Assembly (NCBI GenBank): GCA_902581925.1
Contig: CACHQB010000002.1
Location: forward strand, 1-64,000
DNA from: an uncultured Pelagibacteraceae bacterium
Lineage (GTDB): Bacteria > Pseudomonadota > Alphaproteobacteria > Pelagibacterales > Pelagibacteraceae
Direction: 5' to 3'
DNA length: 64,000 bases
Part shown: positions 1 through 64,000 of the stretch, piece after piece
Layout: every line of letters begins with the position of its first letter
How positions within the stretch are numbered: the first letter of the stretch is position 1
Position numbers and translations under genes: made by a program
Notes under the pieces: generated by a model
The model's input: only the letters and a program-made list of their open reading frames with translations
The model's database searches: none
What the model was told of the DNA's origin: nothing

Positions 1-2
1 GA

Positions 3-1307
3 AGAGGATCACCTTTAGCTGTTGGTTATGGACCAAATGAAAACTATCTAGGATCAGACTCCTATGCTTTGAAATCAATGACAAATAAAATCACATACCT
101 TGATGATGGTGAATTTTGTGTTGTTAAAAAAGATCAGGTTCTTTTCTTCAATGAAGAAGGGAAAAAAGTTAATAAAAAAATATTAGAATTATCATCAGAT
201 GAAGCAAGTTATGACAAAGGTGATTTTAAACATTTCATGGCAAAAGAAATTGAAGAACAACCAACAACAATTAAAACTGGAATTAAAGAGTATGTAGATA
301 ATGTAAATAAAGATATAAATATTTTTAATTTTCCTTGGAAAATAGATGAAATTAATTCGATAACTTTAATTGGCTGCGGAACTGCATACCATTCTTGTTT
401 AATGGCTAAATATTGGTTTGAGGAACTTACAAACTTGGATGTTAATATAGATATAGCGTCAGAATTTAGATACAGAAAAAATAGGTTTAAAAAAGATACT
501 TTATATGTCTTTGTTTCACAATCAGGCGAAACTGCAGATACTTATGCAGCCTTAGATCTTTGTAATAAAAATAATATGAAGACATGTGCGGTAGTCAATG
601 TAATTGAAAGCTCAATTGCAAGAGATTCTAATTTTGTTTTACCAATTCATTGTGGTCCTGAAATAGGAGTTGCATCAACAAAAGCATTTCTAGGTCAAAT
701 ACTAGTATTGTATATTTTGGCCTTAAAACTTGGATCATTAAGAAAGGAAATTAAAAAACAAGAATATCAAGAAAAGATTAAAGACTTAAAAGATCTACCG
801 GTATTAATAGAAAAAACTTTATTACATGATCATGATATTCAGGCAATATCCTCAACATTTAATGAGGCTAAAGGTTCAATGTTTTTAGGAAGAGGTTATT
901 CATATCCGATAGCTTTAGAAGGAGCATTAAAATTAAAAGAACTTTCATATGTTCATGCTGAAGGATATCCAGCAGGTGAAATGAAACACGGGCCATTAGC
1001 TTTGATTGAAGAGGGTATGCCAGTTGTAGTTTTAGCTCCAAGAGATAATTATTACAAAAAAACTATTTCAAATATGCAAGAAGTTATAGCTAGAGGTGCA
1101 AAAGTATTATTAATAACAAATAAAAGTAAAGATGAAGTTGTCTCTGAAAATATTTGGGAAACAATAGAGGTTGAGAATACTAATGATGATCTGCTTCCAT
1201 TTTTATTAACGATACCCCTTCAAAAATTAGCTTATTATTCAGCTCTTAAAAAAGGTTATGATATTGATAAGCCAAGAAATTTGGCTAAATCTGTCACTGT
1301 TGAATAA
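3..1307 (+). CDS. glmS: Glutamine-fructose-6-phosphate aminotransferase (isomerizing), 5'-truncated by window edge
   Basis: Frame stays open from the window start (RGSPLAVGYGPNENYLGSD...); SIS-domain motifs SQSGETADT, ALKLKELSYVHAEGYPAGEMKHGPLALI and C-terminal DKPRNLAKSVTVE. Confidence 0.97.
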   Translation, partial: RGSPLAVGYGPNENYLGSDSYALKSMTNKITYLDDGEFCVVKKDQVLFFNEEGKKVNKKILELSSDEASYDKGDFKHFMAKEIEEQPTTIKTGIKEYVDNVNKDINIFNFPWKIDEINSITLIGCGTAYHSCLMAKYWFEELTNLDVNIDIASEFRYRKNRFKKDTLYVFVSQSGETADTYAALDLCNKNNMKTCAVVNVIESSIARDSNFVLPIHCGPEIGVASTKAFLGQILVLYILALKLGSLRKEIKKQEYQEKIKDLKDLPVLIEKTLLHDHDIQAISSTFNEAKGSMFLGRGYSYPIALEGALKLKELSYVHAEGYPAGEMKHGPLALIEEGMPVVVLAPRDNYYKKTISNMQEVIARGAKVLLITNKSKDEVVSENIWETIEVENTNDDLLPFLLTIPLQKLAYYSALKKGYDIDKPRNLAKSVTVE

Positions 1308-1336
1308 ACTTAAAACTCTGTTAAAACACTTTCAGG

Positions 1337-2722
1337 TTGAATATGAAAAGTTGGAAAAAAAATAGTTGGAGAAAATATCCAGTTAAACACATACCTGAGT
1401 ATCCTGATAAAAAAGAACTAGATAAGGTATTAGATAAGATTGGAACATTTCCTCCCTTAGTCTTTGCTGGTGAAACAAGACATCTTAAAAGTCAGTTAGC
1501 TGATGTCGTAGATGGTAAAGCGTTTTTACTTCAAGGTGGAGACTGCGCAGAAAGTTTCGCAGAATTTAACCCAGATAACATAAGGGATACATTTAAACTA
1601 ATGTTACAAATGTCATTAGTTATGACTTATTCTGCATCCTTACCAGTTGTTAAAGTTGGAAGAATAGCTGGACAGTTTTCAAAACCTAGAAGTGCTCCAA
1701 CAGAAATTAAAGACGGTGTAGAACTGCCAAGCTACTTAGGCGATAACATAAATGCAATGGAATTTACAGAGAAAGCAAGAGTTCCAGATCCTAAAAGATT
1801 GTTTAAAGCTTATTCTCAATCAGCTGCAACTCTCAATCTTATTAGAGCTTTTTCAAAAGGAGGTTTTGCAGATTTAAATAAAGTTCATTTATGGAATTTA
1901 GATTATATTAAAAAAAGCCCGCAAGCTAAAAAATTTAAAGATCTTGAAGATAAAATTGCTGATGCTATAGCTTTTATGAGAGCATGTGGAATTACCTCAG
2001 ATTTTAATAATAGGTTGTATACTGTAAATTTTTGGACATCGCATGAAGCTTTATTGTTACCTTTTGAAGAGTCTATGACTAGAACTGATTCTACTACTGG
2101 GGAAAATCATGATACTTCAGCCCACTTTGTTTGGATTGGAGATAGAACTAGACAATTAGATGGTGGCCATGTTGAATTTTGCAGAGGCATAGAAAATCCA
2201 ATAGGCATTAAATGTGGACCGACTTTAAAAGCAGATGATTTAATCAATCTTTGTAATCGTATAAATCCAAGAAATGAAAAAGGAAAAATTACACTGATTT
2301 CTAGATTTGGTGCAGATAATGTCTCAAAATTTTTACCAAAATTAATTAGAGCTATAAAAAAAGAGGGATTAAATGTGATTTGGTCATGTGATCCTTGTCA
2401 CGGAAATACAATTAAAGCTGCAACAGGATTTAAAACAAGGCCATTCAATAGTGTTTTAAGAGAAGTAAAAGAAGTTTTTTCATGCCATCAAAGTGAAGGA
2501 AGTTATGCGGGTGGCTTACATATTGAATTGACTGGTCAAGATGTAACTGAGTGTATAGGAGGTGCACAAAAGATATCTGAAAAAGATTTATCTTCTAGAT
2601 ATCATACTCATTGTGATCCAAGACTTAATGGAAACCAAGCTTTAGAATTAGCTTTTTTAATATCAGATGAGATTAAAAAGAATAGCATGTATTCGAAAAA
2701 TGCAGATAGAGCGGCATCTTAA
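1337..2722 (+). CDS. 3-deoxy-7-phosphoheptulonate synthase, class II (plant-type DAHP synthase)
   Basis: Class II DAHPS motifs LLQGGDCAESF, RIAGQFSKPRS, GGLHIELTGQDVTECIGG. Confidence 0.95.
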   Translation: MNMKSWKKNSWRKYPVKHIPEYPDKKELDKVLDKIGTFPPLVFAGETRHLKSQLADVVDGKAFLLQGGDCAESFAEFNPDNIRDTFKLMLQMSLVMTYSASLPVVKVGRIAGQFSKPRSAPTEIKDGVELPSYLGDNINAMEFTEKARVPDPKRLFKAYSQSAATLNLIRAFSKGGFADLNKVHLWNLDYIKKSPQAKKFKDLEDKIADAIAFMRACGITSDFNNRLYTVNFWTSHEALLLPFEESMTRTDSTTGENHDTSAHFVWIGDRTRQLDGGHVEFCRGIENPIGIKCGPTLKADDLINLCNRINPRNEKGKITLISRFGADNVSKFLPKLIRAIKKEGLNVIWSCDPCHGNTIKAATGFKTRPFNSVLREVKEVFSCHQSEGSYAGGLHIELTGQDVTECIGGAQKISEKDLSSRYHTHCDPRLNGNQALELAFLISDEIKKNSMYSKNADRAAS

Positions 2723-2761
2723 TACATTGTAAAATTTCGAAAAATAAATATTTTCAATTCT

Positions 2762-3499
2762 ATGGAACCTTCTAAAAAAGTAAAATTCATCTCTGATTGG
2801 ATTAAAAACTATGTAAATAATATGCCTACAAGAGCAGAGTCATTAATTATAGGTATTTCTGGTGGAATCGATTCTTCAGTATCAAGCACACTTAGTGCAA
2901 TGACAGGTTTAAAAACTATTGTTTTGTCTATGCCAATAAAACAAAAATCCCATCAACATGATTTAAGTTTAAAGCACCAAGAATGGTTAGTAAAAAACTT
3001 CAAAAATATTGAAGCACATACAATTAATCTAGACGAGTTATTTCTAGCATTTAATTCAAGCTTATCGAAATTTGATAGTGAACATGGAATGGCTAATTCA
3101 AGAGCTAGATTGAGAATGACCACTCTTTATCAGGTAGCTGCAGCTAATAAAGGAATTGTTGTAGGAACGGGAAACAAAGTCGAGGATTTTGGTGTTGGAT
3201 TTTACACAAAGTATGGTGATGGTGGAGTTGATATTTCACCAATAGCAGATTGTAATAAATCTCAAGTGTGGGAATTAGGAAAAGAATTAGGAATTTTGAA
3301 AGAGATTATCGATGCTTCTCCAACTGACGGATTATGGGATGATGGTAGAACCGACGAAGGTCAACTTGGATTAAAATATAATGAATTAGAAGAAGCTATG
3401 GAGAATCCAAATTCACCGAATCGTGCAAAATACGAAAATATTAGAAAACAAAATATGCATAAAATGGAGCCAATTCCTGTATGCATAATTCCAAATTAA
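2762..3499 (+). CDS. nadE: NH3-dependent NAD+ synthase
   Basis: SGGIDSS PP-loop, GTGNKVEDFGVGFYTKYGDGGVDISPIADC; no N-terminal glutaminase domain. Confidence 0.95.
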   Translation: MEPSKKVKFISDWIKNYVNNMPTRAESLIIGISGGIDSSVSSTLSAMTGLKTIVLSMPIKQKSHQHDLSLKHQEWLVKNFKNIEAHTINLDELFLAFNSSLSKFDSEHGMANSRARLRMTTLYQVAAANKGIVVGTGNKVEDFGVGFYTKYGDGGVDISPIADCNKSQVWELGKELGILKEIIDASPTDGLWDDGRTDEGQLGLKYNELEEAMENPNSPNRAKYENIRKQNMHKMEPIPVCIIPN

Positions 3500-3544
3500 T
3501 CAAATAGATTCACAAATCTATAATTTAAGTATATTTCTTCAACT

Positions 3545-4900
3545 ATGAGTTTAGATATTTTTTTAACAAATAATCTTACTAACAAAAAAGAAAAATTTAT
3601 TCCTCAAGATAAAAATAATGTAAGAATGTATGTTTGTGGCCCAACTGTTTATGATGATCCACATATTGGTAATGCTAGACCAGTTGTTGTATTTGATGTT
3701 CTTTTTAAAATTTTAAAAAATGAATATCCAAATGTAACTTATGTCAGAAATATTACAGATGTTGATGATAAAATAATAAAATCATCAAATGAAAAAAATA
3801 TTTCTATTTTAGATCTTACAAAAAAAATTACTCAAAACTTTAATGAAGATTGTATTTATCTAAATTGTGAAAAACCAACTCATGAGCCTAAAGCAACTAA
3901 GCATATTCCTGAGATGATAGAAATGATCTCTGAATTAATTAAAAAAGGATTTGCATACGAAAACAACAAGCATGTTTATTTCGAGGTAAAAAAATTTGAA
4001 GATTATGGTCAATTATCAAATAAAAAATTAGATGAATTGGTTGCAGGATCAAGAATTGAAGTAAGCGATAATAAAAAAAATCCTGAAGATTTTGTTCTAT
4101 GGAAACCATCAGAAACAGACGAGCCATCATGGGATTCACCTTGGGGCAATGGAAGACCTGGTTGGCATTTAGAATGTTCAGCAATGTCTAAAAAATATTT
4201 AGGAAAAGAATTTGATATTCATGGTGGAGGTATTGACTTGTTGTTTCCTCATCATGAAAATGAAATAGCTCAATCAAGATGTGCAAATGATAGCAAGGCG
4301 TTTGCTAATTATTGGTTGCATAATGCTTTCATAACTATGTCAAATGAAAAAATGGCAAAATCTCAAGGTAATATTTTAAAAATTAAAGATTTTAGAAATA
4401 ATAAAAGTGGTCAAGTTTTAAGATTGGCTTTAATGAGTGCACATTATCGACAGCCACTCGATTGGAATGATAAACTTTTAGAGGACTGTGAAAATACAAT
4501 TAGTAAATGGTATAATGTTTATTTAAACATTGAAAGAAAAACTAAAATTTCAGATGAAATTTTAAAACCTCTTCTCGATGATTTAAATACTCCAGGCTAT
4601 ATTGCCAATTTGCATAAATTGTATGAGAAAGCATCAAAAGGTTCTGATGAAGATAAAAGGCTATTTATTTCTGCATGTCATTTTATTGGATTATTAAATG
4701 AAACTAAAGAGGATTGGTTAAAATTTAAGAAAAGCAAGGTATCAATTTCTGAAAATGAAATTTTAATTAAAATTAATAAAAGAAATGAGGCTAGATTTAA
4801 TAAAAATTATGAGGAAGCTGATAATATAAGAGATGAGCTTTTAGACAAAGGTGTTTTAATAGAAGATAAAGATGGTAAAACGGTCTGGAAATTTAAATGA
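3545..4900 (+). CDS. cysS: Cysteinyl-tRNA synthetase
   Basis: MYVCGPTVYDDPHIGNAR, GWHLECSAMS, DIHGGGIDLLFPHHENEIAQS, KMAKSQGN. Confidence 0.98.
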   Translation: MSLDIFLTNNLTNKKEKFIPQDKNNVRMYVCGPTVYDDPHIGNARPVVVFDVLFKILKNEYPNVTYVRNITDVDDKIIKSSNEKNISILDLTKKITQNFNEDCIYLNCEKPTHEPKATKHIPEMIEMISELIKKGFAYENNKHVYFEVKKFEDYGQLSNKKLDELVAGSRIEVSDNKKNPEDFVLWKPSETDEPSWDSPWGNGRPGWHLECSAMSKKYLGKEFDIHGGGIDLLFPHHENEIAQSRCANDSKAFANYWLHNAFITMSNEKMAKSQGNILKIKDFRNNKSGQVLRLALMSAHYRQPLDWNDKLLEDCENTISKWYNVYLNIERKTKISDEILKPLLDDLNTPGYIANLHKLYEKASKGSDEDKRLFISACHFIGLLNETKEDWLKFKKSKVSISENEILIKINKRNEARFNKNYEEADNIRDELLDKGVLIEDKDGKTVWKFK

Positions 4901-6498
4901 GCAAAGATCGGTTATATATTTTTGATACAACGCTCCGTGATGGTGCCCAGACTCAAGGTGTAGATTTTTCAATTGATGATAAAGAAAAGATATCATTATC
5001 TCTTGATACATTAGGTGTTGATTATATTGAAGGAGGTTGGCCAGGAGCAAATCCTACAGATACTGAATTTTTTAATAAGAGTCATGATTTTAAATCTGCA
5101 AAATTAACTGCATTTGGAATGACCAAAAAAACTGAACATAGTGCTGAGAATGATCCAATGCTATCCTCATTAATTAATTCAAAAAGTTCATCAGTATGTT
5201 TGTTTGGTAAATCTTGGGATTTTCAAGTGGATGTTGCTCTTGGTATTTCAAATAATCAAAATCTTTCAAATATAAGTGAAAGTGCAAAACATATAGTTAA
5301 ATCTGGTAAAGAGTTCATGTTTGATGCGGAACATTTCTTTGATGGGTATAAATCTAATCCTGAATATGCAATATCTTGTTTAAAAGCAGCCTATGATAAT
5401 GGTGCTAGATGGATTGTTTTATGTGATACAAATGGTGGAACCCTTCCTCATGAAGTAACTAAAATTGTAAAAGACGTCATTAAACATATTCCTGGTAAAA
5501 ATTTAGGAATTCATGCTCATAACGATACTGAAAATGCAGTAGCTAATAGTTTAGCTGCTGTTCAAGCAGGAGTCAGACAAGTTCAGGGTACTTTAAATGG
5601 ATTAGGAGAGAGATGCGGAAATGCAAATTTAGTTTCACTAATTCCAACTTTTTTTTTAAAAAAAGATTTTTATGAAAATTATGAATTAAATATTAAACGT
5701 GAAAATTTAAAAAATTTAACTCAATGCTCAAGGTTATTAGATGAACTGTTAAACAGAAAACCAAACAAACATCTTCCTTATGTTGGTGCTTCAGCTTTTT
5801 CTCACAAAGGTGGCATGCATGTTTCTGCTGTTCAAAAAGATCCAAAAACTTACGAACATGTTAATCCTGAGGAAGTTGGAAATTCAAGAAATATAGTTGT
5901 TTCTGATCAATCTGGGCAGTCAAATATAATGTCTAGATTAAATTTAATAGGAATTAAAGTTGAGAAAAGTGATCCAAAAATTAAAAAACTTTTAGATGAA
6001 GTTAAAGATAGAGAATTTATCGGTTATAGTTACGATGGTGCTGATGCGTCTTTTGAATTATTAGCACGAAGATTAATGGGCGAGATACCAAGATATATTT
6101 CAATTAATGAATATGATGTTTCAGTTAAGAAAGACAATGCAGGAGAAATTGTTTCATATGCAAAAGCTCAATTAGAAGTAGATGGAAATAAAATTTTGTG
6201 TGAGGGACAAGGAAATGGACCTGTTAATGCTCTAGATAATGCTATTAGAAAGAATGTTAATAAGCTTACAAAATATTCAGTATATTTAAAAGATTTAAGA
6301 CTTGTTGATTATAAAGTTAGAATTTTAAATACTGGTACTGAAGCTGTAACAAGAGTTAGCATAGAAAGTACAGACTCTAAAGGTGTCAATTGGTTCACTA
6401 TTGGGGTATCACCAAATATCATTGATGCATCCTTCAAAGCTTTAGTTGATAGTTTAGATTACAAGTTATTTAAGGATAAAGCTCCTGGAAGTTTGTAA
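4897..6498 (+). CDS. cimA: Citramalate synthase (IPMS/CimA family)
   Basis: DTTLRDGAQTQGVDFS, GGWPGANPTD, HAHNDTENAVANSLAAVQAG, C-terminal LeuA-like allosteric domain. Confidence 0.93.
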   Translation: MSKDRLYIFDTTLRDGAQTQGVDFSIDDKEKISLSLDTLGVDYIEGGWPGANPTDTEFFNKSHDFKSAKLTAFGMTKKTEHSAENDPMLSSLINSKSSSVCLFGKSWDFQVDVALGISNNQNLSNISESAKHIVKSGKEFMFDAEHFFDGYKSNPEYAISCLKAAYDNGARWIVLCDTNGGTLPHEVTKIVKDVIKHIPGKNLGIHAHNDTENAVANSLAAVQAGVRQVQGTLNGLGERCGNANLVSLIPTFFLKKDFYENYELNIKRENLKNLTQCSRLLDELLNRKPNKHLPYVGASAFSHKGGMHVSAVQKDPKTYEHVNPEEVGNSRNIVVSDQSGQSNIMSRLNLIGIKVEKSDPKIKKLLDEVKDREFIGYSYDGADASFELLARRLMGEIPRYISINEYDVSVKKDNAGEIVSYAKAQLEVDGNKILCEGQGNGPVNALDNAIRKNVNKLTKYSVYLKDLRLVDYKVRILNTGTEAVTRVSIESTDSKGVNWFTIGVSPNIIDASFKALVDSLDYKLFKDKAPGSL

Positions 6499-6500
6499 GA

Positions 6501-7364
6501 ATGAAAATTAAAAAATTTTCAGAAAAACCTTTAGACGTAGAAACAAGAATTGGCGCTAAACCAATAGTTTGTTACCCTAACTCTAATCTTGAAGAAAAAA
6601 ATTTAAATATTTTACATTCTGCACGTAAACACCTGGTTAAAAAAGATGAGGTTATTATCCCACCAAGAGACGCAAAAACATTCGAGGTTAAATTTGGTGA
6701 GTTTTTTAGAATTGAAAGTGTAGAAGGACCTCAAGTAGGAGATTTAAACCTATTTAATTTAAATAATTTAGAGGAAAAATTTTACTCAGGAAAAACAAGG
6801 GCTCTTTATGGAACACATCTTTCAGTAGGTGATAAAATGTTTAGTAGTTTCCCATATCTCAGATCTTTAGCAACAATTACTTGGGATACATTAGATTGGT
6901 ATGGTTACGATAAAGATGGAGGTTCGGTTCATGATGTGATTGGCACGAGATGTGATCCTTATACCTCAAAACTTTTGAGTGATAAGGATTATCACTATTG
7001 TTGTCACTCAAATTTAACTAGATCTTTAATTAAAGAAAAAAATGTTCAACTAGACCATGCAGAAAAAATAGTTCATGATGTATTAAACGTCTTTATGTTA
7101 ACTGGATTTACAAATGATACTAATCAATATTTTATGAAAGCAAGTCCAGTTAGACCAGGTGATTATTTAGAATTTTTTGCAGAAACAGATTTATTGGGTG
7201 CTCTTTCTGCTTGTCCAGGAGGTGATTGTGGATCAGAACATTCGTCTGATGTAGCAAAATGTTATCCTTTAAAAGTTTCTATTTGGAAAGTAGATCCTAA
7301 ATATTTAAATAATATAGAACCATCAGCTATTTCAAAATATAATAGAAATCATGGCATAGATTAA
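6501..7364 (+). CDS. DUF1989 / urea carboxylase-associated family protein
   Basis: GDLNLFN...SGKTRALYGTHLSVGDKMFS, CHSNLTRSL, SACPGGDCG pattern typical of the DUF1989 family. Confidence 0.8.
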   Translation: MKIKKFSEKPLDVETRIGAKPIVCYPNSNLEEKNLNILHSARKHLVKKDEVIIPPRDAKTFEVKFGEFFRIESVEGPQVGDLNLFNLNNLEEKFYSGKTRALYGTHLSVGDKMFSSFPYLRSLATITWDTLDWYGYDKDGGSVHDVIGTRCDPYTSKLLSDKDYHYCCHSNLTRSLIKEKNVQLDHAEKIVHDVLNVFMLTGFTNDTNQYFMKASPVRPGDYLEFFAETDLLGALSACPGGDCGSEHSSDVAKCYPLKVSIWKVDPKYLNNIEPSAISKYNRNHGID

Positions 7365-8077
7365 TGTCTATCAATAATATTTTTTTCATTTTACACAAGC
7401 CGCAGCTTTCAGAGAATATTGGTGCATGTGCGAGAGGAATGAAAAATTTTAATTTTCAAAAATTAATTGTTGTTGATCCAAAGCCAATATTCCCAAATGA
7501 TAAAATTTTGGCAACTTCTGTTGGTGCTAAAAATATAATTAATAAAGCAAAAAATTTTGAAGATTTAGAAATATCTTTAAAAAATATTGATATAGTGATT
7601 GCTACATCTGCAAGATTTAGAAATAAAAATATTAAACATATCCAATTAGAAGATTTAAAAAAAATAAATTTTAAAAAAAAAGTAGCTTTCTTATTTGGAT
7701 CAGAGGCATCTGGTTTGTCAAATAACGAAATAAGCTATGCAAATTACACTCTTCAAATTCCAACAAATCCTGATTTTAAATCATTAAATATATCTCATAG
7801 CTTAATAATAATTGCACAATATGTATCAAGTATAATCAATTCAAAAGTATCTTCTTTTAAAAAATCAAACAAAGTAAAATCAGCCTCTAAAAAAGAGATA
7901 GTTGCTATGGCAAATCTTTGTATAAAGAATCTTGAAGATATTAATTTCTTTAAATCAAAAGAGAAGAAGCCGATAATGCTTGAAAACTTGAGGAATATTT
8001 TTTATAGAATGGAATTATCAACCAAAGAAACACGTATTTTATCTGGTGTATTTGCAAGTTTAGGTAAAAAACGTTGA
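7364..8077 (+). CDS. trmJ: SpoU-type tRNA/rRNA methyltransferase (TrmJ-like)
   Basis: FILHKPQLSENIGACARGMKNF, FLFGSEASGLSN, LNISHSL SPOUT motifs. Confidence 0.88.
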   Translation: MSINNIFFILHKPQLSENIGACARGMKNFNFQKLIVVDPKPIFPNDKILATSVGAKNIINKAKNFEDLEISLKNIDIVIATSARFRNKNIKHIQLEDLKKINFKKKVAFLFGSEASGLSNNEISYANYTLQIPTNPDFKSLNISHSLIIIAQYVSSIINSKVSSFKKSNKVKSASKKEIVAMANLCIKNLEDINFFKSKEKKPIMLENLRNIFYRMELSTKETRILSGVFASLGKKR

Positions 8078-8105
8078 TTGACAAAATTAAGAGTAAGTTT
8101 ATAAA
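8078..8105 (+). promoter_or_regulatory. Putative sigma70-type promoter of rpsD
   Basis: TTGACA (8078-8083), 16-bp spacer, TATAAA (8100-8105), 12 bp before the rpsD ATG; overlaps the trmJ stop region. Confidence 0.5.
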
Positions 8106-8117
8106 GCCCACTATTAA

Positions 8118-8735
8118 ATGACAAAAAGATTAAACTCTAAACATAAAGTAGATAGAAGATTAAAAGTTAACCTTTGGGGCAGACCTAAAAGTCCTTTTAA
8201 TACAAGAGCCTATGGACCAGGACAACATGGTCAAACAAAAACATCAAAACCATCAGATTATGGAATTCAGCTTCAGGCTAAACAAAAATTAAAAGCCTAT
8301 TATGGTAACATTAACGAAAGACAATTTAGAAATATTTACAAAAAAGCAGTAATGCTTAAAGGTGATACTGGTGAAAACTTAATTGGCCTTCTAGAAAGAA
8401 GATTAGATTCTGTGATCTACAGAGCAAAATTTGCAACAACAATATTTTCAGCCAGACAATTAATTAATCATGGCCATGTAAAAGTTAATGGTAAAAAAGT
8501 AAATATTGGGAGCTATTTAGTTGGAGAAGAGGATTCAATTGAGATTAGAGATAAATCTAAACAACTTGCAATAATTGATATTGCTCTTGCAAACAAAGAA
8601 AGAGAAACTCCAGAATATATTCAGATGGATGAAAAAAACAAAAAACTAAAGTTTGTTAGAGTTCCAAAATTTGAAGAAGTTCCATATCCAATTGTTATGG
8701 AACCTAATTTAGTAATCGAATATTATTCTAGATAA
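8118..8735 (+). CDS. rpsD: 30S ribosomal protein S4
   Basis: [28 protein letters not shown]4 RNA-binding domain [39 protein letters not shown]. Confidence 0.98.
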
Positions 8736-9074
8736 TTAGCTCTTAGCTTTAAAATTTATATTTTTGCTTTCAAAAAGTTTTGCTAATTCACCGCTTTCGT
8801 ACATTTCTTTAACAATGTCACATCCACCTATAAATTCATTTTTTACATAAAGCTGAGGGATTGTTGGCCAATCACTATATACTTTAATACCCTCTCTTAA
8901 ATTTTGATTTTCTAAAACATTTACCCCTTTAAAATTTACTTCAAGAACTTTTAAAATGTTAGAAGTAGCCATTGAAAATCCACATTGTGGAGCGTCAGGT
9001 GTTCCTTTCATAAATAAACAAACCTCGTTGTTTTCAATTTCATTTTTTATTAAATCATTTGTTTGTTGATCCAT
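8736..9074 (-). CDS. grxD: Monothiol glutaredoxin (Grx4/GrxD family)
   Basis: CLFMKGTPDAPQCGFS, DWPTIPQLYVKNEFIGGCDI. Confidence 0.95.
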   Translation of the reverse strand: MDQQTNDLIKNEIENNEVCLFMKGTPDAPQCGFSMATSNILKVLEVNFKGVNVLENQNLREGIKVYSDWPTIPQLYVKNEFIGGCDIVKEMYESGELAKLFESKNINFKAKS

Positions 9075-9075
9075 T

Positions 9076-9306
9076 TTAATTCTCCTTTGTTTTAATTGCT
9101 AAAGCATGAAGTTCATTACCCATTCTACCTTTTAACGCGTTGTAAACCATTTTGTGCTGCTCAATTTTACTTTTTCCAGAAAATTGAGACGAAGTAACGG
9201 TTGCTGAATAATGATTTCCATCACCTGCCAAATCTTGTATTTCAACAATTGCATCTGGCATTGCTTCTTTTATAAAATTCTCAATTTCTTTTAAATCCAT
9301 CGCCAT
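9076..9306 (-). CDS. BolA family protein
   Basis: BolA fold: VEIQDLAGDGNHYSATVTSSQFSGKSKIEQHKMVYNAL...ELHALAIKT; adjacent to monothiol Grx as commonly seen. Confidence 0.93.
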   Translation of the reverse strand: MAMDLKEIENFIKEAMPDAIVEIQDLAGDGNHYSATVTSSQFSGKSKIEQHKMVYNALKGRMGNELHALAIKTKEN

Positions 9307-11498
9307 TATTTACTCATATAGTTTGTAAGCCAACTTTTATTAGAAGTTGATAATTCGTCAATTGTAACTTTTGTCTTATCATTAATATATAGTTCATTTT
9401 CAATAATTGTGCCAAGTTCATCGAAATGGACTGCATTTTTATTCAATATATCAGCTACTTTTTTAAAATCTATTTTGCTTATTTCTATAATATATCTACC
9501 TTGATCTTCAGCAAATAAGTATTCTATTTCATTAATTAGATATTTAGGTTTTTTAATATTTATTCCTTTTTTTCCTTTAATTGACATTTTTGCTACCGCA
9601 GTAATTATACCACCCAAAGAAACATCGTGTGCGCTTCTTATTAAATTATTATTAATCAATTTGAGCAATGTTTCTCCATTATTTTTTTCATTAAATAGAT
9701 TTACTTCAGGTGGAGGTCCATTTTTCTCATCTAAAATGTTTCTTGCAAATAAACTTTGATCAATATGTCCTTCAGTTTTTCCAATTACTAAAACCAAATT
9801 ATCAATTTCTTTAAACTCCATAGTGATCATATTTTTGTAATCCTTTATTAAACCAACTCCACCAATAGCAGGTGTAGGTTTTATACCTTGCTCTTTTGTT
9901 TGGTTATAGAAAGATACATTTCCAGAAACCACTGGGAACTTTAAATACTCGCTTGCTTCACCAATTCCTTGAACACATTCAACAAACTCTCCCATATTTT
10001 CCTCGTTTTCAGGACTACCAAAATTTAAACAATTAGTAATAGCAATTGGTTTTGCACCAACAGATACTAAATTTCTAAAACTCTCACAAACAACTTGTTT
10101 TCCGCCAGTTAACGGGTGTGCCCAACAATAAACTGCAGAAGAGTCGACAGAAGCGGCAACAGCTTTATTTGTTCCATGAACTCTTACAACACCTGCGTCT
10201 CCACCAGGTTTTTGTATTGTGTCGCCCATTACCGTATGATCATATTGTTGCCAAATCCATTCTTTGCTACACACATTAGGATTTGATAAAATTTTTTTTA
10301 AAGTATCAATAATTTTTAAATGTTTAATGTCTTCTTTTTTAATTTTATTCTTTTTAGGAAGTTTTGCTTTTTTCCATTTTCGATCATACATAGGAGAGTT
10401 TTCAACTAAGGTATTAACCGGTATGTCTGCGACTTTTTTTTCATCAAAATAAAGTTCTATTTTTTTTGATTTAGTGGTCTGACCTATTACAGCAAAATCT
10501 AAGTTCCATTTATCAAATATTTTTTTTGCTTGTTCCTCTTTACCGTTTTCTAAAACAATCAACATTCTTTCTTGGCTTTCTGAGAGCATTATTTCATAGG
10601 GAGTCATCTTGGCTTCTCTACAAGGTACTTTATTTAAATTAATTTCTATTCCAAGGTTTCCTTTTGAAGCCATCTCAATACTTGATGAAGTTAATCCGGC
10701 AGCACCCATATCTTGAATGGCTATAATGGAGTCTCCAGCCATTAGCTCTAAACAAGCTTCAAGTAAAAGTTTTTCAGTAAACGGATCTCCCACTTGAACT
10801 GTAGGTTTTTTTTCTTCAATTTTTTCATCAAAACTAGCTGAGGCCATACTTGCACCGTGGATTCCATCTCTTCCTGTTTTCGATCCAACATAGATTACGG
10901 GTTTATTTAATCCTGCTGCTTTAGAGTAAAAGATCTTATCTTTTTTAACTAATCCCAAAGTCATAGCATTGACCAAAATATTTCCGTTATAAGAACTATC
11001 AAAACTTGTTTGTCCAGCTATTGTAGGAACTCCCATACAATTTCCATAACCACCTATGCCATGAACAACACCTCTTAATAAATTTTTAGTTTTTTTATTT
11101 TGTGGTGATCCAAAATGTATTGAGTTCAAGTTAGCTATTGGTCTTGCACCCATTGTAAATACATCGCGCATTATACCACCAACACCAGTTGCAGCACCTT
11201 GATATGGTTCAATAAATGAAGGGTGATTATGACTTTCTATTTTAAAAACTATCGCATCATTATCCTCAATATCGATAACACCAGCGTTTTCTCCCGGGCC
11301 TTGAATAACTTTCTTTCCTTTAGTAGGTAGTTTTTTTAGGTGTAATCTTGATGATTTATAAGAACAATGTTCATTCCACATTGCAGAAAAAATACCTAGC
11401 TCTGTGATATTGGGGTTTCTCTTTAATAGCTTACAAATTTTAGCGTATTCATCTTTCTTTAAACCGTGATCAACTGCTACTTGTTCGTTTACAATCAT
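9306..11498 (-). CDS. purL: Phosphoribosylformylglycinamidine synthase subunit PurL
   Basis: MWNEHCSYKSSR, KIESHNHPSFIEPYQGAATGVGGIMRD, SAHDVSLGG. Confidence 0.98.
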   Translation of the reverse strand: MIVNEQVAVDHGLKKDEYAKICKLLKRNPNITELGIFSAMWNEHCSYKSSRLHLKKLPTKGKKVIQGPGENAGVIDIEDNDAIVFKIESHNHPSFIEPYQGAATGVGGIMRDVFTMGARPIANLNSIHFGSPQNKKTKNLLRGVVHGIGGYGNCMGVPTIAGQTSFDSSYNGNILVNAMTLGLVKKDKIFYSKAAGLNKPVIYVGSKTGRDGIHGASMASASFDEKIEEKKPTVQVGDPFTEKLLLEACLELMAGDSIIAIQDMGAAGLTSSSIEMASKGNLGIEINLNKVPCREAKMTPYEIMLSESQERMLIVLENGKEEQAKKIFDKWNLDFAVIGQTTKSKKIELYFDEKKVADIPVNTLVENSPMYDRKWKKAKLPKKNKIKKEDIKHLKIIDTLKKILSNPNVCSKEWIWQQYDHTVMGDTIQKPGGDAGVVRVHGTNKAVAASVDSSAVYCWAHPLTGGKQVVCESFRNLVSVGAKPIAITNCLNFGSPENEENMGEFVECVQGIGEASEYLKFPVVSGNVSFYNQTKEQGIKPTPAIGGVGLIKDYKNMITMEFKEIDNLVLVIGKTEGHIDQSLFARNILDEKNGPPPEVNLFNEKNNGETLLKLINNNLIRSAHDVSLGGIITAVAKMSIKGKKGINIKKPKYLINEIEYLFAEDQGRYIIEISKIDFKKVADILNKNAVHFDELGTIIENELYINDKTKVTIDELSTSNKSWLTNYMSK

Positions 11499-12178
11499 TT
11501 TAAATTGTTGATTAAATTTTTAAAAAATAATGATCCATCCTCACCTGATAAAGATGTATCAATCATTCTTTCAGGGTGGGGCATCATTCCCAGAACATTT
11601 TTTTCTTTGTTAAATATACCAGCAATATTTTTTATGGATCCATTGGGATTAAATTGGTCTTCAATTTTTCCATTTTCATCACAATACTTAATAGCTATTT
11701 GATTATTATCTTCAATTTCTTTTAATTGATCATTGGTACAAAAATAATTTCCCTCATTATGAGCGATATGAAATTCTAAAACTTCGTTATCAACATTTTT
11801 AAAATATTTATTTTTTTTATCATTAATTTTTACAAAAACATTTTTACAAATAAATTCTAAATATTTGTTTCTAAGCAAAACACCTGGAACTAAACCAGTT
11901 TCTACCAATATTTGAAATCCATTACAGATGCCCATAACCATACCTCCTGAATTTGCAAAATTAATTACTGACTGCATTATTTTTGATTTAGATGCCATAC
12001 TTCCACATCTTAAGTAGTCTCCATATGAAAAACCACCTGGTAATACAACCAAATCACTTTTTGGTAATTCAACATCAGCATGCCAAACCATTTTATTTTT
12101 AAATCCAAATTTTTTTAGAGCAACATCCATGTCTCTATCACAATTTGAACCAGGAAAAGTAATAACTGATGATTTCAT
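11495..12178 (-). CDS. purQ: Phosphoribosylformylglycinamidine synthase subunit PurQ
   Basis: VLPGGFSYGDYLRCG, GICNGFQILVETGLVPG, GMMPHPERM. Confidence 0.97.
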   Translation of the reverse strand: MKSSVITFPGSNCDRDMDVALKKFGFKNKMVWHADVELPKSDLVVLPGGFSYGDYLRCGSMASKSKIMQSVINFANSGGMVMGICNGFQILVETGLVPGVLLRNKYLEFICKNVFVKINDKKNKYFKNVDNEVLEFHIAHNEGNYFCTNDQLKEIEDNNQIAIKYCDENGKIEDQFNPNGSIKNIAGIFNKEKNVLGMMPHPERMIDTSLSGEDGSLFFKNLINNLK

Positions 12179-12181
12179 TAA

Positions 12182-12424
12182 TTACTTTAAATCAATAATT
12201 TTATAATTTTCAATTACAAGATTTGCCAAAAGTTTTTTACACATTTCTTCAACTTTTGCTTTAGCTTTGTCATTATCAGTTTCTTTAGTATCTATTTCAA
12301 AATATTTACCTTGCCTAACTTCATTAACATCATCAAAACCCATTCCATCAAGAGTTTGATGAATAACTTTTCCTTGTGGATCAAGTACATCTTTTTTCAA
12401 AGTTATGATTACTGAAATTTTCAT
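12182..12424 (-). CDS. purS: Phosphoribosylformylglycinamidine synthase subunit PurS
   Basis: [36 protein letters not shown]; between purQ and purC. Confidence 0.95.
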
Positions 12425-13206
12425 TTTTTCTTTCTTTTAACTGAAGATAATTTAGTTACATTTACAGCAGAAACGTTAGATTGCTCATGAAGTATACCCA
12501 ATCTTTTAGCAACCTCAGTATAGGCTGGAATTAAATCACCCAGATCTTTTCTAAATCGATCTTTATCTAATTTTTTTTCTGTAATACTGTCCCACAATCT
12601 GCATGTATCAGGACTTATTTCATCTGCTAAAATAACCTCATTTTTTCCATCAATTTTTATTCTTCCAAATTCTAATTTAAAATCGATAAGTTTAATTCCT
12701 ACACCTCTAAACATACCAATCATAAAATCATTAATTCTTAAAATCATTTTTTTAACTTTATCTATTTCCGTTTTTGAGGCCCAATCAAATGCTAAAATAT
12801 GCTCTTCAGATATTAATGGATCTCCAAGTTTGTCATCTTTTAAGCAGTATTCAATTAAAGGTTCTTTTAATACAGTGCCGTCCTCAATACCCAGTCTTTT
12901 AGTAATTGAACCTGTTGCAACATTTCTCACAATGAATTCAATCGGAATTATTTCCACAAGTTTTATAATTTGTTCACGCATATTTAATCTTTTAACTAAA
13001 TGATTTTTAATTCCTATTTGAGAGAGATTAGAGAGTATGTGTTCTGATATTCTATTATTTAGAACACCTTTGCCTTCAATTGTAGTCTTTTTTTGATTAT
13101 TGAATGCAGTTGCATCATCTTTAAAATATTGGATAACCAAGTTTTTATCATTTGTTGCATAAATGATTTTAGCTTTTCCTTCGTATAATTTTTTACCTTT
13201 TTTCAT
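12421..13206 (-). CDS. purC: SAICAR synthase
   Basis: [39 protein letters not shown]-like [24 protein letters not shown]. Confidence 0.97.
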
Positions 13207-14498
13207 TATTTAAAAACTCTTCTAAAGATAAAATTTACATTTTTAAAGTGTTTAGAATAATTAAATATAGAATTTATTTTTTTAGATGAAATTTTACTCA
13301 TTACAAATTTATCAGATAAAATGACGTCAATTAAGTTTAAATTTTCTGCAAAACATTTTTTTGCATAAGATTGTACAATCTTGTATGATTTTTCTCTGCT
13401 TAGACCTGTCTTAGTTAACTCCAGCATTACTTCTTGAGAAAAAATTAAACCTCTCGTTAAATTTAAGTTTTCAAGCATTTTTTTTGGATAAATAATCATG
13501 TTATCTAAGATATTTGCGAGTCTAACTAATGCAAAATCAGTTGTTATATTAGCATCTGGTCCAATATTTCTTTCAACACTTGAGTGAGAAATATCTCTTT
13601 CATGCCAAAGTGCTATGTTTTCAAGAGCTGGGATAACTGCACTTCTTACCATTCTAGCTAAGCCTGTTAAATTTTCACTTAATATTGGATTTTTTTTGTG
13701 TGGCATTGCTGAAGAGCCTTTTTGATTTTTAGAGAAATATTCTTGTAGCTCATAAACTTCAGTTCTTTGCAAATGTCTTATTTCAGTAGCCACCCTTTCA
13801 ATAGATCCTGCAATAATTCCTAAAACAGAAAAATAAAAAGCATGTCTGTCTCTTGGAATTACTTGTGTCGATATTGGCTCAACATTTAGACCTAATTTAT
13901 TAGCAACATGTTTTTCAACATTAGGATTAATGTTGGCAAATGTACCAACAGCACCAGAAATTGCACATGTAGAGACTTCATCAATAGCATCTTTAAGTCT
14001 TTTTTTATTTCTTTTAAATTCCTCATAAAATGATGCTAATTTTAAACCAAAAGTAATTGGCTCAGCATGGATACCATGACTTCTTCCCATACATGGAGTA
14101 AATTTATATTTTTTTGCTTGTCTTTTTAAGACTTTTAAAATTTGATCAATATCTTTTAAGATAATTTTACCTGATTGCACTAATTGAATATTAAAACTAG
14201 TGTCTAAAACATCTGAAGAAGTCATTCCCTGATGTAGGTACCGTGCTTTAATTCCAGCTTTTTCAGTAACAGAAGTAAGAAATGCTATGACATCATGTTT
14301 TACTTCAGATTCTATTTTGTGAATTCTGCTTACATTAATTCTAGCTTTTTTTTTAACTACTGAAGCAACACCTCTTGGAATTTGACCATGTTTTTCCATT
14401 GCTTCTGCAGCTGCAACCTCAACATCTAACCAGATTTTGTATTTATTTTCTTCTGACCAAATATCAGTTAATTCTTTTCGCGAGTATCTTTTAATCAT
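13206..14498 (-). CDS. purB: Adenylosuccinate lyase
   Basis: [27 protein letters not shown], signature [11 protein letters not shown]. Confidence 0.98.
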
Positions 14499-14501
14499 TA
14501 A

Positions 14502-15275
14502 TTATAAGTATGGAGGCTTTGAATAACCTTTAGCAGATTCTGTAAAGATTTCATAACCATTTTCAGTAATTCCTAACGTATGTTCAAATTGTGCAGATAA
14601 AGATTTATCTTTTGTAACAGCTGTCCAACCATCATTCAACATTTTAACATCATATTTGCCAGCATTTATCATTGGTTCTATAGTAAATGTCATACCTGGT
14701 CTTAATTCCATCCCTGTATTTTTTTCACCGTAGTGTAAAATATTTGGTGGTTCATGAAATATTGTACTAATACCATGACCACAAAAATCTCTCACAACTG
14801 AAAAACCCTTTTCTTCAACAAACGATTGAATTTCGTAACCAATATCTCCTAATTTAACTCCAGGTTTTAAAATTCTAATTGCTCTCATCATAGACTCGTG
14901 TGTAGCATCTATAAGATTGTTTAATTTAATTGGAGTTTTTCCAATACAAAACATTCTACTTGTATCACCATAATGCTCATCAACGATTGCAGTTACATCA
15001 ACATTTACAGCATCACCTTCTTGTAAAATTCTATCAGAGGGAATGCCATGACACACAACATGGTTTAAAGAAGTACATAGAGATTTTGTGAAACCTCTGT
15101 AGTAAAGTGGTGCAGAATAACCACCATTATCTCTAATAAATTCATATCCTAATTTATCTATATGATCAGTAGAAACGCCTTCTTTAATATTTTCGGTTAA
15201 CATATCTAAAGTCCTAGCAGCCAGGTTACCTGCGGCTCTCATTTTTTCAAATTTTTCTTTGTAATCAGTCATCAA
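14502..15275 (-). CDS. map: Methionine aminopeptidase type I
   Basis: HVVCHGIPSD, DVTAIVDEHYGDTSRMF, FCGHGISTIFHEPPNI, TIEPMIN. Confidence 0.97.
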   Translation of the reverse strand: MMTDYKEKFEKMRAAGNLAARTLDMLTENIKEGVSTDHIDKLGYEFIRDNGGYSAPLYYRGFTKSLCTSLNHVVCHGIPSDRILQEGDAVNVDVTAIVDEHYGDTSRMFCIGKTPIKLNNLIDATHESMMRAIRILKPGVKLGDIGYEIQSFVEEKGFSVVRDFCGHGISTIFHEPPNILHYGEKNTGMELRPGMTFTIEPMINAGKYDVKMLNDGWTAVTKDKSLSAQFEHTLGITENGYEIFTESAKGYSKPPYL

Positions 15276-15963
15276 TAATCTTTAATTTTTTATCTATAAA
15301 AATTTTCTTAGAACTTATATCACATCTGTAAGCTAAAAAATTTACACCAGCTTTTTTAGCTATTAAATAATTTTTGTAATATTCTTCATCTATATCTTTA
15401 GCTATTTTAAAATATTTCATATTTTGAATTTGAACTAAAAATACCAAATATGTTTTATAACTTTTTTTTATGGCATCAATAAGGGTTAATAAATGCTTAA
15501 TTCCTCTAGCTGTTGGTGCATCTGGAAATTCAGCAGTGTCTTTATTTCTAAATAAAGTGACATTTTTAACTTCAACAAAAGCTTTTTGACCCTTTTTTTC
15601 TAATAAAAAATCAAATCTTGTTTCTTTATTAAAAAAAACCTCGGGTTTTATAATGTCATTATTCTTAAGCTCGTTTATTAGATTATTTTTGAGACCATGC
15701 TCAGCTATTCTGTTAGCCATATGAGTATTCACACCTACTAAATTTTTTCTAGATTTAATAATCTCTAATCCATATTTAAGCTTTCGTTTTGGATCATTAT
15801 TAGGAAGTAAATAAACTTCATTTCCTTTATCCAATAATCCTTTCATTGATCCTGTATTAGGACAGTGAGCTGTGACAATTTCTTTACTTAGTTTTACATC
15901 AGCAAAAAATCTTTTATAACGTTTGATTAGTTTGCCTTTTATCAAAGACTTGGTAAATTCCAT
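15265..15963 (-). CDS. sfsA: Sugar fermentation stimulation protein SfsA
   Basis: KGKLIKRYKRFFADV, HCPNTGSMKGLL, FVEVKNVTL, DAPTARGIKHL. Confidence 0.93.
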   Translation of the reverse strand: MEFTKSLIKGKLIKRYKRFFADVKLSKEIVTAHCPNTGSMKGLLDKGNEVYLLPNNDPKRKLKYGLEIIKSRKNLVGVNTHMANRIAEHGLKNNLINELKNNDIIKPEVFFNKETRFDFLLEKKGQKAFVEVKNVTLFRNKDTAEFPDAPTARGIKHLLTLIDAIKKSYKTYLVFLVQIQNMKYFKIAKDIDEEYYKNYLIAKKAGVNFLAYRCDISSKKIFIDKKLKIIDD

Positions 15964-15983
15964 TACTAAACTATATATTTCAT

Positions 15984-16733
15984 ATGGATAAAAAAGTAAA
16001 AGTTAATGCATCAATATTAATCATTGGTAATGAAATTTTGTCTGGTAGAACCCAAGACACAAATACCTCAACTTTAGCAATATGGTTAAATTCAATTGGA
16101 GTTAATGTTGCAGAAGTTCGAGTCATTCCTGATGTTGAAAAAACAATTGTGGATACTTTAAATTTACTTAGGTCAAAATATGACTATGTTTTTACAACTG
16201 GAGGTATAGGACCAACACATGATGATATTACTGCTCAATCTGTATCAAAGGCTTTTGGAATAAAATACGAAGTCCACAAGGAAGCTTTTAAAATTTTAGA
16301 AAAATATTATCAACCAGGTGAATTTAATGATGGGAGACAAAAAATGGCCTGGATGCCTCAGAATGCAAAATTAATTTTAAATCCAACAAGTGGCGCACCA
16401 GGTTTTAATGTTGAAAATGTTTTTTCTTTACCTGGTGTTCCCTCTATTTTGAAATCTATGTTAGGTGGTTTAACAAATGAAATTGTTGGAGGAGAACCAA
16501 TTAAAAGCCTTACAATCAGTCTAAAAACAGTCGAAAGTGAAATAGCTAACTCTTTAACAAAAGTTCAGGATGATAATAAAGATGTTGAAATAGGAAGCTA
16601 TCCATTTTTTCATGCAGGTAAATTAGGAGTCTCGATAGTAATAAGATCAGAAGATCAAAATAAAATAGATAATTGTAATTCTCAAATTTTAAAATTTGTG
16701 AGTGAAAAAAAAATTGAAGTAGTGGATCGTTAA
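15984..16733 (+). CDS. Molybdopterin-binding / CinA N-terminal domain protein
   Basis: IIGNEILSGRTQDTNTSTLAIWLNSIG, TTGGIGPTHDDITAQSVSKAFG; no C-terminal CinA deamidase domain. Confidence 0.88.
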   Translation: MDKKVKVNASILIIGNEILSGRTQDTNTSTLAIWLNSIGVNVAEVRVIPDVEKTIVDTLNLLRSKYDYVFTTGGIGPTHDDITAQSVSKAFGIKYEVHKEAFKILEKYYQPGEFNDGRQKMAWMPQNAKLILNPTSGAPGFNVENVFSLPGVPSILKSMLGGLTNEIVGGEPIKSLTISLKTVESEIANSLTKVQDDNKDVEIGSYPFFHAGKLGVSIVIRSEDQNKIDNCNSQILKFVSEKKIEVVDR

Positions 16734-17134
16734 TGTTGTATTTTGCTTATGGTAGTAATCTTCATCACTTTCAAATGAAACGTAGATGCAAAGATAGTAT
16801 TTTTTTAAAAAAAATAAATTTAAAAGATTTCAGATTAACCTTTAGAAGCAAATATAGAGCTGCAGATATTGAGGCAAAAAAAAATTCATTTGTTCCTGGA
16901 GCCTTGTTTGAAATTTCTAAAAGTGATGAGAAAAAGTTAGATGTTTATGAAGATTTTCCGATTCTTTATAAAAAGTATTATTTTAGTTATTATGGAAATA
17001 AAGTTATGACTTACACAATGGTAAAAAAAACACCATTTAAATATCCAACAGAGAGATATTTAAATGTTGTAAAAAAAGGTTATCGTGATTGTAAGCTCGA
17101 TAAAAAATTTTTAATTAAAGCTTTACAATTTTAA
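16733..17134 (+). CDS. Gamma-glutamylcyclotransferase (GGCT/AIG2-like) family protein
   Basis: MLYFAYGSNLHHFQMKRRC...VPGALFEI...DVYEDFPILYKKYYF. Confidence 0.85.
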   Translation: MLYFAYGSNLHHFQMKRRCKDSIFLKKINLKDFRLTFRSKYRAADIEAKKNSFVPGALFEISKSDEKKLDVYEDFPILYKKYYFSYYGNKVMTYTMVKKTPFKYPTERYLNVVKKGYRDCKLDKKFLIKALQF

Positions 17135-17155
17135 TATTAGACATAAATTAAAATC

Positions 17156-17383
17156 ATGTTTCGTATTTTATTTTTCTATTTATTATTTTCTTTTTTATTT
17201 ACAGCAAACGCATTTGCTTATTTTGATCCAGGAACAGGTTCTTATATTATACAATTAATTTTAGCTTTTTTAGCCTCATGTTATTTTTTTATTACTAATC
17301 CAGTAAAGTTTATAAAAGAAAAAATTAAAAATTTTAGAGAAAAGAATAAAGTTGATAAAAAAGATTCGAACAGAAGTAATTAA
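17156..17383 (+). CDS. Small predicted membrane protein
   Basis: Signal-like N-terminus, YFDPGTGSYIIQLILAFLASCYFF transmembrane segment, basic tail; 75 aa. Confidence 0.65.
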   Translation: MFRILFFYLLFSFLFTANAFAYFDPGTGSYIIQLILAFLASCYFFITNPVKFIKEKIKNFREKNKVDKKDSNRSN

Positions 17384-19013
17384 TATTTTTGGCTTATCGC
17401 TATTATTATTAGCTTCGTTTTATTTTTTCAAATTTTCTGTATTCGCTGTTCCGGATATATTTTTCATTTTATATGAATTATCTAAAATTTTACTTTTATT
17501 ATTAATTTTAAATTTATTATTTGTCTTTACGCAAAACAATAAGTTTAAAAATTTTTTTTTATTTCTTTTTTTAATTTTTATATCAATATTTTTTTTAAAA
17601 CTGTTATTTAATATGTCTGGGAATATTTCACTTCATTTTTTCTTAAAAAAAATTTACTCTTTTATATTTGGCTTTAAAATTGATGGAAAAATTCCTCTTT
17701 CAGCAAAAATTATGTCTTATATTACACCATTTATTTTTATTATTTTGATACTTTTATTTCTAAGGAAAAAATTAACTAAAGTTAAAAAGTTTTTTGTGAT
17801 TTTTGGTTTTTTTGCAAGCTTAATAATAGCATGGGATTTAATTAAAATTTTTGATAAACAACAAATATCAAATAAAAATAATTCCGGTTATACAGAGGTA
17901 TTAAACAAAAATAACAAAAAAGTATTATGGTTGTTATTTGATGGTCTTGATCCAGAATATATAAATTTTTCAGTGAATAAAAAAAAATTATTTACTGGTT
18001 TAAATTATTTGAAAGATAATGGGGTATTTCATGAAAATATGTACCCACCATCTAATTGGACCCTTTATTCTATGCCATCTCAATTAATGGGCATAAATAT
18101 AATTAACATGATACCTAAACATGACACTTTAATATTTGAAACACTTGATAACAGATTTGTTCCTTTTAACTTTGAGAATACAATTTTCGGAGATGTCAAT
18201 GATTTGGGTTATAACGTTTCTTTAATATCAAGTGTTTTAGAATATTGTTCAGCATATTTAATATCACAAAAATGGAATAGTTGTGAAGACATAAACAGCC
18301 AAAATAAATCAAATGTTATTTTTATTGAATCTATTAAGTTTTATTTTAGTTTTTTATATAAGTTTAAAAATTTTTTAAGTGAGTTAAAAATAATTGTACC
18401 TAAAACTGATAAATCAATAAATAATATTTCTTTAAAAGAAAATCTACCAAAAGTTAAAATTAATGATTTAGATTTTAATAATTTATATTTTGAAAATAAT
18501 TTTGCTACAGATCACACAGGTTTTATTAACCTAGACAAAATTTTAAAAGGGTTATCAGATACTAGCTTTATGTATGCACATATTTATAATCCTCATTTAT
18601 TTAATAACAGTGAAAATTTTATTAAGAACAATCTTATGATTGATATTCAAGATGTTGATCAATATATTTTAAAATATTTTTATATTGATCTTTTTATTAA
18701 AAAATTATTATTTGAAGTTAAAAGAAATAAACTAAATAATTTACTTTTAATAGTTTCATCTGATCATTGGAATAGAGATAAAGATATATCAAAAAAAGAA
18801 ATAAATCTTGATGGACAATATATAGGCAATTCTTATTTTTCAGCAAAATTCATAAATGATGATAGTACTTTTTCTTTAAACAAACCTTCAAATAGTATTG
18901 TTATTAAAGATCTAATTAAAAATGTTTATCAAAATAAAATTTTAAATAACAAGGATATATATAATTTTATTTCTGATACTGATAAAAAAATACATACATT
19001 AATGAAAAATTAA
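17352..19013 (+). CDS. Membrane-anchored sulfatase/alkaline-phosphatase-superfamily-like protein
   Basis: N-terminal TM helices, then LWLLFDGLDPEYINF, YPPSNWTLYSMPSQLMG, YAHIYNPH, LIVSSDHWNRD resembling the sulfatase/PhoA fold. Confidence 0.65.
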   Translation: MIKKIRTEVINIFGLSLLLLASFYFFKFSVFAVPDIFFILYELSKILLLLLILNLLFVFTQNNKFKNFFLFLFLIFISIFFLKLLFNMSGNISLHFFLKKIYSFIFGFKIDGKIPLSAKIMSYITPFIFIILILLFLRKKLTKVKKFFVIFGFFASLIIAWDLIKIFDKQQISNKNNSGYTEVLNKNNKKVLWLLFDGLDPEYINFSVNKKKLFTGLNYLKDNGVFHENMYPPSNWTLYSMPSQLMGINIINMIPKHDTLIFETLDNRFVPFNFENTIFGDVNDLGYNVSLISSVLEYCSAYLISQKWNSCEDINSQNKSNVIFIESIKFYFSFLYKFKNFLSELKIIVPKTDKSINNISLKENLPKVKINDLDFNNLYFENNFATDHTGFINLDKILKGLSDTSFMYAHIYNPHLFNNSENFIKNNLMIDIQDVDQYILKYFYIDLFIKKLLFEVKRNKLNNLLLIVSSDHWNRDKDISKKEINLDGQYIGNSYFSAKFINDDSTFSLNKPSNSIVIKDLIKNVYQNKILNNKDIYNFISDTDKKIHTLMKN

Positions 19014-19016
19014 CTG

Positions 19017-20375
19017 ATGAATACATTGTCTTTTAGAGATCCATTGTCAAAGGTTTACAGTGAAGGAAATACTGTTTATCGAAAATTGGATAATCGTAGT
19101 TATAATTTTTTCAAAATATTAAAGGAGCAAGATTTTTTCCAAGAAATGATTAAAAAAAAGAAAGTACAAGATTTTGGTTTTGATGAAGGAAATAAGTTTG
19201 TAATGACACACAAATATATCAAAAATTTTGTAGCATCTAATGAAATGTCTTCATATCAATTATATTTATCAGGTTTGCATACTTTAGATTTATTAATTGA
19301 ATGTCTTAAAAATGGTTATTGTATAAAAGATGCATCATCGTGGAATGTAGTTTTTTTTGAAGGTAAACCGTTATTTCTAGATATTGGTAGTTTTGAAGAG
19401 TGGGATGGGAATAAAGTTTGGTTTGCATATGGTCAATTCGTAAGACATTTTATTGTCCCATTAATAATAAATAAGGAAACTGCGATTAACACATCTTTTC
19501 TTTTCAATAATTATTTTGATGGCATCGATCCGTTTACAGCAAAAAAAATTTTAGGAGTTAAGAGTTTTAAATCCTGGAAGAACTTGGAATTTATTTATTT
19601 GCCAAGTTTACTTGAAAGAAAAAAAATAACCAAAGTTTACAATCAATCTCAAAATAAAAACAATAGAGAAATTAACCTAGCTATACTAATTAAAATTATT
19701 AAACGACTTCAAGAAAAAATAAAAAGTCTTGAACCTAAAAATGAATCTTTTTGGAGTGATTATACATTTACACGAGATCATTACACTAAAACAGATATTG
19801 AAATTAAAAAAAATTTTTTTAAAAAATTTATATATGATAAAAATGGATGTTTATTAGATATTGGATGTAATACTGGTGAATTTTTAGATTTAGCAAAAGA
19901 AAACAAAAATATTTTATCACATGGTATTGACTTTGATGAAGAGTGTATAAATTTTACTCAAAAAAAATTAATCAACAGCAACATAAACCTTTCTTGTATA
20001 AATATTGCAAATCCACCGAATAGTATTGGCTGGATAAACTCAGAGACAAAAGCATTTTTAAAGAAAAATAAGTCATATTATGACATTGTTCTTTTTTTTG
20101 GAATTATGCACCATCTTTTAATCACTAATAGAATTCCGTTAACAGAAATTTTTGAACTATTAAATAATCTTACAAAAAATTACGTTGTATTTGAGTTTGT
20201 AAATAATGAGGATAAAAAATTCATAGAGTTAGCAGGTAAAAATATTTATCTGTATAAGTATTTTGATAAAGATTTTTTTGAGAAAGAAATTGCCAATTAT
20301 TTTATAATTGATGAGAAGATTTTTTATAAAGAAAATAATAATAGAATTATTTATATTTTAAAAAAAAAAAATTAA
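19017..20375 (+). CDS. Two-domain protein: kinase-like N-terminal domain plus class I SAM-dependent methyltransferase
   Basis: N-term DASSWNVVFFEGKPLFLDIGSFE; C-term LLDIGCNTGEFLDLAKENKNILSHGIDFDEECI, DIVLFFGIMHHLL. Confidence 0.7.
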   Translation: MNTLSFRDPLSKVYSEGNTVYRKLDNRSYNFFKILKEQDFFQEMIKKKKVQDFGFDEGNKFVMTHKYIKNFVASNEMSSYQLYLSGLHTLDLLIECLKNGYCIKDASSWNVVFFEGKPLFLDIGSFEEWDGNKVWFAYGQFVRHFIVPLIINKETAINTSFLFNNYFDGIDPFTAKKILGVKSFKSWKNLEFIYLPSLLERKKITKVYNQSQNKNNREINLAILIKIIKRLQEKIKSLEPKNESFWSDYTFTRDHYTKTDIEIKKNFFKKFIYDKNGCLLDIGCNTGEFLDLAKENKNILSHGIDFDEECINFTQKKLINSNINLSCINIANPPNSIGWINSETKAFLKKNKSYYDIVLFFGIMHHLLITNRIPLTEIFELLNNLTKNYVVFEFVNNEDKKFIELAGKNIYLYKYFDKDFFEKEIANYFIIDEKIFYKENNNRIIYILKKKN

Positions 20376-20377
20376 AA

Positions 20378-21673
20378 ATGTTTCTCCACACCAAATTATC
20401 CTCAAGTAAAAAAAAAATTAGAGTAGCATTTGTTGGGTGTGGAAAATTTGTAAGTATGTTTCTAGCACAATTTAATCATTTAGAAAAAATTGAAATTGAC
20501 AGCATAATGGATATTAATATTAATCAAGCAAAAAAAAATTGTTTTAATAGTGGTTTAAAAAAAGAACAAATCAAAAAAATAAAGTTTTCTAAATCATTAG
20601 ATGAAATTTTAGATAGAAATATAGATATTTTTATAGAAGCGACAGGTAATCCGATCATAGGTACAGTTCATGCAGTTAAAATTATAAAAAATAAAAAACA
20701 TGTAATTTTAGTTAATGTTGAAGCAGACATAACATGTGGTAAATATCTTTCTGATTTAGCTAAAGAAAATAATGTTATTTGTTCAATGGCATATGGGGAT
20801 CAACCATCATTAATTTTAGAACAAATTGAATGGGCTAGATTAAATGGTTTTGAAGTTATTTGCGCAGGAAAAGGTACTAAGTATCATCCAAGTTTTGAAT
20901 ATTCAACACCTGATACTGTTTGGGGTCATTATGGTTTAACTAAGGATAGAGCAGAAAACGAGTCAGGCATGAATCCAAAAATGTTTAATAGCTTTTTATG
21001 TGGAGATAAATCTGCAATAGAAATGTGTGCTGTAAGTAATGCTGCTAATCTAAAATGTCCAAGCAATGGTTTAACTTTTCCACCTGTTGGTGTCTATGAC
21101 ATAGCGAAGAAAATGATTCCAAAAAAAGAGGGAGGATTAATTGAGACTGAAGGACAGGTTGAGGTAATTTCAAGTATTGATTTAGAAAAAAAAGATATTC
21201 AAAATGATTTGAGATGGGGCGTTTATATTGTTTTAAAAGCAAAAAATGAGTATGTGAAAAATTGTTTTAAAGATTATGGTATGGTTACAGATTCATCGGG
21301 AAATTATTCAGCAATATGGCGACCTTATCATTATATCGGATTAGAGCTTGCTCAATCCATTTATTCTATTGCACTGGACAATAGGGCAACTGGTTTTACA
21401 AAAAATTATAATAGTGAAGTTGCAAGTATTGCAAAAAAAGATCTAAAAAAAGGACAAAAACTGGATGGAGAGGGTGGATTTTGTGTTAGAGGTAAATTGA
21501 TAACTTCAGAAAAATCCAAAAAAGAAAAAATATTACCGTTGGGTCTTACTGATAACGCAATTTTGAAAAAAGACATTAGTAAAGATCAAATTATTAAACT
21601 TGAAGATGTTGAATTAAATTTACCTAAAGAAGTTATAGTAGCAAGAGATTACCAAAATAAATTACTGGAATAG
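20378..21673 (+). CDS. NAD(P)-dependent oxidoreductase with C-terminal SAF-like domain
   Basis: Rossmann RVAFVGCGKFVSMFLAQF, IDIFIEATGNPIIGTVHAV; C-term DNAILKKDISKDQIIKLEDVEL SAF-like. Confidence 0.75.
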   Translation: MFLHTKLSSSKKKIRVAFVGCGKFVSMFLAQFNHLEKIEIDSIMDININQAKKNCFNSGLKKEQIKKIKFSKSLDEILDRNIDIFIEATGNPIIGTVHAVKIIKNKKHVILVNVEADITCGKYLSDLAKENNVICSMAYGDQPSLILEQIEWARLNGFEVICAGKGTKYHPSFEYSTPDTVWGHYGLTKDRAENESGMNPKMFNSFLCGDKSAIEMCAVSNAANLKCPSNGLTFPPVGVYDIAKKMIPKKEGGLIETEGQVEVISSIDLEKKDIQNDLRWGVYIVLKAKNEYVKNCFKDYGMVTDSSGNYSAIWRPYHYIGLELAQSIYSIALDNRATGFTKNYNSEVASIAKKDLKKGQKLDGEGGFCVRGKLITSEKSKKEKILPLGLTDNAILKKDISKDQIIKLEDVELNLPKEVIVARDYQNKLLE

Positions 21674-22738
21674 ATGAAAAAATCTTTTTTCTATATCCTA
21701 ACTTTCTTTTTATCTTTAATATTTATCATTATCACCACTGAGATTTTTTTTGGTAATTGGTTTGGTGTTAATAAGTGGCAAAAAGCTTATTATCTAAATA
21801 TAGTACAAGACAGAAGGATTATTTATAAAGTTGACAATCTTTATGGTTTTAAAGAGAAAGAAATTTTACATACAAGAGACAAGTATGGTTTTAGAAAAAG
21901 TTGCAAAAACATAAATGAAATAAATGTAATTTCTATAGGGGGCTCTACAACAGATCAAAGATATATAAATGATGGCAAAACATTTCAAGATTATATAGAG
22001 AAATATTATAAAAAAAAAAATAAAAAAATTTGTATAGCTAACGCCGGAGTTTCAGGTCATACAACTTTTGGACATATTGAGTCATTTAAATCATGGTTTA
22101 GTTTAATAGAAAATTTTAATCCAAAATATTTTATTTTATATATTGGGTTAAATGATGTTGGACGACTATCAGTGAGAGATAAATTTGATACATTAGCTGT
22201 CGAGTCAACATTAAGAGAAAAATCTGCAATATACTATGTTTTAAGCAGGCTTAGAAATTATATACCAGAATTATTTAAATTTACGTCAGCTTATGGAATT
22301 AAAATTTCACCACCTAATCACCAGGATTATGTAATTAATAATTTAAGTAATGATATCGAAAAATTAAAAGATAAAAATGTAGAAATTTTTACAAAAAATT
22401 TTAATTTAATTTTAAATGAAATTAAAAAATATAATGGAATACCTATCTGTATAACTCAACCTCATCTTTATATAAATGAAAATAATTTAGGTTTAGAAGT
22501 TGGTTTTAACTATGATGGTACAAATTTTAATGGCAAAGACTTTAATTTTATCCTTAAAGAATTTAATAAAGTAATGAAAAAGTTATGCACAAAAGAAAAC
22601 AGTTTTTTTATAGAGATAGATATAAAAAAATTTGAAAGAGATGATTATTATGATAATGAACATTTAAATCCCATAGGAACTCTAAAACTTTCAAAGCATT
22701 TAATTGATCAATTTGAAAAACTAAAAATATTTTATTAA
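21674..22738 (+). CDS. SGNH/GDSL-hydrolase-like envelope protein
   Basis: N-terminal TM anchor; blocks SIGGSTTD, ANAGVSGHTTFGHIES, LYIGLNDVG, DNEHLNPIGTLKLSKHL match SGNH motifs. Confidence 0.75.
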   Translation: MKKSFFYILTFFLSLIFIIITTEIFFGNWFGVNKWQKAYYLNIVQDRRIIYKVDNLYGFKEKEILHTRDKYGFRKSCKNINEINVISIGGSTTDQRYINDGKTFQDYIEKYYKKKNKKICIANAGVSGHTTFGHIESFKSWFSLIENFNPKYFILYIGLNDVGRLSVRDKFDTLAVESTLREKSAIYYVLSRLRNYIPELFKFTSAYGIKISPPNHQDYVINNLSNDIEKLKDKNVEIFTKNFNLILNEIKKYNGIPICITQPHLYINENNLGLEVGFNYDGTNFNGKDFNFILKEFNKVMKKLCTKENSFFIEIDIKKFERDDYYDNEHLNPIGTLKLSKHLIDQFEKLKIFY

Positions 22739-22795
22739 TGATGGTTAACTTGTCATATTCAATATTATGTAGCTTTTTGAGAAAAAAGAAATTGT

Positions 22796-22904
22796 TAAAA
22801 AAATTTTACTTATTCCTCTTGTTCAATTATAAATATTAGCGTAAACACTCATGAAATTCATTAATGCCCTCGTGGTGAAATTGGTAGACTCAAAGGACTT
22901 AAAA
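22796..22904 (+). repeat. Repeat copy A: tRNA-Leu promoter region plus tRNA-Leu(UAA) 5' half (tRNA part 22866-22904)
   Basis: Matches the intact tRNA-Leu upstream region and first 39 nt of the tRNA (gccctcgtggtgaaattggtagactcaaaggacttaaaa) with few differences, then diverges in the anticodon loop. Confidence 0.95.
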
Positions 22905-22927
22905 GCCGAGGGATAGAAGTTAAAGTC

Positions 22928-22957
22928 AGTCCATAGCAGTCCAAGGTAGTCTAAACA
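22928..22957. repeat. Unit 1 left-end phased boxes: 3 x 10 bp (agtccatagc agtccaaggt agtctaaaca)
   Basis: AGTC at 22928, 22938 and 22948, exact 10-bp period. Confidence 0.8.
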
Positions 22958-23028
22958 TACTATAAAATCTCTTAAGTTTAATCTGGCTTTCAATTAATAT
23001 TGAAAAATAAGAACTATTAATTTGTTCA

Positions 23029-23060
23029 GACTATTACAGGACTATTACATAGAGAGATAA
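23029..23060. repeat. Unit 1 internal direct repeat: 11-bp doublet plus AGAGAGATAA
   Basis: gactattacag gactattacat agagagataa; matches 25725-25756 with 3 mismatches in 32. Confidence 0.9.
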
Positions 23061-23077
23061 TATCATATATTTTTATT

Positions 23078-23866
23078 ATGAAAAACATTCTACTAAATTT
23101 GGTTATTATTTTTATTTTACAATTATTTAGTGTTGTCAATGCAGAGACAGATAAATATAGCAAGTCTGATTTAGATCTAATTAATAAATTTAGTGATTAT
23201 GAAAAAAATTGTAAGCCTGTTGAAAGTAAAATATCTGCAAAACGTGTAATATGCATTAAAGTAACTGATGTTTTGGATCTGGGTGAATTTAGAGAAATCC
23301 AATCTTTTCCAGAGGGAATGTTAAAACAAAAACTTAATTGGACTATGCTTTCTAAAAAAGCAGGGCAAGAAGTCTATTCACTTTTTGTTAAAAGAGGTCC
23401 GCAGTATCATGCTAGATACCCTGGTGCTATGATTTTAGGAATGAGTTGGTACGAGATATTTTATTTAAATCAGTTAAAAAAAAACAAGAAAGTAATTGAA
23501 AGATTTATAACTTTTGGTCCAGATAATTATAAGAAATATAACAACCCTAAAGATCCATTAAATTCAATTAAAGCAAAAAATTTTCCTAAAAAACTTTTTC
23601 AAGAAGATGTGAGAAAGATATCTAAATTAATTAATAACAATAAAAGTAAAATTAAAATGCGAGAAGCATTAGGTTTTAGCAACGAAGACAAAATTGAGGA
23701 TGTGATTAAAAGTCAGTGGATACTTGGAAATTTTTTAAACAACGATAAACTCAAAGCAAAAAAAGTAATACTAGATCCTGAATTAAAAAAAAGAAAGATT
23801 TTAATAGCAAGATATAAAACAGCATTATCAAGGTATAAAAAGAAACTTGAAGAGAAAACAAACTAG
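23078..23866 (+). CDS. Hypothetical exported protein (cargo of unit 1)
   Basis: 262 aa, signal peptide MKNILLNLVIIFILQLFSVVNA; no family recognised. Confidence 0.75.
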   Translation: MKNILLNLVIIFILQLFSVVNAETDKYSKSDLDLINKFSDYEKNCKPVESKISAKRVICIKVTDVLDLGEFREIQSFPEGMLKQKLNWTMLSKKAGQEVYSLFVKRGPQYHARYPGAMILGMSWYEIFYLNQLKKNKKVIERFITFGPDNYKKYNNPKDPLNSIKAKNFPKKLFQEDVRKISKLINNNKSKIKMREALGFSNEDKIEDVIKSQWILGNFLNNDKLKAKKVILDPELKKRKILIARYKTALSRYKKKLEEKTN

Positions 23867-23868
23867 TT

Positions 23869-25698
23869 ATGAATAGTTATTTAAAAATATTTGTATTATT
23901 TTTACTAGTTGGTTTTAATGGTTCATTAAAAGCTCAAACTTTAGAAGAGCTATCTTCTGAAATAAATGAAATTAGAGAAGAAATTTCAAACCTAGATAAA
24001 AGTTCAAATATAGAGGCTATAAAAATTGATAAGTCACTTAAAGAATTAAATAAAGTTTTAGACTTCGTTGAAAAGCAGGTTGATACGAACGATATTGATA
24101 CAGCAATATCAAGCTTAAATATTGCTGAAAAAACTATTCAAGATATTTCAAAAGCTATTCCTGAATTATATTCAGTAGAAAAGGTTAAAGAAGGTAAAGA
24201 GTTTCCTGTTGAGCAAATTCAAGAAGTTATGATTATTTCAAAGAAAATAAAAAAAACAAAAATAAACAAAAATATAAAAATTTCTGAAGATATTATAAAT
24301 GTTAAATCTAAAGGCCTAGATGTTTTAGAGATATCTGATAGTATAAATCAAATAGGTATTAAAACTATTGATAGAAAAGAAATAATTAAATCAATAACAT
24401 TATCTAATCTAACAAATCCAACTTTAAGCGCAAAAGGTAAAAATCTTAAAAATTCTTTAAAGTCAGCAGGATTTTCTGATGATGAAATAAAGGATACTTT
24501 ATATGCCGCTGGCGAAGTCAACAGTCCAACTCTAAGAGGTAATTGGGCTGACAAGCTTAGCCCTCAAGGTCATCGCATTTATGTAAGTTTAGAAAGTGCT
24601 GGATTTTCAGATGCTGAAATAAGAGATGGAGTGTTTGGTGCGGGTGAGGTCGAAACACCAACATTAACAGGAACTTGGAAAGATGAATTAAGTCCTAGAG
24701 GTCATCGCATTTATGTAAGTTTAGAAAGTGCTGGATTTTCAGACTCTGAAATAAGAGATAAAGTTTATGCAGCGGGAGAAATTGATACACCAACATTAAC
24801 AGGAACTTGGAAAGATGAGTTAAGTCCTACAGCTCATGGTATTTATACAAGCATGGAAGATGGTGGTTTTTCAGATGCAGAAATAAGAGATGCACTTTAT
24901 GCAGCAGGAGAAATTGATACACCAACACCAACAGGAACTTGGACAGATGATTTAAGTCCAAAAGCATTTGGTATAGCGTCCTCAATGAAGGCAGGTGGTT
25001 TTTCAGATGATGAAATAAGAGATGCAGTTTATGCTGCAGGAGAAATTGACACTCCAACACTAACAGGAACTTGGACAGATGAGTTGAGCTCAACAGGGTT
25101 TGGTATAGCGTCCTCAATGAAGGCAGCAGGCTTTTCAGATGATGAAATAAGAGATGCAGTTTATGCTGCAGGAGAAATTGACACTCCAACATTGGACGGA
25201 ACTTGGAAAGATGAATTAAGTTCTGCAGGACATGGAATAGCAAAAAGTATGGAAGCAGCTGGATTTGATGATAATGAAATAAGAGATGCAGTTTATGCTG
25301 CAGGAGAAATTGAAACCCCAACATTGGACGGAACTTGGAAAGATGAATTAAGTTCTGCAGGACATGGAATAGCAAAAAGTATGGAAGCAGCTGGATTTGA
25401 TGATAATGAAATTAAAGATGCTGTTTACGCAGCAGGAGAAATTGATGCCCCATCTTTAACTGGTAGCTGGAAGGATGAACTAAACTCAGCTGGTCATGGT
25501 ATTGCTACTGCGATGGAGTCGGCTGGATTTAGCCAAGATGAAATAAGAGATGCTGTTTATGCTGCTGGTCATATTGATTCACCAACTCAAACTGGCACTT
25601 GGATGGATGAATTATCTCCTCAAGAACATGGTGTTGCTACTAGTTTAAAATCGGCTGGCTTTTCAGATCAAGAAATAAAAGATCACTTTGGAAAATGA
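23869..25698 (+). CDS. Exported tandem-repeat protein (cargo of unit 1)
   Basis: 609 aa, signal peptide MNSYLKIFVLFLLVGFNGSLKA, coiled-coil-like N-terminal region, then ten GF(S/D)xxEI motifs at a 44-aa period. Confidence 0.85.
   Translation: MNSYLKIFVLFLLVGFNGSLKAQTLEELSSEINEIREEISNLDKSSNIEAIKIDKSLKELNKVLDFVEKQVDTNDIDTAISSLNIAEKTIQDISKAIPELYSVEKVKEGKEFPVEQIQEVMIISKKIKKTKINKNIKISEDIINVKSKGLDVLEISDSINQIGIKTIDRKEIIKSITLSNLTNPTLSAKGKNLKNSLKSAGFSDDEIKDTLYAAGEVNSPTLRGNWADKLSPQGHRIYVSLESAGFSDAEIRDGVFGAGEVETPTLTGTWKDELSPRGHRIYVSLESAGFSDSEIRDKVYAAGEIDTPTLTGTWKDELSPTAHGIYTSMEDGGFSDAEIRDALYAAGEIDTPTPTGTWTDDLSPKAFGIASSMKAGGFSDDEIRDAVYAAGEIDTPTLTGTWTDELSSTGFGIASSMKAAGFSDDEIRDAVYAAGEIDTPTLDGTWKDELSSAGHGIAKSMEAAGFDDNEIRDAVYAAGEIETPTLDGTWKDELSSAGHGIAKSMEAAGFDDNEIKDAVYAAGEIDAPSLTGSWKDELNSAGHGIATAMESAGFSQDEIRDAVYAAGHIDSPTQTGTWMDELSPQEHGVATSLKSAGFSDQEIKDHFGK
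24450..25695 (+). repeat. In-frame tandem repeat, 132-bp (44-aa) period, about 9 full units plus a partial
   Basis: GF codons at about 24469, 24601, 24733, 24865 and onward, spaced 132 bp; two adjacent units (about 25190-25284 and 25322-25416) almost identical at DNA level. Confidence 0.95.
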
Positions 25699-25724
25699 TT
25701 TATCTTTATAGGATAATCTGGGAT

Positions 25725-25756
25725 AACTATTACAAGACTATTACACAGAGAGATAA
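25725..25756. repeat. Unit 1 terminal direct repeat: 11-bp doublet plus AGAGAGATAA
   Basis: aactattacaa gactattacac agagagataa; partner of 23029-23060. Confidence 0.9.
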
Positions 25757-25868
25757 ATTAAAAAAATTTTACTTATTAGACTTGTTCAATTATAAATATT
25801 AGCATAAATACTCATGAAATTCATTAATGCCCTCGTGGTGAAATTGGTAGACACAAAGGACTTAAAAT
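25746..25868 (+). repeat. Repeat copy B: right-end box, tRNA-Leu promoter and tRNA-Leu(UAA) 5' half (tRNA part 25829-25868)
   Basis: 123 bp matching 26996-27118 with 3 mismatches; tRNA similarity stops in the anticodon loop after cttaaaat. Confidence 0.97.
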
Positions 25869-25890
25869 AGTTTGAATTGAAGGATTTCCG

Positions 25891-25920
25891 AGTCTCTAAT
25901 GGTCTCTAATAGTCTTAATC
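25891..25920. repeat. Unit 2 left-end phased boxes: 3 x 10 bp (agtctctaat ggtctctaat agtcttaatc)
   Basis: AGTC/GGTC/AGTC at 25891, 25901 and 25911, exact 10-bp period. Confidence 0.85.
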
Positions 25921-25991
25921 CCTTATAATCCTATATGTTTTTAAATAATTAAATTATTTTTATTGGAAAATCTTTATAATTAATTTTCAGT

Positions 25992-26023
25992 TTCTCGGAA
26001 CAAACTCGGAAACAGAGAGATAA
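25992..26023. repeat. Unit 2 internal direct repeat: 11-bp doublet plus AGAGAGATAA
   Basis: ttctcggaaca aactcggaaac agagagataa; matches 26975-27006 with 3 mismatches in 32. Confidence 0.9.
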
Positions 26024-26050
26024 ATTTATGTTATATATTAACTCTTAAAT

Positions 26051-26233
26051 ATGAATAAAATTTTAGACTCTAAATTTATACCTTTAATAATATTTATTAT
26101 TTTAGTCCTTATAAACATAGATGCTCACCTTAATGATGGCTCTATTACTGGTTTGAATAGAGAGGGTTATATATTACCATTTGCAACTATAATAGCATTT
26201 ATCTATTCATTGGGTGTTTTTTTCAAAAAATGA
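26051..26233 (+). CDS. Small membrane protein, unit 2 cargo 1
   Basis: 60 aa with two hydrophobic segments (FIPLIIFIILVLINI; ILPFATIIAFIYSLGVFF); ATGA overlap with next gene. Confidence 0.6.
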   Translation: MNKILDSKFIPLIIFIILVLINIDAHLNDGSITGLNREGYILPFATIIAFIYSLGVFFKK

Positions 26234-26646
26234 AAATAAATAGTAATATACTAATATTTAGAAACTTAATAAAATATTATTTTTTAATATTCATTTTATT
26301 TTTAATTAAGGCATTTTTTTTCCCAGATGTATTTGTGCCAGAAGATTTAAAGTTTGTAATTAGAAAATATGAAGATGAAGTAATGACATACAGCTATCCA
26401 ATTGTATTAGCTGGAATATTATTTGCATTTATCTACCTTTTTTCATTTTTTATGCTTTATAAATTAAAAAAGAATTGGAGGATTATCCATATAATATCGT
26501 TAATTGTTACTTTGGTTTGCTTACTTGAGTACAGGTTTTCATTTGTTGACTCATTTGATTTTATATTTGAGGGTTTAATGTTTATGTTAGATGGTGCCAT
26601 AATATCTTTAGCTTTTTTTGGGACTGTTTCAAAAGAATTTAAATGA
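26230..26646 (+). CDS. Small polytopic membrane protein, unit 2 cargo 2
   Basis: 138 aa with about four predicted TM segments; ATGA overlaps with both neighbours. Confidence 0.65.
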   Translation: MKINSNILIFRNLIKYYFLIFILFLIKAFFFPDVFVPEDLKFVIRKYEDEVMTYSYPIVLAGILFAFIYLFSFFMLYKLKKNWRIIHIISLIVTLVCLLEYRFSFVDSFDFIFEGLMFMLDGAIISLAFFGTVSKEFK

Positions 26647-26945
26647 AGAAATCAATATTCGAGATTATTTTTATAATTTTTACATCCTTAGTACTTCTTG
26701 GTGTAACTTATTATTCAATAAATGGCAGTTTTGTACTTTGGAATAAAGAACCAACTTTCATAGATATATCTAATAGATCTGGATCGGGTACCCTTTTGAT
26801 AATTGTTAGCAATTTTCTTTATAGTATGTTTGGCATTTATGCCAATAAAGTAGCATCTGTTTGTTTATTCGCATTAGGTTTTTACTCATTTATCGTTTTT
26901 GTTTTATCAACAATAGGTAATATTGAAAATTTTAAAAAAAGATGA
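26643..26945 (+). CDS. Small membrane protein, unit 2 cargo 3
   Basis: 100 aa, hydrophobic termini (IIFIIFTSLVLLGVTYYSI; SVCLFALGFYSFIVFVLSTI); ATGA overlap with upstream gene. Confidence 0.65.
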   Translation: MKKSIFEIIFIIFTSLVLLGVTYYSINGSFVLWNKEPTFIDISNRSGSGTLLIIVSNFLYSMFGIYANKVASVCLFALGFYSFIVFVLSTIGNIENFKKR

Positions 26946-26974
26946 ATTAGATATCATCTAGGATTTTATAGGAT

Positions 26975-27006
26975 AACTCGGAACTAACTCGGAAACAGAG
27001 AGATAA
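26975..27006. repeat. Unit 2 terminal direct repeat: 11-bp doublet plus AGAGAGATAA
   Basis: aactcggaact aactcggaaac agagagataa; partner of 25992-26023. Confidence 0.9.
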
Positions 27007-27118
27007 AATAAAAAAATTTTACTTATTAAACTTGTTCAATTATAAATATTAGCATAAACACTCATGAAATTCATTAATGCCCTCGTGGTGAAATTGGTAG
27101 ACACAAAGGACTTAAAAT
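26996..27118 (+). repeat. Repeat copy C: right-end box, promoter and 5' half of the intact tRNA-Leu
   Basis: 123-bp match to copy B. Confidence 0.97.
27018..27046 (+). promoter_or_regulatory. Putative sigma70-type promoter of tRNA-Leu (copies at 22805-22833 and 25768-25796)
   Basis: TTTACT, 17-bp spacer, TATAAA; same spacing in all three repeat copies. Confidence 0.6.
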
Positions 27119-27164
27119 CCTTGCCGCTTGCGGAGTGCCAGTTCGAGTCTGGCCGAGGGCACCA
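27079..27164 (+). tRNA. tRNA-Leu (anticodon UAA), CCA encoded
   Basis: Acceptor GCCCTCG/CGAGGGC; anticodon arm AAGGA-CTTAAAA-TCCTT; variable arm; TTCGAGT T-loop; ends ACCA. Confidence 0.97.
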
Positions 27165-27168
27165 CTAA

Positions 27169-27939
27169 ATGACTAAGCTTCAAATTATTTCAGATAAAAA
27201 CAAAAAATCCTTAAGTATTAAAAATTTATTATTAAACAAAATTAAAACAAATTTGTTTAAAAAAGAAAATCTAATCATTGTTATTGGCGGAGATGGTTTT
27301 ATGCTTCAAACACTTAAAAAGAACAAAAATTCTAAAAAACATTTTTATGGGATAAATTCTGGGAGTTATGGATTTCTTATGAATAAATTTTCATCAAAAG
27401 ATATCATAAAAAATTTATCAAAAGCAAATTTAGTTACAATTTCTCCTCTGGAAATGATTGTTAAAAATAAAAATAATCAAACAAAAAGATCTATAGCAAT
27501 TAATGAAGTATCTGTTCTTAGACAAAGTAGACAGGCTGCATCACTATCGATTAAACAAGGTTCAAAACAAATAATTAAAAAATTAGTCTCAGATGGTGTA
27601 TTAGTATCAACACCCGCAGGAAGCACTGCATATAACCTTTCAGTACATGGACCTATCTTAAGTCTTCATTCAAAAAAATTATCAATATCACCCATAAGTG
27701 CTTTTAGACCTAGAAGATGGAAGGGTAAAATTGTAAATGATAAAACTAAAATTGTTATTACAAATTTAAATCCATCAAAAAGACCCATAAGTGCTGTTGC
27801 AGATAATTTAGAAGTAAGAAATGCTAAATCAATTACAGTTAAAACTAATAATAAAATAAAGTTTAATCTTCTTTATGATAAAAACAGAAGTCTACAAAAA
27901 AAGATTAAAATTGAACAATTAAGAAGAGAGACCAGTTAG
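27169..27939 (+). CDS. nadK: NAD kinase
   Basis: IVIGGDGFMLQTLKK, GINSGSYGFLMN, NEVSVLRQSRQAA, STPAGSTAYNLSVHGPIL. Confidence 0.95.
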   Translation: MTKLQIISDKNKKSLSIKNLLLNKIKTNLFKKENLIIVIGGDGFMLQTLKKNKNSKKHFYGINSGSYGFLMNKFSSKDIIKNLSKANLVTISPLEMIVKNKNNQTKRSIAINEVSVLRQSRQAASLSIKQGSKQIIKKLVSDGVLVSTPAGSTAYNLSVHGPILSLHSKKLSISPISAFRPRRWKGKIVNDKTKIVITNLNPSKRPISAVADNLEVRNAKSITVKTNNKIKFNLLYDKNRSLQKKIKIEQLRRETS

Positions 27940-27942
27940 TGA

Positions 27943-28080
27943 ATGAAAAAAATTAATCCAATAATGTTAATAGTCATTATTTTAGTTGGAGGTTTTTGTG
28001 CATTTAAAATTATGTCTTTTCTTGGTTGCTATGTTCGTATTGAAGATGCTAATGAATGTTGGAAGTTGACAGCTTGGTGA
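27943..28080 (+). CDS. Small single-TM protein (45 aa), not in the supplied ORF track
   Basis: Direct translation: MKKINPIMLIVIILVGGFCAFKIMSFLGCYVRIEDANECWKLTAW; starts just after nadK. Confidence 0.5.
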   Translation: MKKINPIMLIVIILVGGFCAFKIMSFLGCYVRIEDANECWKLTAW

Positions 28081-28090
28081 TGAATAGAAA

Positions 28091-28166
28091 TGGTGCCCCC
28101 GCACGGATTCGAACCGCGGACCTATTGATTACAAATCAATTGCTCTACCAGCTGAGCTACAAGGGC
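28091..28166 (-). tRNA. tRNA-Thr (anticodon UGU)
   Basis: Reverse complement GCCCTTGTAGCTCAGCTGGTAGAGCAATTGATTTGTAATCAATAGG...CGGGGGCACCA; anticodon loop TTTGTAA. Confidence 0.95.
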
Positions 28167-28199
28167 ATGCGCAATAATTATTAATTATTTGTTAAATAA

Positions 28200-28943
28200 T
28201 CAACTCTTTTTTTTTAAATAACTAAGGTGATGAAACACAATTGCAGCACTATTTGAGATATTTAAACTTTCTATATCTTCATTAATATTAATTTTAACAA
28301 AAAAATCTGCGTATTTACCTGTATGCTGTCTCATACCAAATCCTTCCGATCCAAATAGAAGGATGTTATTTCCTTCCCATTTTATGTCTGTAAAATCTTT
28401 ATGACCTTTTGAATCGAAACCATATACCCAGAAATTTTTTTCTCTTAAATTTTTTAAAGTGGAATTAATATTAGATACTTGGAATATATTTACGTGTTCC
28501 ATACATCCACTAGCTGATTTATACATTAACTTACTATCTCGAGGAAAATGTCTTTCTTTAATTATTAATCCGTCTATATCAAATGATGCAGCACTTCTTA
28601 TCAAAGAACCAATGTTTCTTGGATCTGTAACTTCATCAAGGCATACAAATGTTAAATTATTTTTACCTTTAATAAATTGTTTTAAATCTTGTTGATCTAA
28701 ATGTTCAATCTCAGCAACATAACCATTATGCATCAACTGTTCTTTTGAGGTATATTTATCTAATTCTTTTTTTGACTTAAAGTATACTTTAACATCCTCT
28801 AAAATATTTTTATTAGGGTTTTTTCTATGAATATTTTTTTTAGACTCTTCAGTTAAAAATACTCTTAAAACCTTTCTTTTAGGGTTTCTAAGAGCTTCAA
28901 TTACAGCATGTTGTCCAACAATGAAAAAAGATGATTTATTCAT
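28200..28943 (-). CDS. rlmB: 23S rRNA (guanosine-2'-O)-methyltransferase RlmB/TrmH family
   Basis: GQHAVIEALRNPKRKV, LDEVTDPRNIGSLIRSAASF, LLFGSEGFGM, LNISNSAAIVFHHL. Confidence 0.93.
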   Translation of the reverse strand: MNKSSFFIVGQHAVIEALRNPKRKVLRVFLTEESKKNIHRKNPNKNILEDVKVYFKSKKELDKYTSKEQLMHNGYVAEIEHLDQQDLKQFIKGKNNLTFVCLDEVTDPRNIGSLIRSAASFDIDGLIIKERHFPRDSKLMYKSASGCMEHVNIFQVSNINSTLKNLREKNFWVYGFDSKGHKDFTDIKWEGNNILLFGSEGFGMRQHTGKYADFFVKININEDIESLNISNSAAIVFHHLSYLKKKS

Positions 28944-29072
28944 AAATTAGTATCTGTTTTATACGGTTTTTTTAATATTTTCCTATTAAATCACGTGTTG
29001 CATTTGCATAAATAAAATATATAAAACGCTTGTTATTTGAAGCTTTATTGAACAAGGGGACACTTCCCCAAA

Positions 29073-29158
29073 GGAGGGGTTCCAGAGCGGTCAAATGGGG
29101 CGGGCTGTAAACCCGTTGACTTCGGTCTTCGAAAGTTCGAATCTTTCCCCCTCCACCA
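29073..29158 (+). tRNA. tRNA-Tyr (anticodon GUA)
   Basis: ggaggggttccagagcggtcaaatggggcgggctgtaaacccg...ttcgaatc...cccctccacca; anticodon GTA, long variable arm. Confidence 0.96.
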
Positions 29159-29202
29159 TTTAATAAATTTTAGATAACATGGAGTGTTACTCTTGGGGTT
29201 GT

Positions 29203-29276
29203 GCGGGTGTAGTTCAATGGTAGAACGCTAGCCTTCCAAGCTGGATGTAAGGGTTCGATTCCCTTTACCCGCTCCA
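29203..29276 (+). tRNA. tRNA-Gly (anticodon UCC)
   Basis: gcgggtgtagttcaatggtagaacgctagccttccaagctgg...ggttcgattcc...acccgctcca; loop CTTCCAA. Confidence 0.96.
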
Positions 29277-29322
29277 AGAAATTAAAATTAGAAGAAACAA
29301 AAAAAACTGAGGTAAAAAAATA

Positions 29323-30513
29323 ATGTCAAAAGAAAAATTTGTAAGAAATAAACCCCACTGTAACATTGGGACTATTGGTCATGTCGACCATGGTAAAACA
29401 ACTCTTACTGCCGCAATTACAAATGTATTAGCACAAGCTGGCGGTGGAACTGCAGTTGCTTATGATCAAATTGATAAAGCACCTGAAGAAAAAGAAAGAG
29501 GTATAACTATTTCAACAGCACACGTTGAGTATGAAACTGAAAAAAGACACTATGCTCACGTAGATTGCCCTGGTCACGCTGACTATGTTAAAAACATGAT
29601 CACCGGTGCTGCACAAATGGATGGAGCAATTTTAGTTGTTAATGCAGCTGATGGTCCAATGCCACAAACAAGAGAGCACATTCTTTTAGGAAGACAAGTT
29701 GGTATTCCTGCAATTGTTGTTTACTTAAATAAAGTTGACCAAGTAGATGATAAAGAAATGATTGAACTTGTTGAGGAGGAAATTAGAGAACTTTTAACTT
29801 CATACAAATATCCAGGTGATAAAACACCAATCGTTAAAGGTTCTGCTTTAGCTGCAGTTGAGGGTAGAGATGACGAAATTGGAAAAAATTCAATTTTAGA
29901 ATTAATGAAAGCTGTTGATGAACATATTCCACAACCGGCTAGAGAAGTTGACAAACCATTCTTGATGCCAGTTGAGGATGTTTTCTCAATTTCAGGAAGA
30001 GGAACAGTTGCAACTGGTAGAGTTGAGTCAGGTGTTATTAAAACTGGTGAAGAAGTTGAAATAGTTGGAATTAGAGAAACCAAAAAATCAGTTTGTACAG
30101 GAGTCGAAATGTTTAGAAAACTTTTAGATTCTGGTGAAGCTGGTGACAACGTTGGAATTTTATTGAGAGGTATTGAAAGAACTGATATCGAAAGAGGTCA
30201 AGTTCTTTGCAAACCTGGTTCAATTACTCCACACACTAAATTTGAAGCTCAAGCGTATGTACTTAAAAAAGATGAAGGTGGAAGACATACTCCATTCTTT
30301 ACTAAGTATAGACCACAGTTTTATTTTAGAACAACAGACGTTACAGGTGAAGTAGAATTACCAGCTGGTACTGAAATGGTTATGCCAGGTGATGATGCTA
30401 AATTCACAGTTAAGCTAATTACACCAATTGCTATGGCAGAAAAGTTAAACTTTGCAATTAGAGAAGGTGGAAGAACTGTTGGAGCAGGAGTAGTAACTAA
30501 AATTATAGAGTAA
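29323..30513 (+). CDS. tuf: Elongation factor Tu
   Basis: [33 protein letters not shown]...; full-length EF-Tu. Confidence 0.99.
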
Positions 30514-30524
30514 CTCTATAAATT

Positions 30525-30600
30525 AGGAGTGTAGCTCAATTGGTAGAGCGCCGGTCTCCAAAACCGGAGGCTGAGGGTTCGAGTCCCTCCGCTCCTGCCA
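30525..30600 (+). tRNA. tRNA-Trp (anticodon CCA)
   Basis: aggagtgtagctcaattggtagagcgccggtctccaaaaccgg...ggttcgagtcc...gctcctgcca; canonical tuf-trnW-secE position. Confidence 0.97.
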
Positions 30601-30617
30601 ATTTGAGCTAATATGTT

Positions 30618-30809
30618 ATGAGAAACCCGATTAAATTTATACAGGAAGTTAAGCAAGAGGCTTTTAAAGTTACGTGGCCAACCTGGAAAGAAACTTTGCA
30701 AGGTGCTTTAATGGTATTTGTTATGGCAGTTGTTATGTCTTTATTTTTTCTTCTTTTAGATCAGGTTTTGAAATTTTTCTTAGAACTTTTACTTAAAGTG
30801 AGTATTTAA
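30618..30809 (+). CDS. secE: Preprotein translocase subunit SecE
   Basis: NPIKFIQEVKQEAFKVTWPTWKETLQGALMVFVMAVVMSLFFLLLDQVL. Confidence 0.96.
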   Translation: MRNPIKFIQEVKQEAFKVTWPTWKETLQGALMVFVMAVVMSLFFLLLDQVLKFFLELLLKVSI

Positions 30810-31339
30810 TGAAAAATTGGTACATAGTTCAATCTCATTCGAGCTTTGAAAATAAGGTTGCAGCTTTAATCAAAGAAGAAGCGGATAAAGCTAAAATATC
30901 TGATAAGTTTGAAGAGATTATTGTACCTACTCACGATGTTACTGAGGTTAAGAGAGGCAAAAGAATTCAAAGAAAAAAGAAATACTTTCCCGGATATGTT
31001 CTAATAAAAAGTGAGATGGATAATAATATTTATCACATGATAAAGAATATAAAGAGAGTTAGTGGTTTCTTGGGTACAAAAGGCATTCCAGTTCCAGTTT
31101 CAGACAAAGAAGTAGAGAAGATTTTAGGCCAGATTAAAGATGGCGTTGCTCAGCCAAAATCAGGCGTAGATTACAGTGTAGGTGAAAAAGTTCAGGTCGT
31201 AGATGGTCCATTTGCATCATTTACTGGAATGATTGAAGAAATTGATGAAGAAAAAGCTAGACTTAAGGTGTCAGTTTCTATATTTGGTCGTCCTACACCA
31301 GTAGATTTAGAATATAATCAGGTTGAGAAGGTTAGTTAA
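30809..31339 (+). CDS. nusG: Transcription termination/antitermination protein NusG
   Basis: [29 protein letters not shown] domain [22 protein letters not shown]. Confidence 0.98.
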
Positions 31340-31764
31340 TGGCAAAAGAAATTAGTGGATTTATAAAATTGCAAATTAAGGGTGGTCAAGCTAATCCTGC
31401 ACCACCAGTTGGACCTGCATTAGGTCAACGTGGTGTAAATATTATGGAGTTTTGTAAAGCCTTTAACGACAAAACTAAATCGATGGCAGGTAAACCTGTT
31501 CCAGTTGAAATTACAGTTTATAAAGATAAAAAGTTTGATTTTAAAATTAAATCACCACCAGCATCTTTTTATATTAAAGAAGCAGTAAAACTTAAAGGTG
31601 GATCTAAAGAACCTGGAAGAAATATTGTTGCTTCAATCTCGAAAAAACAATTAGAGACTATAGCAAAAGAAAAAATGAATGATTTAAACGCTCATGATAT
31701 TGAGGAAGCTATAAAAATTATTGCAGGATCAGCTAGATCTATGGGTATAGAGGTGAAGGAATAA
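31339..31764 (+). CDS. rplK: 50S ribosomal protein L11
   Basis: [37 protein letters not shown]. Confidence 0.99.
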
Positions 31765-32453
31765 TGTCATCTAAAAGATATAAAAAATTACCAGAAAAAA
31801 CTAAAGATTTGAGCGCTGAGGCAATAGAAAAATTATTACCTGAGCTTAAGAAAAATTGTACAACTAAATTTGATGAGTCTTTAGATTTAAGTTTTCAAAT
31901 AAATAACAAACAAAAGAAAAGTGAAGTTAATATTAGAACAGTTGTTAATTTACCTGGGGGCACAGGTAAAAAGGTTAAAGTTGCTGTAGTTTGTGAAGAT
32001 AATAAAACACAAGATGCGAAAGATGCTGGAGCAGATATTGTGGGTGGTGATGAATTTGTTGAAAGAATTAAAGCTGGAGAATTAAATTTTGAAAAATTAA
32101 TTTGTACACCAGGAATGATGATTAAACTTTCTAAATTAGGAAAAGTTTTAGGTCCAAAAGGTTTAATGCCAAACCCTAAGCTTGGATCAGTTTCTGAAAA
32201 TATTAAAGAAGCTGTTACCAATGCTAAATCTGGTCAAGTAGAAATAAGAAATGATAAAGATGGAAATATTGGAGTAAGTATTGGCAAAAAATCTTTTAGT
32301 GATGATCAATTATTGAAAAACTATAATGCAATTTTAGATGCTTTGGAGAAAGAAAAATCAAACAACACTCTAAAAGGTGATCTAATTAGAAGTGTATTTG
32401 CTACATCAACAATGGGTGTTTCATATAAAGTTAAATTAGGGAAATCGATATAG
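31764..32453 (+). CDS. rplA: 50S ribosomal protein L1
   Basis: LGKVLGPKGLMPNPKLGSV, VRGVVNLPGGTGK-like block. Confidence 0.98.
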   Translation: MSSKRYKKLPEKTKDLSAEAIEKLLPELKKNCTTKFDESLDLSFQINNKQKKSEVNIRTVVNLPGGTGKKVKVAVVCEDNKTQDAKDAGADIVGGDEFVERIKAGELNFEKLICTPGMMIKLSKLGKVLGPKGLMPNPKLGSVSENIKEAVTNAKSGQVEIRNDKDGNIGVSIGKKSFSDDQLLKNYNAILDALEKEKSNNTLKGDLIRSVFATSTMGVSYKVKLGKSI

Positions 32454-32455
32454 TT

Positions 32456-32977
32456 ATGATGAACAAAGAGCAAAAGAAAAATTATATTGCAGAAATGACT
32501 ACCCAATTTGAAAACAGTAAAGCTGTTATGGTTACTCATTACCAAGGTTTAACTATGACTCAATTAGATGAATTGAGAGCGAAAATGAGAGAACATGGAA
32601 TAGTTTTCAAAATAACTAAAAACAGAATTACAAAATTGGCTTTAGAAAAAACAAAGTGTAAAGATTTATCAAATTTATTTACTGGCCCTACAGCAGTTGC
32701 ATTCGGTGAGGATGCCATAATGTCTGCAAGAATTCTCTCAAAATTTGCAAAAGATAACGAAAACTTAAAATTAATTGGTGGTATAATGGATGATGAGGTC
32801 TTAGATTCGGCTGGCGTCCAAAATGTAGCAAGTTTACCTACATTAGACGAAGCAAGAGCCAATATTGTAGGTATTTTGAACGCTTCTGCATCTAAATTAA
32901 TCAGTATTTTACTTGCACATTCAGAAAAAATGAGTAGTTTGTCCGCAGAAAATTCTGAAACACAACCCAAAGAGTAA
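32456..32977 (+). CDS. rplJ: 50S ribosomal protein L10
   Basis: L10 N-terminal domain; between rplA and rplL. Confidence 0.97.
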
Positions 32978-32982
32978 TACAT

Positions 32983-33348
32983 ATGCCTGACCTAAACAAA
33001 ATTATAGAAGATTTATCAAGCTTGACTGTTGCTGAAGCAGCAGAACTTTCAAAACAATTAGAAGAAAAATGGGGTGTAACTCCAATGGCAGCAGCAGCTC
33101 CAGCAGCAGCAGGTAGTGCGGCTCCAGCAGAAGATAAAGATGATTTTACAATCATGCTAGTGTCTGCAGGTGATAAAAAAATTAACGTTATTAAAGAAGT
33201 AAGAGCAGCTACTTCATTAGGATTAAAAGAAGCTAAAGATCTTGTAGAGGGAGCACCAAAAGAAGTTAAATCTGGTGTAAACAAAAAAGATGCTGAAGAG
33301 ATCAAAGCTAAGCTAGAAGCTGCAGGCGCTAAAGTAGAACTTAAATAA
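32983..33348 (+). CDS. rplL: 50S ribosomal protein L7/L12
   Basis: [19 protein letters not shown], Ala-rich hinge, [27 protein letters not shown]. Confidence 0.99.
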
Positions 33349-33404
33349 ATTAAATAGAAAGAATTCGAATACTGATTATTTTTAATCAGTATTTATAAAC
33401 ATAG

Positions 33405-36400
33405 ATGCAACTATCTTTTACTGAAAAGAAAAACATTAGAAAAAGTTTTGGTAAACTAAAAGAAAGTTTATCTATACCTAACTTAATTGAAGTACAAAAA
33501 AATTCGTACAAAGAATTAACAGAATTTAATGTTGAGGCAGCAGAACTTACCAAAGGTTTTGATAGAGTTTTTAAAAGTATTTTTCCTATTGAAGATTTAA
33601 ATGACAAAGCAACTTTAGAATATGTTTCATATAGATTAGAGAAACCAAAATTTGATGTTGAAGAATGTATAGCAAGAGGTCTTACATATTCATCAGCTCT
33701 TAAGTGTACTTTAAGATTGGTAGTTTACGAAATAGATCAAGAAAATAATACAAAAGATATTTTATCAGCTAAAGAGCAAGAAGTTTATATGGGTGAAGTT
33801 CCTATGATGACTAATAGTGGAACTTTTATAACTAACGGTGTTCAAAGAGTTGTAGTAAACCAAATGCACAGAAGTCCAGGTGTATTTTTTGATCATGATA
33901 AAGGTAAAACACATGCAAGTGGAAAACTTTTATTTAATTGTAGAGTAATACCGAATAGAGGTTCTTGGTTAGATTTTGAGTATGATGTTAAAGATTTTTT
34001 ATATTTTAAAATTGACAGAAAAAAGAAAATTTTTTCATCTACTTTATTATTAGCTTTAGGTTATACAAAATCAGAAATTGTTGATGAGTTCTATGAAAGT
34101 GAACAGTACACTTTTGATCCAAAAACTGAAAAGTGGAAAACTAAATTTAATCCAGAAAACTATAAAGCTAAAAATTTCTCAGAAGAAGTAATTGATGCAA
34201 AAACTGGTGAAGTAGTAATAAAATTAGGTGACAAGATTAATTTTTTAAGTGCAAAAAAATTAGCTAATGATGGTTTAAAAGATATACTAGTTTCTAGAGA
34301 GTCCTTGTTTGGTAAATTTTTACACAGAGATATAAAAGTTAATGAAGAAGAAGATGGTGTATTTAAAATTGGGACTGAATTAAATGATACAATAATTCAA
34401 CAAATTTTAGATGCAAATATACATACACTTCAAATTTCTGTTACAAACTCTATAAATAAAGGACCTTATCTACTTACAACTATTTTAGCTGATAAAAATA
34501 ATACTAAAGACGAAGCTATCACAGAAATCTATAAAATGTTAAGACCTGGAGAACCTCCAACTATAGAGATAGCAACTCAAATATTTAATAATCTTTTCTT
34601 TAGTTCAGACAGATATGATTTGTCTGATGTTGGAAGAGTTAAAATGAACTCAAGATTAAACCAAGAGTGTTCTGATAAAATTACCATATTAAGAAATGAC
34701 GACATCATTGCAATTATTCATAAAATGTTGGATTTACGTGATGGTAAAGATGATGTCGATGACATTGATCACCTAGGAAATAGAAGAGTTCGTTCTGTTG
34801 GAGAACTAGTTGAGAACCAAGCTAGAATTGGTGTTTACAGAATGGAAAGAGCTATTAAAGAAAAAATGACAACTTTGGATGTTGAGTCAGCAATGCCACA
34901 AGATCTAATTAACGCAAAACCATTAACAGTTTCATTGAAAGATTTTTTTGCAAGTTCACAACTATCTCAGTTTATGGATCAAACAAATCCTTTATCTGAA
35001 ATAACTCATAAAAGAAGAGTTTCAGCGTTAGGTCCGGGTGGTTTAACAAGAGAAAGAGCAGGTTTTGAAGTAAGGGACGTCCATCCAACCCACTATGGAA
35101 GAATTTGTCCAATTGAGACACCAGAGGGTCCAAATATTGGTTTGATTAATAGTTTATCTACTTATGCAAAAATTAATAAGTATGGCTTTATTGAAAGTCC
35201 TTACAAAAAAGTAAAAGACGGTGTTGTCCAAGATAAAGTTGAATACTTATCAGCAATGGAAGAAACAAAATTCACTATTGCTCAAGCTAATACAAAACTT
35301 GATAAAAATGGAAAAATCACTGAAGAACTAGTTTCATGCAGACAAAACCTAAACTTTCTTTTAGCAAAACCTGACTCTATTGATTACATTGATGTATCAC
35401 CAAAACAATTAGTTTCAGTTGCAGCATCTTTAATTCCATTCTTGGAAAATGATGATGCAAACAGAGCATTAATGGGATCAAACATGATGAGACAAGCAGT
35501 TCCATTATTAAAACCCGAGTCTCCACTTGTCGGTACAGGAATTGAAAGTGATGTTGCTTTAGATTCTGGGGTAACTATTGTTGCTAAGCGTGATGGAGTT
35601 GTTGATAAAATAGATGGTAAAAGAATTGTTATAAAAGTAACTGAGGAAACAGACTTTAGTAAGTCTGGTGTAGATATCTATAACCTTCAAAAATTTAAAA
35701 GATCAAACCAAAATACTTGTATAAATCAAAGACCACTGGTTAGAGTTGGTGATAAAGTTAAATCTGGAGATATTATTGCAGATGGTCCTTCAACAAAATT
35801 AGGTGAACTTGCTTTAGGTAAGAACGTCACTGTAGCATTCATGCCTTGGCAAGGTTATAACTTTGAAGACTCAATCTTAATTTCAGAAAGATGTGTTACA
35901 GATGACGTATTCACATCTGTTCACATTGTTGAATACGAAATAATGGCAAGAGATACAAAGCTTGGTGAAGAAGAAATAACTAGAGATATACCAAATGTAA
36001 ATGAAGAAGCTTTAAAAAACCTTGATGAATCAGGAATAGTTTATATTGGTGCAGAGGTTAATGCTGGTGATATTTTGGTTGGTAAAGTTACTCCAAAAGG
36101 TGACTCAGCATCTGGTCCTGAAGAAAAATTATTAAGATCAATATTTGGAGAGAAAGCTATCGATGTTACAGATACATCTTTAAGAATGTCTAGAGGATCA
36201 AGTGGAACGGTAGTTGATGTAAGAGTATTCAATAGACATGGAATTGAAAAAGACGAAAGATCAATAACAATTGAAAGAGCTGAAATTGAACAAGTTCAAC
36301 AAGATAAAATTGTTGAGGAAGAAATATTAGAAAGAAGTATTAAACAAAGGGCTTCACAATTCCTGTCAGGATCATCTTTGACTAAAAAGGTAAAAGATTT

Positions 36401-37493
36401 ATCCGAAGGAACTAAGTTAGATTTTGATACAATTAATAAACTATCAATTAATGATGTATTCAAAATCACAGTAGGAAATGTAAATGACGAAGCAACATTA
36501 GCTCAATTAAAAGATCAATATAATAAAGCAAAACAAGACATAACAGAGAGATTTGAAGATAAAGTTTTAAAAATTAGAAGTGGTGATGATTTATTACCTA
36601 GCGTTATGAAAATGGTAAAAGTATTCGTTGCTATAAAAAGAAGATTAAGACCTGGTGATAAAATGTCAGGAAGACATGGAAACAAAGGAGTTGTAAGTAA
36701 AATTGTACCTGTTGAAGATATGCCATATAGAGAAGATGGTAGACCAGTTGATATTGTATTAAATCCTTTGGGTGTTCCAAGTAGGATGAACGTTGGTCAA
36801 ATTCTAGAGACGCACTTAGGATGGGCATGTAAAGAATTTGGCGAACAAGTTAAAAATTTAGTAAACGAAAATAGTAAAAAAATTGAAAGAACAGAAAAAA
36901 TCGAAAAATTCTTAAAATCTGTTTACGGAGAAGAAATTTTCAACGAAAAAGTAGACAAATTAAGCAAGAGTGAATTTAAAGATCTTTGTGAAAATTTGCA
37001 AAATGGTATCGCAATCTCAACACCTGTTTTTGATGGCGCTAAAGAAAAAAATGTTACTGAAATGCTTGAACTTGCAAATTTACCAGGATCTGGACAAACA
37101 TATTTATGGGACGGAAGAACAGGAGAGAAATTTGATAGACCAGTTACTGTTGGAATTATCTACATGCTAAAACTTCATCACTTAGTTGAAGATAAAATAC
37201 ATGCACGATCTACTGGACCTTACAGTTTGGTTACACAACAACCACTTGGTGGTAAAGCACAATTAGGTGGTCAAAGATTTGGTGAAATGGAAGTATGGGC
37301 ACTTGAAGCATATGGTGCATCATATACATTACAGGAAATTTTAACTGTTAAATCCGATGATGTTGCAGGAAGAGTTAAAGTTTATGAGACTATAGTTAAA
37401 GGTGAAGAGAACTTTGAGTCTGGAATACCAGAGTCATTTAACGTCTTAGTTAAAGAGATTAAATCATTAGCATTAAATGTGGAGCTTAATTAA
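33405..37493 (+). CDS. rpoB: RNA polymerase beta subunit
   Basis: 1362 aa; [48 protein letters not shown]. Confidence 0.99.
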
Positions 37494-40400
37494 TGAAAAA
37501 AGAATTGACAGATCTATTTAAGGGCAGCGAAATTTCAGAAGCTCAAAATTTTAATAGCATTAAAATTTCACTTGCTAGCCCAGAGAAAATTAAATCTTGG
37601 ACATTTGGTGAAATTAAAAAGCCTGAAACAATTAATTATAGAACGTTTAGACCTGAAAAAGATGGTTTGTTCTGTGCAAGGATTTTTGGACCAATAAAAG
37701 ATTATGAGTGTTTATGCGGTAAGTATAAACGAATGAAATTTAGAGGAATTATATGTGAGAAATGTGGAGTTGAGGTTACAAAATCAAATGTAAGAAGAGA
37801 AAGAATGGGCCACATTAATCTTGCCACACCGGTAGCACATATTTGGTTCTTGAAGTCTCTTCCAAGCAGAATTGCTTTAGCAGTAGACATGAAATTAAAA
37901 GAAATAGAGAGAGTTCTTTATTTTGAAAACTTTATAGTAATAGAACCTGGTTTAACTGGTTTACAAAAAAATCAACTCTTAAATGAGGAAGAATTAGCAA
38001 AATACCAGGATGAGTTTGGTGAAGAAAGTTTTACAGCGGGTATAGGAGCAGAAGCTGTTCTTGAGATGCTGAAAAATTTAGATTTAGAATTAGAAAGAAA
38101 AAATCTTGTTAGCTTTATTAAAGAGACCAAATCAAAAGTTAATGAAGAAAGAGCAATTAAAAGATTAAAATTGATAGAGTCATTTATTGAAACAGGTCAA
38201 AAACCTGAATGGATGATTATGACTGTTGTACCAGTTATACCACCAGAATTAAGACCATTAGTTCCTCTAGATGGTGGAAGATTTGCTACTTCAGATCTTA
38301 ACGATTTATACAGAAGAGTAATTAACAGAAATAACAGATTAAAAAGATTAATGGATCTTAAAGCTCCAGATATCATTGTTAGAAATGAAAAAAGGATGCT
38401 GCAAGAGTCTGTTGATGCTCTTTTTGATAACGGAAGAAGAGGTAGAGTAATTACAGGCACAGGTAAGCGACCACTTAAATCTCTTGCTGAAATGTTAAAA
38501 GGTAAGCAAGGAAGATTTAGACAAAATTTATTAGGTAAACGTGTTGATTATTCTGGAAGATCAGTAATCGTTGTTGGTCCTGATTTAAAACTACATGAGT
38601 GTGGTTTACCGAAAAAAATGGCTCTTGAGTTATTTAAACCATTTTTATATGCAAGATTAAATAAATTAGGCTTAGCTTCAACAATTAAACAAGCTAAAAA
38701 ATTAGTTGAAAAAGAAACTAATGCAGTTTGGGATGCTTTAGAATTAATAGTTAGAGAGCATCCTGTTCTTTTAAATAGAGCGCCAACACTTCATAGGCTT
38801 GGAGTTCAAGCATTTGAGCCAAAATTAATTGAAGGTGATGCAATTGAATTACACCCTTTAACTTGTGCAGCATTTAATGCGGACTTCGATGGTGACCAAA
38901 TGGCAGTCCACGTTCCATTAAGTTTAGAGGCTCAATTAGAAGCAAGAATATTAATGTTATCTACAAATAACATTCTTTCTCCATCAAACGGTAAACCAAT
39001 TATTGTTCCAAGTCAGGATATGATTTTAGGAATTTACTATCTTTCACAAGAGCCAATATCTGATAAACCTGCTGGATACTTTACCAATTCAGATCAAATT
39101 GAATTTGCATTATCATCTGGTCAAATAAATGTCCATAGTACTATCATTTCAAGATACGAGACTGTAGATGAGCAAGGAAATAAGAAAATAGAAAAATACA
39201 CTTCTACAGCTGGAAGATTTTTATTAGCAAATTTATTACCTAAAAATAGTAACATTAAGTTCTCTTTAGTAGATAGATTGTTACCTAAAAAAGTAGTTTC
39301 AGAAATAATTGATGTTGTATTTAGATTTTGTGGTCAAAAAACAACTGTAATTTTCTGTGACAAGCTTAAAGATTTAGGATTTAAACACGCCTTTAAAGCA
39401 GGAATTTCGTTTGGAAAAGACGATCTTGTAATCCCTGCAAATAAAACTCAATTAATTGATGATACTAAAAAATTAATTGCGGATTATGAAACTCAATATG
39501 CGGAAGGTTTAATTACAAGAGGTGAAAAATACAATAAAGTTGTTGATGCTTGGTCTAAGTGTACAGATAAAGTTGCTGGAGAAATGATGAAAGGAATTTC
39601 GGCTACAGAAAAAACTGATGAAGGATTAAAGATTAATTCTGTATTTATGATGGCCGATAGTGGAGCTAGAGGATCTGCTGCTCAAATGAAACAATTAGCT
39701 GGTATGAGAGGTTTGATTGCTAAACCGTCAGGGGAAATTATTGAAAGTCCAATTATTTCAAACTTTAAAGAAGGATTAACTGCTTTAGAGTATTTTAATT
39801 CAACCCACGGAGCTAGAAAAGGATTAGCAGATACAGCACTTAAAACAGCTAGTTCTGGATATTTAACAAGAAGACTATGTGATGTTGCACAAGATTTAAC
39901 AATAACTAAAGTTAATTGCGATGATCCTGGATTTATTGAACTTTCTGAAATTTTAGAGGGTGGTAATGTTGTTGTTAGTTTATCTGAAAGAGCATTAGGA
40001 AGAGTAACAGCGGCTGATGTTAAGAACCCTTTATCGGGTGAAGTAATTATTAAAAAATCTGAAATGATTGATGAGGCAGGCTGTGATAAAATTGATGCTG
40101 CAGGAGTTAAATCAATTAAAGTTTATTCTGTAATGACATGTAGTTCAAAAGAAGGTGTTTGCGCTACTTGCTACGGACGAGATTTATCAAGAGGTAAAAT
40201 GGTTCATGTTGGCGAAGCTATTGGAATGATATCTGCTCAATCAATTGGAGAACCAGGAACACAGCTAACAATGAGAACGTTCCACGTTGGAGGTACAGCT
40301 TCAGTTAAACAAGATTCTCAAATAGTTACCAAAAGTGAAGGAACTTTAAAAATAATCAACTCAAATATTTTAGAGGATTCTAAAAAGAATTTGATTGTTA

Positions 40401-41665
40401 TGGGAAGAAACACTCAACTTTCTATAGAGGATGACAAAGGAGTTCAGATAGCGGTTTATAAAGTTGCTTATGGTTCAAGATTATTTTTTAACAACGGTGA
40501 CAAAGTAAAATCAAATACTAAAATATGTGAATGGGATCCTTACACAACACCAGTTATAGCAGAGAAAAGTGGTACAGCTAGTTATGTAGATTTAATTGAT
40601 GGTGTATCAATTCAAGAAACTACTGACGATGCAACAGGAATTTCTTCCAAATCAGTAATTGATTGGAGAGGTCAATCAAAAAGTACTGATTTGAAACCTA
40701 GAATTACTTTAAGAGATGAAAAAGGAAATGTGATTAAAAAAGCTGATGATAATGAGGCTAGATATTATTTAGTACCGGATTCGATTTTATCAATTAAAGA
40801 TGGTCAAAAAGTTTATGCAGGTGACGTAATTGCAAGATTACCTAAGGAAACTACAAAAACAAAAGATATTACCGGAGGTCTTCCAAGAGTTGCTGAGTTA
40901 TTTGAAGCTAGAAAAGCTAAGGATAGTGCGATCATTGCAGAAAATGATGGTAGTGTTGTTTTTGGTAAAGAGGTAAGAGGCAAACAAAGAGTGTCGATTG
41001 TTCCAGATGATGGGTCTGAGCCTTCAAATTATCTAATTCCAAAAGGCAAACACATTAATTTTAATCCTGGTGAAAAAATTCAAAAAGGAGAGTATCTTTT
41101 AGATGGTCAACCACTGCCACATGATATTTTGAGAATTTTAGGAATTAAAGAATTAACAGAATATTTTGTTAATCAAGTTCAAGAAGTTTATAGATTACAA
41201 GGTGTAATAATAAACGATAAACATATTGAAACTATTTTAAGACAAATGCTTAAAAAAGTTGAAGTTAAAGTATCAGGAGACTCAAGTTATTTACCTGGTG
41301 AGGTGGTTGATAGAATTAAGTTTGATAATACTAATGAAAAATTGGTTGCGGAAGGTAAAGCACCAGCCGTTGGTGAAAGAGTTCTAATGGGTATTACTAA
41401 AGCTTCACTTCAAACTGAATCATTTATTTCAGCAGCTTCTTTCCAAGAAACAACAAGAGTATTAACCGATGCTGCAATTAAAGGGAAAGTTGATCCATTA
41501 AATGGCTTAAAAGAGAACGTAATTGTTGGAAGATTAGTTCCTGCAGGTACTGGTAATATTAAAAATAGATGGAACAATAAAGCTCTAGAAGATGATAATA
41601 GTTTCTTAGCAGAGCAGGATAAAATAGAAGCCGCAGAACCTGAAGAAACACAAGCAAATCAGTAA
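37493..41665 (+). CDS. rpoC: RNA polymerase beta' subunit
   Basis: 1390 aa; [25 protein letters not shown] zinc motif, [22 protein letters not shown]. Confidence 0.99.
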
Positions 41666-41694
41666 AAAAATCGTCTAAAAATCGCAGTTTTAGT

Positions 41695-41722
41695 TTGACA
41701 AAGGCCTATTAATAAGTAATTT
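41695..41722 (+). promoter_or_regulatory. Putative promoter for rpsL-rpsG-fusA and downstream genes
   Basis: TTGACA (41695-41700), 16-bp spacer, TAATTT (41717-41722). Confidence 0.45.
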
Positions 41723-41744
41723 GGCGATGTTTTTGGTTGGAATG

Positions 41745-41797
41745 TAGTACCTCTAACGGTACTAAACGCTGCCATAAAATAACCTGTCAGTTATTTT
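41745..41797 (+). promoter_or_regulatory. Candidate structured rpsL leader: two perfect hairpins in the 5' UTR
   Basis: TAGTACC-tctaac-GGTACTA (41745-41764) and AAAATAAC-ctgtca-GTTATTTT (41776-41797), 35 nt upstream of the rpsL ATG. Confidence 0.55.
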
Positions 41798-41832
41798 CAC
41801 CTAAAAATAAATTAATTAATTTTAAAATATTT

Positions 41833-42204
41833 ATGCCAACTATAAATCAGTTGTTAAGAAAAAAAAGAGTTAAACCAGCAGCAAGAAATAAAGTTCCTGC
41901 TTTACAAAAACAACCTTTAAAGAGAGGTGTTTGTGTTAAAGTTTATACAACAACTCCTAAGAAACCAAACTCAGCACTAAGAAAAGTTGCTAGAGTTAGA
42001 TTATCAAATGGATTTGAAGTTACAGCATACATTCCTGGCGAAGGCCACAATCTTCAAGAACACTCTGTAGTACTGATTAGAGGTGGTAGGGTAAAAGATT
42101 TGCCAGGTGTTCGTTATCATATTTTAAGAGGTAATCTTGATACACAAGGTGTTGCGAATAGAAAACAAAGAAGATCTTTATACGGAACAAAAAAAGGTAA
42201 ATAA
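41833..42204 (+). CDS. rpsL: 30S ribosomal protein S12
   Basis: [15 protein letters not shown]..., [18 protein letters not shown]; true start at 41833, the track ORF is over-extended upstream. Confidence 0.98.
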
Positions 42205-42674
42205 TGTCTAGAAAAAAAACACAACCAAAAAAAAATATAGTTCCAGATCCAAAATTTAATTCAACTATAATTCCAAAATTAATAAACAATATTATGTATG
42301 ATGGTAAAAGAGGTATCGCTGCAAAAATTGTTTATGACGCAATTGATAAAATTAAAACAAAAACTAAAGACGAACCAATAAATATTTTTAATGAGGCAAT
42401 TAACAACATCAAACCTACTGTAGAAGTTAGATCTAGAAGAGTTGGTGGTGCAACTTATCAAGTTCCTGTTGAAGTAAAAAGTAAAAGAGCACAAGCATTA
42501 GCAATCAGATGGCTGGTTGAATCAGCAAGAAAAAGAAAAGATAAACACATGGCAGATAAAATTTTTAATGAGCTTTACGATGCTTATGAAAAAAAAGGTG
42601 CTGCAGTTAAAAAAAGAGAAGATGTACATAAAATGGCAGAGTCTAATAAAGCATTTGCCCATTTTAGATGGTAA
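42204..42674 (+). CDS. rpsG: 30S ribosomal protein S7
   Basis: EVRSRRVGGATYQVPVEVKSKRAQALAIRWLVESARKR. Confidence 0.99.
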   Translation: MSRKKTQPKKNIVPDPKFNSTIIPKLINNIMYDGKRGIAAKIVYDAIDKIKTKTKDEPINIFNEAINNIKPTVEVRSRRVGGATYQVPVEVKSKRAQALAIRWLVESARKRKDKHMADKIFNELYDAYEKKGAAVKKREDVHKMAESNKAFAHFRW

Positions 42675-42680
42675 TTAATT

Positions 42681-44759
42681 ATGGCTAGAACTCATACATT
42701 AGATAAATATAGAAATATTGGGATCATGGCCCATATAGATGCTGGTAAAACAACCACTACTGAAAGAGTTCTTTACTATACAGGTAAGAGTCACAAAATT
42801 GGTGAAGTACACGATGGTGCAGCAACAATGGATTGGATGGAGCAAGAACAAGAAAGAGGAATTACAATTACATCTGCTGCTACTACTTGTTTTTGGAATG
42901 ATCATAGAATTAATATTATAGACACGCCTGGTCACGTAGATTTTACTATTGAAGTAGAAAGGTCTTTGAAAGTTTTGGATGGTGCTGTTGCTGTTTTTGA
43001 TGGTGTTGCAGGTGTAGAACCTCAATCTGAAACTGTATGGAGACAAGCGGATAAGTATAAAGTGCCAAGAATTTGTTTTGTTAACAAATTAGATAGAACC
43101 GGCGCTGATTTCTTTAGATGTGTAGATATGATTAGAGATAGGTTAGGCGCAAAACCTTTAGTAGTGCAAGTACCTATAGGCGTTGAAGCTTCCTTATCTG
43201 GTGTAGTTGATCTTGTTAAAATGAAAGCTCAAGTTTGGAAAAATGAGGCATTAGGAGCTGAGTGGGAATATAAAGAAATTCCAGAAGACCTAAAGGAAAT
43301 TTCAGAAAAATATAGAACAGAATTAGTTGAAACAGCTGTCGAACAAGACGAAAAGCTAATGGAGGCCTATCTAAATGGTGACGAAATTAAAGAAGAAGAT
43401 TTAGTTAAATGTATAAGAAAAGGAACACTTAATTTTAGTTTTGTTCCAGTTTTAACTGGTTCAGCATTCAAAAACAAAGGCGTTCAACCCTTACTTGATG
43501 CTGTTGTAAATTATTTACCAAGTCCAGTAGATATTGGTTCTATTAAAGGTACTAAATTAGGTAGTGAAGATGAAATGGAAATGAAATTTGAAGACAGTGT
43601 TCCATTTTCTGCTTTAGCTTTTAAAGTAGCAAATGACCCATTTGTTGGCTCATTAACTTTTATTAGAATTTACTCAGGTACAATCAAAACTGGTACCGCT
43701 GTCTTCAATTCCTCTAAAGAGAAAGAGGAAAGAGTTGGAAGAATGCTTTTAATGCATGCAAATTCTCGTGAGGATATTAAAGAGGCTAATGCAGGCGACA
43801 TAGTAGCTTTAGCAGGATTAAAAAATACTATTACAGGACACACTCTATGTGACAAAGAAAATTCAGTTCTACTTGAACCAATGGAATTCCCTGATCCAGT
43901 AATTGAAATTGCAGTAGAACCAAAAACAAAAGCAGACCAAGAAAAAATGGGTGAAGCGTTAGGTAGGTTAGCTAAGGAAGATCCTTCTTTTAGAGTAACA
44001 TCAGACGAAGAGTCGGGACAGACAATTATTAAAGGTATGGGTGAATTACACTTGGATATTATTGTTGATAGAATGAAAAGAGAATTTAAAGTAGAGGCAA
44101 ATGTTGGAGCTCCACAAGTTGCTTATAGAGAAACCATAGAATCTGCTTCAGAGGTTGAATATACTCACAAAAAACAAAGCGGTGGTGCTGGTCAATTTGC
44201 GAAAGTTAAACTTTTAGTAGAACCTCAAGAACCAGGTAAAGGTCGAGATGTTGAGAGCAAAATTAAAGGTGGTGCAATTCCAAAAGAATTTATTCCTGGT
44301 GTTGAGAAAGGCATAGAAACAGTCTCAGATACTGGAATTTTAGCTGGTTTTCCAATGATTGATTATAAAGTAACGATCTTAGATGGTTTACATCACGATG
44401 TTGACTCAAGTGTCTTAGCGTTTGAATTAGCAAGTAGAGCTTGCTTTAAAGAGGCATGTACAAAAGGTGGCCTAAAATTATTAGAACCAGTAATGAGAGT
44501 TGAAGTAGTAACTCCTGAAGATTATATGGGTGATGTTATAGGTGATTTAAACAGTAGGAGAGGTCAAATCAGCACTCAAGAGCAAAGAGGTAATGCAACT
44601 GTAATTACAGCAATGGTTCCTTTAGCTAATATGTTTGGCTATATAAATAATTTAAGATCAATGTCTCAAGGTAGAGCACAATATTCAATGTTTTTTGATC
44701 ATTATTCAAAAGTTCCACAAAATGTTCAAGATGAAGTAACTAAGAAGATTGCAGGTTAA
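42681..44759 (+). CDS. fusA: Elongation factor G
   Basis: [24 protein letters not shown], full-length EF-G. Confidence 0.99.
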
Positions 44760-44761
44760 TC

Positions 44762-45070
44762 ATGGAAAAACAGAACATTAGAATTAAATTAAGAGCATAT
44801 GACAATAAAGTTCTAGATGCTTCAACCGAAGAGATTGTTAATACAGTAAAAAGAACTGGAGCTACAATCAAAGGACCTATTCCATTACCTACAAGGATTG
44901 AAAGATACACTGTATTAAGATCACCCCACATAGATAAGAAAAGTAGAGAACAATTTGAATCAAGAACACATAAAAGATTAATCGACATTATTGAACCAAC
45001 ACCGCAAACGGTAGAAGCATTGATGAAACTTGATTTAGCTTCTGGTGTAGATGTGGAGATAAAAATTTAA
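44762..45070 (+). CDS. rpsJ: 30S ribosomal protein S10
   Basis: [50 protein letters not shown]. Confidence 0.99.
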
Positions 45071-45072
45071 TT

Positions 45073-45783
45073 ATGAGTGAGATAGCTTTATTAGGAAAGA
45101 AAATAGGTATGACGAGAGAGTTCTATAAATCTGGTCAATTAGTTCCTGTGACTGTACTTAAGGTAGAAAAAGCTAGAGTTATTCAGGTTATTGAGGAAGA
45201 AAAAAGAGGATACAAAGCTGTTCAGCTTGGATATGGAAAAATTAAAAATTCAAAATTAACAAAAGCTATGAAAGGTGTTTTTGCTAAAAAAAATACTGAA
45301 GCTAAAAAAAAATTAAAAGAATTTAGAGTAAATGATACATCTGTTTACAAAGAGGGAAACGAGTTTGGTTTGGAAATATTCAAAGATATTAAATTTGTAG
45401 ACACAAGATCAAAAACAATTGGTAAAGGTTTTGCAGGTGCTATGAAAAGACATAATTTTGGTGGTTTGAGAGCCAGTCATGGTGTTTCGATATCACACAG
45501 AGCACATGGTTCAACCGGGCATAGCCAAGACCCAGGAAAAGTTTTTAAAGGAAAAAAAATGGCTGGTCATATGGGTGACAAGTTAAGAACAATGCAAAAT
45601 ATTGAAATAATAAAAACAGATTTAGAAAATGAACTTCTTTATTTAAAAGGATCAATACCTGGCTCAAAGAATTCAGAAGTAATGGTTAAAAAATCAGTAA
45701 AAAATATAAATAAAATGACAATTGGTGAAAAACAAGCGGCAGCAGAAGAAGCTAAAAAAACACCTGAGAAAAAGAAAAAATAA
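45073..45783 (+). CDS. rplC: 50S ribosomal protein L3
   Basis: LLGKKIGMTREF, KGFAGAMKRHNFGG, SHGVSISHRAHGSTG. Confidence 0.99.
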   Translation: MSEIALLGKKIGMTREFYKSGQLVPVTVLKVEKARVIQVIEEEKRGYKAVQLGYGKIKNSKLTKAMKGVFAKKNTEAKKKLKEFRVNDTSVYKEGNEFGLEIFKDIKFVDTRSKTIGKGFAGAMKRHNFGGLRASHGVSISHRAHGSTGHSQDPGKVFKGKKMAGHMGDKLRTMQNIEIIKTDLENELLYLKGSIPGSKNSEVMVKKSVKNINKMTIGEKQAAAEEAKKTPEKKKK

Positions 45784-46406
45784 TGAAATTAGATAAAATT
45801 AGCATTGACGGAAAAAAAGATAGCATTGAAGTTTTAGACAAAATTTTTTCAGCTAAAATTAACCCCAAGTTAGTTAGTGCTGTTCTTTATAAAACAAATG
45901 CTAATTACAAAGGAAGACATGCTAAAACTAAACAGCAAAATGAAGTAAAAGGACCAACTTCAAAAATATATGCACAAAAAGGAACTGGTGGTGCAAGACA
46001 TGCAAGTAGAAAAGCTCCTATATTTGTAGGTGGTGGTATTGCTCATGGACCAAAAGGTGAATTGGCTTATAAAAAAAGAAAATTAAACAAAACTGAGAAA
46101 AAACAAAGCGTAGCATCATTAATTACAGAAAAAAATAATAATAAAAATTTATTAATCCTAAATGATTTTAATTCTGAAATTAAAAAAACAAAAGAGATGA
46201 ACTCAATTATTAATAAACTTGAAATTAATAATTCACTAATAATTTTAGATAAAAATTCTAAAGAAAAAATTGAAAAATCAGCAAGAAATATTCCAAATGT
46301 TAAAGTTACAGATGTAAATCATTTCAGTGCTTACGATATTATCAAATTTAAAAAAATAGTTTTCACAGAAAGTTCTGTAAAAGAACTAGAAAAGAGATAT
46401 TCATAA
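45783..46406 (+). CDS. rplD: 50S ribosomal protein L4
   Basis: GRHAKTKQQNEVKGPTSKIYAQKGTGGARHASRKAPIFVGGG. Confidence 0.98.
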   Translation: MKLDKISIDGKKDSIEVLDKIFSAKINPKLVSAVLYKTNANYKGRHAKTKQQNEVKGPTSKIYAQKGTGGARHASRKAPIFVGGGIAHGPKGELAYKKRKLNKTEKKQSVASLITEKNNNKNLLILNDFNSEIKKTKEMNSIINKLEINNSLIILDKNSKEKIEKSARNIPNVKVTDVNHFSAYDIIKFKKIVFTESSVKELEKRYS

Positions 46407-46407
46407 A

Positions 46408-46701
46408 ATGGAAAAAATTCATTTATACGACAAAATTCTTTCACCAGTGGTTACAGAGAAATCAACTAACCTATCTGAACTGAATAAAATTGTTTTTAAA
46501 GTTCCAAATGGTGCAAATAAGAAAAATTTAAAAAAAAATATTGAAAAAATATTCAAAGTTAATGTGACTAAAATAAATATTATAAATAAACAAAACAGAA
46601 CAAAAGTCACAAGAGGAAGAAAAGTAAAAGTATCAGGATATAAAAAAGCAATAATTACATTAAAAAAAGGTCAAAGTATTGATCTAACAACAGGAATTTA
46701 A
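46408..46701 (+). CDS. rplW: 50S ribosomal protein L23
   Basis: LSPVVTEKSTNLSELNKIVFKV; position in S10 operon. Confidence 0.98.
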   Translation: MEKIHLYDKILSPVVTEKSTNLSELNKIVFKVPNGANKKNLKKNIEKIFKVNVTKINIINKQNRTKVTRGRKVKVSGYKKAIITLKKGQSIDLTTGI

Positions 46702-46704
46702 TAG

Positions 46705-47544
46705 ATGGCATTAAAGACTTTCAAACCATATACAAAATCTACAAGAGGTACGATTTTAGTCGATAGAACTGGCTTATGGAAAGGTAAACCTTTTAAAGCG
46801 CTAGTCTCTCCAAAAAATGCCATGAAAGGTAGAAATAACAACGGTCATATTACCTCTGTAAATAGAGCTGGTGGGCATAAAAAAATGTACAGACATGTTG
46901 ATTTTTATAGAAAAAAATTCGATATGGAAGCTACTGTTGAAAGAATAGAGTATGATCCAAATAGATCATGCTACATTATGTTAGTTAAATTTGAGGATGG
47001 TATCCACTCATATTTCTTAGCACCACAAAAAATTAAAGTTGGAGACAAGGTTGAAAGTGGTTCTAAAAAAGAAATTAAAATAGGTAATTGTATGCCATTG
47101 CAAGATATACCAGTAGGTATAAATATACATAATGTTGAAATACAGCCTGGTGGTGGTGGAAAAATTGCTAGAGCAGCTGGTTCATCAGTTACTATAAGTG
47201 GTCTAGATGGCAACTATAGTTTAATTAAATTAGCTTCAGGCGAAGTTAGAAAAATAGATTCAAGAGCTTTAGCTACAATTGGAATTTTAAGTAATCCAGA
47301 TCAAAAAAATATTAAAATTGGAAAAGCTGGTAGATCGAGATGGTTGGGAAGAAGACCTCATACAAGAGGTGTTGTTAAAAACCCAGTTGATCACCCACAT
47401 GGAGGTGGTGAAGGTAAATCTGCTGGAGGAAGACATCCAGTATCACCTACAGGACAATCTGCTAAAGGTTTAAAAACTCGAGATAATAAGAGAACAGATA
47501 AATTTATAGTTAAGAGAAGAAATAAGAGGAAGGATACTAAGTAA
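46705..47544 (+). CDS. rplB: 50S ribosomal protein L2
   Basis: [44 protein letters not shown]. Confidence 0.99.
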
Positions 47545-47840
47545 TGGCTAGAGCAGTTTGGAAAGGACCGTTTGTAGAAGAAAGCTTGATGAAGAAAGTT
47601 GACAAGTACAAAGACGATCCAAAGAAAATTCCTATTAAAACTTGGTCAAGAAAATCTACAATTTTACCTGATTTTGTAGGGGTTAGTTTCCAAATTTATA
47701 ATGGCAAAAAATTTATACCAATAACTGTTTCAGAAGATATGGTTGGACACAAATTAGGTGAGTTTGCACCAACAAGAACGTTCTTTGGTCATACACCAGC
47801 TGATAAAAAAGCTAAACCAGCAACAGCAGATAAGAAATAA
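47544..47840 (+). CDS. rpsS: 30S ribosomal protein S19
   Basis: [46 protein letters not shown]. Confidence 0.99.
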
Positions 47841-47842
47841 TT

Positions 47843-48241
47843 ATGGGCAAGAAAAAGAAAATAGACAAATTTAAGGAAAAAACAGTGAAGTCTGTTAACA
47901 ACGGCATTAGATCAAGTGTTAGAAAGTTAAATCCTATACTTAAAAGTATCGTTGGTAAAAAAGTTGATGTTGCTATTAGAGATTTACAATTTTCTGAAAA
48001 GAGAATTACTAGAGATGTTAGAAAAACAATAAGCTCTGCAGTTGCTAATGCAGAAAATAACTTTCAATATGATATTGATAAATTGATTGTTAAAGAAGCT
48101 TTTTGTGGAAAAAAAATAATTATGAAAAGATTTAGACCTAGAGCAAAAGGAAGAGCAGCACCAATATTAAAACCTTGGTCAACTGTTACAATAATTTTAT
48201 CAGAAGCAAAACAAATGGAGAAACATGGGACAAAAAGTTAA
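47843..48241 (+). CDS. rplV: 50S ribosomal protein L22
   Basis: [49 protein letters not shown]. Confidence 0.98.
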
Positions 48242-48905
48242 TCCGGTAGGTTTTAGATTAGGTGTCAACAGAGGATGGGACTCTGTATGGTATGCTAAGA
48301 AAAAAGATTTTGGAAATTATTTAATCGAAGATTTTAAAATCAGAGAATATATTAAAAAAAACGTAATTAACTCTGGTGTATCTAAGGTAATGATCGAAAG
48401 AACATCTAACAAATGTTATGTTACTATTTACACTTCTAGACCAGGATTTGTGATTGGAAAAAAAGGAAGTGATATAGACAAAATTAAAAATAATCTTTCA
48501 AAATTCACAACAAATGAAGTTAATCTAAATATTAAAGAGGTTAAAAAACCTGAAACTAATGCTTATTTAGTAGCTGAAAACATAGCTCAGCAGCTTGTTA
48601 AAAGAATTTCTTATAGAAGAGCCATGAAAAGAGCAATGCAATCATGTATTAGACTTGGAGCAAAAGGAATTAAAGTTTCTGTGAGTGGAAGACTTGGTGG
48701 AAATGAAATAGCTAGAACGGAGTGGTTAAGAGATGGAAGTATTCCATCACATACTTTAAGAGCTGATATAGATTATGCAGAGGCAGAGGCTCTTACAACT
48801 TATGGAATTATTGGTATTAAAGTTTGGATTTATAAAGGTGAAGTTTTTGCTAGAGAATTTAGCCAAGAGACAAACAAGGTAACACCAAAGGAAGGTAAAC
48901 AATAA
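48225..48905 (+). CDS. rpsC: 30S ribosomal protein S3
   Basis: [15 protein letters not shown] domain [13 protein letters not shown]; 17-nt overlap with rplV. Confidence 0.99.
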
Positions 48906-49315
48906 TGCTTCAACCAGTAAGAACAAAGTGGAGAAAAGCTCATAAAGGCAGAATTCATGGTAATGCTACTAGAGCAAGTACAATTAATTATGGTGCTTAC
49001 GCATTAAAAGCTTTGCAGCCAGAAAGAGTTACTGGAAAGCAAATAGAGGCTGCAAGAGTTGCATTAACAAGACACATGAAAAGGCAAGGGAGAGTTTGGA
49101 CAAGAATATTTCCAAATATACCAGTTTCTAAAAAACCGATTGAGGTCAGAATGGGTAAAGGAAAAGGATCGCCTGAATATTTTGCATGCAGAGTAAAACC
49201 AGGAAGAATATTGTTTGAAGTTGATGGTGTTTCTGAACAAATTGCTAAAGAGGCTTTATATAAAGCATCAGCTAAATTACCGATTAAAACTAAAACTATT
49301 AAGAGATTTGCATAA
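48905..49315 (+). CDS. rplP: 50S ribosomal protein L16
   Basis: [47 protein letters not shown]. Confidence 0.99.
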
Positions 49316-49506
49316 TGAAAAAACAAGAAATTAAAAAATTATCAAAGGACGAAATTGTGAAGAATATAGATAAGCATAAAAAAGATCTTTTTAATTTCAG
49401 ATTTCAAAAAATGAATTCACAAGTAACAAACCCAGCTAAAATTGGTGAGACTAGAAAAACAATTGCAAGATTAAAAACAATTTTAAAAGGAAAAGAAAAT
49501 GCCTAA
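49315..49506 (+). CDS. rpmC: 50S ribosomal protein L29
   Basis: [31 protein letters not shown]. Confidence 0.97.
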
Positions 49507-49735
49507 AAAAATACTCACAGGTGTAGTTATAAGCGACAAACCAAATAAAACAGTCACAGTTATGGTAGAACGTAAATACTCACACCCAGTTCTAAAAAAA
49601 GTAATTAAAGTTAGAAAAAACTATAACGCTCACGATGAAAATAATAAGTATAAAACTGGTGATAAAGTTTCAATTATAGAGAGTAAACCATTTTCTAAAA
49701 ATAAAAAGTTTCAAGTTATGGAGAGTAATAAGTAA
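49499..49735 (+). CDS. rpsQ: 30S ribosomal protein S17
   Basis: [42 protein letters not shown]. Confidence 0.98.
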
Positions 49736-50103
49736 TGATTGGTGTTCAAACAGAATTGCAAGTAGCTGACAATACAGGTGCAAAAAGAATTGAGTGTATT
49801 AAAGTTCTAGGTGGATCAAAAAGACGATACGCTAGCATTGGTGATACTATTGTAATTGCGGTTAAAGAAGCGATGCCTAAAGGAAAAGTTAAAAAAGGTT
49901 CTGTTCACAAAGCAGTAGTTGTTAGAGTTAAAAAGGGAATTCACAGAAATGATGGTTCTAAAGTAAGATTCGATAACAATGCAGCTGTGTTAGTTGATGA
50001 TAAAGGAGAACCAGTAGGAACAAGGATTTTTGGTCCAGTTACACGAGAATTAAGAAGTAGAGGTCAAATGAAAATCATTTCTTTGGCGCCGGAGGTTTTA
50101 TAA
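49735..50103 (+). CDS. rplN: 50S ribosomal protein L14
   Basis: [37 protein letters not shown]. Confidence 0.99.
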
Positions 50104-50348
50104 TGATTAAAAAAGGTTTGAAAGTAAGAGTTCTAACTGGAAGAGATAAAAAAAAAGAAGGTGAAGTTATTGAAATTGATAGAGCTAATAACAGAGCAAA
50201 AGTTAAAGAAATAAACATGGTAAAAAAACACGTTAAAACAACAAAAGAAAAAAAAGGTGGAATTTTTCCTAAGGAAAGTTTTATACATATTTCTAATTTA
50301 AAACTAATTGATGAAAAAGCAGTTAAAAAAAAAGAGGCTAAAAAATAA
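50103..50348 (+). CDS. rplX: 50S ribosomal protein L24
   Basis: [27 protein letters not shown]. Confidence 0.97.
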
Positions 50349-50902
50349 TGACACCAAGACTAAAAGAAATATTTAATAAAGAAATTCAGCCTGCACTAAA
50401 GGATCAATTTGGTTTCAAGAATATTTATATGGCTCCAAGAATCGAAAAAGTTGTTTTAAATATGGGCCTTGGTTTAGATGCTACAGATTCAAAAATTTTA
50501 AAATCATGCGAAGAAGACATGGCAAAAATTACTGGACAAAAACCAGTTACAACAAAATTTAAAAAATCAGTAGCAAATTTTAAAACGAGAAAAGGTTCAA
50601 ACGCTGGTTTAAAGGTAACTTTAAGAAAAAATAGAATGTATGAATTCTTAGATAGATTGGTGAATATTGCATTACCCAGAATTAAAGATTTTAGAGGGTT
50701 ATCTTCTAAAGGTTTTGATAAATTCGGTAATTATACTTTTGGTATTAAAGAGCATATAATCTTTCCAGAAGTAAGCTTTGATAGAGCAGACAAAGTTAGA
50801 GGTTTAGATATAGTTATAGTTATTAAAGCAATCAATAAAGAGCATAGTTTTGCTTTATTAGAAAAGATGAATTTCCCATTTATTAAAAAAGGAGATAATT
50901 AA
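50348..50902 (+). CDS. rplE: 50S ribosomal protein L5
   Basis: MAPRIEKVVLNMGLG, ITGQKPVTTKFKKSVANFKTRKG. Confidence 0.99.
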   Translation: MTPRLKEIFNKEIQPALKDQFGFKNIYMAPRIEKVVLNMGLGLDATDSKILKSCEEDMAKITGQKPVTTKFKKSVANFKTRKGSNAGLKVTLRKNRMYEFLDRLVNIALPRIKDFRGLSSKGFDKFGNYTFGIKEHIIFPEVSFDRADKVRGLDIVIVIKAINKEHSFALLEKMNFPFIKKGDN

Positions 50903-50904
50903 AC

Positions 50905-51210
50905 ATGGCAAAATTAAGCGCTGTTAATAAAAATAAAAAAAGAATAAAGCTTTCAGATAAGCTTTATAAGAAAAGACAAGCATTAAAGAAAATTGTAATG
51001 GATAAAAAGATTCCATTAGAAGAAAGATTTAAAGCGCAGCAAAAATTGTCGAAACTACCAAGGAATTCGGCCAAAACGAGAGTTATGAATAGATGTGAGA
51101 TTACTGGAAGACCTCATGGTGTTTATAGAAAATTAAAGATTTCAAGAATAGCATTAAGACAATTAGGATTACAAGGAAAGATACCTGGCTTAGTTAAGTC
51201 CAGCTGGTAG
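50905..51210 (+). CDS. rpsN: 30S ribosomal protein S14
   Basis: RNRCEITGRPHGVYRKLKISRIALRQL (MNRCEITGRPHG...). Confidence 0.98.
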   Translation: MAKLSAVNKNKKRIKLSDKLYKKRQALKKIVMDKKIPLEERFKAQQKLSKLPRNSAKTRVMNRCEITGRPHGVYRKLKISRIALRQLGLQGKIPGLVKSSW

Positions 51211-51221
51211 AAAGGATTATT

Positions 51222-51617
51222 ATGAGTTTAAGCGACCCAATAGGAGATATGATTGCAAGAGTAAAAAACGCTCAGGCAAGAAATCATAAAAAAGTAGAAT
51301 TACCTTCATCTAATTTTAAAACTAAAATTGCAGATATACTTAAAAATGAAGGATTTATAAAAGATTTTAAAGTAAGTTCTGAAGAAAAAAAACCTGTTTT
51401 ATCATTAGAACTTAAATATCATTCTGGTAACCCAGTAATAAGTGCTTTTGAGAGAGTATCAAAACCAGGAAGAAGAATTTTTTCATCTGCAGATAGTTTA
51501 CCTAAAATAAATAACGGTTTAGGGATTGCTATTGTGTCAACACCAAAAGGAGTAATGACTGATATTGATGCTAGAAAACAAAAAGTTGGTGGTGAAATAA
51601 TTTGTAAGGTATTTTAA
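51222..51617 (+). CDS. rpsH: 30S ribosomal protein S8
   Basis: DPIGDMIARVKNAQARNHKKVELPSS, GIAIVSTPKGVMTD. Confidence 0.99.
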   Translation: MSLSDPIGDMIARVKNAQARNHKKVELPSSNFKTKIADILKNEGFIKDFKVSSEEKKPVLSLELKYHSGNPVISAFERVSKPGRRIFSSADSLPKINNGLGIAIVSTPKGVMTDIDARKQKVGGEIICKVF

Positions 51618-52156
51618 TGTCTAAGATAGGTAAAATAAACATATCGATTCCTGAAAAAGTTAAAGTAGCTTTAGCTGGCAATATAATAAATATTGAAGGA
51701 CCACTTGGGAAAAAATCAATTAATGTTGATTTAGATATGTTTAATTTAGACATAATTGAAGGAAAAGAAATATCTATTAAACCAAAAAAAGTAGATCAAA
51801 ACTCAAAGAGACTTTGGGGAATGAATAGAAGTTTAATTAATAATGCTGTAATAGGCTCAAGTAAAGGTTATGAAAAAATTCTAGAATTGGTTGGGGTTGG
51901 TTACAGAGCTGCATTAAAAGGAAATCAGTTAAATTTACAATTGGGTTATAGTCATGATATCAATTTTGACATACCAGATGGCATTAAAATCGCAGTTGAA
52001 AAACAAACAACATTAAAAATTACAGGATCCGACAAGCAATTAGTTGGCGAAGTTGTTTCTAAAATTAAGACTTTAAGAAAAATTGAACCATATAAAGGTA
52101 AGGGTGTCCGAGAAAAAGGTCAGTATGTGCTTAAAAAAGAAGGAAAGAAAAAGTAA
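51617..52156 (+). CDS. rplF: 50S ribosomal protein L6
   Basis: [46 protein letters not shown]. Confidence 0.98.
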
Positions 52157-52512
52157 TGAAACTAAACACTAGTATCAGAAAAAGATTTAGAGTTAGCAAT
52201 AAAGTTAAAAGAGTTGCTTCAAAAGATAGATTTAGATTGAGTATTTCTAGATCATCAAAAAATATTTCAGCTCAAATAATAGATGATACAAAAAAAATAA
52301 CTTTGTTATCAGCTTCATCTATAGAAAAAGATCTTAAATCAGGTGATAAAGTAAATAAAACTGAACTTTCTAAATTAGTTGCGCTAAAACTAGCTAAAAA
52401 AGCTCAAGAGAAAAAAATTACTAAAATTTACTTTGATAGAGGTTCATACAAATATCATGGTAGAATTAAAGTTTTTGCAGAAACTTTAAGGGAAAACGGA
52501 ATGGAATTTTAA
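52156..52512 (+). CDS. rplR: 50S ribosomal protein L18
   Basis: [44 protein letters not shown]. Confidence 0.98.
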
Positions 52513-52514
52513 TT

Positions 52515-53030
52515 ATGGAAAATTTAAAAGATAAAAAAACTGACGATATATTAGAAAAGTTAGTACACATAAATCGTATCACTAAAGTTGTAAAGGGTGG
52601 AAGAAGATTTGGATTTTCTGCACTTGTAGTTGTTGGAAATCAAGCAGGTAAAATTGGTATAGCTCATGCAAAAGCTAAACAAGTACCTGATGCTATTAAA
52701 AAAGCAAATGAAATGGCAAGAAGAAAACTTACCCACATACCATTAAGAGAAGGTAGAACAATACATCATGACGTTAAGGCAAAAGATGGTTCAGGTAGAA
52801 TAGTGTTAAGAGCAGCGTCTAAGGGAACAGGAATTATAGCAGGTGGACCTGTTAGAGCAGTATGTGAAGTCTTAGGAGTAAAGGATATTGTGGCAAAATC
52901 TATGGGAACATCTAATGCTCACAATGTTATAAGAGCTACGATGAAAGCATTGATGAAACAAAGTTCACCAAAACAAATATCAGCGATTAGAAATAAAAAA
53001 ATTTCAGAAATAATTGAAAAAAGAGGATAA
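52515..53030 (+). CDS. rpsE: 30S ribosomal protein S5
   Basis: [47 protein letters not shown]. Confidence 0.99.
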
Positions 53031-53482
53031 TGATTACTTTAAATAATAGAGAAAAAATCAATAAAGCTAAAATTAGAGTTGGAAGAGGAATTGGTTCTGG
53101 AAAGGGTAAAACATCAGGTAGAGGTGTTAAAGGTCAAAAATCAAGATCTGGGGTAGCTATAAAAAGTTTTGAAGGTGGTCAAATGCCATTATACAGAAGA
53201 CTACCAAAAAGAGGATTTAACCCAATTTCAAAAGATAGTATTGCAATCTTAAATCTTAATAAAATTCAATCTTATATAGACAAAAAAAATATTAATCCAA
53301 ATGAAGTTTTGAACTCAGAAATATTAAAAAAACTTAGATTAATTAATAAAAATTCAAAAAAATTAAAAATTTTAGGCTCAGGAGAAGTAAAAGATAAAAT
53401 TAATATTGAAGCTGATCTAGCATCTAAATCAGCAATAGAAAAGCTAGAAAAAATTGGTGGATCTATTCAATTGAAAAAATAA
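53030..53482 (+). CDS. rplO: 50S ribosomal protein L15
   Basis: [43 protein letters not shown]. Confidence 0.98.
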
Positions 53483-53490
53483 TTTTTTTT

Positions 53491-54771
53491 ATGAGTGCAT
53501 CATCATCAACAAATGATTTAAGAAATAGAATTATATTTACTATTTTAATATTAGCTGTTTATAGATTTGGAACTTTTGTACCTTTACCAGGTATTGATCC
53601 TGAGCAATTAAAAATAATGATGGAAGGTAATCAAAAAGGATTGCTAGGTATGTTTAATGTTTTTGCAGGTGGAGCTGTAAGTAGAATGGCGATATTTGCA
53701 TTAGGTATAATGCCTTACATTTCTTCTGCAATTATAGTTCAACTTTTGACTGGGGTTTCTGACTATTTTAAAAATCTAAAAGCTCAGGGCGAAACAGGAA
53801 GAGCAAAAATTACACAAATTACTAGATATGGAACAGTGTTGCTTGCAACAGTTCAAGGATATGGTTTATCTGTTGGTTTAGAATCGTCTGCTGACTTGGT
53901 AATTAATCCGGGAGCTTTTTTTAAAATAACGACTGTTACAACAATTGTTGCAGGAACAATATTTTTAATGTGGTTAGGTGAACAAATTACTCAAAGAGGT
54001 ATTGGTAATGGTATTTCCTTAATAATTTTTGCAGGTATTGTAGCTGAAATTCCAAGAGCTTTAGTAACAACTTTTGAATTAGGTAGAACAGGTGCAGTGT
54101 CTACATTTATGATACTAGCTATATTTGTTTTATTAATTGTTACAATTCTATTTGTAGTTTTTATGGAAAGAGCGTTAAGAAAAATTCTAATAAATTATCC
54201 TAAAAGACAAATGGGTAATAAAATGTACGGTGGTGAGTCGTCACATTTACCATTAAAAATTAATCAGGCTGGAGTAATACCAGCTATTTTTGCTTCAGCA
54301 CTTTTATTATTACCGGTTACATTTTCGAATTTTTCATTTTCTAACAATGAGACTTTTTTAAATCTAAGTTCTTATTTCACACAAGGGCAGCCTCTTTACA
54401 TGTTGCTTTATGCATCAGGAATAATTTTTTTTACTTTTTTCTATACCTCTATAACGTTCAATCCGACTGAAACTGCTGAGAATCTCAGAAAATATGGAGG
54501 CTTTGTGCCAGGAATTAGACCAGGTGAAAGCACTGCTTTATATATTGAAAATATTTCAACAAAACTTACTACTATTGGAGCTCTTTATCTGACTTTAGTT
54601 TGCTTAATGCCAGAATTTTTAATTGCAAATTACCCAATACCTTTTTATTTAGGTGGTGCATCTATATTAATTGTTGTTGTAGTAGCTATCGATACTGTTA
54701 CACAAATACAAACTAGATTAATGAGTTCTCAATACGAACAACTGATTAAAAAAACTAAATTTGGTAGGTAA
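53491..54771 (+). CDS. secY: Preprotein translocase subunit SecY
   Basis: LRNRIIFTILILAVYRFGTFVPLPGID, GMFNVFAGGAVSRMAIFALGIMPYISS. Confidence 0.99.
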   Translation: MSASSSTNDLRNRIIFTILILAVYRFGTFVPLPGIDPEQLKIMMEGNQKGLLGMFNVFAGGAVSRMAIFALGIMPYISSAIIVQLLTGVSDYFKNLKAQGETGRAKITQITRYGTVLLATVQGYGLSVGLESSADLVINPGAFFKITTVTTIVAGTIFLMWLGEQITQRGIGNGISLIIFAGIVAEIPRALVTTFELGRTGAVSTFMILAIFVLLIVTILFVVFMERALRKILINYPKRQMGNKMYGGESSHLPLKINQAGVIPAIFASALLLLPVTFSNFSFSNNETFLNLSSYFTQGQPLYMLLYASGIIFFTFFYTSITFNPTETAENLRKYGGFVPGIRPGESTALYIENISTKLTTIGALYLTLVCLMPEFLIANYPIPFYLGGASILIVVVVAIDTVTQIQTRLMSSQYEQLIKKTKFGR

Positions 54772-55335
54772 GTGAATATAATTTTATTTGGACCACCTGG
54801 TGCTGGAAAGGGTACTCAGTCTAAATATCTAGTTAATAAATTAAAAGCTTTTCAAATTTCAACAGGTGATCTTTTAAGAGAAGAAATCAAAAAAAATTCA
54901 GATATTGGTAAAATTATAATTAATGATATGACTGATGGAAAATTTATTAGTGATGACATTGTTAATAAACTTATAGAAAAATTAGTATTTGATCCTCAAA
55001 AAAAAAATAAATTAATCTTTGATGGATATCCTCGATCATTAAGTCAGGCTAAAAATTTAGAATTTTTACTAAAAAATTCAAACCAGAGCATAGATTTAAT
55101 TTTATTTCTAAACGTAGACAAAGAAACAATTCTTAAAAGGCTTGAAAAGAGAAAAATTTTAGAAAATAGGTCTGATGATAATTCTGAAACTATTGTTAGA
55201 AGGTATGAGAAATATATGGAAACAACTAAACCAGTTCTAAATTATTACTCTAAGAATCCAAACTTTCAGGAGATTGATGGAGGCTTAGAAATTGAAGAAA
55301 TAACAAGGAAAATAGACACTTTTATCAATGTATAA
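54772..55335 (+). CDS. adk: Adenylate kinase (GTG start)
   Basis: ILFGPPGAGKGTQSKYLVNKL, FDGYPRSLSQA. Confidence 0.97.
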   Translation: MNIILFGPPGAGKGTQSKYLVNKLKAFQISTGDLLREEIKKNSDIGKIIINDMTDGKFISDDIVNKLIEKLVFDPQKKNKLIFDGYPRSLSQAKNLEFLLKNSNQSIDLILFLNVDKETILKRLEKRKILENRSDDNSETIVRRYEKYMETTKPVLNYYSKNPNFQEIDGGLEIEEITRKIDTFINV

Positions 55336-55339
55336 GACG

Positions 55340-55367
55340 TTGACTTTGATTATTCTTCTTATATAAA
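55340..55367 (+). promoter_or_regulatory. Putative promoter for rpsM-rpsK-rpoA-rplQ
   Basis: TTGACT (55340-55345), 16-bp spacer, TATAAA (55362-55367), 24 bp before the rpsM ATG. Confidence 0.5.
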
Positions 55368-55390
55368 AGGCACAATTTATCACAAAAAAT

Positions 55391-55774
55391 ATGGCTCGTA
55401 TCGCAGGTATAAACATTCCACAAAATAAACTTGTTCATATAGGTTTAACTTATATCTATGGAATTGGTGATAGGTTCTCACAGCAAATTTGTTCATCTTT
55501 AGAAATTCCAAGAGCTAAAAGAGTAAATGAATTAACTGACGAAGAGATTTTAAAAATTAGAGAATACATTGATCAAAATTTTAAAGTAGAAGGTGATTTA
55601 AGAAGAGATTATTCATTGAGTATTAAAAGATTAATTGATCTAGCATGTTACAGAGGAACGAGACATAGAAAAAAATTACCTGTTAGAGGACAAAGAACTA
55701 GATGTAATGCAAGAACAAGAAAAGGAAAAGCAATCGCGATTGCAGGAAAAAAATTAACTCCAACTAAAAAATAA
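55391..55774 (+). CDS. rpsM: 30S ribosomal protein S13
   Basis: [51 protein letters not shown]. Confidence 0.99.
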
Positions 55775-55776
55775 TT

Positions 55777-56226
55777 ATGGCTAAAGCTGATAAAGTTGAC
55801 AATAAAGATCAGAAGGTAGAAAAATCTTCTAAAAAAAGTGTTAAAAGTTCTTACTCAAAAAAAAAGAAAGTAAAAAAAAATATATTAAATGGAGTTGCTT
55901 ATGTACAATCAACATTTAATAATACTATCATCTCTATTGCTGACACAAATGGAAATGTAATCTCTTGGGCATCTGCTGGACAAAAAGGTTTTAAGGGATC
56001 AAGAAAGTCTACCCCTTACGCTGCACAGATTGCAGCAGACTCAGCAGCATCTAAAGCACTTGAGTATGGAATGAAAACTTTATCTGTTGAAGTAAAAGGA
56101 CCTGGTTCAGGCAGGGAAACAGCTTTAAGAGCACTACAGGCTAGAGGATTTAAGATTTTGTCTATTAAAGACACTACGCCAATGCCTCACAATGGAACTA
56201 GACCACCAAAGAAAAGGAGAGTTTAA
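55777..56226 (+). CDS. rpsK: 30S ribosomal protein S11
   Basis: [47 protein letters not shown]. Confidence 0.99.
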
Positions 56227-57254
56227 TGGAAATCGAAAATGTTAATGTAAAAAATTGGAAGTCATTAATCAAACCATCTAAATTAGATGTTCAAATAAGT
56301 GATGACTTAACACATGCAAAAATAGTAGCTGAGCCTTTAGAAAAAGGTTATGGATTAACTTTAGGAAATTCTTTAAGAAGAATTTTATTATCATCAATAA
56401 GAGGTGCTGCTGTAACCTCAATACAAATTGATGGAGTTTTACATGAATTCACTTCAATAAAAGGTGTTAGAGAAGATGTTACTGATATTGTTTTAAACGT
56501 AAAATCTTTAGCCTTAAAAAGCAATTCAGAAGGTACCAAAAAATTAATTTTAGATGCAAAAGGACCTGGAGAAATTAAAGCTTCTGATATAGCTCCAGTT
56601 GCAGATGTTGAAATTTTAAATCCTGACTTAGTTATTTGTAATTTAGATGAAAATACAACTTTTCATATGGAGATGAATGTTAATACAGGTAAAGGATATG
56701 TTCCTGCAGAGCTAAATAAACCTGAAGAACCACCATTAGGTCTTATTGCTATTGACTCACTTTATAGCCCAGTTAAAAAAGTTTCATATTCAGTAAGTAC
56801 TGCTAGAGAAGGTAAAGCATTAGATTATGATAAATTAATTATGGAAGTTGAAACAGATGGATCAATTTCTGCTGAAGATGCTGTGGCTTATTCGGCTAGG
56901 ATTTTCCAAGATCAGCTTAAAATGTTTATAAATTTTGATGAACCAGTTGAAGCTCCTGTAAAAGAAGTTTCTAAAGAGCCTGAATTTAACAAAAACTTAT
57001 TAAGAAAAGTGGATGAGTTAGAGTTGTCAGTTAGATCAATGAACTGCTTAAAAAATGATAATATTATTTATATTGGTGACTTGGTTCAAAAATCTGAAGG
57101 TGAAATGTTGAGAACACCTAATTTTGGAAGAAAATCACTAAATGAAATTAAAGAAGTTTTAACAGGCATGTCTTTATATTTAGGAATGGAAATACCTAAC
57201 TGGCCACCAGACAACATTGCAGAAATGTCTAAGAAATTGGAGGAAGCAATTTAA
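56226..57254 (+). CDS. rpoA: RNA polymerase alpha subunit
   Basis: [40 protein letters not shown]; alpha-[16 protein letters not shown]. Confidence 0.99.
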
Positions 57255-57697
57255 TGAGACATGGTTTGTCAAATAAAAAGTTAAATAGAACATCAGAGCA
57301 CAGAAAAGCTTTACTTAAGAATATGCTTAATTCTTTGATTAAGTATGAGCAGATCAAAACAACTTTGCCAAAAGCTAAATTTTTAAAACCACAAGCAGAT
57401 AAAATAATAACATTAGGTAAAAAAGAAACTTTACAAACAACCAAAGTGTTGGTTTCTAAACTACAAGATATCAATTCAGCTAATAAAGTTAAAAAAACAC
57501 TTTCTAAAAGATATCAGAATAGAAAAGGTGGTTACACAAGAATAATTAAAGCTGGATTTAGATATGGAGATAATGCTCCAATGGCAATAATTGAATTTGT
57601 TGATAGAGACGTTGAAGCCAAAAGAGTTGATAAACCAAAAAAGAACACAACTAAAGAATCTCCTAAAACAGAAGAGAAAAAACAAGCTACAGCTTAA
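57254..57697 (+). CDS. rplQ: 50S ribosomal protein L17
   Basis: [29 protein letters not shown]. Confidence 0.99.
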   Translation: MRHGLSNKKLNRTSEHRKALLKNMLNSLIKYEQIKTTLPKAKFLKPQADKIITLGKKETLQTTKVLVSKLQDINSANKVKKTLSKRYQNRKGGYTRIIKAGFRYGDNAPMAIIEFVDRDVEAKRVDKPKKNTTKESPKTEEKKQATA

Positions 57698-57707
57698 ATC
57701 TTAAATC

Positions 57708-58625
57708 ATGAAAAAATCTTACATCGTTGATTCAACGTGTAATGGTATGCGTTTGGACAGATGGTTAAGATTAAAAATTGGAAAAATTCCACAAGGACTT
57801 ATTGAAAAATATTTAAGAATAGGAAAAATTAAAATTAACAGAAAGAAAATTAAAAGCTCTTTTAAATTAAAAACGAAAGATGAAATAAATATATTTAAAA
57901 TTGAATTTAAAGAAACAATTCAACAAAATAAAATTAAGTTTTTACCATCAAAAGAAATTGTAAAATCAAATGAAGATCAAATTATTGACAATAATGACAA
58001 GTTTGTTGTTTTAAACAAAGCGTCAGGTATATCAGTGCAAGGTGGAACTAAATCAAAAAAAAATCTAGTTGATATTTTTGCTAAAAGTGAAATTTTTGAA
58101 GGAACAAAACCATATTCTGTTCATAGATTAGATAAAGATACCTCTGGAGTTTTTATTATGGCTAAAAACAGAGAGAGCGCTCAATTGCTTACTTCTTTAT
58201 TTAGATTAAGAAAAGTACATAAAACCTATTTAGCCATATGCCAAGGGGAAATTAATAAAAAATCAGGTATATGGGATGATGATTTAATTAGGTACGACGG
58301 TCAAAAAAAAATAATAGAAAAAGCAAAAACAATTTTTAAAGTTATTGATAAAAATTCTGAAGCAAGTTTATTAGAATTAAAACCTATTACTGGAAGAAAA
58401 CATCAGTTAAGAAAACAATTGTATGCAATTGGAAGTCCTATATTTGGAGATACAAAATATAAATTATCAAATTCCAATAAAGGAATTAATAAAAATTTAA
58501 TGTTACATTCATATCAAATTAAATTTAAAATTAATGATATAAAATATACTTATTCGGCGTTGTTACCTGATTATTTTAAAAAACTTTTAAAATCTAAAAG
58601 ACTTAGATTTTCAAATTTGAAATAA
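57708..58625 (+). CDS. RluA/RluC-family 23S rRNA pseudouridine synthase
   Basis: S4-like N-term; [42 protein letters not shown]. Confidence 0.92.
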
Positions 58626-59220
58626 AATTTTTAATTAATATATCACTTAGATTTGAGTAATCCTGATCTAAAATATTTTTTAAATTAGTTACTCCTTTAT
58701 CTGAAATACCACATGGTATAATTTTTTTATAATTTTCTAGATCATTATTTATATTTATTGCAAAACCATGATATGCAATCCATTTGCTAACCCTGATACC
58801 TATTGCTGCAATTTTTTTAATTTCATTATTATATTTATGCCATATACCTATATTATCTTTATCTGGAAAAGTTTCTATTTTATAAAATTTTAAAGTTTGA
58901 ATTATTGTTTTTTCGATAATTGTTATAAATTTTCTTATATCCTTTTTTTTCCTTAAATCTAAAACAAAATAACAAATCAATTGACCAGGCCCATGGTAAG
59001 TAATTTTACCACCTCTATTCGTTTTTAATATTTTAATTGATTTATCAATAATTTCATTTTCTTTATAGGAGGTTCCCGCTGTAAAAATTTCACTATGCTC
59101 CAAAGTCCAAATTAATTCTTGCTCATTGTTTTCATATAAATCCTTTAATCTGGACTCCAATATACTTATAGCATCAAAATAATTTACTGGTTTTATTGAC
59201 TTTTTGATCTCTATGTTCAT
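58603..59220 (-). CDS. lipB: Octanoyltransferase (lipoyl(octanoyl) transferase)
   Basis: [65 protein letters not shown]. Confidence 0.95.
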
Positions 59221-59281
59221 TTATAATTTGTATTATCTTTATTATGTATTAATAGTGCAAATCTAAATTATAGGTAGATTT

Positions 59282-60655
59282 ATGTCTTTAACTAAAAAAA
59301 CTAAAGATAAGAAAGTAAACTTTGAGTTTAATAAAGAATATATAAGAGTTGTTACTAGTAAAATAGCTAATAATGACGCTCAATTTATTACCAATTCTTT
59401 TAATGAAATGCACCCCGCTGATGCTGCGGATATTATCGAGCACCTAAGTGAAGGGGATAGAGAAAGTTTAATTAAATTAAATAATTTTAATATTGATCCG
59501 GATGTTTTTGTTGAACTAAATGAATCTATTCAATCGGAAATTATTACTTATTTATCCTCAGACTCTATAGTTAGTATTTTAAAGGGTCTCGAGTCAGACG
59601 ATGCAATATCTATATTAGAAAATGTTCCTGAAGAGGATAAAAATGCAATTCTTAGCTCTTTGCCTCCAAAAGATAGATTTGCTCTACTAGAAAGCTTAAG
59701 TTATCCAGAGGATACTGCCGCCAGACTTATGCAGCGTGAGTTTACTGCTATACCAAGTAATTGGTCTGTTGGTCAAACAATTGACTATTTAAGAGAAAAT
59801 AAAGATCTACCAGAGGAATTTTTAGAAATTTTTATTGTTAATGAGGATTTTAAACCAATAGGTACTGTTCCTTCATCTAGAGTTTTAACAACACCACGTG
59901 ATACTAAAATGGCAACAATTATGTCGGAGTCTCAATTATTAATCCCTGTTGAAATGGATAAAGAGGAAGTTGCTAACTTATTTGAAAATTACAATTTAAA
60001 TTCCGCCGCTGTTGTAGACAAAAACAATAAATTAGTTGGCATGATCATGAATGATGACGTTTTAACGGTCTTGAAAGAGGAAGCAGAGGAAGATGCTTTA
60101 AGATTAGCTGGGGTAGGAGATGAAGAAATTACTGATGGAGTTGTAAAAAAAACTAAGAGAAGATTTAATTGGCTTTTACTTAATTTGTTTACTGCATTTT
60201 TAGCCACATGGTGCATAAGTTTATTTGGAGCAACAATTGAACAAATGGTAGTATTAGCATTCTTAATGCCTATTGTAGCTTCAATGGGAGGGAATGCTGG
60301 AATGCAAACACTTGCGGTTACAGTAAGAACTATAGCTACAAATGATTTAACTCAAAATAATTTCTCATCAAATGTATTTAAAGAATTTTCTATTGGTATT
60401 CTAAATGGAATTATATTTGCAGTTATAAGTGCTTTAATTGTTCATATATGGTTTCAAGATAGTATCCTTTCATTGATTATAGCAATATCAATGGTACTAA
60501 CAATGATCATAGCTGGATTATTTGGTATATTAGTTCCTTTTACACTAAAAAAAATGAATATTGACCCAGCGATAGCTTCAAGCGTTTTTGTGACAACAAT
60601 TACAGATGTAATAGGTTTTGTTTCTTTTTTAGGTGTAGGAGCATATTTTTTATAA
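59282..60655 (+). CDS. mgtE: Magnesium transporter MgtE
   Basis: MgtE N domain (MHPADAADIIEHL), CBS domains, TM domain MPIVASMGGNAGMQTLAVTVR. Confidence 0.95.
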   Translation: MSLTKKTKDKKVNFEFNKEYIRVVTSKIANNDAQFITNSFNEMHPADAADIIEHLSEGDRESLIKLNNFNIDPDVFVELNESIQSEIITYLSSDSIVSILKGLESDDAISILENVPEEDKNAILSSLPPKDRFALLESLSYPEDTAARLMQREFTAIPSNWSVGQTIDYLRENKDLPEEFLEIFIVNEDFKPIGTVPSSRVLTTPRDTKMATIMSESQLLIPVEMDKEEVANLFENYNLNSAAVVDKNNKLVGMIMNDDVLTVLKEEAEEDALRLAGVGDEEITDGVVKKTKRRFNWLLLNLFTAFLATWCISLFGATIEQMVVLAFLMPIVASMGGNAGMQTLAVTVRTIATNDLTQNNFSSNVFKEFSIGILNGIIFAVISALIVHIWFQDSILSLIIAISMVLTMIIAGLFGILVPFTLKKMNIDPAIASSVFVTTITDVIGFVSFLGVGAYFL

Positions 60656-60657
60656 TA

Positions 60658-61473
60658 TTATAGATTATCAATCAATCTGACATTTTTTAAATAATAAGCA
60701 ATAAATAATCTTGAATTTTTCTTTGTAGTTGAAATTTTTAAATTATTTAAATTTCTTAGCTCTAAATAATCAATTTTAATTTTAAAGTTATTTTTTAACT
60801 CTTTTTTTTGTAGATTTAAAAATCTAGAAATATTTTTTTTATTTTTAATATTTTTTTTAATACACACTAGTTTTTCATAAATTTTTGCTGCAATGAATAA
60901 ATTAGATTTATCTAATAAAATGTTTCTTGATGAAAGAGCTACATTATTACTGTCACGAATTGTTTTACAAGGAATTACCTTAGTTTTATAAATTCGTTCT
61001 AATTTCTTTTTTACCAAATATAATTGTTGAAAATCTTTTTCTCCCATAAATATCTTTTGAGGATTTATAATTTTTGTTAGTTTTTGCATCACATCTAAAA
61101 CACCTTCAAAATGACCTTTTCTAAATTTAGCACACAAAATATTATCTTTTTTAAGTAATGTAATTTTTGATTTTTTTTTATTTTTGTATATGTCTTTAAA
61201 TTTAGGAAGATAAACAAAATCAACTTTTTTGCTTTGTTTAAGAATTTTTAAATCTTTTTTGATATTTCGCGGATATGATTTTAAATCTTTTTTGTTGTTA
61301 AATTGTTTTGGATTAACAAAAATACTTACAATTGTTTTTTTACAAAGTTTATTTGATTTATTTATCAGTGATAAATGACCTTTATGTATTCCCCCCATAG
61401 TAGGAACAAAGCCCACGTCATTAAATTGCCTTAATGATTCAATTAATGATGTATTGTTTAATAAAATTTTCAT
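60658..61473 (-). CDS. panC: Pantoate-beta-alanine ligase
   Basis: GFVPTMGGIHKGHLSLI, VSIFVNPKQF, MGEKDFQQLYLVKK, SSRN; start MKILLNNTSL preferred over the upstream ATG at 61503. Confidence 0.92.
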   Translation of the reverse strand: MKILLNNTSLIESLRQFNDVGFVPTMGGIHKGHLSLINKSNKLCKKTIVSIFVNPKQFNNKKDLKSYPRNIKKDLKILKQSKKVDFVYLPKFKDIYKNKKKSKITLLKKDNILCAKFRKGHFEGVLDVMQKLTKIINPQKIFMGEKDFQQLYLVKKKLERIYKTKVIPCKTIRDSNNVALSSRNILLDKSNLFIAAKIYEKLVCIKKNIKNKKNISRFLNLQKKELKNNFKIKIDYLELRNLNNLKISTTKKNSRLFIAYYLKNVRLIDNL

Positions 61474-61507
61474 TTGTATAAGAATATTTAATAAGTAAAA
61501 CATTTAA

Positions 61508-62323
61508 ATGATTAAACAAGCAATTATTCCTTTAGCTGGACTCGGTACTCGATTACTACCTTTAACAAGTGTTTTTGCTAAAGAGCTTCTACCCATTAAT
61601 GGAAGACCAGGAATCGAATATATTCTTGACGAATGCATCGAGGCAGGTATTAAAGAGATTATATTTATTATCTCCACTAAAAAATTAATGATTAAAAAAT
61701 ATTTTTATTGTGATCAGTTTTATAAAAATATTTTAAAAAAAAAGAAAGATTTAAGAATAAATAATGAATATAAAAAGATACTTAAATATAAAAATAAAAT
61801 TAAATTTGTATTTCAGAACATTCCAAAGGGAACAGGTGATGCTGTTCTTAAAACTCAAAAATATATTAAAAGTAATTATTTCTTAATGTTATTACCTGAT
61901 GATTTAATAATAAAAAAAAATTGTTCTAAGTCAATGATCAAAGTTCATAAAAAATATCATGCCTCTGTTATGGCATCTATGAAAGTAAAAAAAAACAATG
62001 TTTCAAGATGGGGGATATATAAAATTAATAAAAAATTAAATAAAAGAAATTATGTAATTGATAGCGTTGTTGAAAAACCATCTGTAAAAAAAGCTCCATC
62101 TAAATATGCTGTCATTGGAAGATATATATTGCCGCGAACAATTTTCAAAAAAATTAAATCTCTTAAACCAGTCAAAGGTAAAGAGATACATATTACTGAT
62201 GCAATACAGCTATTAATAAATGATAAAGAAAAATTTGTAGCTCATAATTTTGAAGGTAAATATCTTGATTGTGGAACAATGAGAGGCTACGTAAACTCCT
62301 CAAAACAAATAGGAAAAATATGA
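61508..62323 (+). CDS. galU: UTP-glucose-1-phosphate uridylyltransferase
   Basis: AIIPLAGLGTRLLPLTSVFAKELLPINGRPGIEYILDECIEAGI, VEKPSVKKAPSKYAVIGRYIL. Confidence 0.95.
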   Translation: MIKQAIIPLAGLGTRLLPLTSVFAKELLPINGRPGIEYILDECIEAGIKEIIFIISTKKLMIKKYFYCDQFYKNILKKKKDLRINNEYKKILKYKNKIKFVFQNIPKGTGDAVLKTQKYIKSNYFLMLLPDDLIIKKNCSKSMIKVHKKYHASVMASMKVKKNNVSRWGIYKINKKLNKRNYVIDSVVEKPSVKKAPSKYAVIGRYILPRTIFKKIKSLKPVKGKEIHITDAIQLLINDKEKFVAHNFEGKYLDCGTMRGYVNSSKQIGKI

Positions 62324-63618
62324 AATTGTGTATGATTGGCACTGGTTATGTCGGCTTAGTTAGTGGAGTCTGTTTTTCTGACTTAGGTAATGATGTAATA
62401 TGTGTTGATAAAGACATTAAAAAAATTAACAATTTAAAAAAAGGTATTATTCCTATTTATGAACCAGGTTTAGAAGAATTAGTTTTAAAAAATTATAAGA
62501 ATAAAAGACTGAATTTTTCAACAAATTTAAAAGAATCGGTGAAAAAATCAGATATTGTTTTTATATGCGTAGGTACACCAACCAAAAAAAATAGTAATAA
62601 TGCTGATTTAAGTCAAGTATATGTTGTGGCAAAAGAAATATCCAAATCCATTAAAAAATTTAAAATTATAATTAATAAGTCCACAGTGCCTGTAACAACA
62701 GGTGATGAACTTGAAAAAATTATATCTAAAAAAGTTAATAAAAAACTCTTTTCCGTAGTGTCTAATCCTGAATTTTTAAGAGAAGGTGATGCTATTAGAG
62801 ATTTTATTTATCCAGATAGAGTGGTAGTTGGATCAAATGATAGTAGGTCTCATAGAATATTAAAAAGTTTATATTCACCATTAATTTCAAAAGGTGCTAA
62901 TTTTGTTTCTACAAAAAGAAGAGCGGCTGAATTAATAAAATATGCTTCGAATGCTTTTTTAGCAACAAAGATTACCTTCATAAATGAAATAGCAAATTTA
63001 TGCGAAAAAACTGGTATAGATATTGAGGATATCTCAATAGGAATTGGACTTGATAAAAGAATTGGTAGTAGATTTTTAAGAGCTGGACCTGCATTTGGAG
63101 GATCATGTTTTCCGAAAGATACTAAAGCTTTAATTTCAACTGCTGATAAATTCAAAACTAATTTATCTGTCGTAAAAAGCGTTGTCAGATCTAATGATTT
63201 AAGATCTAATTTATTATCCAAAAGAGTTAGTCTTATTTTGAAAAATAAAATTAAAAATAAAGTTGTATCTTTTTTAGGTGTAACTTTTAAAGCAAATACC
63301 GATGATATGAGAGACTCATCTAGCTTAAAATTAATCCCGTTCTTATCAAAAAAAGGTGCAAAAATTAAATATTATGATCCTACTGGATCAAAAAAAGAAT
63401 TTAAAAAATTAAAAAATGTTGAATTTTCTAATTCAATACAGGAATCAGTCAAAGGAGCAGATATTGTAATTATACATACGGAATGGAATGATTTTAAATC
63501 AATTAATTTCAAAAAATTTTCAAAAAATAAAAAACTTATTATTTACGATATGAGAAATATTTATTCACCAAATAAAATTAACAAACTTGGCTTAAAATAT
63601 TTTGGTATTGGAAGATAA
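62320..63618 (+). CDS. ugd: UDP-glucose 6-dehydrogenase
   Basis: MKLCMIGTGYVGLVSGVCFSDLGNDVICVDKD, GPAFGGSCFPKDTKAL, FKANTDDMRDSSSLKLI; true start at 62320 (ATGA overlap with galU), not 62269. Confidence 0.96.
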   Translation: MKLCMIGTGYVGLVSGVCFSDLGNDVICVDKDIKKINNLKKGIIPIYEPGLEELVLKNYKNKRLNFSTNLKESVKKSDIVFICVGTPTKKNSNNADLSQVYVVAKEISKSIKKFKIIINKSTVPVTTGDELEKIISKKVNKKLFSVVSNPEFLREGDAIRDFIYPDRVVVGSNDSRSHRILKSLYSPLISKGANFVSTKRRAAELIKYASNAFLATKITFINEIANLCEKTGIDIEDISIGIGLDKRIGSRFLRAGPAFGGSCFPKDTKALISTADKFKTNLSVVKSVVRSNDLRSNLLSKRVSLILKNKIKNKVVSFLGVTFKANTDDMRDSSSLKLIPFLSKKGAKIKYYDPTGSKKEFKKLKNVEFSNSIQESVKGADIVIIHTEWNDFKSINFKKFSKNKKLIIYDMRNIYSPNKINKLGLKYFGIGR

Positions 63619-63619
63619 T

Positions 63620-64000
63620 TTAATATAATTCGAAAATTGCATCAACTTCAACAGAAACACCAAGCGGCAAGCTATTTGTACTTACTGCAGCTCTAGTGTG
63701 CATTCCTGCTTCACCAAAAATTGAAGCTATTAAATCAGAAGCACCATTAATTACTTTTGGTTGGTCTGTAAAATTATCATTTGAATTAACAAAACCTGTT
63801 AATTTTACGCACGATTTAATTTTAGAAAGATCTCCATCACAAGCTACTTTTGCTTGAGCTATTATACTTAAACCACATCTTTCTGCTGCTTTATAACCTT
63901 CTTCAACCGATAAATCTTTTCCAATTTTTCCTTTTATTAGTTCATTATTTTCTGAAATAGAAATTTGTCCAGAAATATAAAGTAAATTTCCAATAATTTT
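63620..64000 (-). CDS. RidA/YjgF-family protein, truncated by window edge (not in the supplied ORF track)
   Basis: Reverse-strand translation ...GNLLYISGQISISENNELIKGKIG...FGEAGMHTRAAVSTNSLPLGVSVEVDAIFELY*, typical of RidA family C-termini. Confidence 0.9.
   Translation of the reverse strand, partial: KIIGNLLYISGQISISENNELIKGKIGKDLSVEEGYKAAERCGLSIIAQAKVACDGDLSKIKSCVKLTGFVNSNDNFTDQPKVINGASDLIASIFGEAGMHTRAAVSTNSLPLGVSVEVDAIFELY

Follow-up and report, generated by a model that had tools for sequence, protein, structure and literature searches.

Tandem integrase-less cargo units at tRNA-Leu(UAA) in a Pelagibacteraceae genome, with autonomous relatives as candidate helpers

The tRNA-Leu(UAA) locus and its two cargo units

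The window, a 64,000-nt stretch of DNA from an uncultured Pelagibacteraceae bacterium, contains three blocks in which the tRNA-Leu(UAA) promoter is followed by the 5' half of the tRNA gene. Read directly, they lie where the first-pass annotation had placed them, at 22796-22904, 25746-25868 and 26996-27118, with start-to-start spacings of 2963 and 1250 bp. Only the third continues into a whole tRNA: ARAGORN reports one complete tRNA-Leu(TAA), at 27079-27164, and tRNAs are the only Rfam families above the gathering score in the window. Copies B and C are 98% identical, with 3 differences in 123 positions. The 39-nt 5' halves start at 22866, 25829 and 27079, have 1, 0 and 0 mismatches to the tRNA, and all stop in the anticodon-loop heptamer CTTAAAA (ends 22904, 25867 and 27117). 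A genome-wide search found no further copy of promoter plus 5' half elsewhere in the window's genome, and nothing element-like was seen upstream of copy A. The same architecture recurs in dozens of relatives, so the blocks are not a product of chance. A group I intron was considered and rejected, since the complete copy is uninterrupted and a 3' half is missing from the partial ones. The features of the array are as follows.

22796-22904, forward strand: copy A, native promoter region and tRNA-Leu(UAA) 5' half (22866-22904), a left attachment relic by alignment to the other copies
22898-22904, forward strand: CTTAAAA anticodon-loop heptamer, left boundary of unit 1 and putative overlap region, where nearly all 5'-half copies across loci stop
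22905-25867, forward strand: unit 1, cargo cassette of 2963 bp with a class 1b left arm
22905-23028, forward strand: unit 1 left arm, GCCGAGGGATAGAAG..., with AGTC repeats at about 11 bp, common to many units of other genomes
23029-23060, forward strand: unit 1 ITER_L (GACTATTACAG GACTATTACAT) and AGAGAGATAA, at L+183, matching unit 1 ITER_R
23078-23866, forward strand: unit 1 cargo ORF, 262 aa, secreted-protein-like, no Pfam or NCBIfam match
23869-25698, forward strand: unit 1 cargo ORF, 609 aa, signal-peptide-like start and tandem 44-aa repeats (...AGFSDDEIRDAVYAAGEIDTPTLTGTW...) from 132-nt direct repeats, repeat-type matches only
25707-25757, forward strand: unit 1 right end, TATAGGATAATCTGGGATAAC motif, ITER_R (AACTATTACAAGACTATTACAC) and AGAGAGATAAA
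25746-25867, forward strand: copy B, element-borne promoter and tRNA 5' half (25829-25867)
25868-27117, forward strand: unit 2, cargo cassette of 1250 bp with a class 3 left arm, closest to the tRNA
25992-26024, forward strand: unit 2 ITER_L (TTCTCGGAACAAACTCGGAAAC) and AGAGAGATAAA
26051-26233, forward strand: unit 2 cargo ORF, 60 aa, membrane-like
26230-26646, forward strand: unit 2 cargo ORF, 138 aa, membrane-like
26643-26945, forward strand: unit 2 cargo ORF, 100 aa, membrane-like
26959-27007, forward strand: unit 2 right end, TAGGATTTTATAGGATAAC motif, ITER_R (AACTCGGAACTAACTCGGAAAC) and AGAGAGATAAA
26996-27164, forward strand: copy C, element-borne promoter and complete tRNA-Leu(UAA) (27079-27164), the sole intact target
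27169-27939, forward strand: NAD kinase, right-hand flank, beside the tRNA in the relatives read

Beyond the tRNA repeats, the units have a second layer absent from the first-pass annotation: repeat pairs of 11-bp period, with AGAGAGATAA, near both ends and matched within a unit. Each such ITER is a pair of near-identical 9-11 bp repeats, followed at the left end by AGAGAGATAA. From left to right, a unit comprises the 5' half, a left arm, an ITER at +183, genes from about +217, a TAGGATTTTATAGGATAAC-like motif, an ITER at -84, an AT-rich stretch, the promoter and the next 5' half. Left arms belong to a small number of sequence classes and contain AGTC repeats at intervals of about 11 bp. The ITER varies between units and agrees within them: ITER_L and ITER_R match at 17.4/22 within a unit and at 12.3/22 between units, and the observed sum was reached in none of 20,000 permutations.

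In a set of 38 units whose ends are clear, including two autonomous ones, ORFs occupy 83% of the unit, the first starting at about +217, and 109 of the 110 cargo ORFs of at least 90 aa lie on the tRNA strand. These strand counts leave out the 2177-bp 'units' of L047, L066 and L069, which contain reverse-strand resident genes and have no element ends; an earlier count without that filter gave 106 to 8. Two units depart from the standard layout, one of 267 bp with a single ITER and no cargo (L060) and one with two cargoes and a third ITER between them (L081). An inverted TATAGGAT/ATCCTATA motif was also observed at the right and left ends of cargo units, for example at 25707-25727 and 26959-26977 of the window.

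Cargo proteins change from unit to unit and include type I restriction-modification subunits, an EcoRI-type methylase, pilins, an autotransporter, trypsin-like and caspase-like proteins, a carbamoyltransferase and many secreted proteins without known function. No integrase was found in cargo, either among the 25 most frequent of 90 Pfam families or on reading the ORFs, and the cargo ORFs of the window units include no tyrosine recombinase of their own. One single unit (L045:3828-9514) holds a run of about ten pilin-like genes.

Variation of the locus among relatives

About 80 further loci were fetched beyond the window. A query with promoter plus tRNA gave one to four copies in many genomes of the same genus. 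Counting the window, 73 loci with a full tRNA-Leu(UAA) were compared; in 39 of them one or more 5'-half copies lie upstream, and nearly all partial copies end at the same heptamer. An element right end lies upstream of 12 of 14 inner 5'-half copies, 8 of 39 leftmost copies and 39 of 73 full tRNAs, against 15 of 4000 random positions; at several loci it adjoins the tRNA with no detectable left half. Mean mismatches to the tRNA are 0.72 for leftmost (chromosome-side), 0.21 for inner and 0.03 for full copies. That the leftmost half is the most decayed and mostly lacks an element end is expected if it represents the original site and the inner halves were brought in.

Of 121 genomes, 14 contain the right-end pattern, and every one of these belongs to the window's genus; the sister family and a reversed control each gave 0. 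Only Pelagibacteraceae or Pelagibacterales records appear among the matches listed, and from this taxonomy we judge the host to be a Pelagibacteraceae relative. The matches come mostly from single cells and from many independent assemblies, which makes an assembly artefact unlikely.

The array had initially been read as the outcome of successive integrations into one tRNA, and every check proposed for that reading that was run supports it. Empty sites exist: L094 and L254 run from a resident gene via a different promoter into an intact tRNA. Single-unit alleles are present among relatives, as is alternative cargo between tRNA-Leu(UAA) 5' halves, and cargo, unit number and left neighbours all vary. 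L052 has the same left flank as the empty sites up to the 5' half, where a unit begins. By this comparison, the tRNA promoter of carriers is element-borne. L050 set against L082 indicates that later units are added between older ones and the tRNA.

An integrase-less unit coding for an 831-aa protein is 96-99% identical in nucleotide sequence in L050, L081 and L082. Its right flanks, on the NAD-kinase side of the tRNA, are only 76-86% identical, and its left flanks have no blastn match to each other. The unit adjoins the tRNA in L081 and L082; in L050 another unit intervenes. As the unit is far more alike than its flanks, we conclude that units move.

Each boundary duplicates part of the tRNA gene, and the tRNA is restored at one side. 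The units do not fit the usual tRNA-island design, however, since they carry the tRNA promoter and 5' half and not the 3' end. The comparison of the array with tyrosine-recombinase elements that use tRNA genes and leave partial copies holds for the target but not for the recombinase, which the units lack; that label belongs to the helper, not to the unit. With attL and attR kept, no integrase, and an autonomous relative with the same attachment site, the units have the make-up of trans- or cis-mobilizable (CIME-like) elements.

Autonomous relatives and circular forms

Relatives of the helper integrase were found in 6 of 399 genomes. A tyrosine recombinase of their own is encoded by the autonomous elements L249, L275, L276, L277, L336 and L337. 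The L249 element (G120; 8.8 kb) occupies the same place at the tRNA and encodes a 551-aa tyrosine integrase, a 766-aa primase-helicase (DUF5906 and AEP domains), a PDDEXK-like protein and small proteins; among these small proteins, Xis-like candidates are recognised by size and position and have no family match. Its left arm begins with GCCGAGGGATTCACAGACGAGTCAGTCC, common to cargo units such as that of L035. Elements with integrase and primase stand at tRNA-Leu(UAA) in L249, L275 and L277, the last lying between a cargo unit and the tRNA. Other integrase relatives are located at tRNA-Ser(UGA) (L276), or adjoining tRNA-Ser(GCU) (L278), and one more is broken (L279). In L276 the tRNA-Ser half stops at CTTGAAA, the corresponding anticodon-loop position.

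The autonomous elements carry ITERs as well. In L249, L275 and the IMG/VR elements L335-L337, the integrase gene contains ITER_L within its opening codons, and ITER_L matches and varies with ITER_R. The integrases of L335, L336 and L337 are 90-94% identical, and here the ITER switches between CTAGGGTC and CTAGGATC on both sides together. ITER blocks are also shared with cargo units: L249 matches L035 at 32/34, and L275 matches L043 and L071 at 32/35, compared with shuffled-core maxima of 27 in 200 shuffles. The L335-L337 ITERs match cargo units more loosely, and those of L276 and L277u2 have no cargo match beyond the shuffles. No helper was found in the window's own genome, which is 83% complete, and none of the helpers identified has the window's ITER types (CTATTAC and CTCGGAA). 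The inverted TATAGGAT/ATCCTATA motif was not seen in autonomous elements, which argues that cargo units are not simple deletion derivatives of helpers.

A profile of the helper primase matched four IMG/VR contigs at about 48% identity over the full length. L336 (7,799 bp) and L337 (7,972 bp) end in exact repeats, of 99 and 123 bp respectively, as is typical of circular assemblies. Both hold the attP expected from the model, composed of the right ITER, the tRNA-Leu 5' half, CTTAAAA, the left arm and the left ITER in the integrase gene. The circle junctions anticipated for excised units were thus recovered for autonomous relatives and for no cargo unit; viral contigs searched with the cargo right-end pattern gave 0 matches, and a degenerate ITER pattern matched none of them. 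A query with the helper integrase likewise had no match in phage records, plasmid records or viral contigs. Since the primase profile found circles among the viral contigs, the integrase result there is a false negative, and similar negatives are to be read with care. The helper circles come from a viral contig collection, and presence there is no proof of packaging by a helper phage, the hallmark of phage satellites (VEIME, PICMI, PICI).

In an alignment of five integrase sequences, R379, R491 and Y524 are kept. The AlphaFold2 model of the integrase (mean pLDDT 74, pTM 0.44) matches Tn1549 integrase, XerA, XerH and lambda integrase in the fold of its catalytic part. Foldseek additionally returned weak matches of this model to the arm-binding domains of HAI7, HPI and P4-like integrases (3ju0, 3jtz and 3rmp; E 0.13-0.22, about 16-17% identity). 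These modelled similarities would fit the ITER as an arm-type site and are no proof of it.

Several other elements came to light. In G039, a further element that encodes an integrase (451 aa) and a primase-helicase (768 aa) lies between NAD kinase and tRNA-Thr (L251:3470-9581). L289:7662-15210 encodes a 509-aa integrase distantly related to that of the helpers, together with satellite-like genes, and has no adjoining tRNA. At the same tRNA-Leu(UAA), L248 (G072) has terminase- and tail-like ORFs and a 349-aa integrase; it shares only GACTTAAAA and the tRNA 3' part, so its integration follows another design. With this distinct architecture, in which the 3' part of the tRNA alone is kept, the prophage-like region (L248:1-20000) was rejected as a parent. 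L414 (half at 3739 of the reversed locus) and L415 are IMG/VR phage contigs with a complete tRNA-Leu(UAA) in a replication-type gene cluster; they match the attP pattern only because they hold the whole tRNA and were rejected as attP circles.

A model for unit movement, and known systems

That mobile cassettes have inserted serially and precisely at tRNA-Leu(UAA) is well supported by these sequence comparisons. The comparisons also support that units have moved horizontally, that their ITERs are matched, that autonomous relatives use the same target and that the helper attP exists as a circle. In the model that we favour, an excised unit would be a circle with an attP made of the right-end motif, ITER, promoter, tRNA-Leu 5' half to CTTAAAA, left arm with AGTC repeats, and ITER. 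For the window, the cargo circle junction would join AGAGAGATAAA...promoter...GGACTTAAAA to TAGTTTGAATTGAAGG (unit 2) or GCCGAGGGATAGAAG (unit 1). A tyrosine integrase from a related autonomous element would act in trans, with crossover between attP and the intact tRNA-Leu(UAA) in the anticodon loop of the latter. On the far side, the previous promoter and 5' half would be left as a relic, and the promoter and 5' half of the unit would rebuild the tRNA. The sole intact target would again lie beside the tRNA, so that cassettes stack with the newest tRNA-proximal. ITER pairs, about 130 bp either side of the crossover, could serve as arm-type sites of the integrase or its excision factor and mark which helper can move a unit. 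The relic promoter may transcribe the cargo.

Mobilisation in trans by autonomous relatives, with the ITER as a helper tag, is the best-supported candidate mechanism; in it, the helper integrase would act on cargo units and the ITER would be its arm site. For the reading as a whole, of non-autonomous cassettes inserted serially, mobilised in trans and bearing a helper-specific arm site, we estimate a probability of about three in four. Counted against it are the missing cargo-unit circle, the rarity of helpers and the weakness of the arm-domain matches.

Units might instead spread mainly by RecA homologous recombination on the repeated promoter and tRNA, the site-specific integrations being ancient and no helper active today. 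Copies B and C, 98% identical over 123 bp, are alike enough for unequal crossover; the cargo-free unit of L060 and the three-ITER unit of L081 resemble products of recombination between repeats, and the right ends that adjoin the tRNA without a left half point the same way. Such exchange does not, however, explain why the two ITERs of a unit match, and it sits poorly with helper circles that hold an attP and with the 831-aa unit, whose near-identity drops to 76-86% just beyond the tRNA and whose left flanks are unrelated. We consider it improbable as the main route, although recombination between the repeats of about 120 bp could also lead to gain or loss of units. Less probable again is that the recombinase is not a helper's but a Cre/Xer-like tyrosine recombinase of the core genome (317 aa, G000:C2:114426-115376). 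No other protein of the window's genome matches PF00589; its gene lies about 87 kb from the tRNA, and, found in about 50 of the 70-odd same-genus genomes searched, it would usually be at hand. Yet the right-end pattern was not found near it, it is missing from some genomes that are about 90% complete and have element right ends (e.g. G037 and G056), and autonomous elements that have the same ends encode an integrase themselves. A static tandem duplication, ancestral and without mobility, has nothing beyond the repeats in its favour; it is contradicted by the differences in cargo, unit number and left flank between genomes and by the empty sites, and we give it next to no credence. The core recombinase (L004:1114-2067) is divergent and widespread in the genus, and the sister family has two strong Xer-like genes.

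Cis-mobilizable elements are derivatives of conjugative elements. As described for such elements and their accretion (PMC5704250, PMC7563491), the SAR11 units are flanked by att sites, lack an integrase and stack beside autonomous relatives, and L277 displays a cargo unit next to an autonomous element in this way. They differ in their terminal motif, which seems to be missing from the helpers, and in being much more numerous than these.

Tycheposons of Prochlorococcus combine a tyrosine recombinase, a tRNA target and cargo in marine streamlined hosts. The SAR11 cassettes share the target, cargo and host traits but are without the recombinase. Tycheposons span 4-200 kb, according to PMC10872708. 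Closest in logic, by analogy, are the Dehalococcoides ssrA islands and the additive tRNA islands of Alteromonas and Methylopumilus. The portions of PMC3146451 available describe 31 tandem ssrA islands, 16 with an integration module and the others suggested to be cis-mobilizable; like the SAR11 units, they lie in tandem at one structural RNA gene, are bounded by its direct repeats and vary in cargo between strains. They use the serine recombinase DsiB and a tmRNA 3'-end repeat, whereas the SAR11 system has a tyrosine integrase and a promoter plus 5'-half repeat. SAR11 cassettes are mostly 1-6 kb and in one orientation, and those portions of PMC3146451 describe no matched element-specific arm repeats. 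In Alteromonas (PMC4119200) and at the Methylopumilus tRNA-Lys repeats (PMC10872708), cassettes similarly accumulate at a conserved tRNA with partial tRNA repeats; the repeats are of the tRNA 3' end where the available text states it, and no end anatomy, arm tags or helper is given there.

Integrons and CALIN arrays (PMC11389934) share compact one-orientation cassettes, serial capture at one site and, on the favoured model, integrase-less arrays mobilised in trans. In SAR11, by contrast, no integron integrase was seen, recombination is targeted to a tRNA gene and the helpers encode an integrase of the general phage/ICE type; on reading ORFs and ends, the cargo lacks an integrase and the unit ends are tRNA halves and arm repeats. 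P4-like integrases (PDB 3rmp, 3jtz, 3ju0) join an arm-binding N-terminal domain to a catalytic domain, a layout that the modelled helper integrase may share, by a weak structural match, whereas the SAR11 attP arms are 11-bp-period pairs that vary between elements. No description of such a system in SAR11 was found in the open literature searched. We tentatively suggest, at somewhat less than even odds, a tRNA-anchored, integron-like form of gene capture in SAR11, in which one-orientation cassettes carrying a replacement tRNA promoter are inserted serially by many rival helper integrases, and end repeats act as exchangeable address labels that choose the helper for each cassette and the pairing of ends within a stacked array.

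A defined site, cassette and identifiable helpers would make gene gain and loss readable from single cells and reads at one tRNA. SAR11 are the ocean's most abundant bacteria, and the cargo, since it includes restriction-modification systems, pilins, an autotransporter and proteases, likely matters when cells meet phages and grazers. From the matched end tags one could learn, as in a natural experiment, how an integrase selects the correct two ends when tandem sites are nearly identical.

Related ends occur at other places too. Cargo-type right ends also precede tRNA-Ser(UGA) in L298 and L307. L316:1500-1780 (G044:C1) has the element right-end motif and an ITER with no tRNA beside it, a relic or another site. 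In other genus members, L090, L091, L092 and L253, different right-end types (e.g. CAGTTAGTCACC twice or CTAGTGTAGTT twice) stand before tRNA-Leu and probably represent a second lineage of such elements.

Follow-up and report, generated by a model that had tools for sequence, protein, structure and literature searches.

The window, that is, the whole 64,000-nucleotide stretch of DNA analyzed here, is part of contig C2 in a genome bin of the SAR11 type (Pelagibacteraceae) and contains two tandem units upstream of an intact tRNA-Leu(UAA) gene (Table 1). Each unit starts after a tRNA-Leu 5′ fragment and ends with a 108-bp repeat comprising the tRNA upstream region and 5′ half, three copies of which are present (22797-22904, 25760-25867, and 27010-27117). 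Given this layout, integration swaps the promoter region and 5′ half of the tRNA gene for copies borne by the element, with the boundary of the repeat pointing to the anticodon arm (AAGGA-CTTAAAA-TCCTT) as the crossover region. The units span only 1.2-3 kb and carry nothing but cargo. The scattered Pfam hits of the second ORF of unit 1 look to be driven by its tandem repeats, and the three ORFs of unit 2 probably encode membrane proteins. Just inside each left end lie three AGTC-type repeats with a 10-bp period; a similar triple repeat is also seen at a protein-gene integration site considered below.

Table 1. Features of the two tandem units and of the adjacent tRNA-Leu(UAA) gene in the window.
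Feature	Position	Strand	Remarks
tRNA-Leu(UAA) 5′ fragment	22866-22904	+	attL core of unit 1; 3′ end is anticodon arm ...CAAAGGACTTAAAA
Unit 1	22905-25867	+	Integrase-less cassette; right end with own copy of tRNA promoter region and 5′ half
Unit 1 left-end repeats	22924-22954	+	AGTCC/AGTC, 10-bp period, near core (class A left end)
Unit 1 left arm doublet	23029-23050	+	Putative arm sites; box CTATTACA, twice
AGAGAGATAA	23051-23060	+	Adjoins unit 1 left doublet
Unit 1 cargo ORF 1	23078-23866	+	262 aa; no Pfam match
Unit 1 cargo ORF 2	23869-25698	+	609 aa; tandem repeats of ~36 aa
Unit 1 right arm doublet	25725-25746	+	Putative arm sites; box CTATTACA, twice
AGAGAGATAA	25747-25756	+	Adjoins unit 1 right doublet
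Element-borne tRNA upstream region and tRNA-Leu 5′ fragment	25760-25867	+	attL core of unit 2
Unit 2	25868-27117	+	Integrase-less cassette
TTTCCGAG	25885-25892	+	Overlaps unit 2 left-end repeats; chance match
Unit 2 left-end repeats	25891-25917	+	AGTCTCT, 10-bp period
Unit 2 left arm doublet	25992-26013	+	Putative arm sites; box CTCGGAA(A/C), twice
AGAGAGATAA	26014-26023	+	Adjoins unit 2 left doublet
Unit 2 cargo	26051-26945	+	Three small hydrophobic ORFs (60, 138, and 100 aa); no Pfam match
Unit 2 right arm doublet	26975-26996	+	Putative arm sites; box CTCGGAA(A/C), twice; conserved TATAGGATAAC just before
AGAGAGATAA	26997-27006	+	Adjoins unit 2 right doublet
Intact tRNA-Leu(UAA)	27079-27164	+	Promoter region and 5′ half supplied by unit 2; 3′ half chromosomal (attR)

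The cargo of each unit is flanked by 22-bp doublets in which a box occurs twice, each doublet being followed by the 10-mer AGAGAGATAA. In unit 2, doublet and 10-mer read TTCTCGGAACA-AACTCGGAAAC-AGAGAGATAA (25992-26023) and AACTCGGAACT-AACTCGGAAAC-AGAGAGATAA (26975-27006), precisely as a preliminary description of this DNA had reported, while in unit 1 they read GACTATTACAG-GACTATTACAT-AGAGAGATAA (23029-23060) and AACTATTACAA-GACTATTACAC-AGAGAGATAA (25725-25756). The 10-mer is, as also described, common to both units while the doublet changes. Taken by itself, however, AGAGAGATAA is not a specific marker, since without the doublet it occurs at chance level: it occurs exactly eight times in the entire genome bin when no mismatch is allowed, four times without a doublet, and the count of copies with one mismatch within the window is that expected by chance. 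Together, the doublet, the 10-mer, their fixed distance to the tRNA core and their repetition at both ends are far from chance. Of 397 Pelagibacteraceae genomes, 54 contained matches to a 61-bp pattern in which the 22-bp doublet was left free, amounting to 65 right ends, and the reversed pattern, used as a control, yielded no match in the same genomes. The 65 right ends carry 23 different 7-bp boxes. In tRNA-Leu units, the right doublet lies 109-111 nt upstream of GTGGTGAAATT and the left doublet 121-126 nt, mostly 124-126 nt, past the core.

The agreement between the two ends of a unit was considered in arrays from 27 further genomes, together with single-copy sites from others. Of the tRNA-Leu units, 27 have a clean doublet on the left as well as on the right, and in 26 of these the left and right boxes matched, 25 being scored as such by script (7 or 8 of 8 positions) and one, L058_u2, being added after inspection, its apparent mismatch having proved to be an artefact of a 1-nt register shift. 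L047_u1 is a true mismatch between clean doublets; a second mismatched unit, L051_u1, has a weaker left doublet. The mean left/right match was 7.44/8, as compared to 5.96 in the best of 100,000 partner shuffles. The proposal that the variable box co-varies between the two ends of one unit was thus borne out, with the random mismatching that would have spoken against it being absent. Across units, the four copies of the box agree in 81-96% of cases at positions 2-9, whereas at spacer positions 1, 10, and 11 they agree in only 7%, 52%, and 4%, respectively. Such conservation of the boxes next to changing spacers speaks for sites bound by a protein and against a simple duplication. The preliminary description had also named TTTCCGAG, at the left end of unit 2, which would be a third site. 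Although present, this sequence matches only by chance: within left ends, the reverse complement of a unit's own box reaches a best match of 5.15/8 on average, against 5.09/8 for the boxes of all units.

A pattern search revealed TATAGGATAAC-plus-doublet ends at two further sites, namely, tRNA-Ser(UGA) (L169, with CTCTAACG; L170, with CTTGTACG; and L173) and a protein gene, at its 5′ end (L171 and L172). At both, the left box matches wherever both ends could be read. Integrase-bearing elements are likewise found at tRNA-Ser (L163, with CTTGAGAC at both ends) and at the protein gene (L165). In L171, L172, and L165, it is the 5′ end of this uncharacterized gene (VNKENASKLWKMIQEAGDY..., with no Pfam hit) that serves as integration site, the element resupplying the start. 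Since AGAGAGATAA is absent from the tRNA-Ser ends although doublets are present there, the 10-mer is a feature of the site class and not the crossover core. Of the constant core and variable recognition half originally proposed, it is therefore the variable half that stands; the common core is not AGAGAGATAA but the tRNA anticodon arm.

Elements bearing an integrase also occupy the tRNA-Leu site. Viral contigs that share the tRNA fragment (L113, of 7.8 kb with a direct terminal repeat, L130, L136, and L138/L140) and elements of the same type in SAR11 genomes (L056/L142/L150, L151, and L152/L162) all present the same doublet pair, together with a tyrosine recombinase of 544-551 aa, the left doublet overlapping the first codons of the int gene. 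These relatives are about 8-9 kb long, with integrase, DUF5906 primase, RusA-like protein and tRNA target; L113 is one that encodes both the primase and the RusA-like protein. PF00589 matches all seven aligned members of the integrase family. Of the full-length integrase model, only the N-terminal domain and some of the catalytic region are confident. For the former, three strands and a helix are confidently predicted (pLDDT ~80), for which the best domain-sized structure matches are the arm-type binding domains of the HPI, HAI7, and P4-like integrases (TMt of 0.73, 0.54, and 0.68 for PDB entries 3jtz, 3ju0, and 3rmp, respectively, at a sequence identity of only 15-19%). No Pfam arm-binding family matched this domain. 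A tblastn search of 50,697 phage records for named phages as a source of the integrase returned nothing. For the distant integrases L144/L165 and L153/L163, at other targets, repeated boxes likewise coincide with the first codons or lie shortly upstream of them (CTAG-type in L144 and CTTGAGAC in L153).

At the level of sequence, the box tracks the N-terminal domain of the integrase and not the catalytic part. In a partial Mantel analysis, box and N-terminal domain were correlated given the rest of the protein (r = 0.72, p = 0.0016), whereas box and rest were not given the N-terminal domain (r = 0.10, p = 0.32), figures that reflect seven main-family integrases and few independent events. Pairwise comparisons, the pairs not having been chosen blind, point to the N-terminal domain as a swappable, hypervariable module. 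L151 and L152 are 95% identical past alignment column 150 and about half identical before it, and their boxes are CCAGTACC and CCAGCACA, the first box copy at the left end of the L152 element being degenerate. Between P0001, the integrase of L113, and that of L130, strands b2-b3 show 11 differences in 20 residues, as opposed to 37 in 500 elsewhere (Fisher 1e-7); the rest is 95% identical, and one box base is changed (CTAGGGTC vs. CTAGGATC). P0001 and L140, which have the same box, differ at 2 of the 20 b2-b3 residues. L136 combines an L142-like N-terminal domain with an L113-like catalytic part, and its box is closer to that of L142 (CTAGAAAC). In a second phage-like family, L133 and L135 (GTTGCCC/GTTACCC) are identical at 379 of 393 positions after column 125 and at 69 of 125 before it.

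No recombinase was detected in the window units by a PF00589 search. When the same search was applied to 28 array genomes, an integrase was found inside the array in G248 only, the remaining genomes having at most one Xer-like protein of 307-326 aa, away from the arrays; PF00589 is, however, weak for this integrase family, having missed the distant integrase of G182, such that a divergent recombinase in a cassette could escape it. A profile built from the integrase alignment (A3) recovered only L056_u1 among 165 unit ORFs. As the window units contain no integrase, they are probably mobilized in trans, by an integrase matched to their box. Indeed, the boxes of five of the six tRNA-Leu integrases recur on integrase-less cassettes (P = 0.03).

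Taken together, these findings argue, with a probability of roughly 0.8, for the doublets being paired integrase arm-type sites, with the anticodon arm of tRNA-Leu as core and with the box setting which trans-acting integrase serves the cassette. In each 22-bp doublet, a tyrosine integrase of the phage type would bind two 11-bp arm-type sites through its N-terminal domain, with strand exchange occurring at the core in the anticodon arm. The two tandem cassettes of the window would each consist of cargo and an attP-like pair of ends without a recombinase, and their excision or integration would require an integrase supplied in trans with an N-terminal domain that reads their box, possibly from satellite-like elements that target the same tRNA. 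The boxes at the two ends would match because one integrase must bind both arms. The sequences themselves show the architecture, the matching of the boxes, the covariation of integrase and box and the lack of an integrase in the cassettes; that the sites are bound, that the cassettes are mobilized in trans and which integrase serves the two window boxes is what we infer. Each cassette would thus probably bear an address tag that decides which integrase can move it.

The main rival, improbable but the strongest of those considered, is that the cassettes are dead relics, i.e., former satellites that have lost their integrase and whose ends persist without being mobile. In keeping with this, cassette L065_u1 and satellite L152 have near-identical left ends, as do L059_u1 and L150, two units are composite or mismatched, and integrases are rare in host genomes, relatives, some of them weak, being found in 5 of 397 genomes of the family and 9 of 399 of the genus, where cassettes are common. 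Yet the boxes of a unit stay matched while the adjacent spacers drift, as expected were function selected for. Moreover, the same box accompanies unrelated cargo, similar cargo is found with different boxes (L049_u1/L057_u1 and L050_u1/L054_u1), and the occupants differ between genomes with flanks that are 75-88% identical, all of which speaks against relics. As for recent cassette transfer, this was not shown by L042_u2 and L046_u1, the only two cassettes seen to share their cargo, which are 83% similar, as against 82% for their flanks.

Somewhat less probable is that the box acts in exclusion, such that a box already present in an array bars further elements that carry it. The preliminary description had raised the question of whether tandem neighbors always differ, with immunity or compatibility groups as a possible meaning, and they do, with none of 11 neighboring pairs sharing a box; at the observed box frequencies, however, random draws give the same outcome with P = 0.45, so that exclusion is indistinguishable from chance, and no mechanism for it is indicated. 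A compatibility group is better read as compatibility with a particular integrase. Very improbable is that the doublets are operators or iteron-like replication sites for an element-specific regulator and unrelated to integration: element-specific tandem 11-bp repeats would fit this too, but no regulator common to the cassettes was seen, the distance to the recombination core is near-constant at both ends within each site class, and the boxes follow the N-terminal domain of the integrase. Finally, target-site duplication or gene conversion between direct repeats, which the doublets are and which homologous exchange would keep alike, hardly accounts for the match between the ends, because the whole stretch would then be copied, yet the spacers between and beside the boxes differ among copies in nearly every unit. 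All told, the original observation was confirmed and the main idea of its interpretation, namely, that the box is a variable module for recognition, alike at both ends of a unit and exchanged from one element to another, was right; AGAGAGATAA as core and the third site were wrong, and immunity is not supported.

If the doublets are indeed integrase arm sites, then their closest parallels are heterobivalent attachment sites. In these, the core is identical in element and host target, and repeated arm sites lie on both sides of the core at a fixed distance; both properties are seen here, the former in the 108-bp repeat that ends in the anticodon arm, with the intact tRNA to the right. Related elements have an integrase whose N-terminal domain, judging from covariation and a predicted fold match, may read such arm sites, with none of the integrase elements collected having the window boxes CTATTACA or CTCGGAAA. 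As with the heterobivalent integrases of lambda and of Cluster K mycobacteriophages, where 11-bp arm sites come in pairs and a variable site base is tied to two candidate N-terminal residues (PMC3203893), pairs of 11-bp repeats flank the core and would be read by an N-terminal domain. Unlike in those phages, many boxes are found at one attachment site, the N-terminal domain appears modular and the sites are also present on elements without an integrase. The HPI, HAI7, and P4-like arm-binding domains are predicted to share their fold with the N-terminal domain of the SAR11 integrases.

Of the marine satellites PICMI, VEIME and Tycheposon (PMC10803314; PMC10872708), it is the integrase-bearing relatives, some occurring among viral contigs, that are reminiscent, and not the window units, given their small size and cargo-only content. 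PICMI are defined by int, AlpA, DUF5906/DUF3987 primase and Fis genes (PMC10803314; PMC10872708), none of which is found in the window units; L113 has int and DUF5906, with no Pfam hit to AlpA or Fis among the proteins scanned. Tycheposons and VEIME are tRNA-integrated elements with a tyrosine recombinase of their own, which the window units do not have. In having recombination sites but no recombinase, the latter resemble hitcher elements, such as CALIN cassette arrays and MITEs (PMC11389934), being non-autonomous, arrayed as in CALIN and presumably moved by the recombinase of another element. Their layout, a tRNA core with putative arm sites of several specificities per array, differs from that of the attC hairpins recombined by IntI in integron cassettes and from that of terminal inverted repeats. 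A non-exhaustive literature search found no description of these SAR11 cassettes.

In a broader reading, to which we give even odds, cargo is exchanged across SAR11 populations by cassettes that parasitize the integrases of satellites through a code relating the b2-b3 face of the swappable integrase N-terminal domain to the 8-bp box, with arrays serving as libraries of cassettes, each served by a different helper. If the arm-site explanation is right, it offers a concrete, testable route for cassette movement, with the 8-bp box predicting which integrase moves which cassette, and nature would already provide a set of integrases that vary in their N-terminal domain, each alongside its own target site.

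Other elements were also encountered at tRNA-Leu. Four units (L060_u2, L064_u2, L066_u1, and L067_u2) are of another type, with TAGTGTAGTTCTAGTGTAG doublets at both ends, closer to the core; the first three encode uncharacterized proteins of ~400 aa. In the viral contigs L116, L118, and L139, the repeats that flank tRNA-Leu fragments are of another kind, which suggests that this site is shared by further integrating elements. Lastly, T4-like phage genes (PhoH and homing endonuclease) are found on a viral contig that includes the right end of a cassette (L121:4380-5129; box CCTGTACA), in which the tRNA upstream region and tRNA-Leu fragment are followed by non-tRNA sequence, corresponding to either a phage-carried cassette or an assembly chimera.
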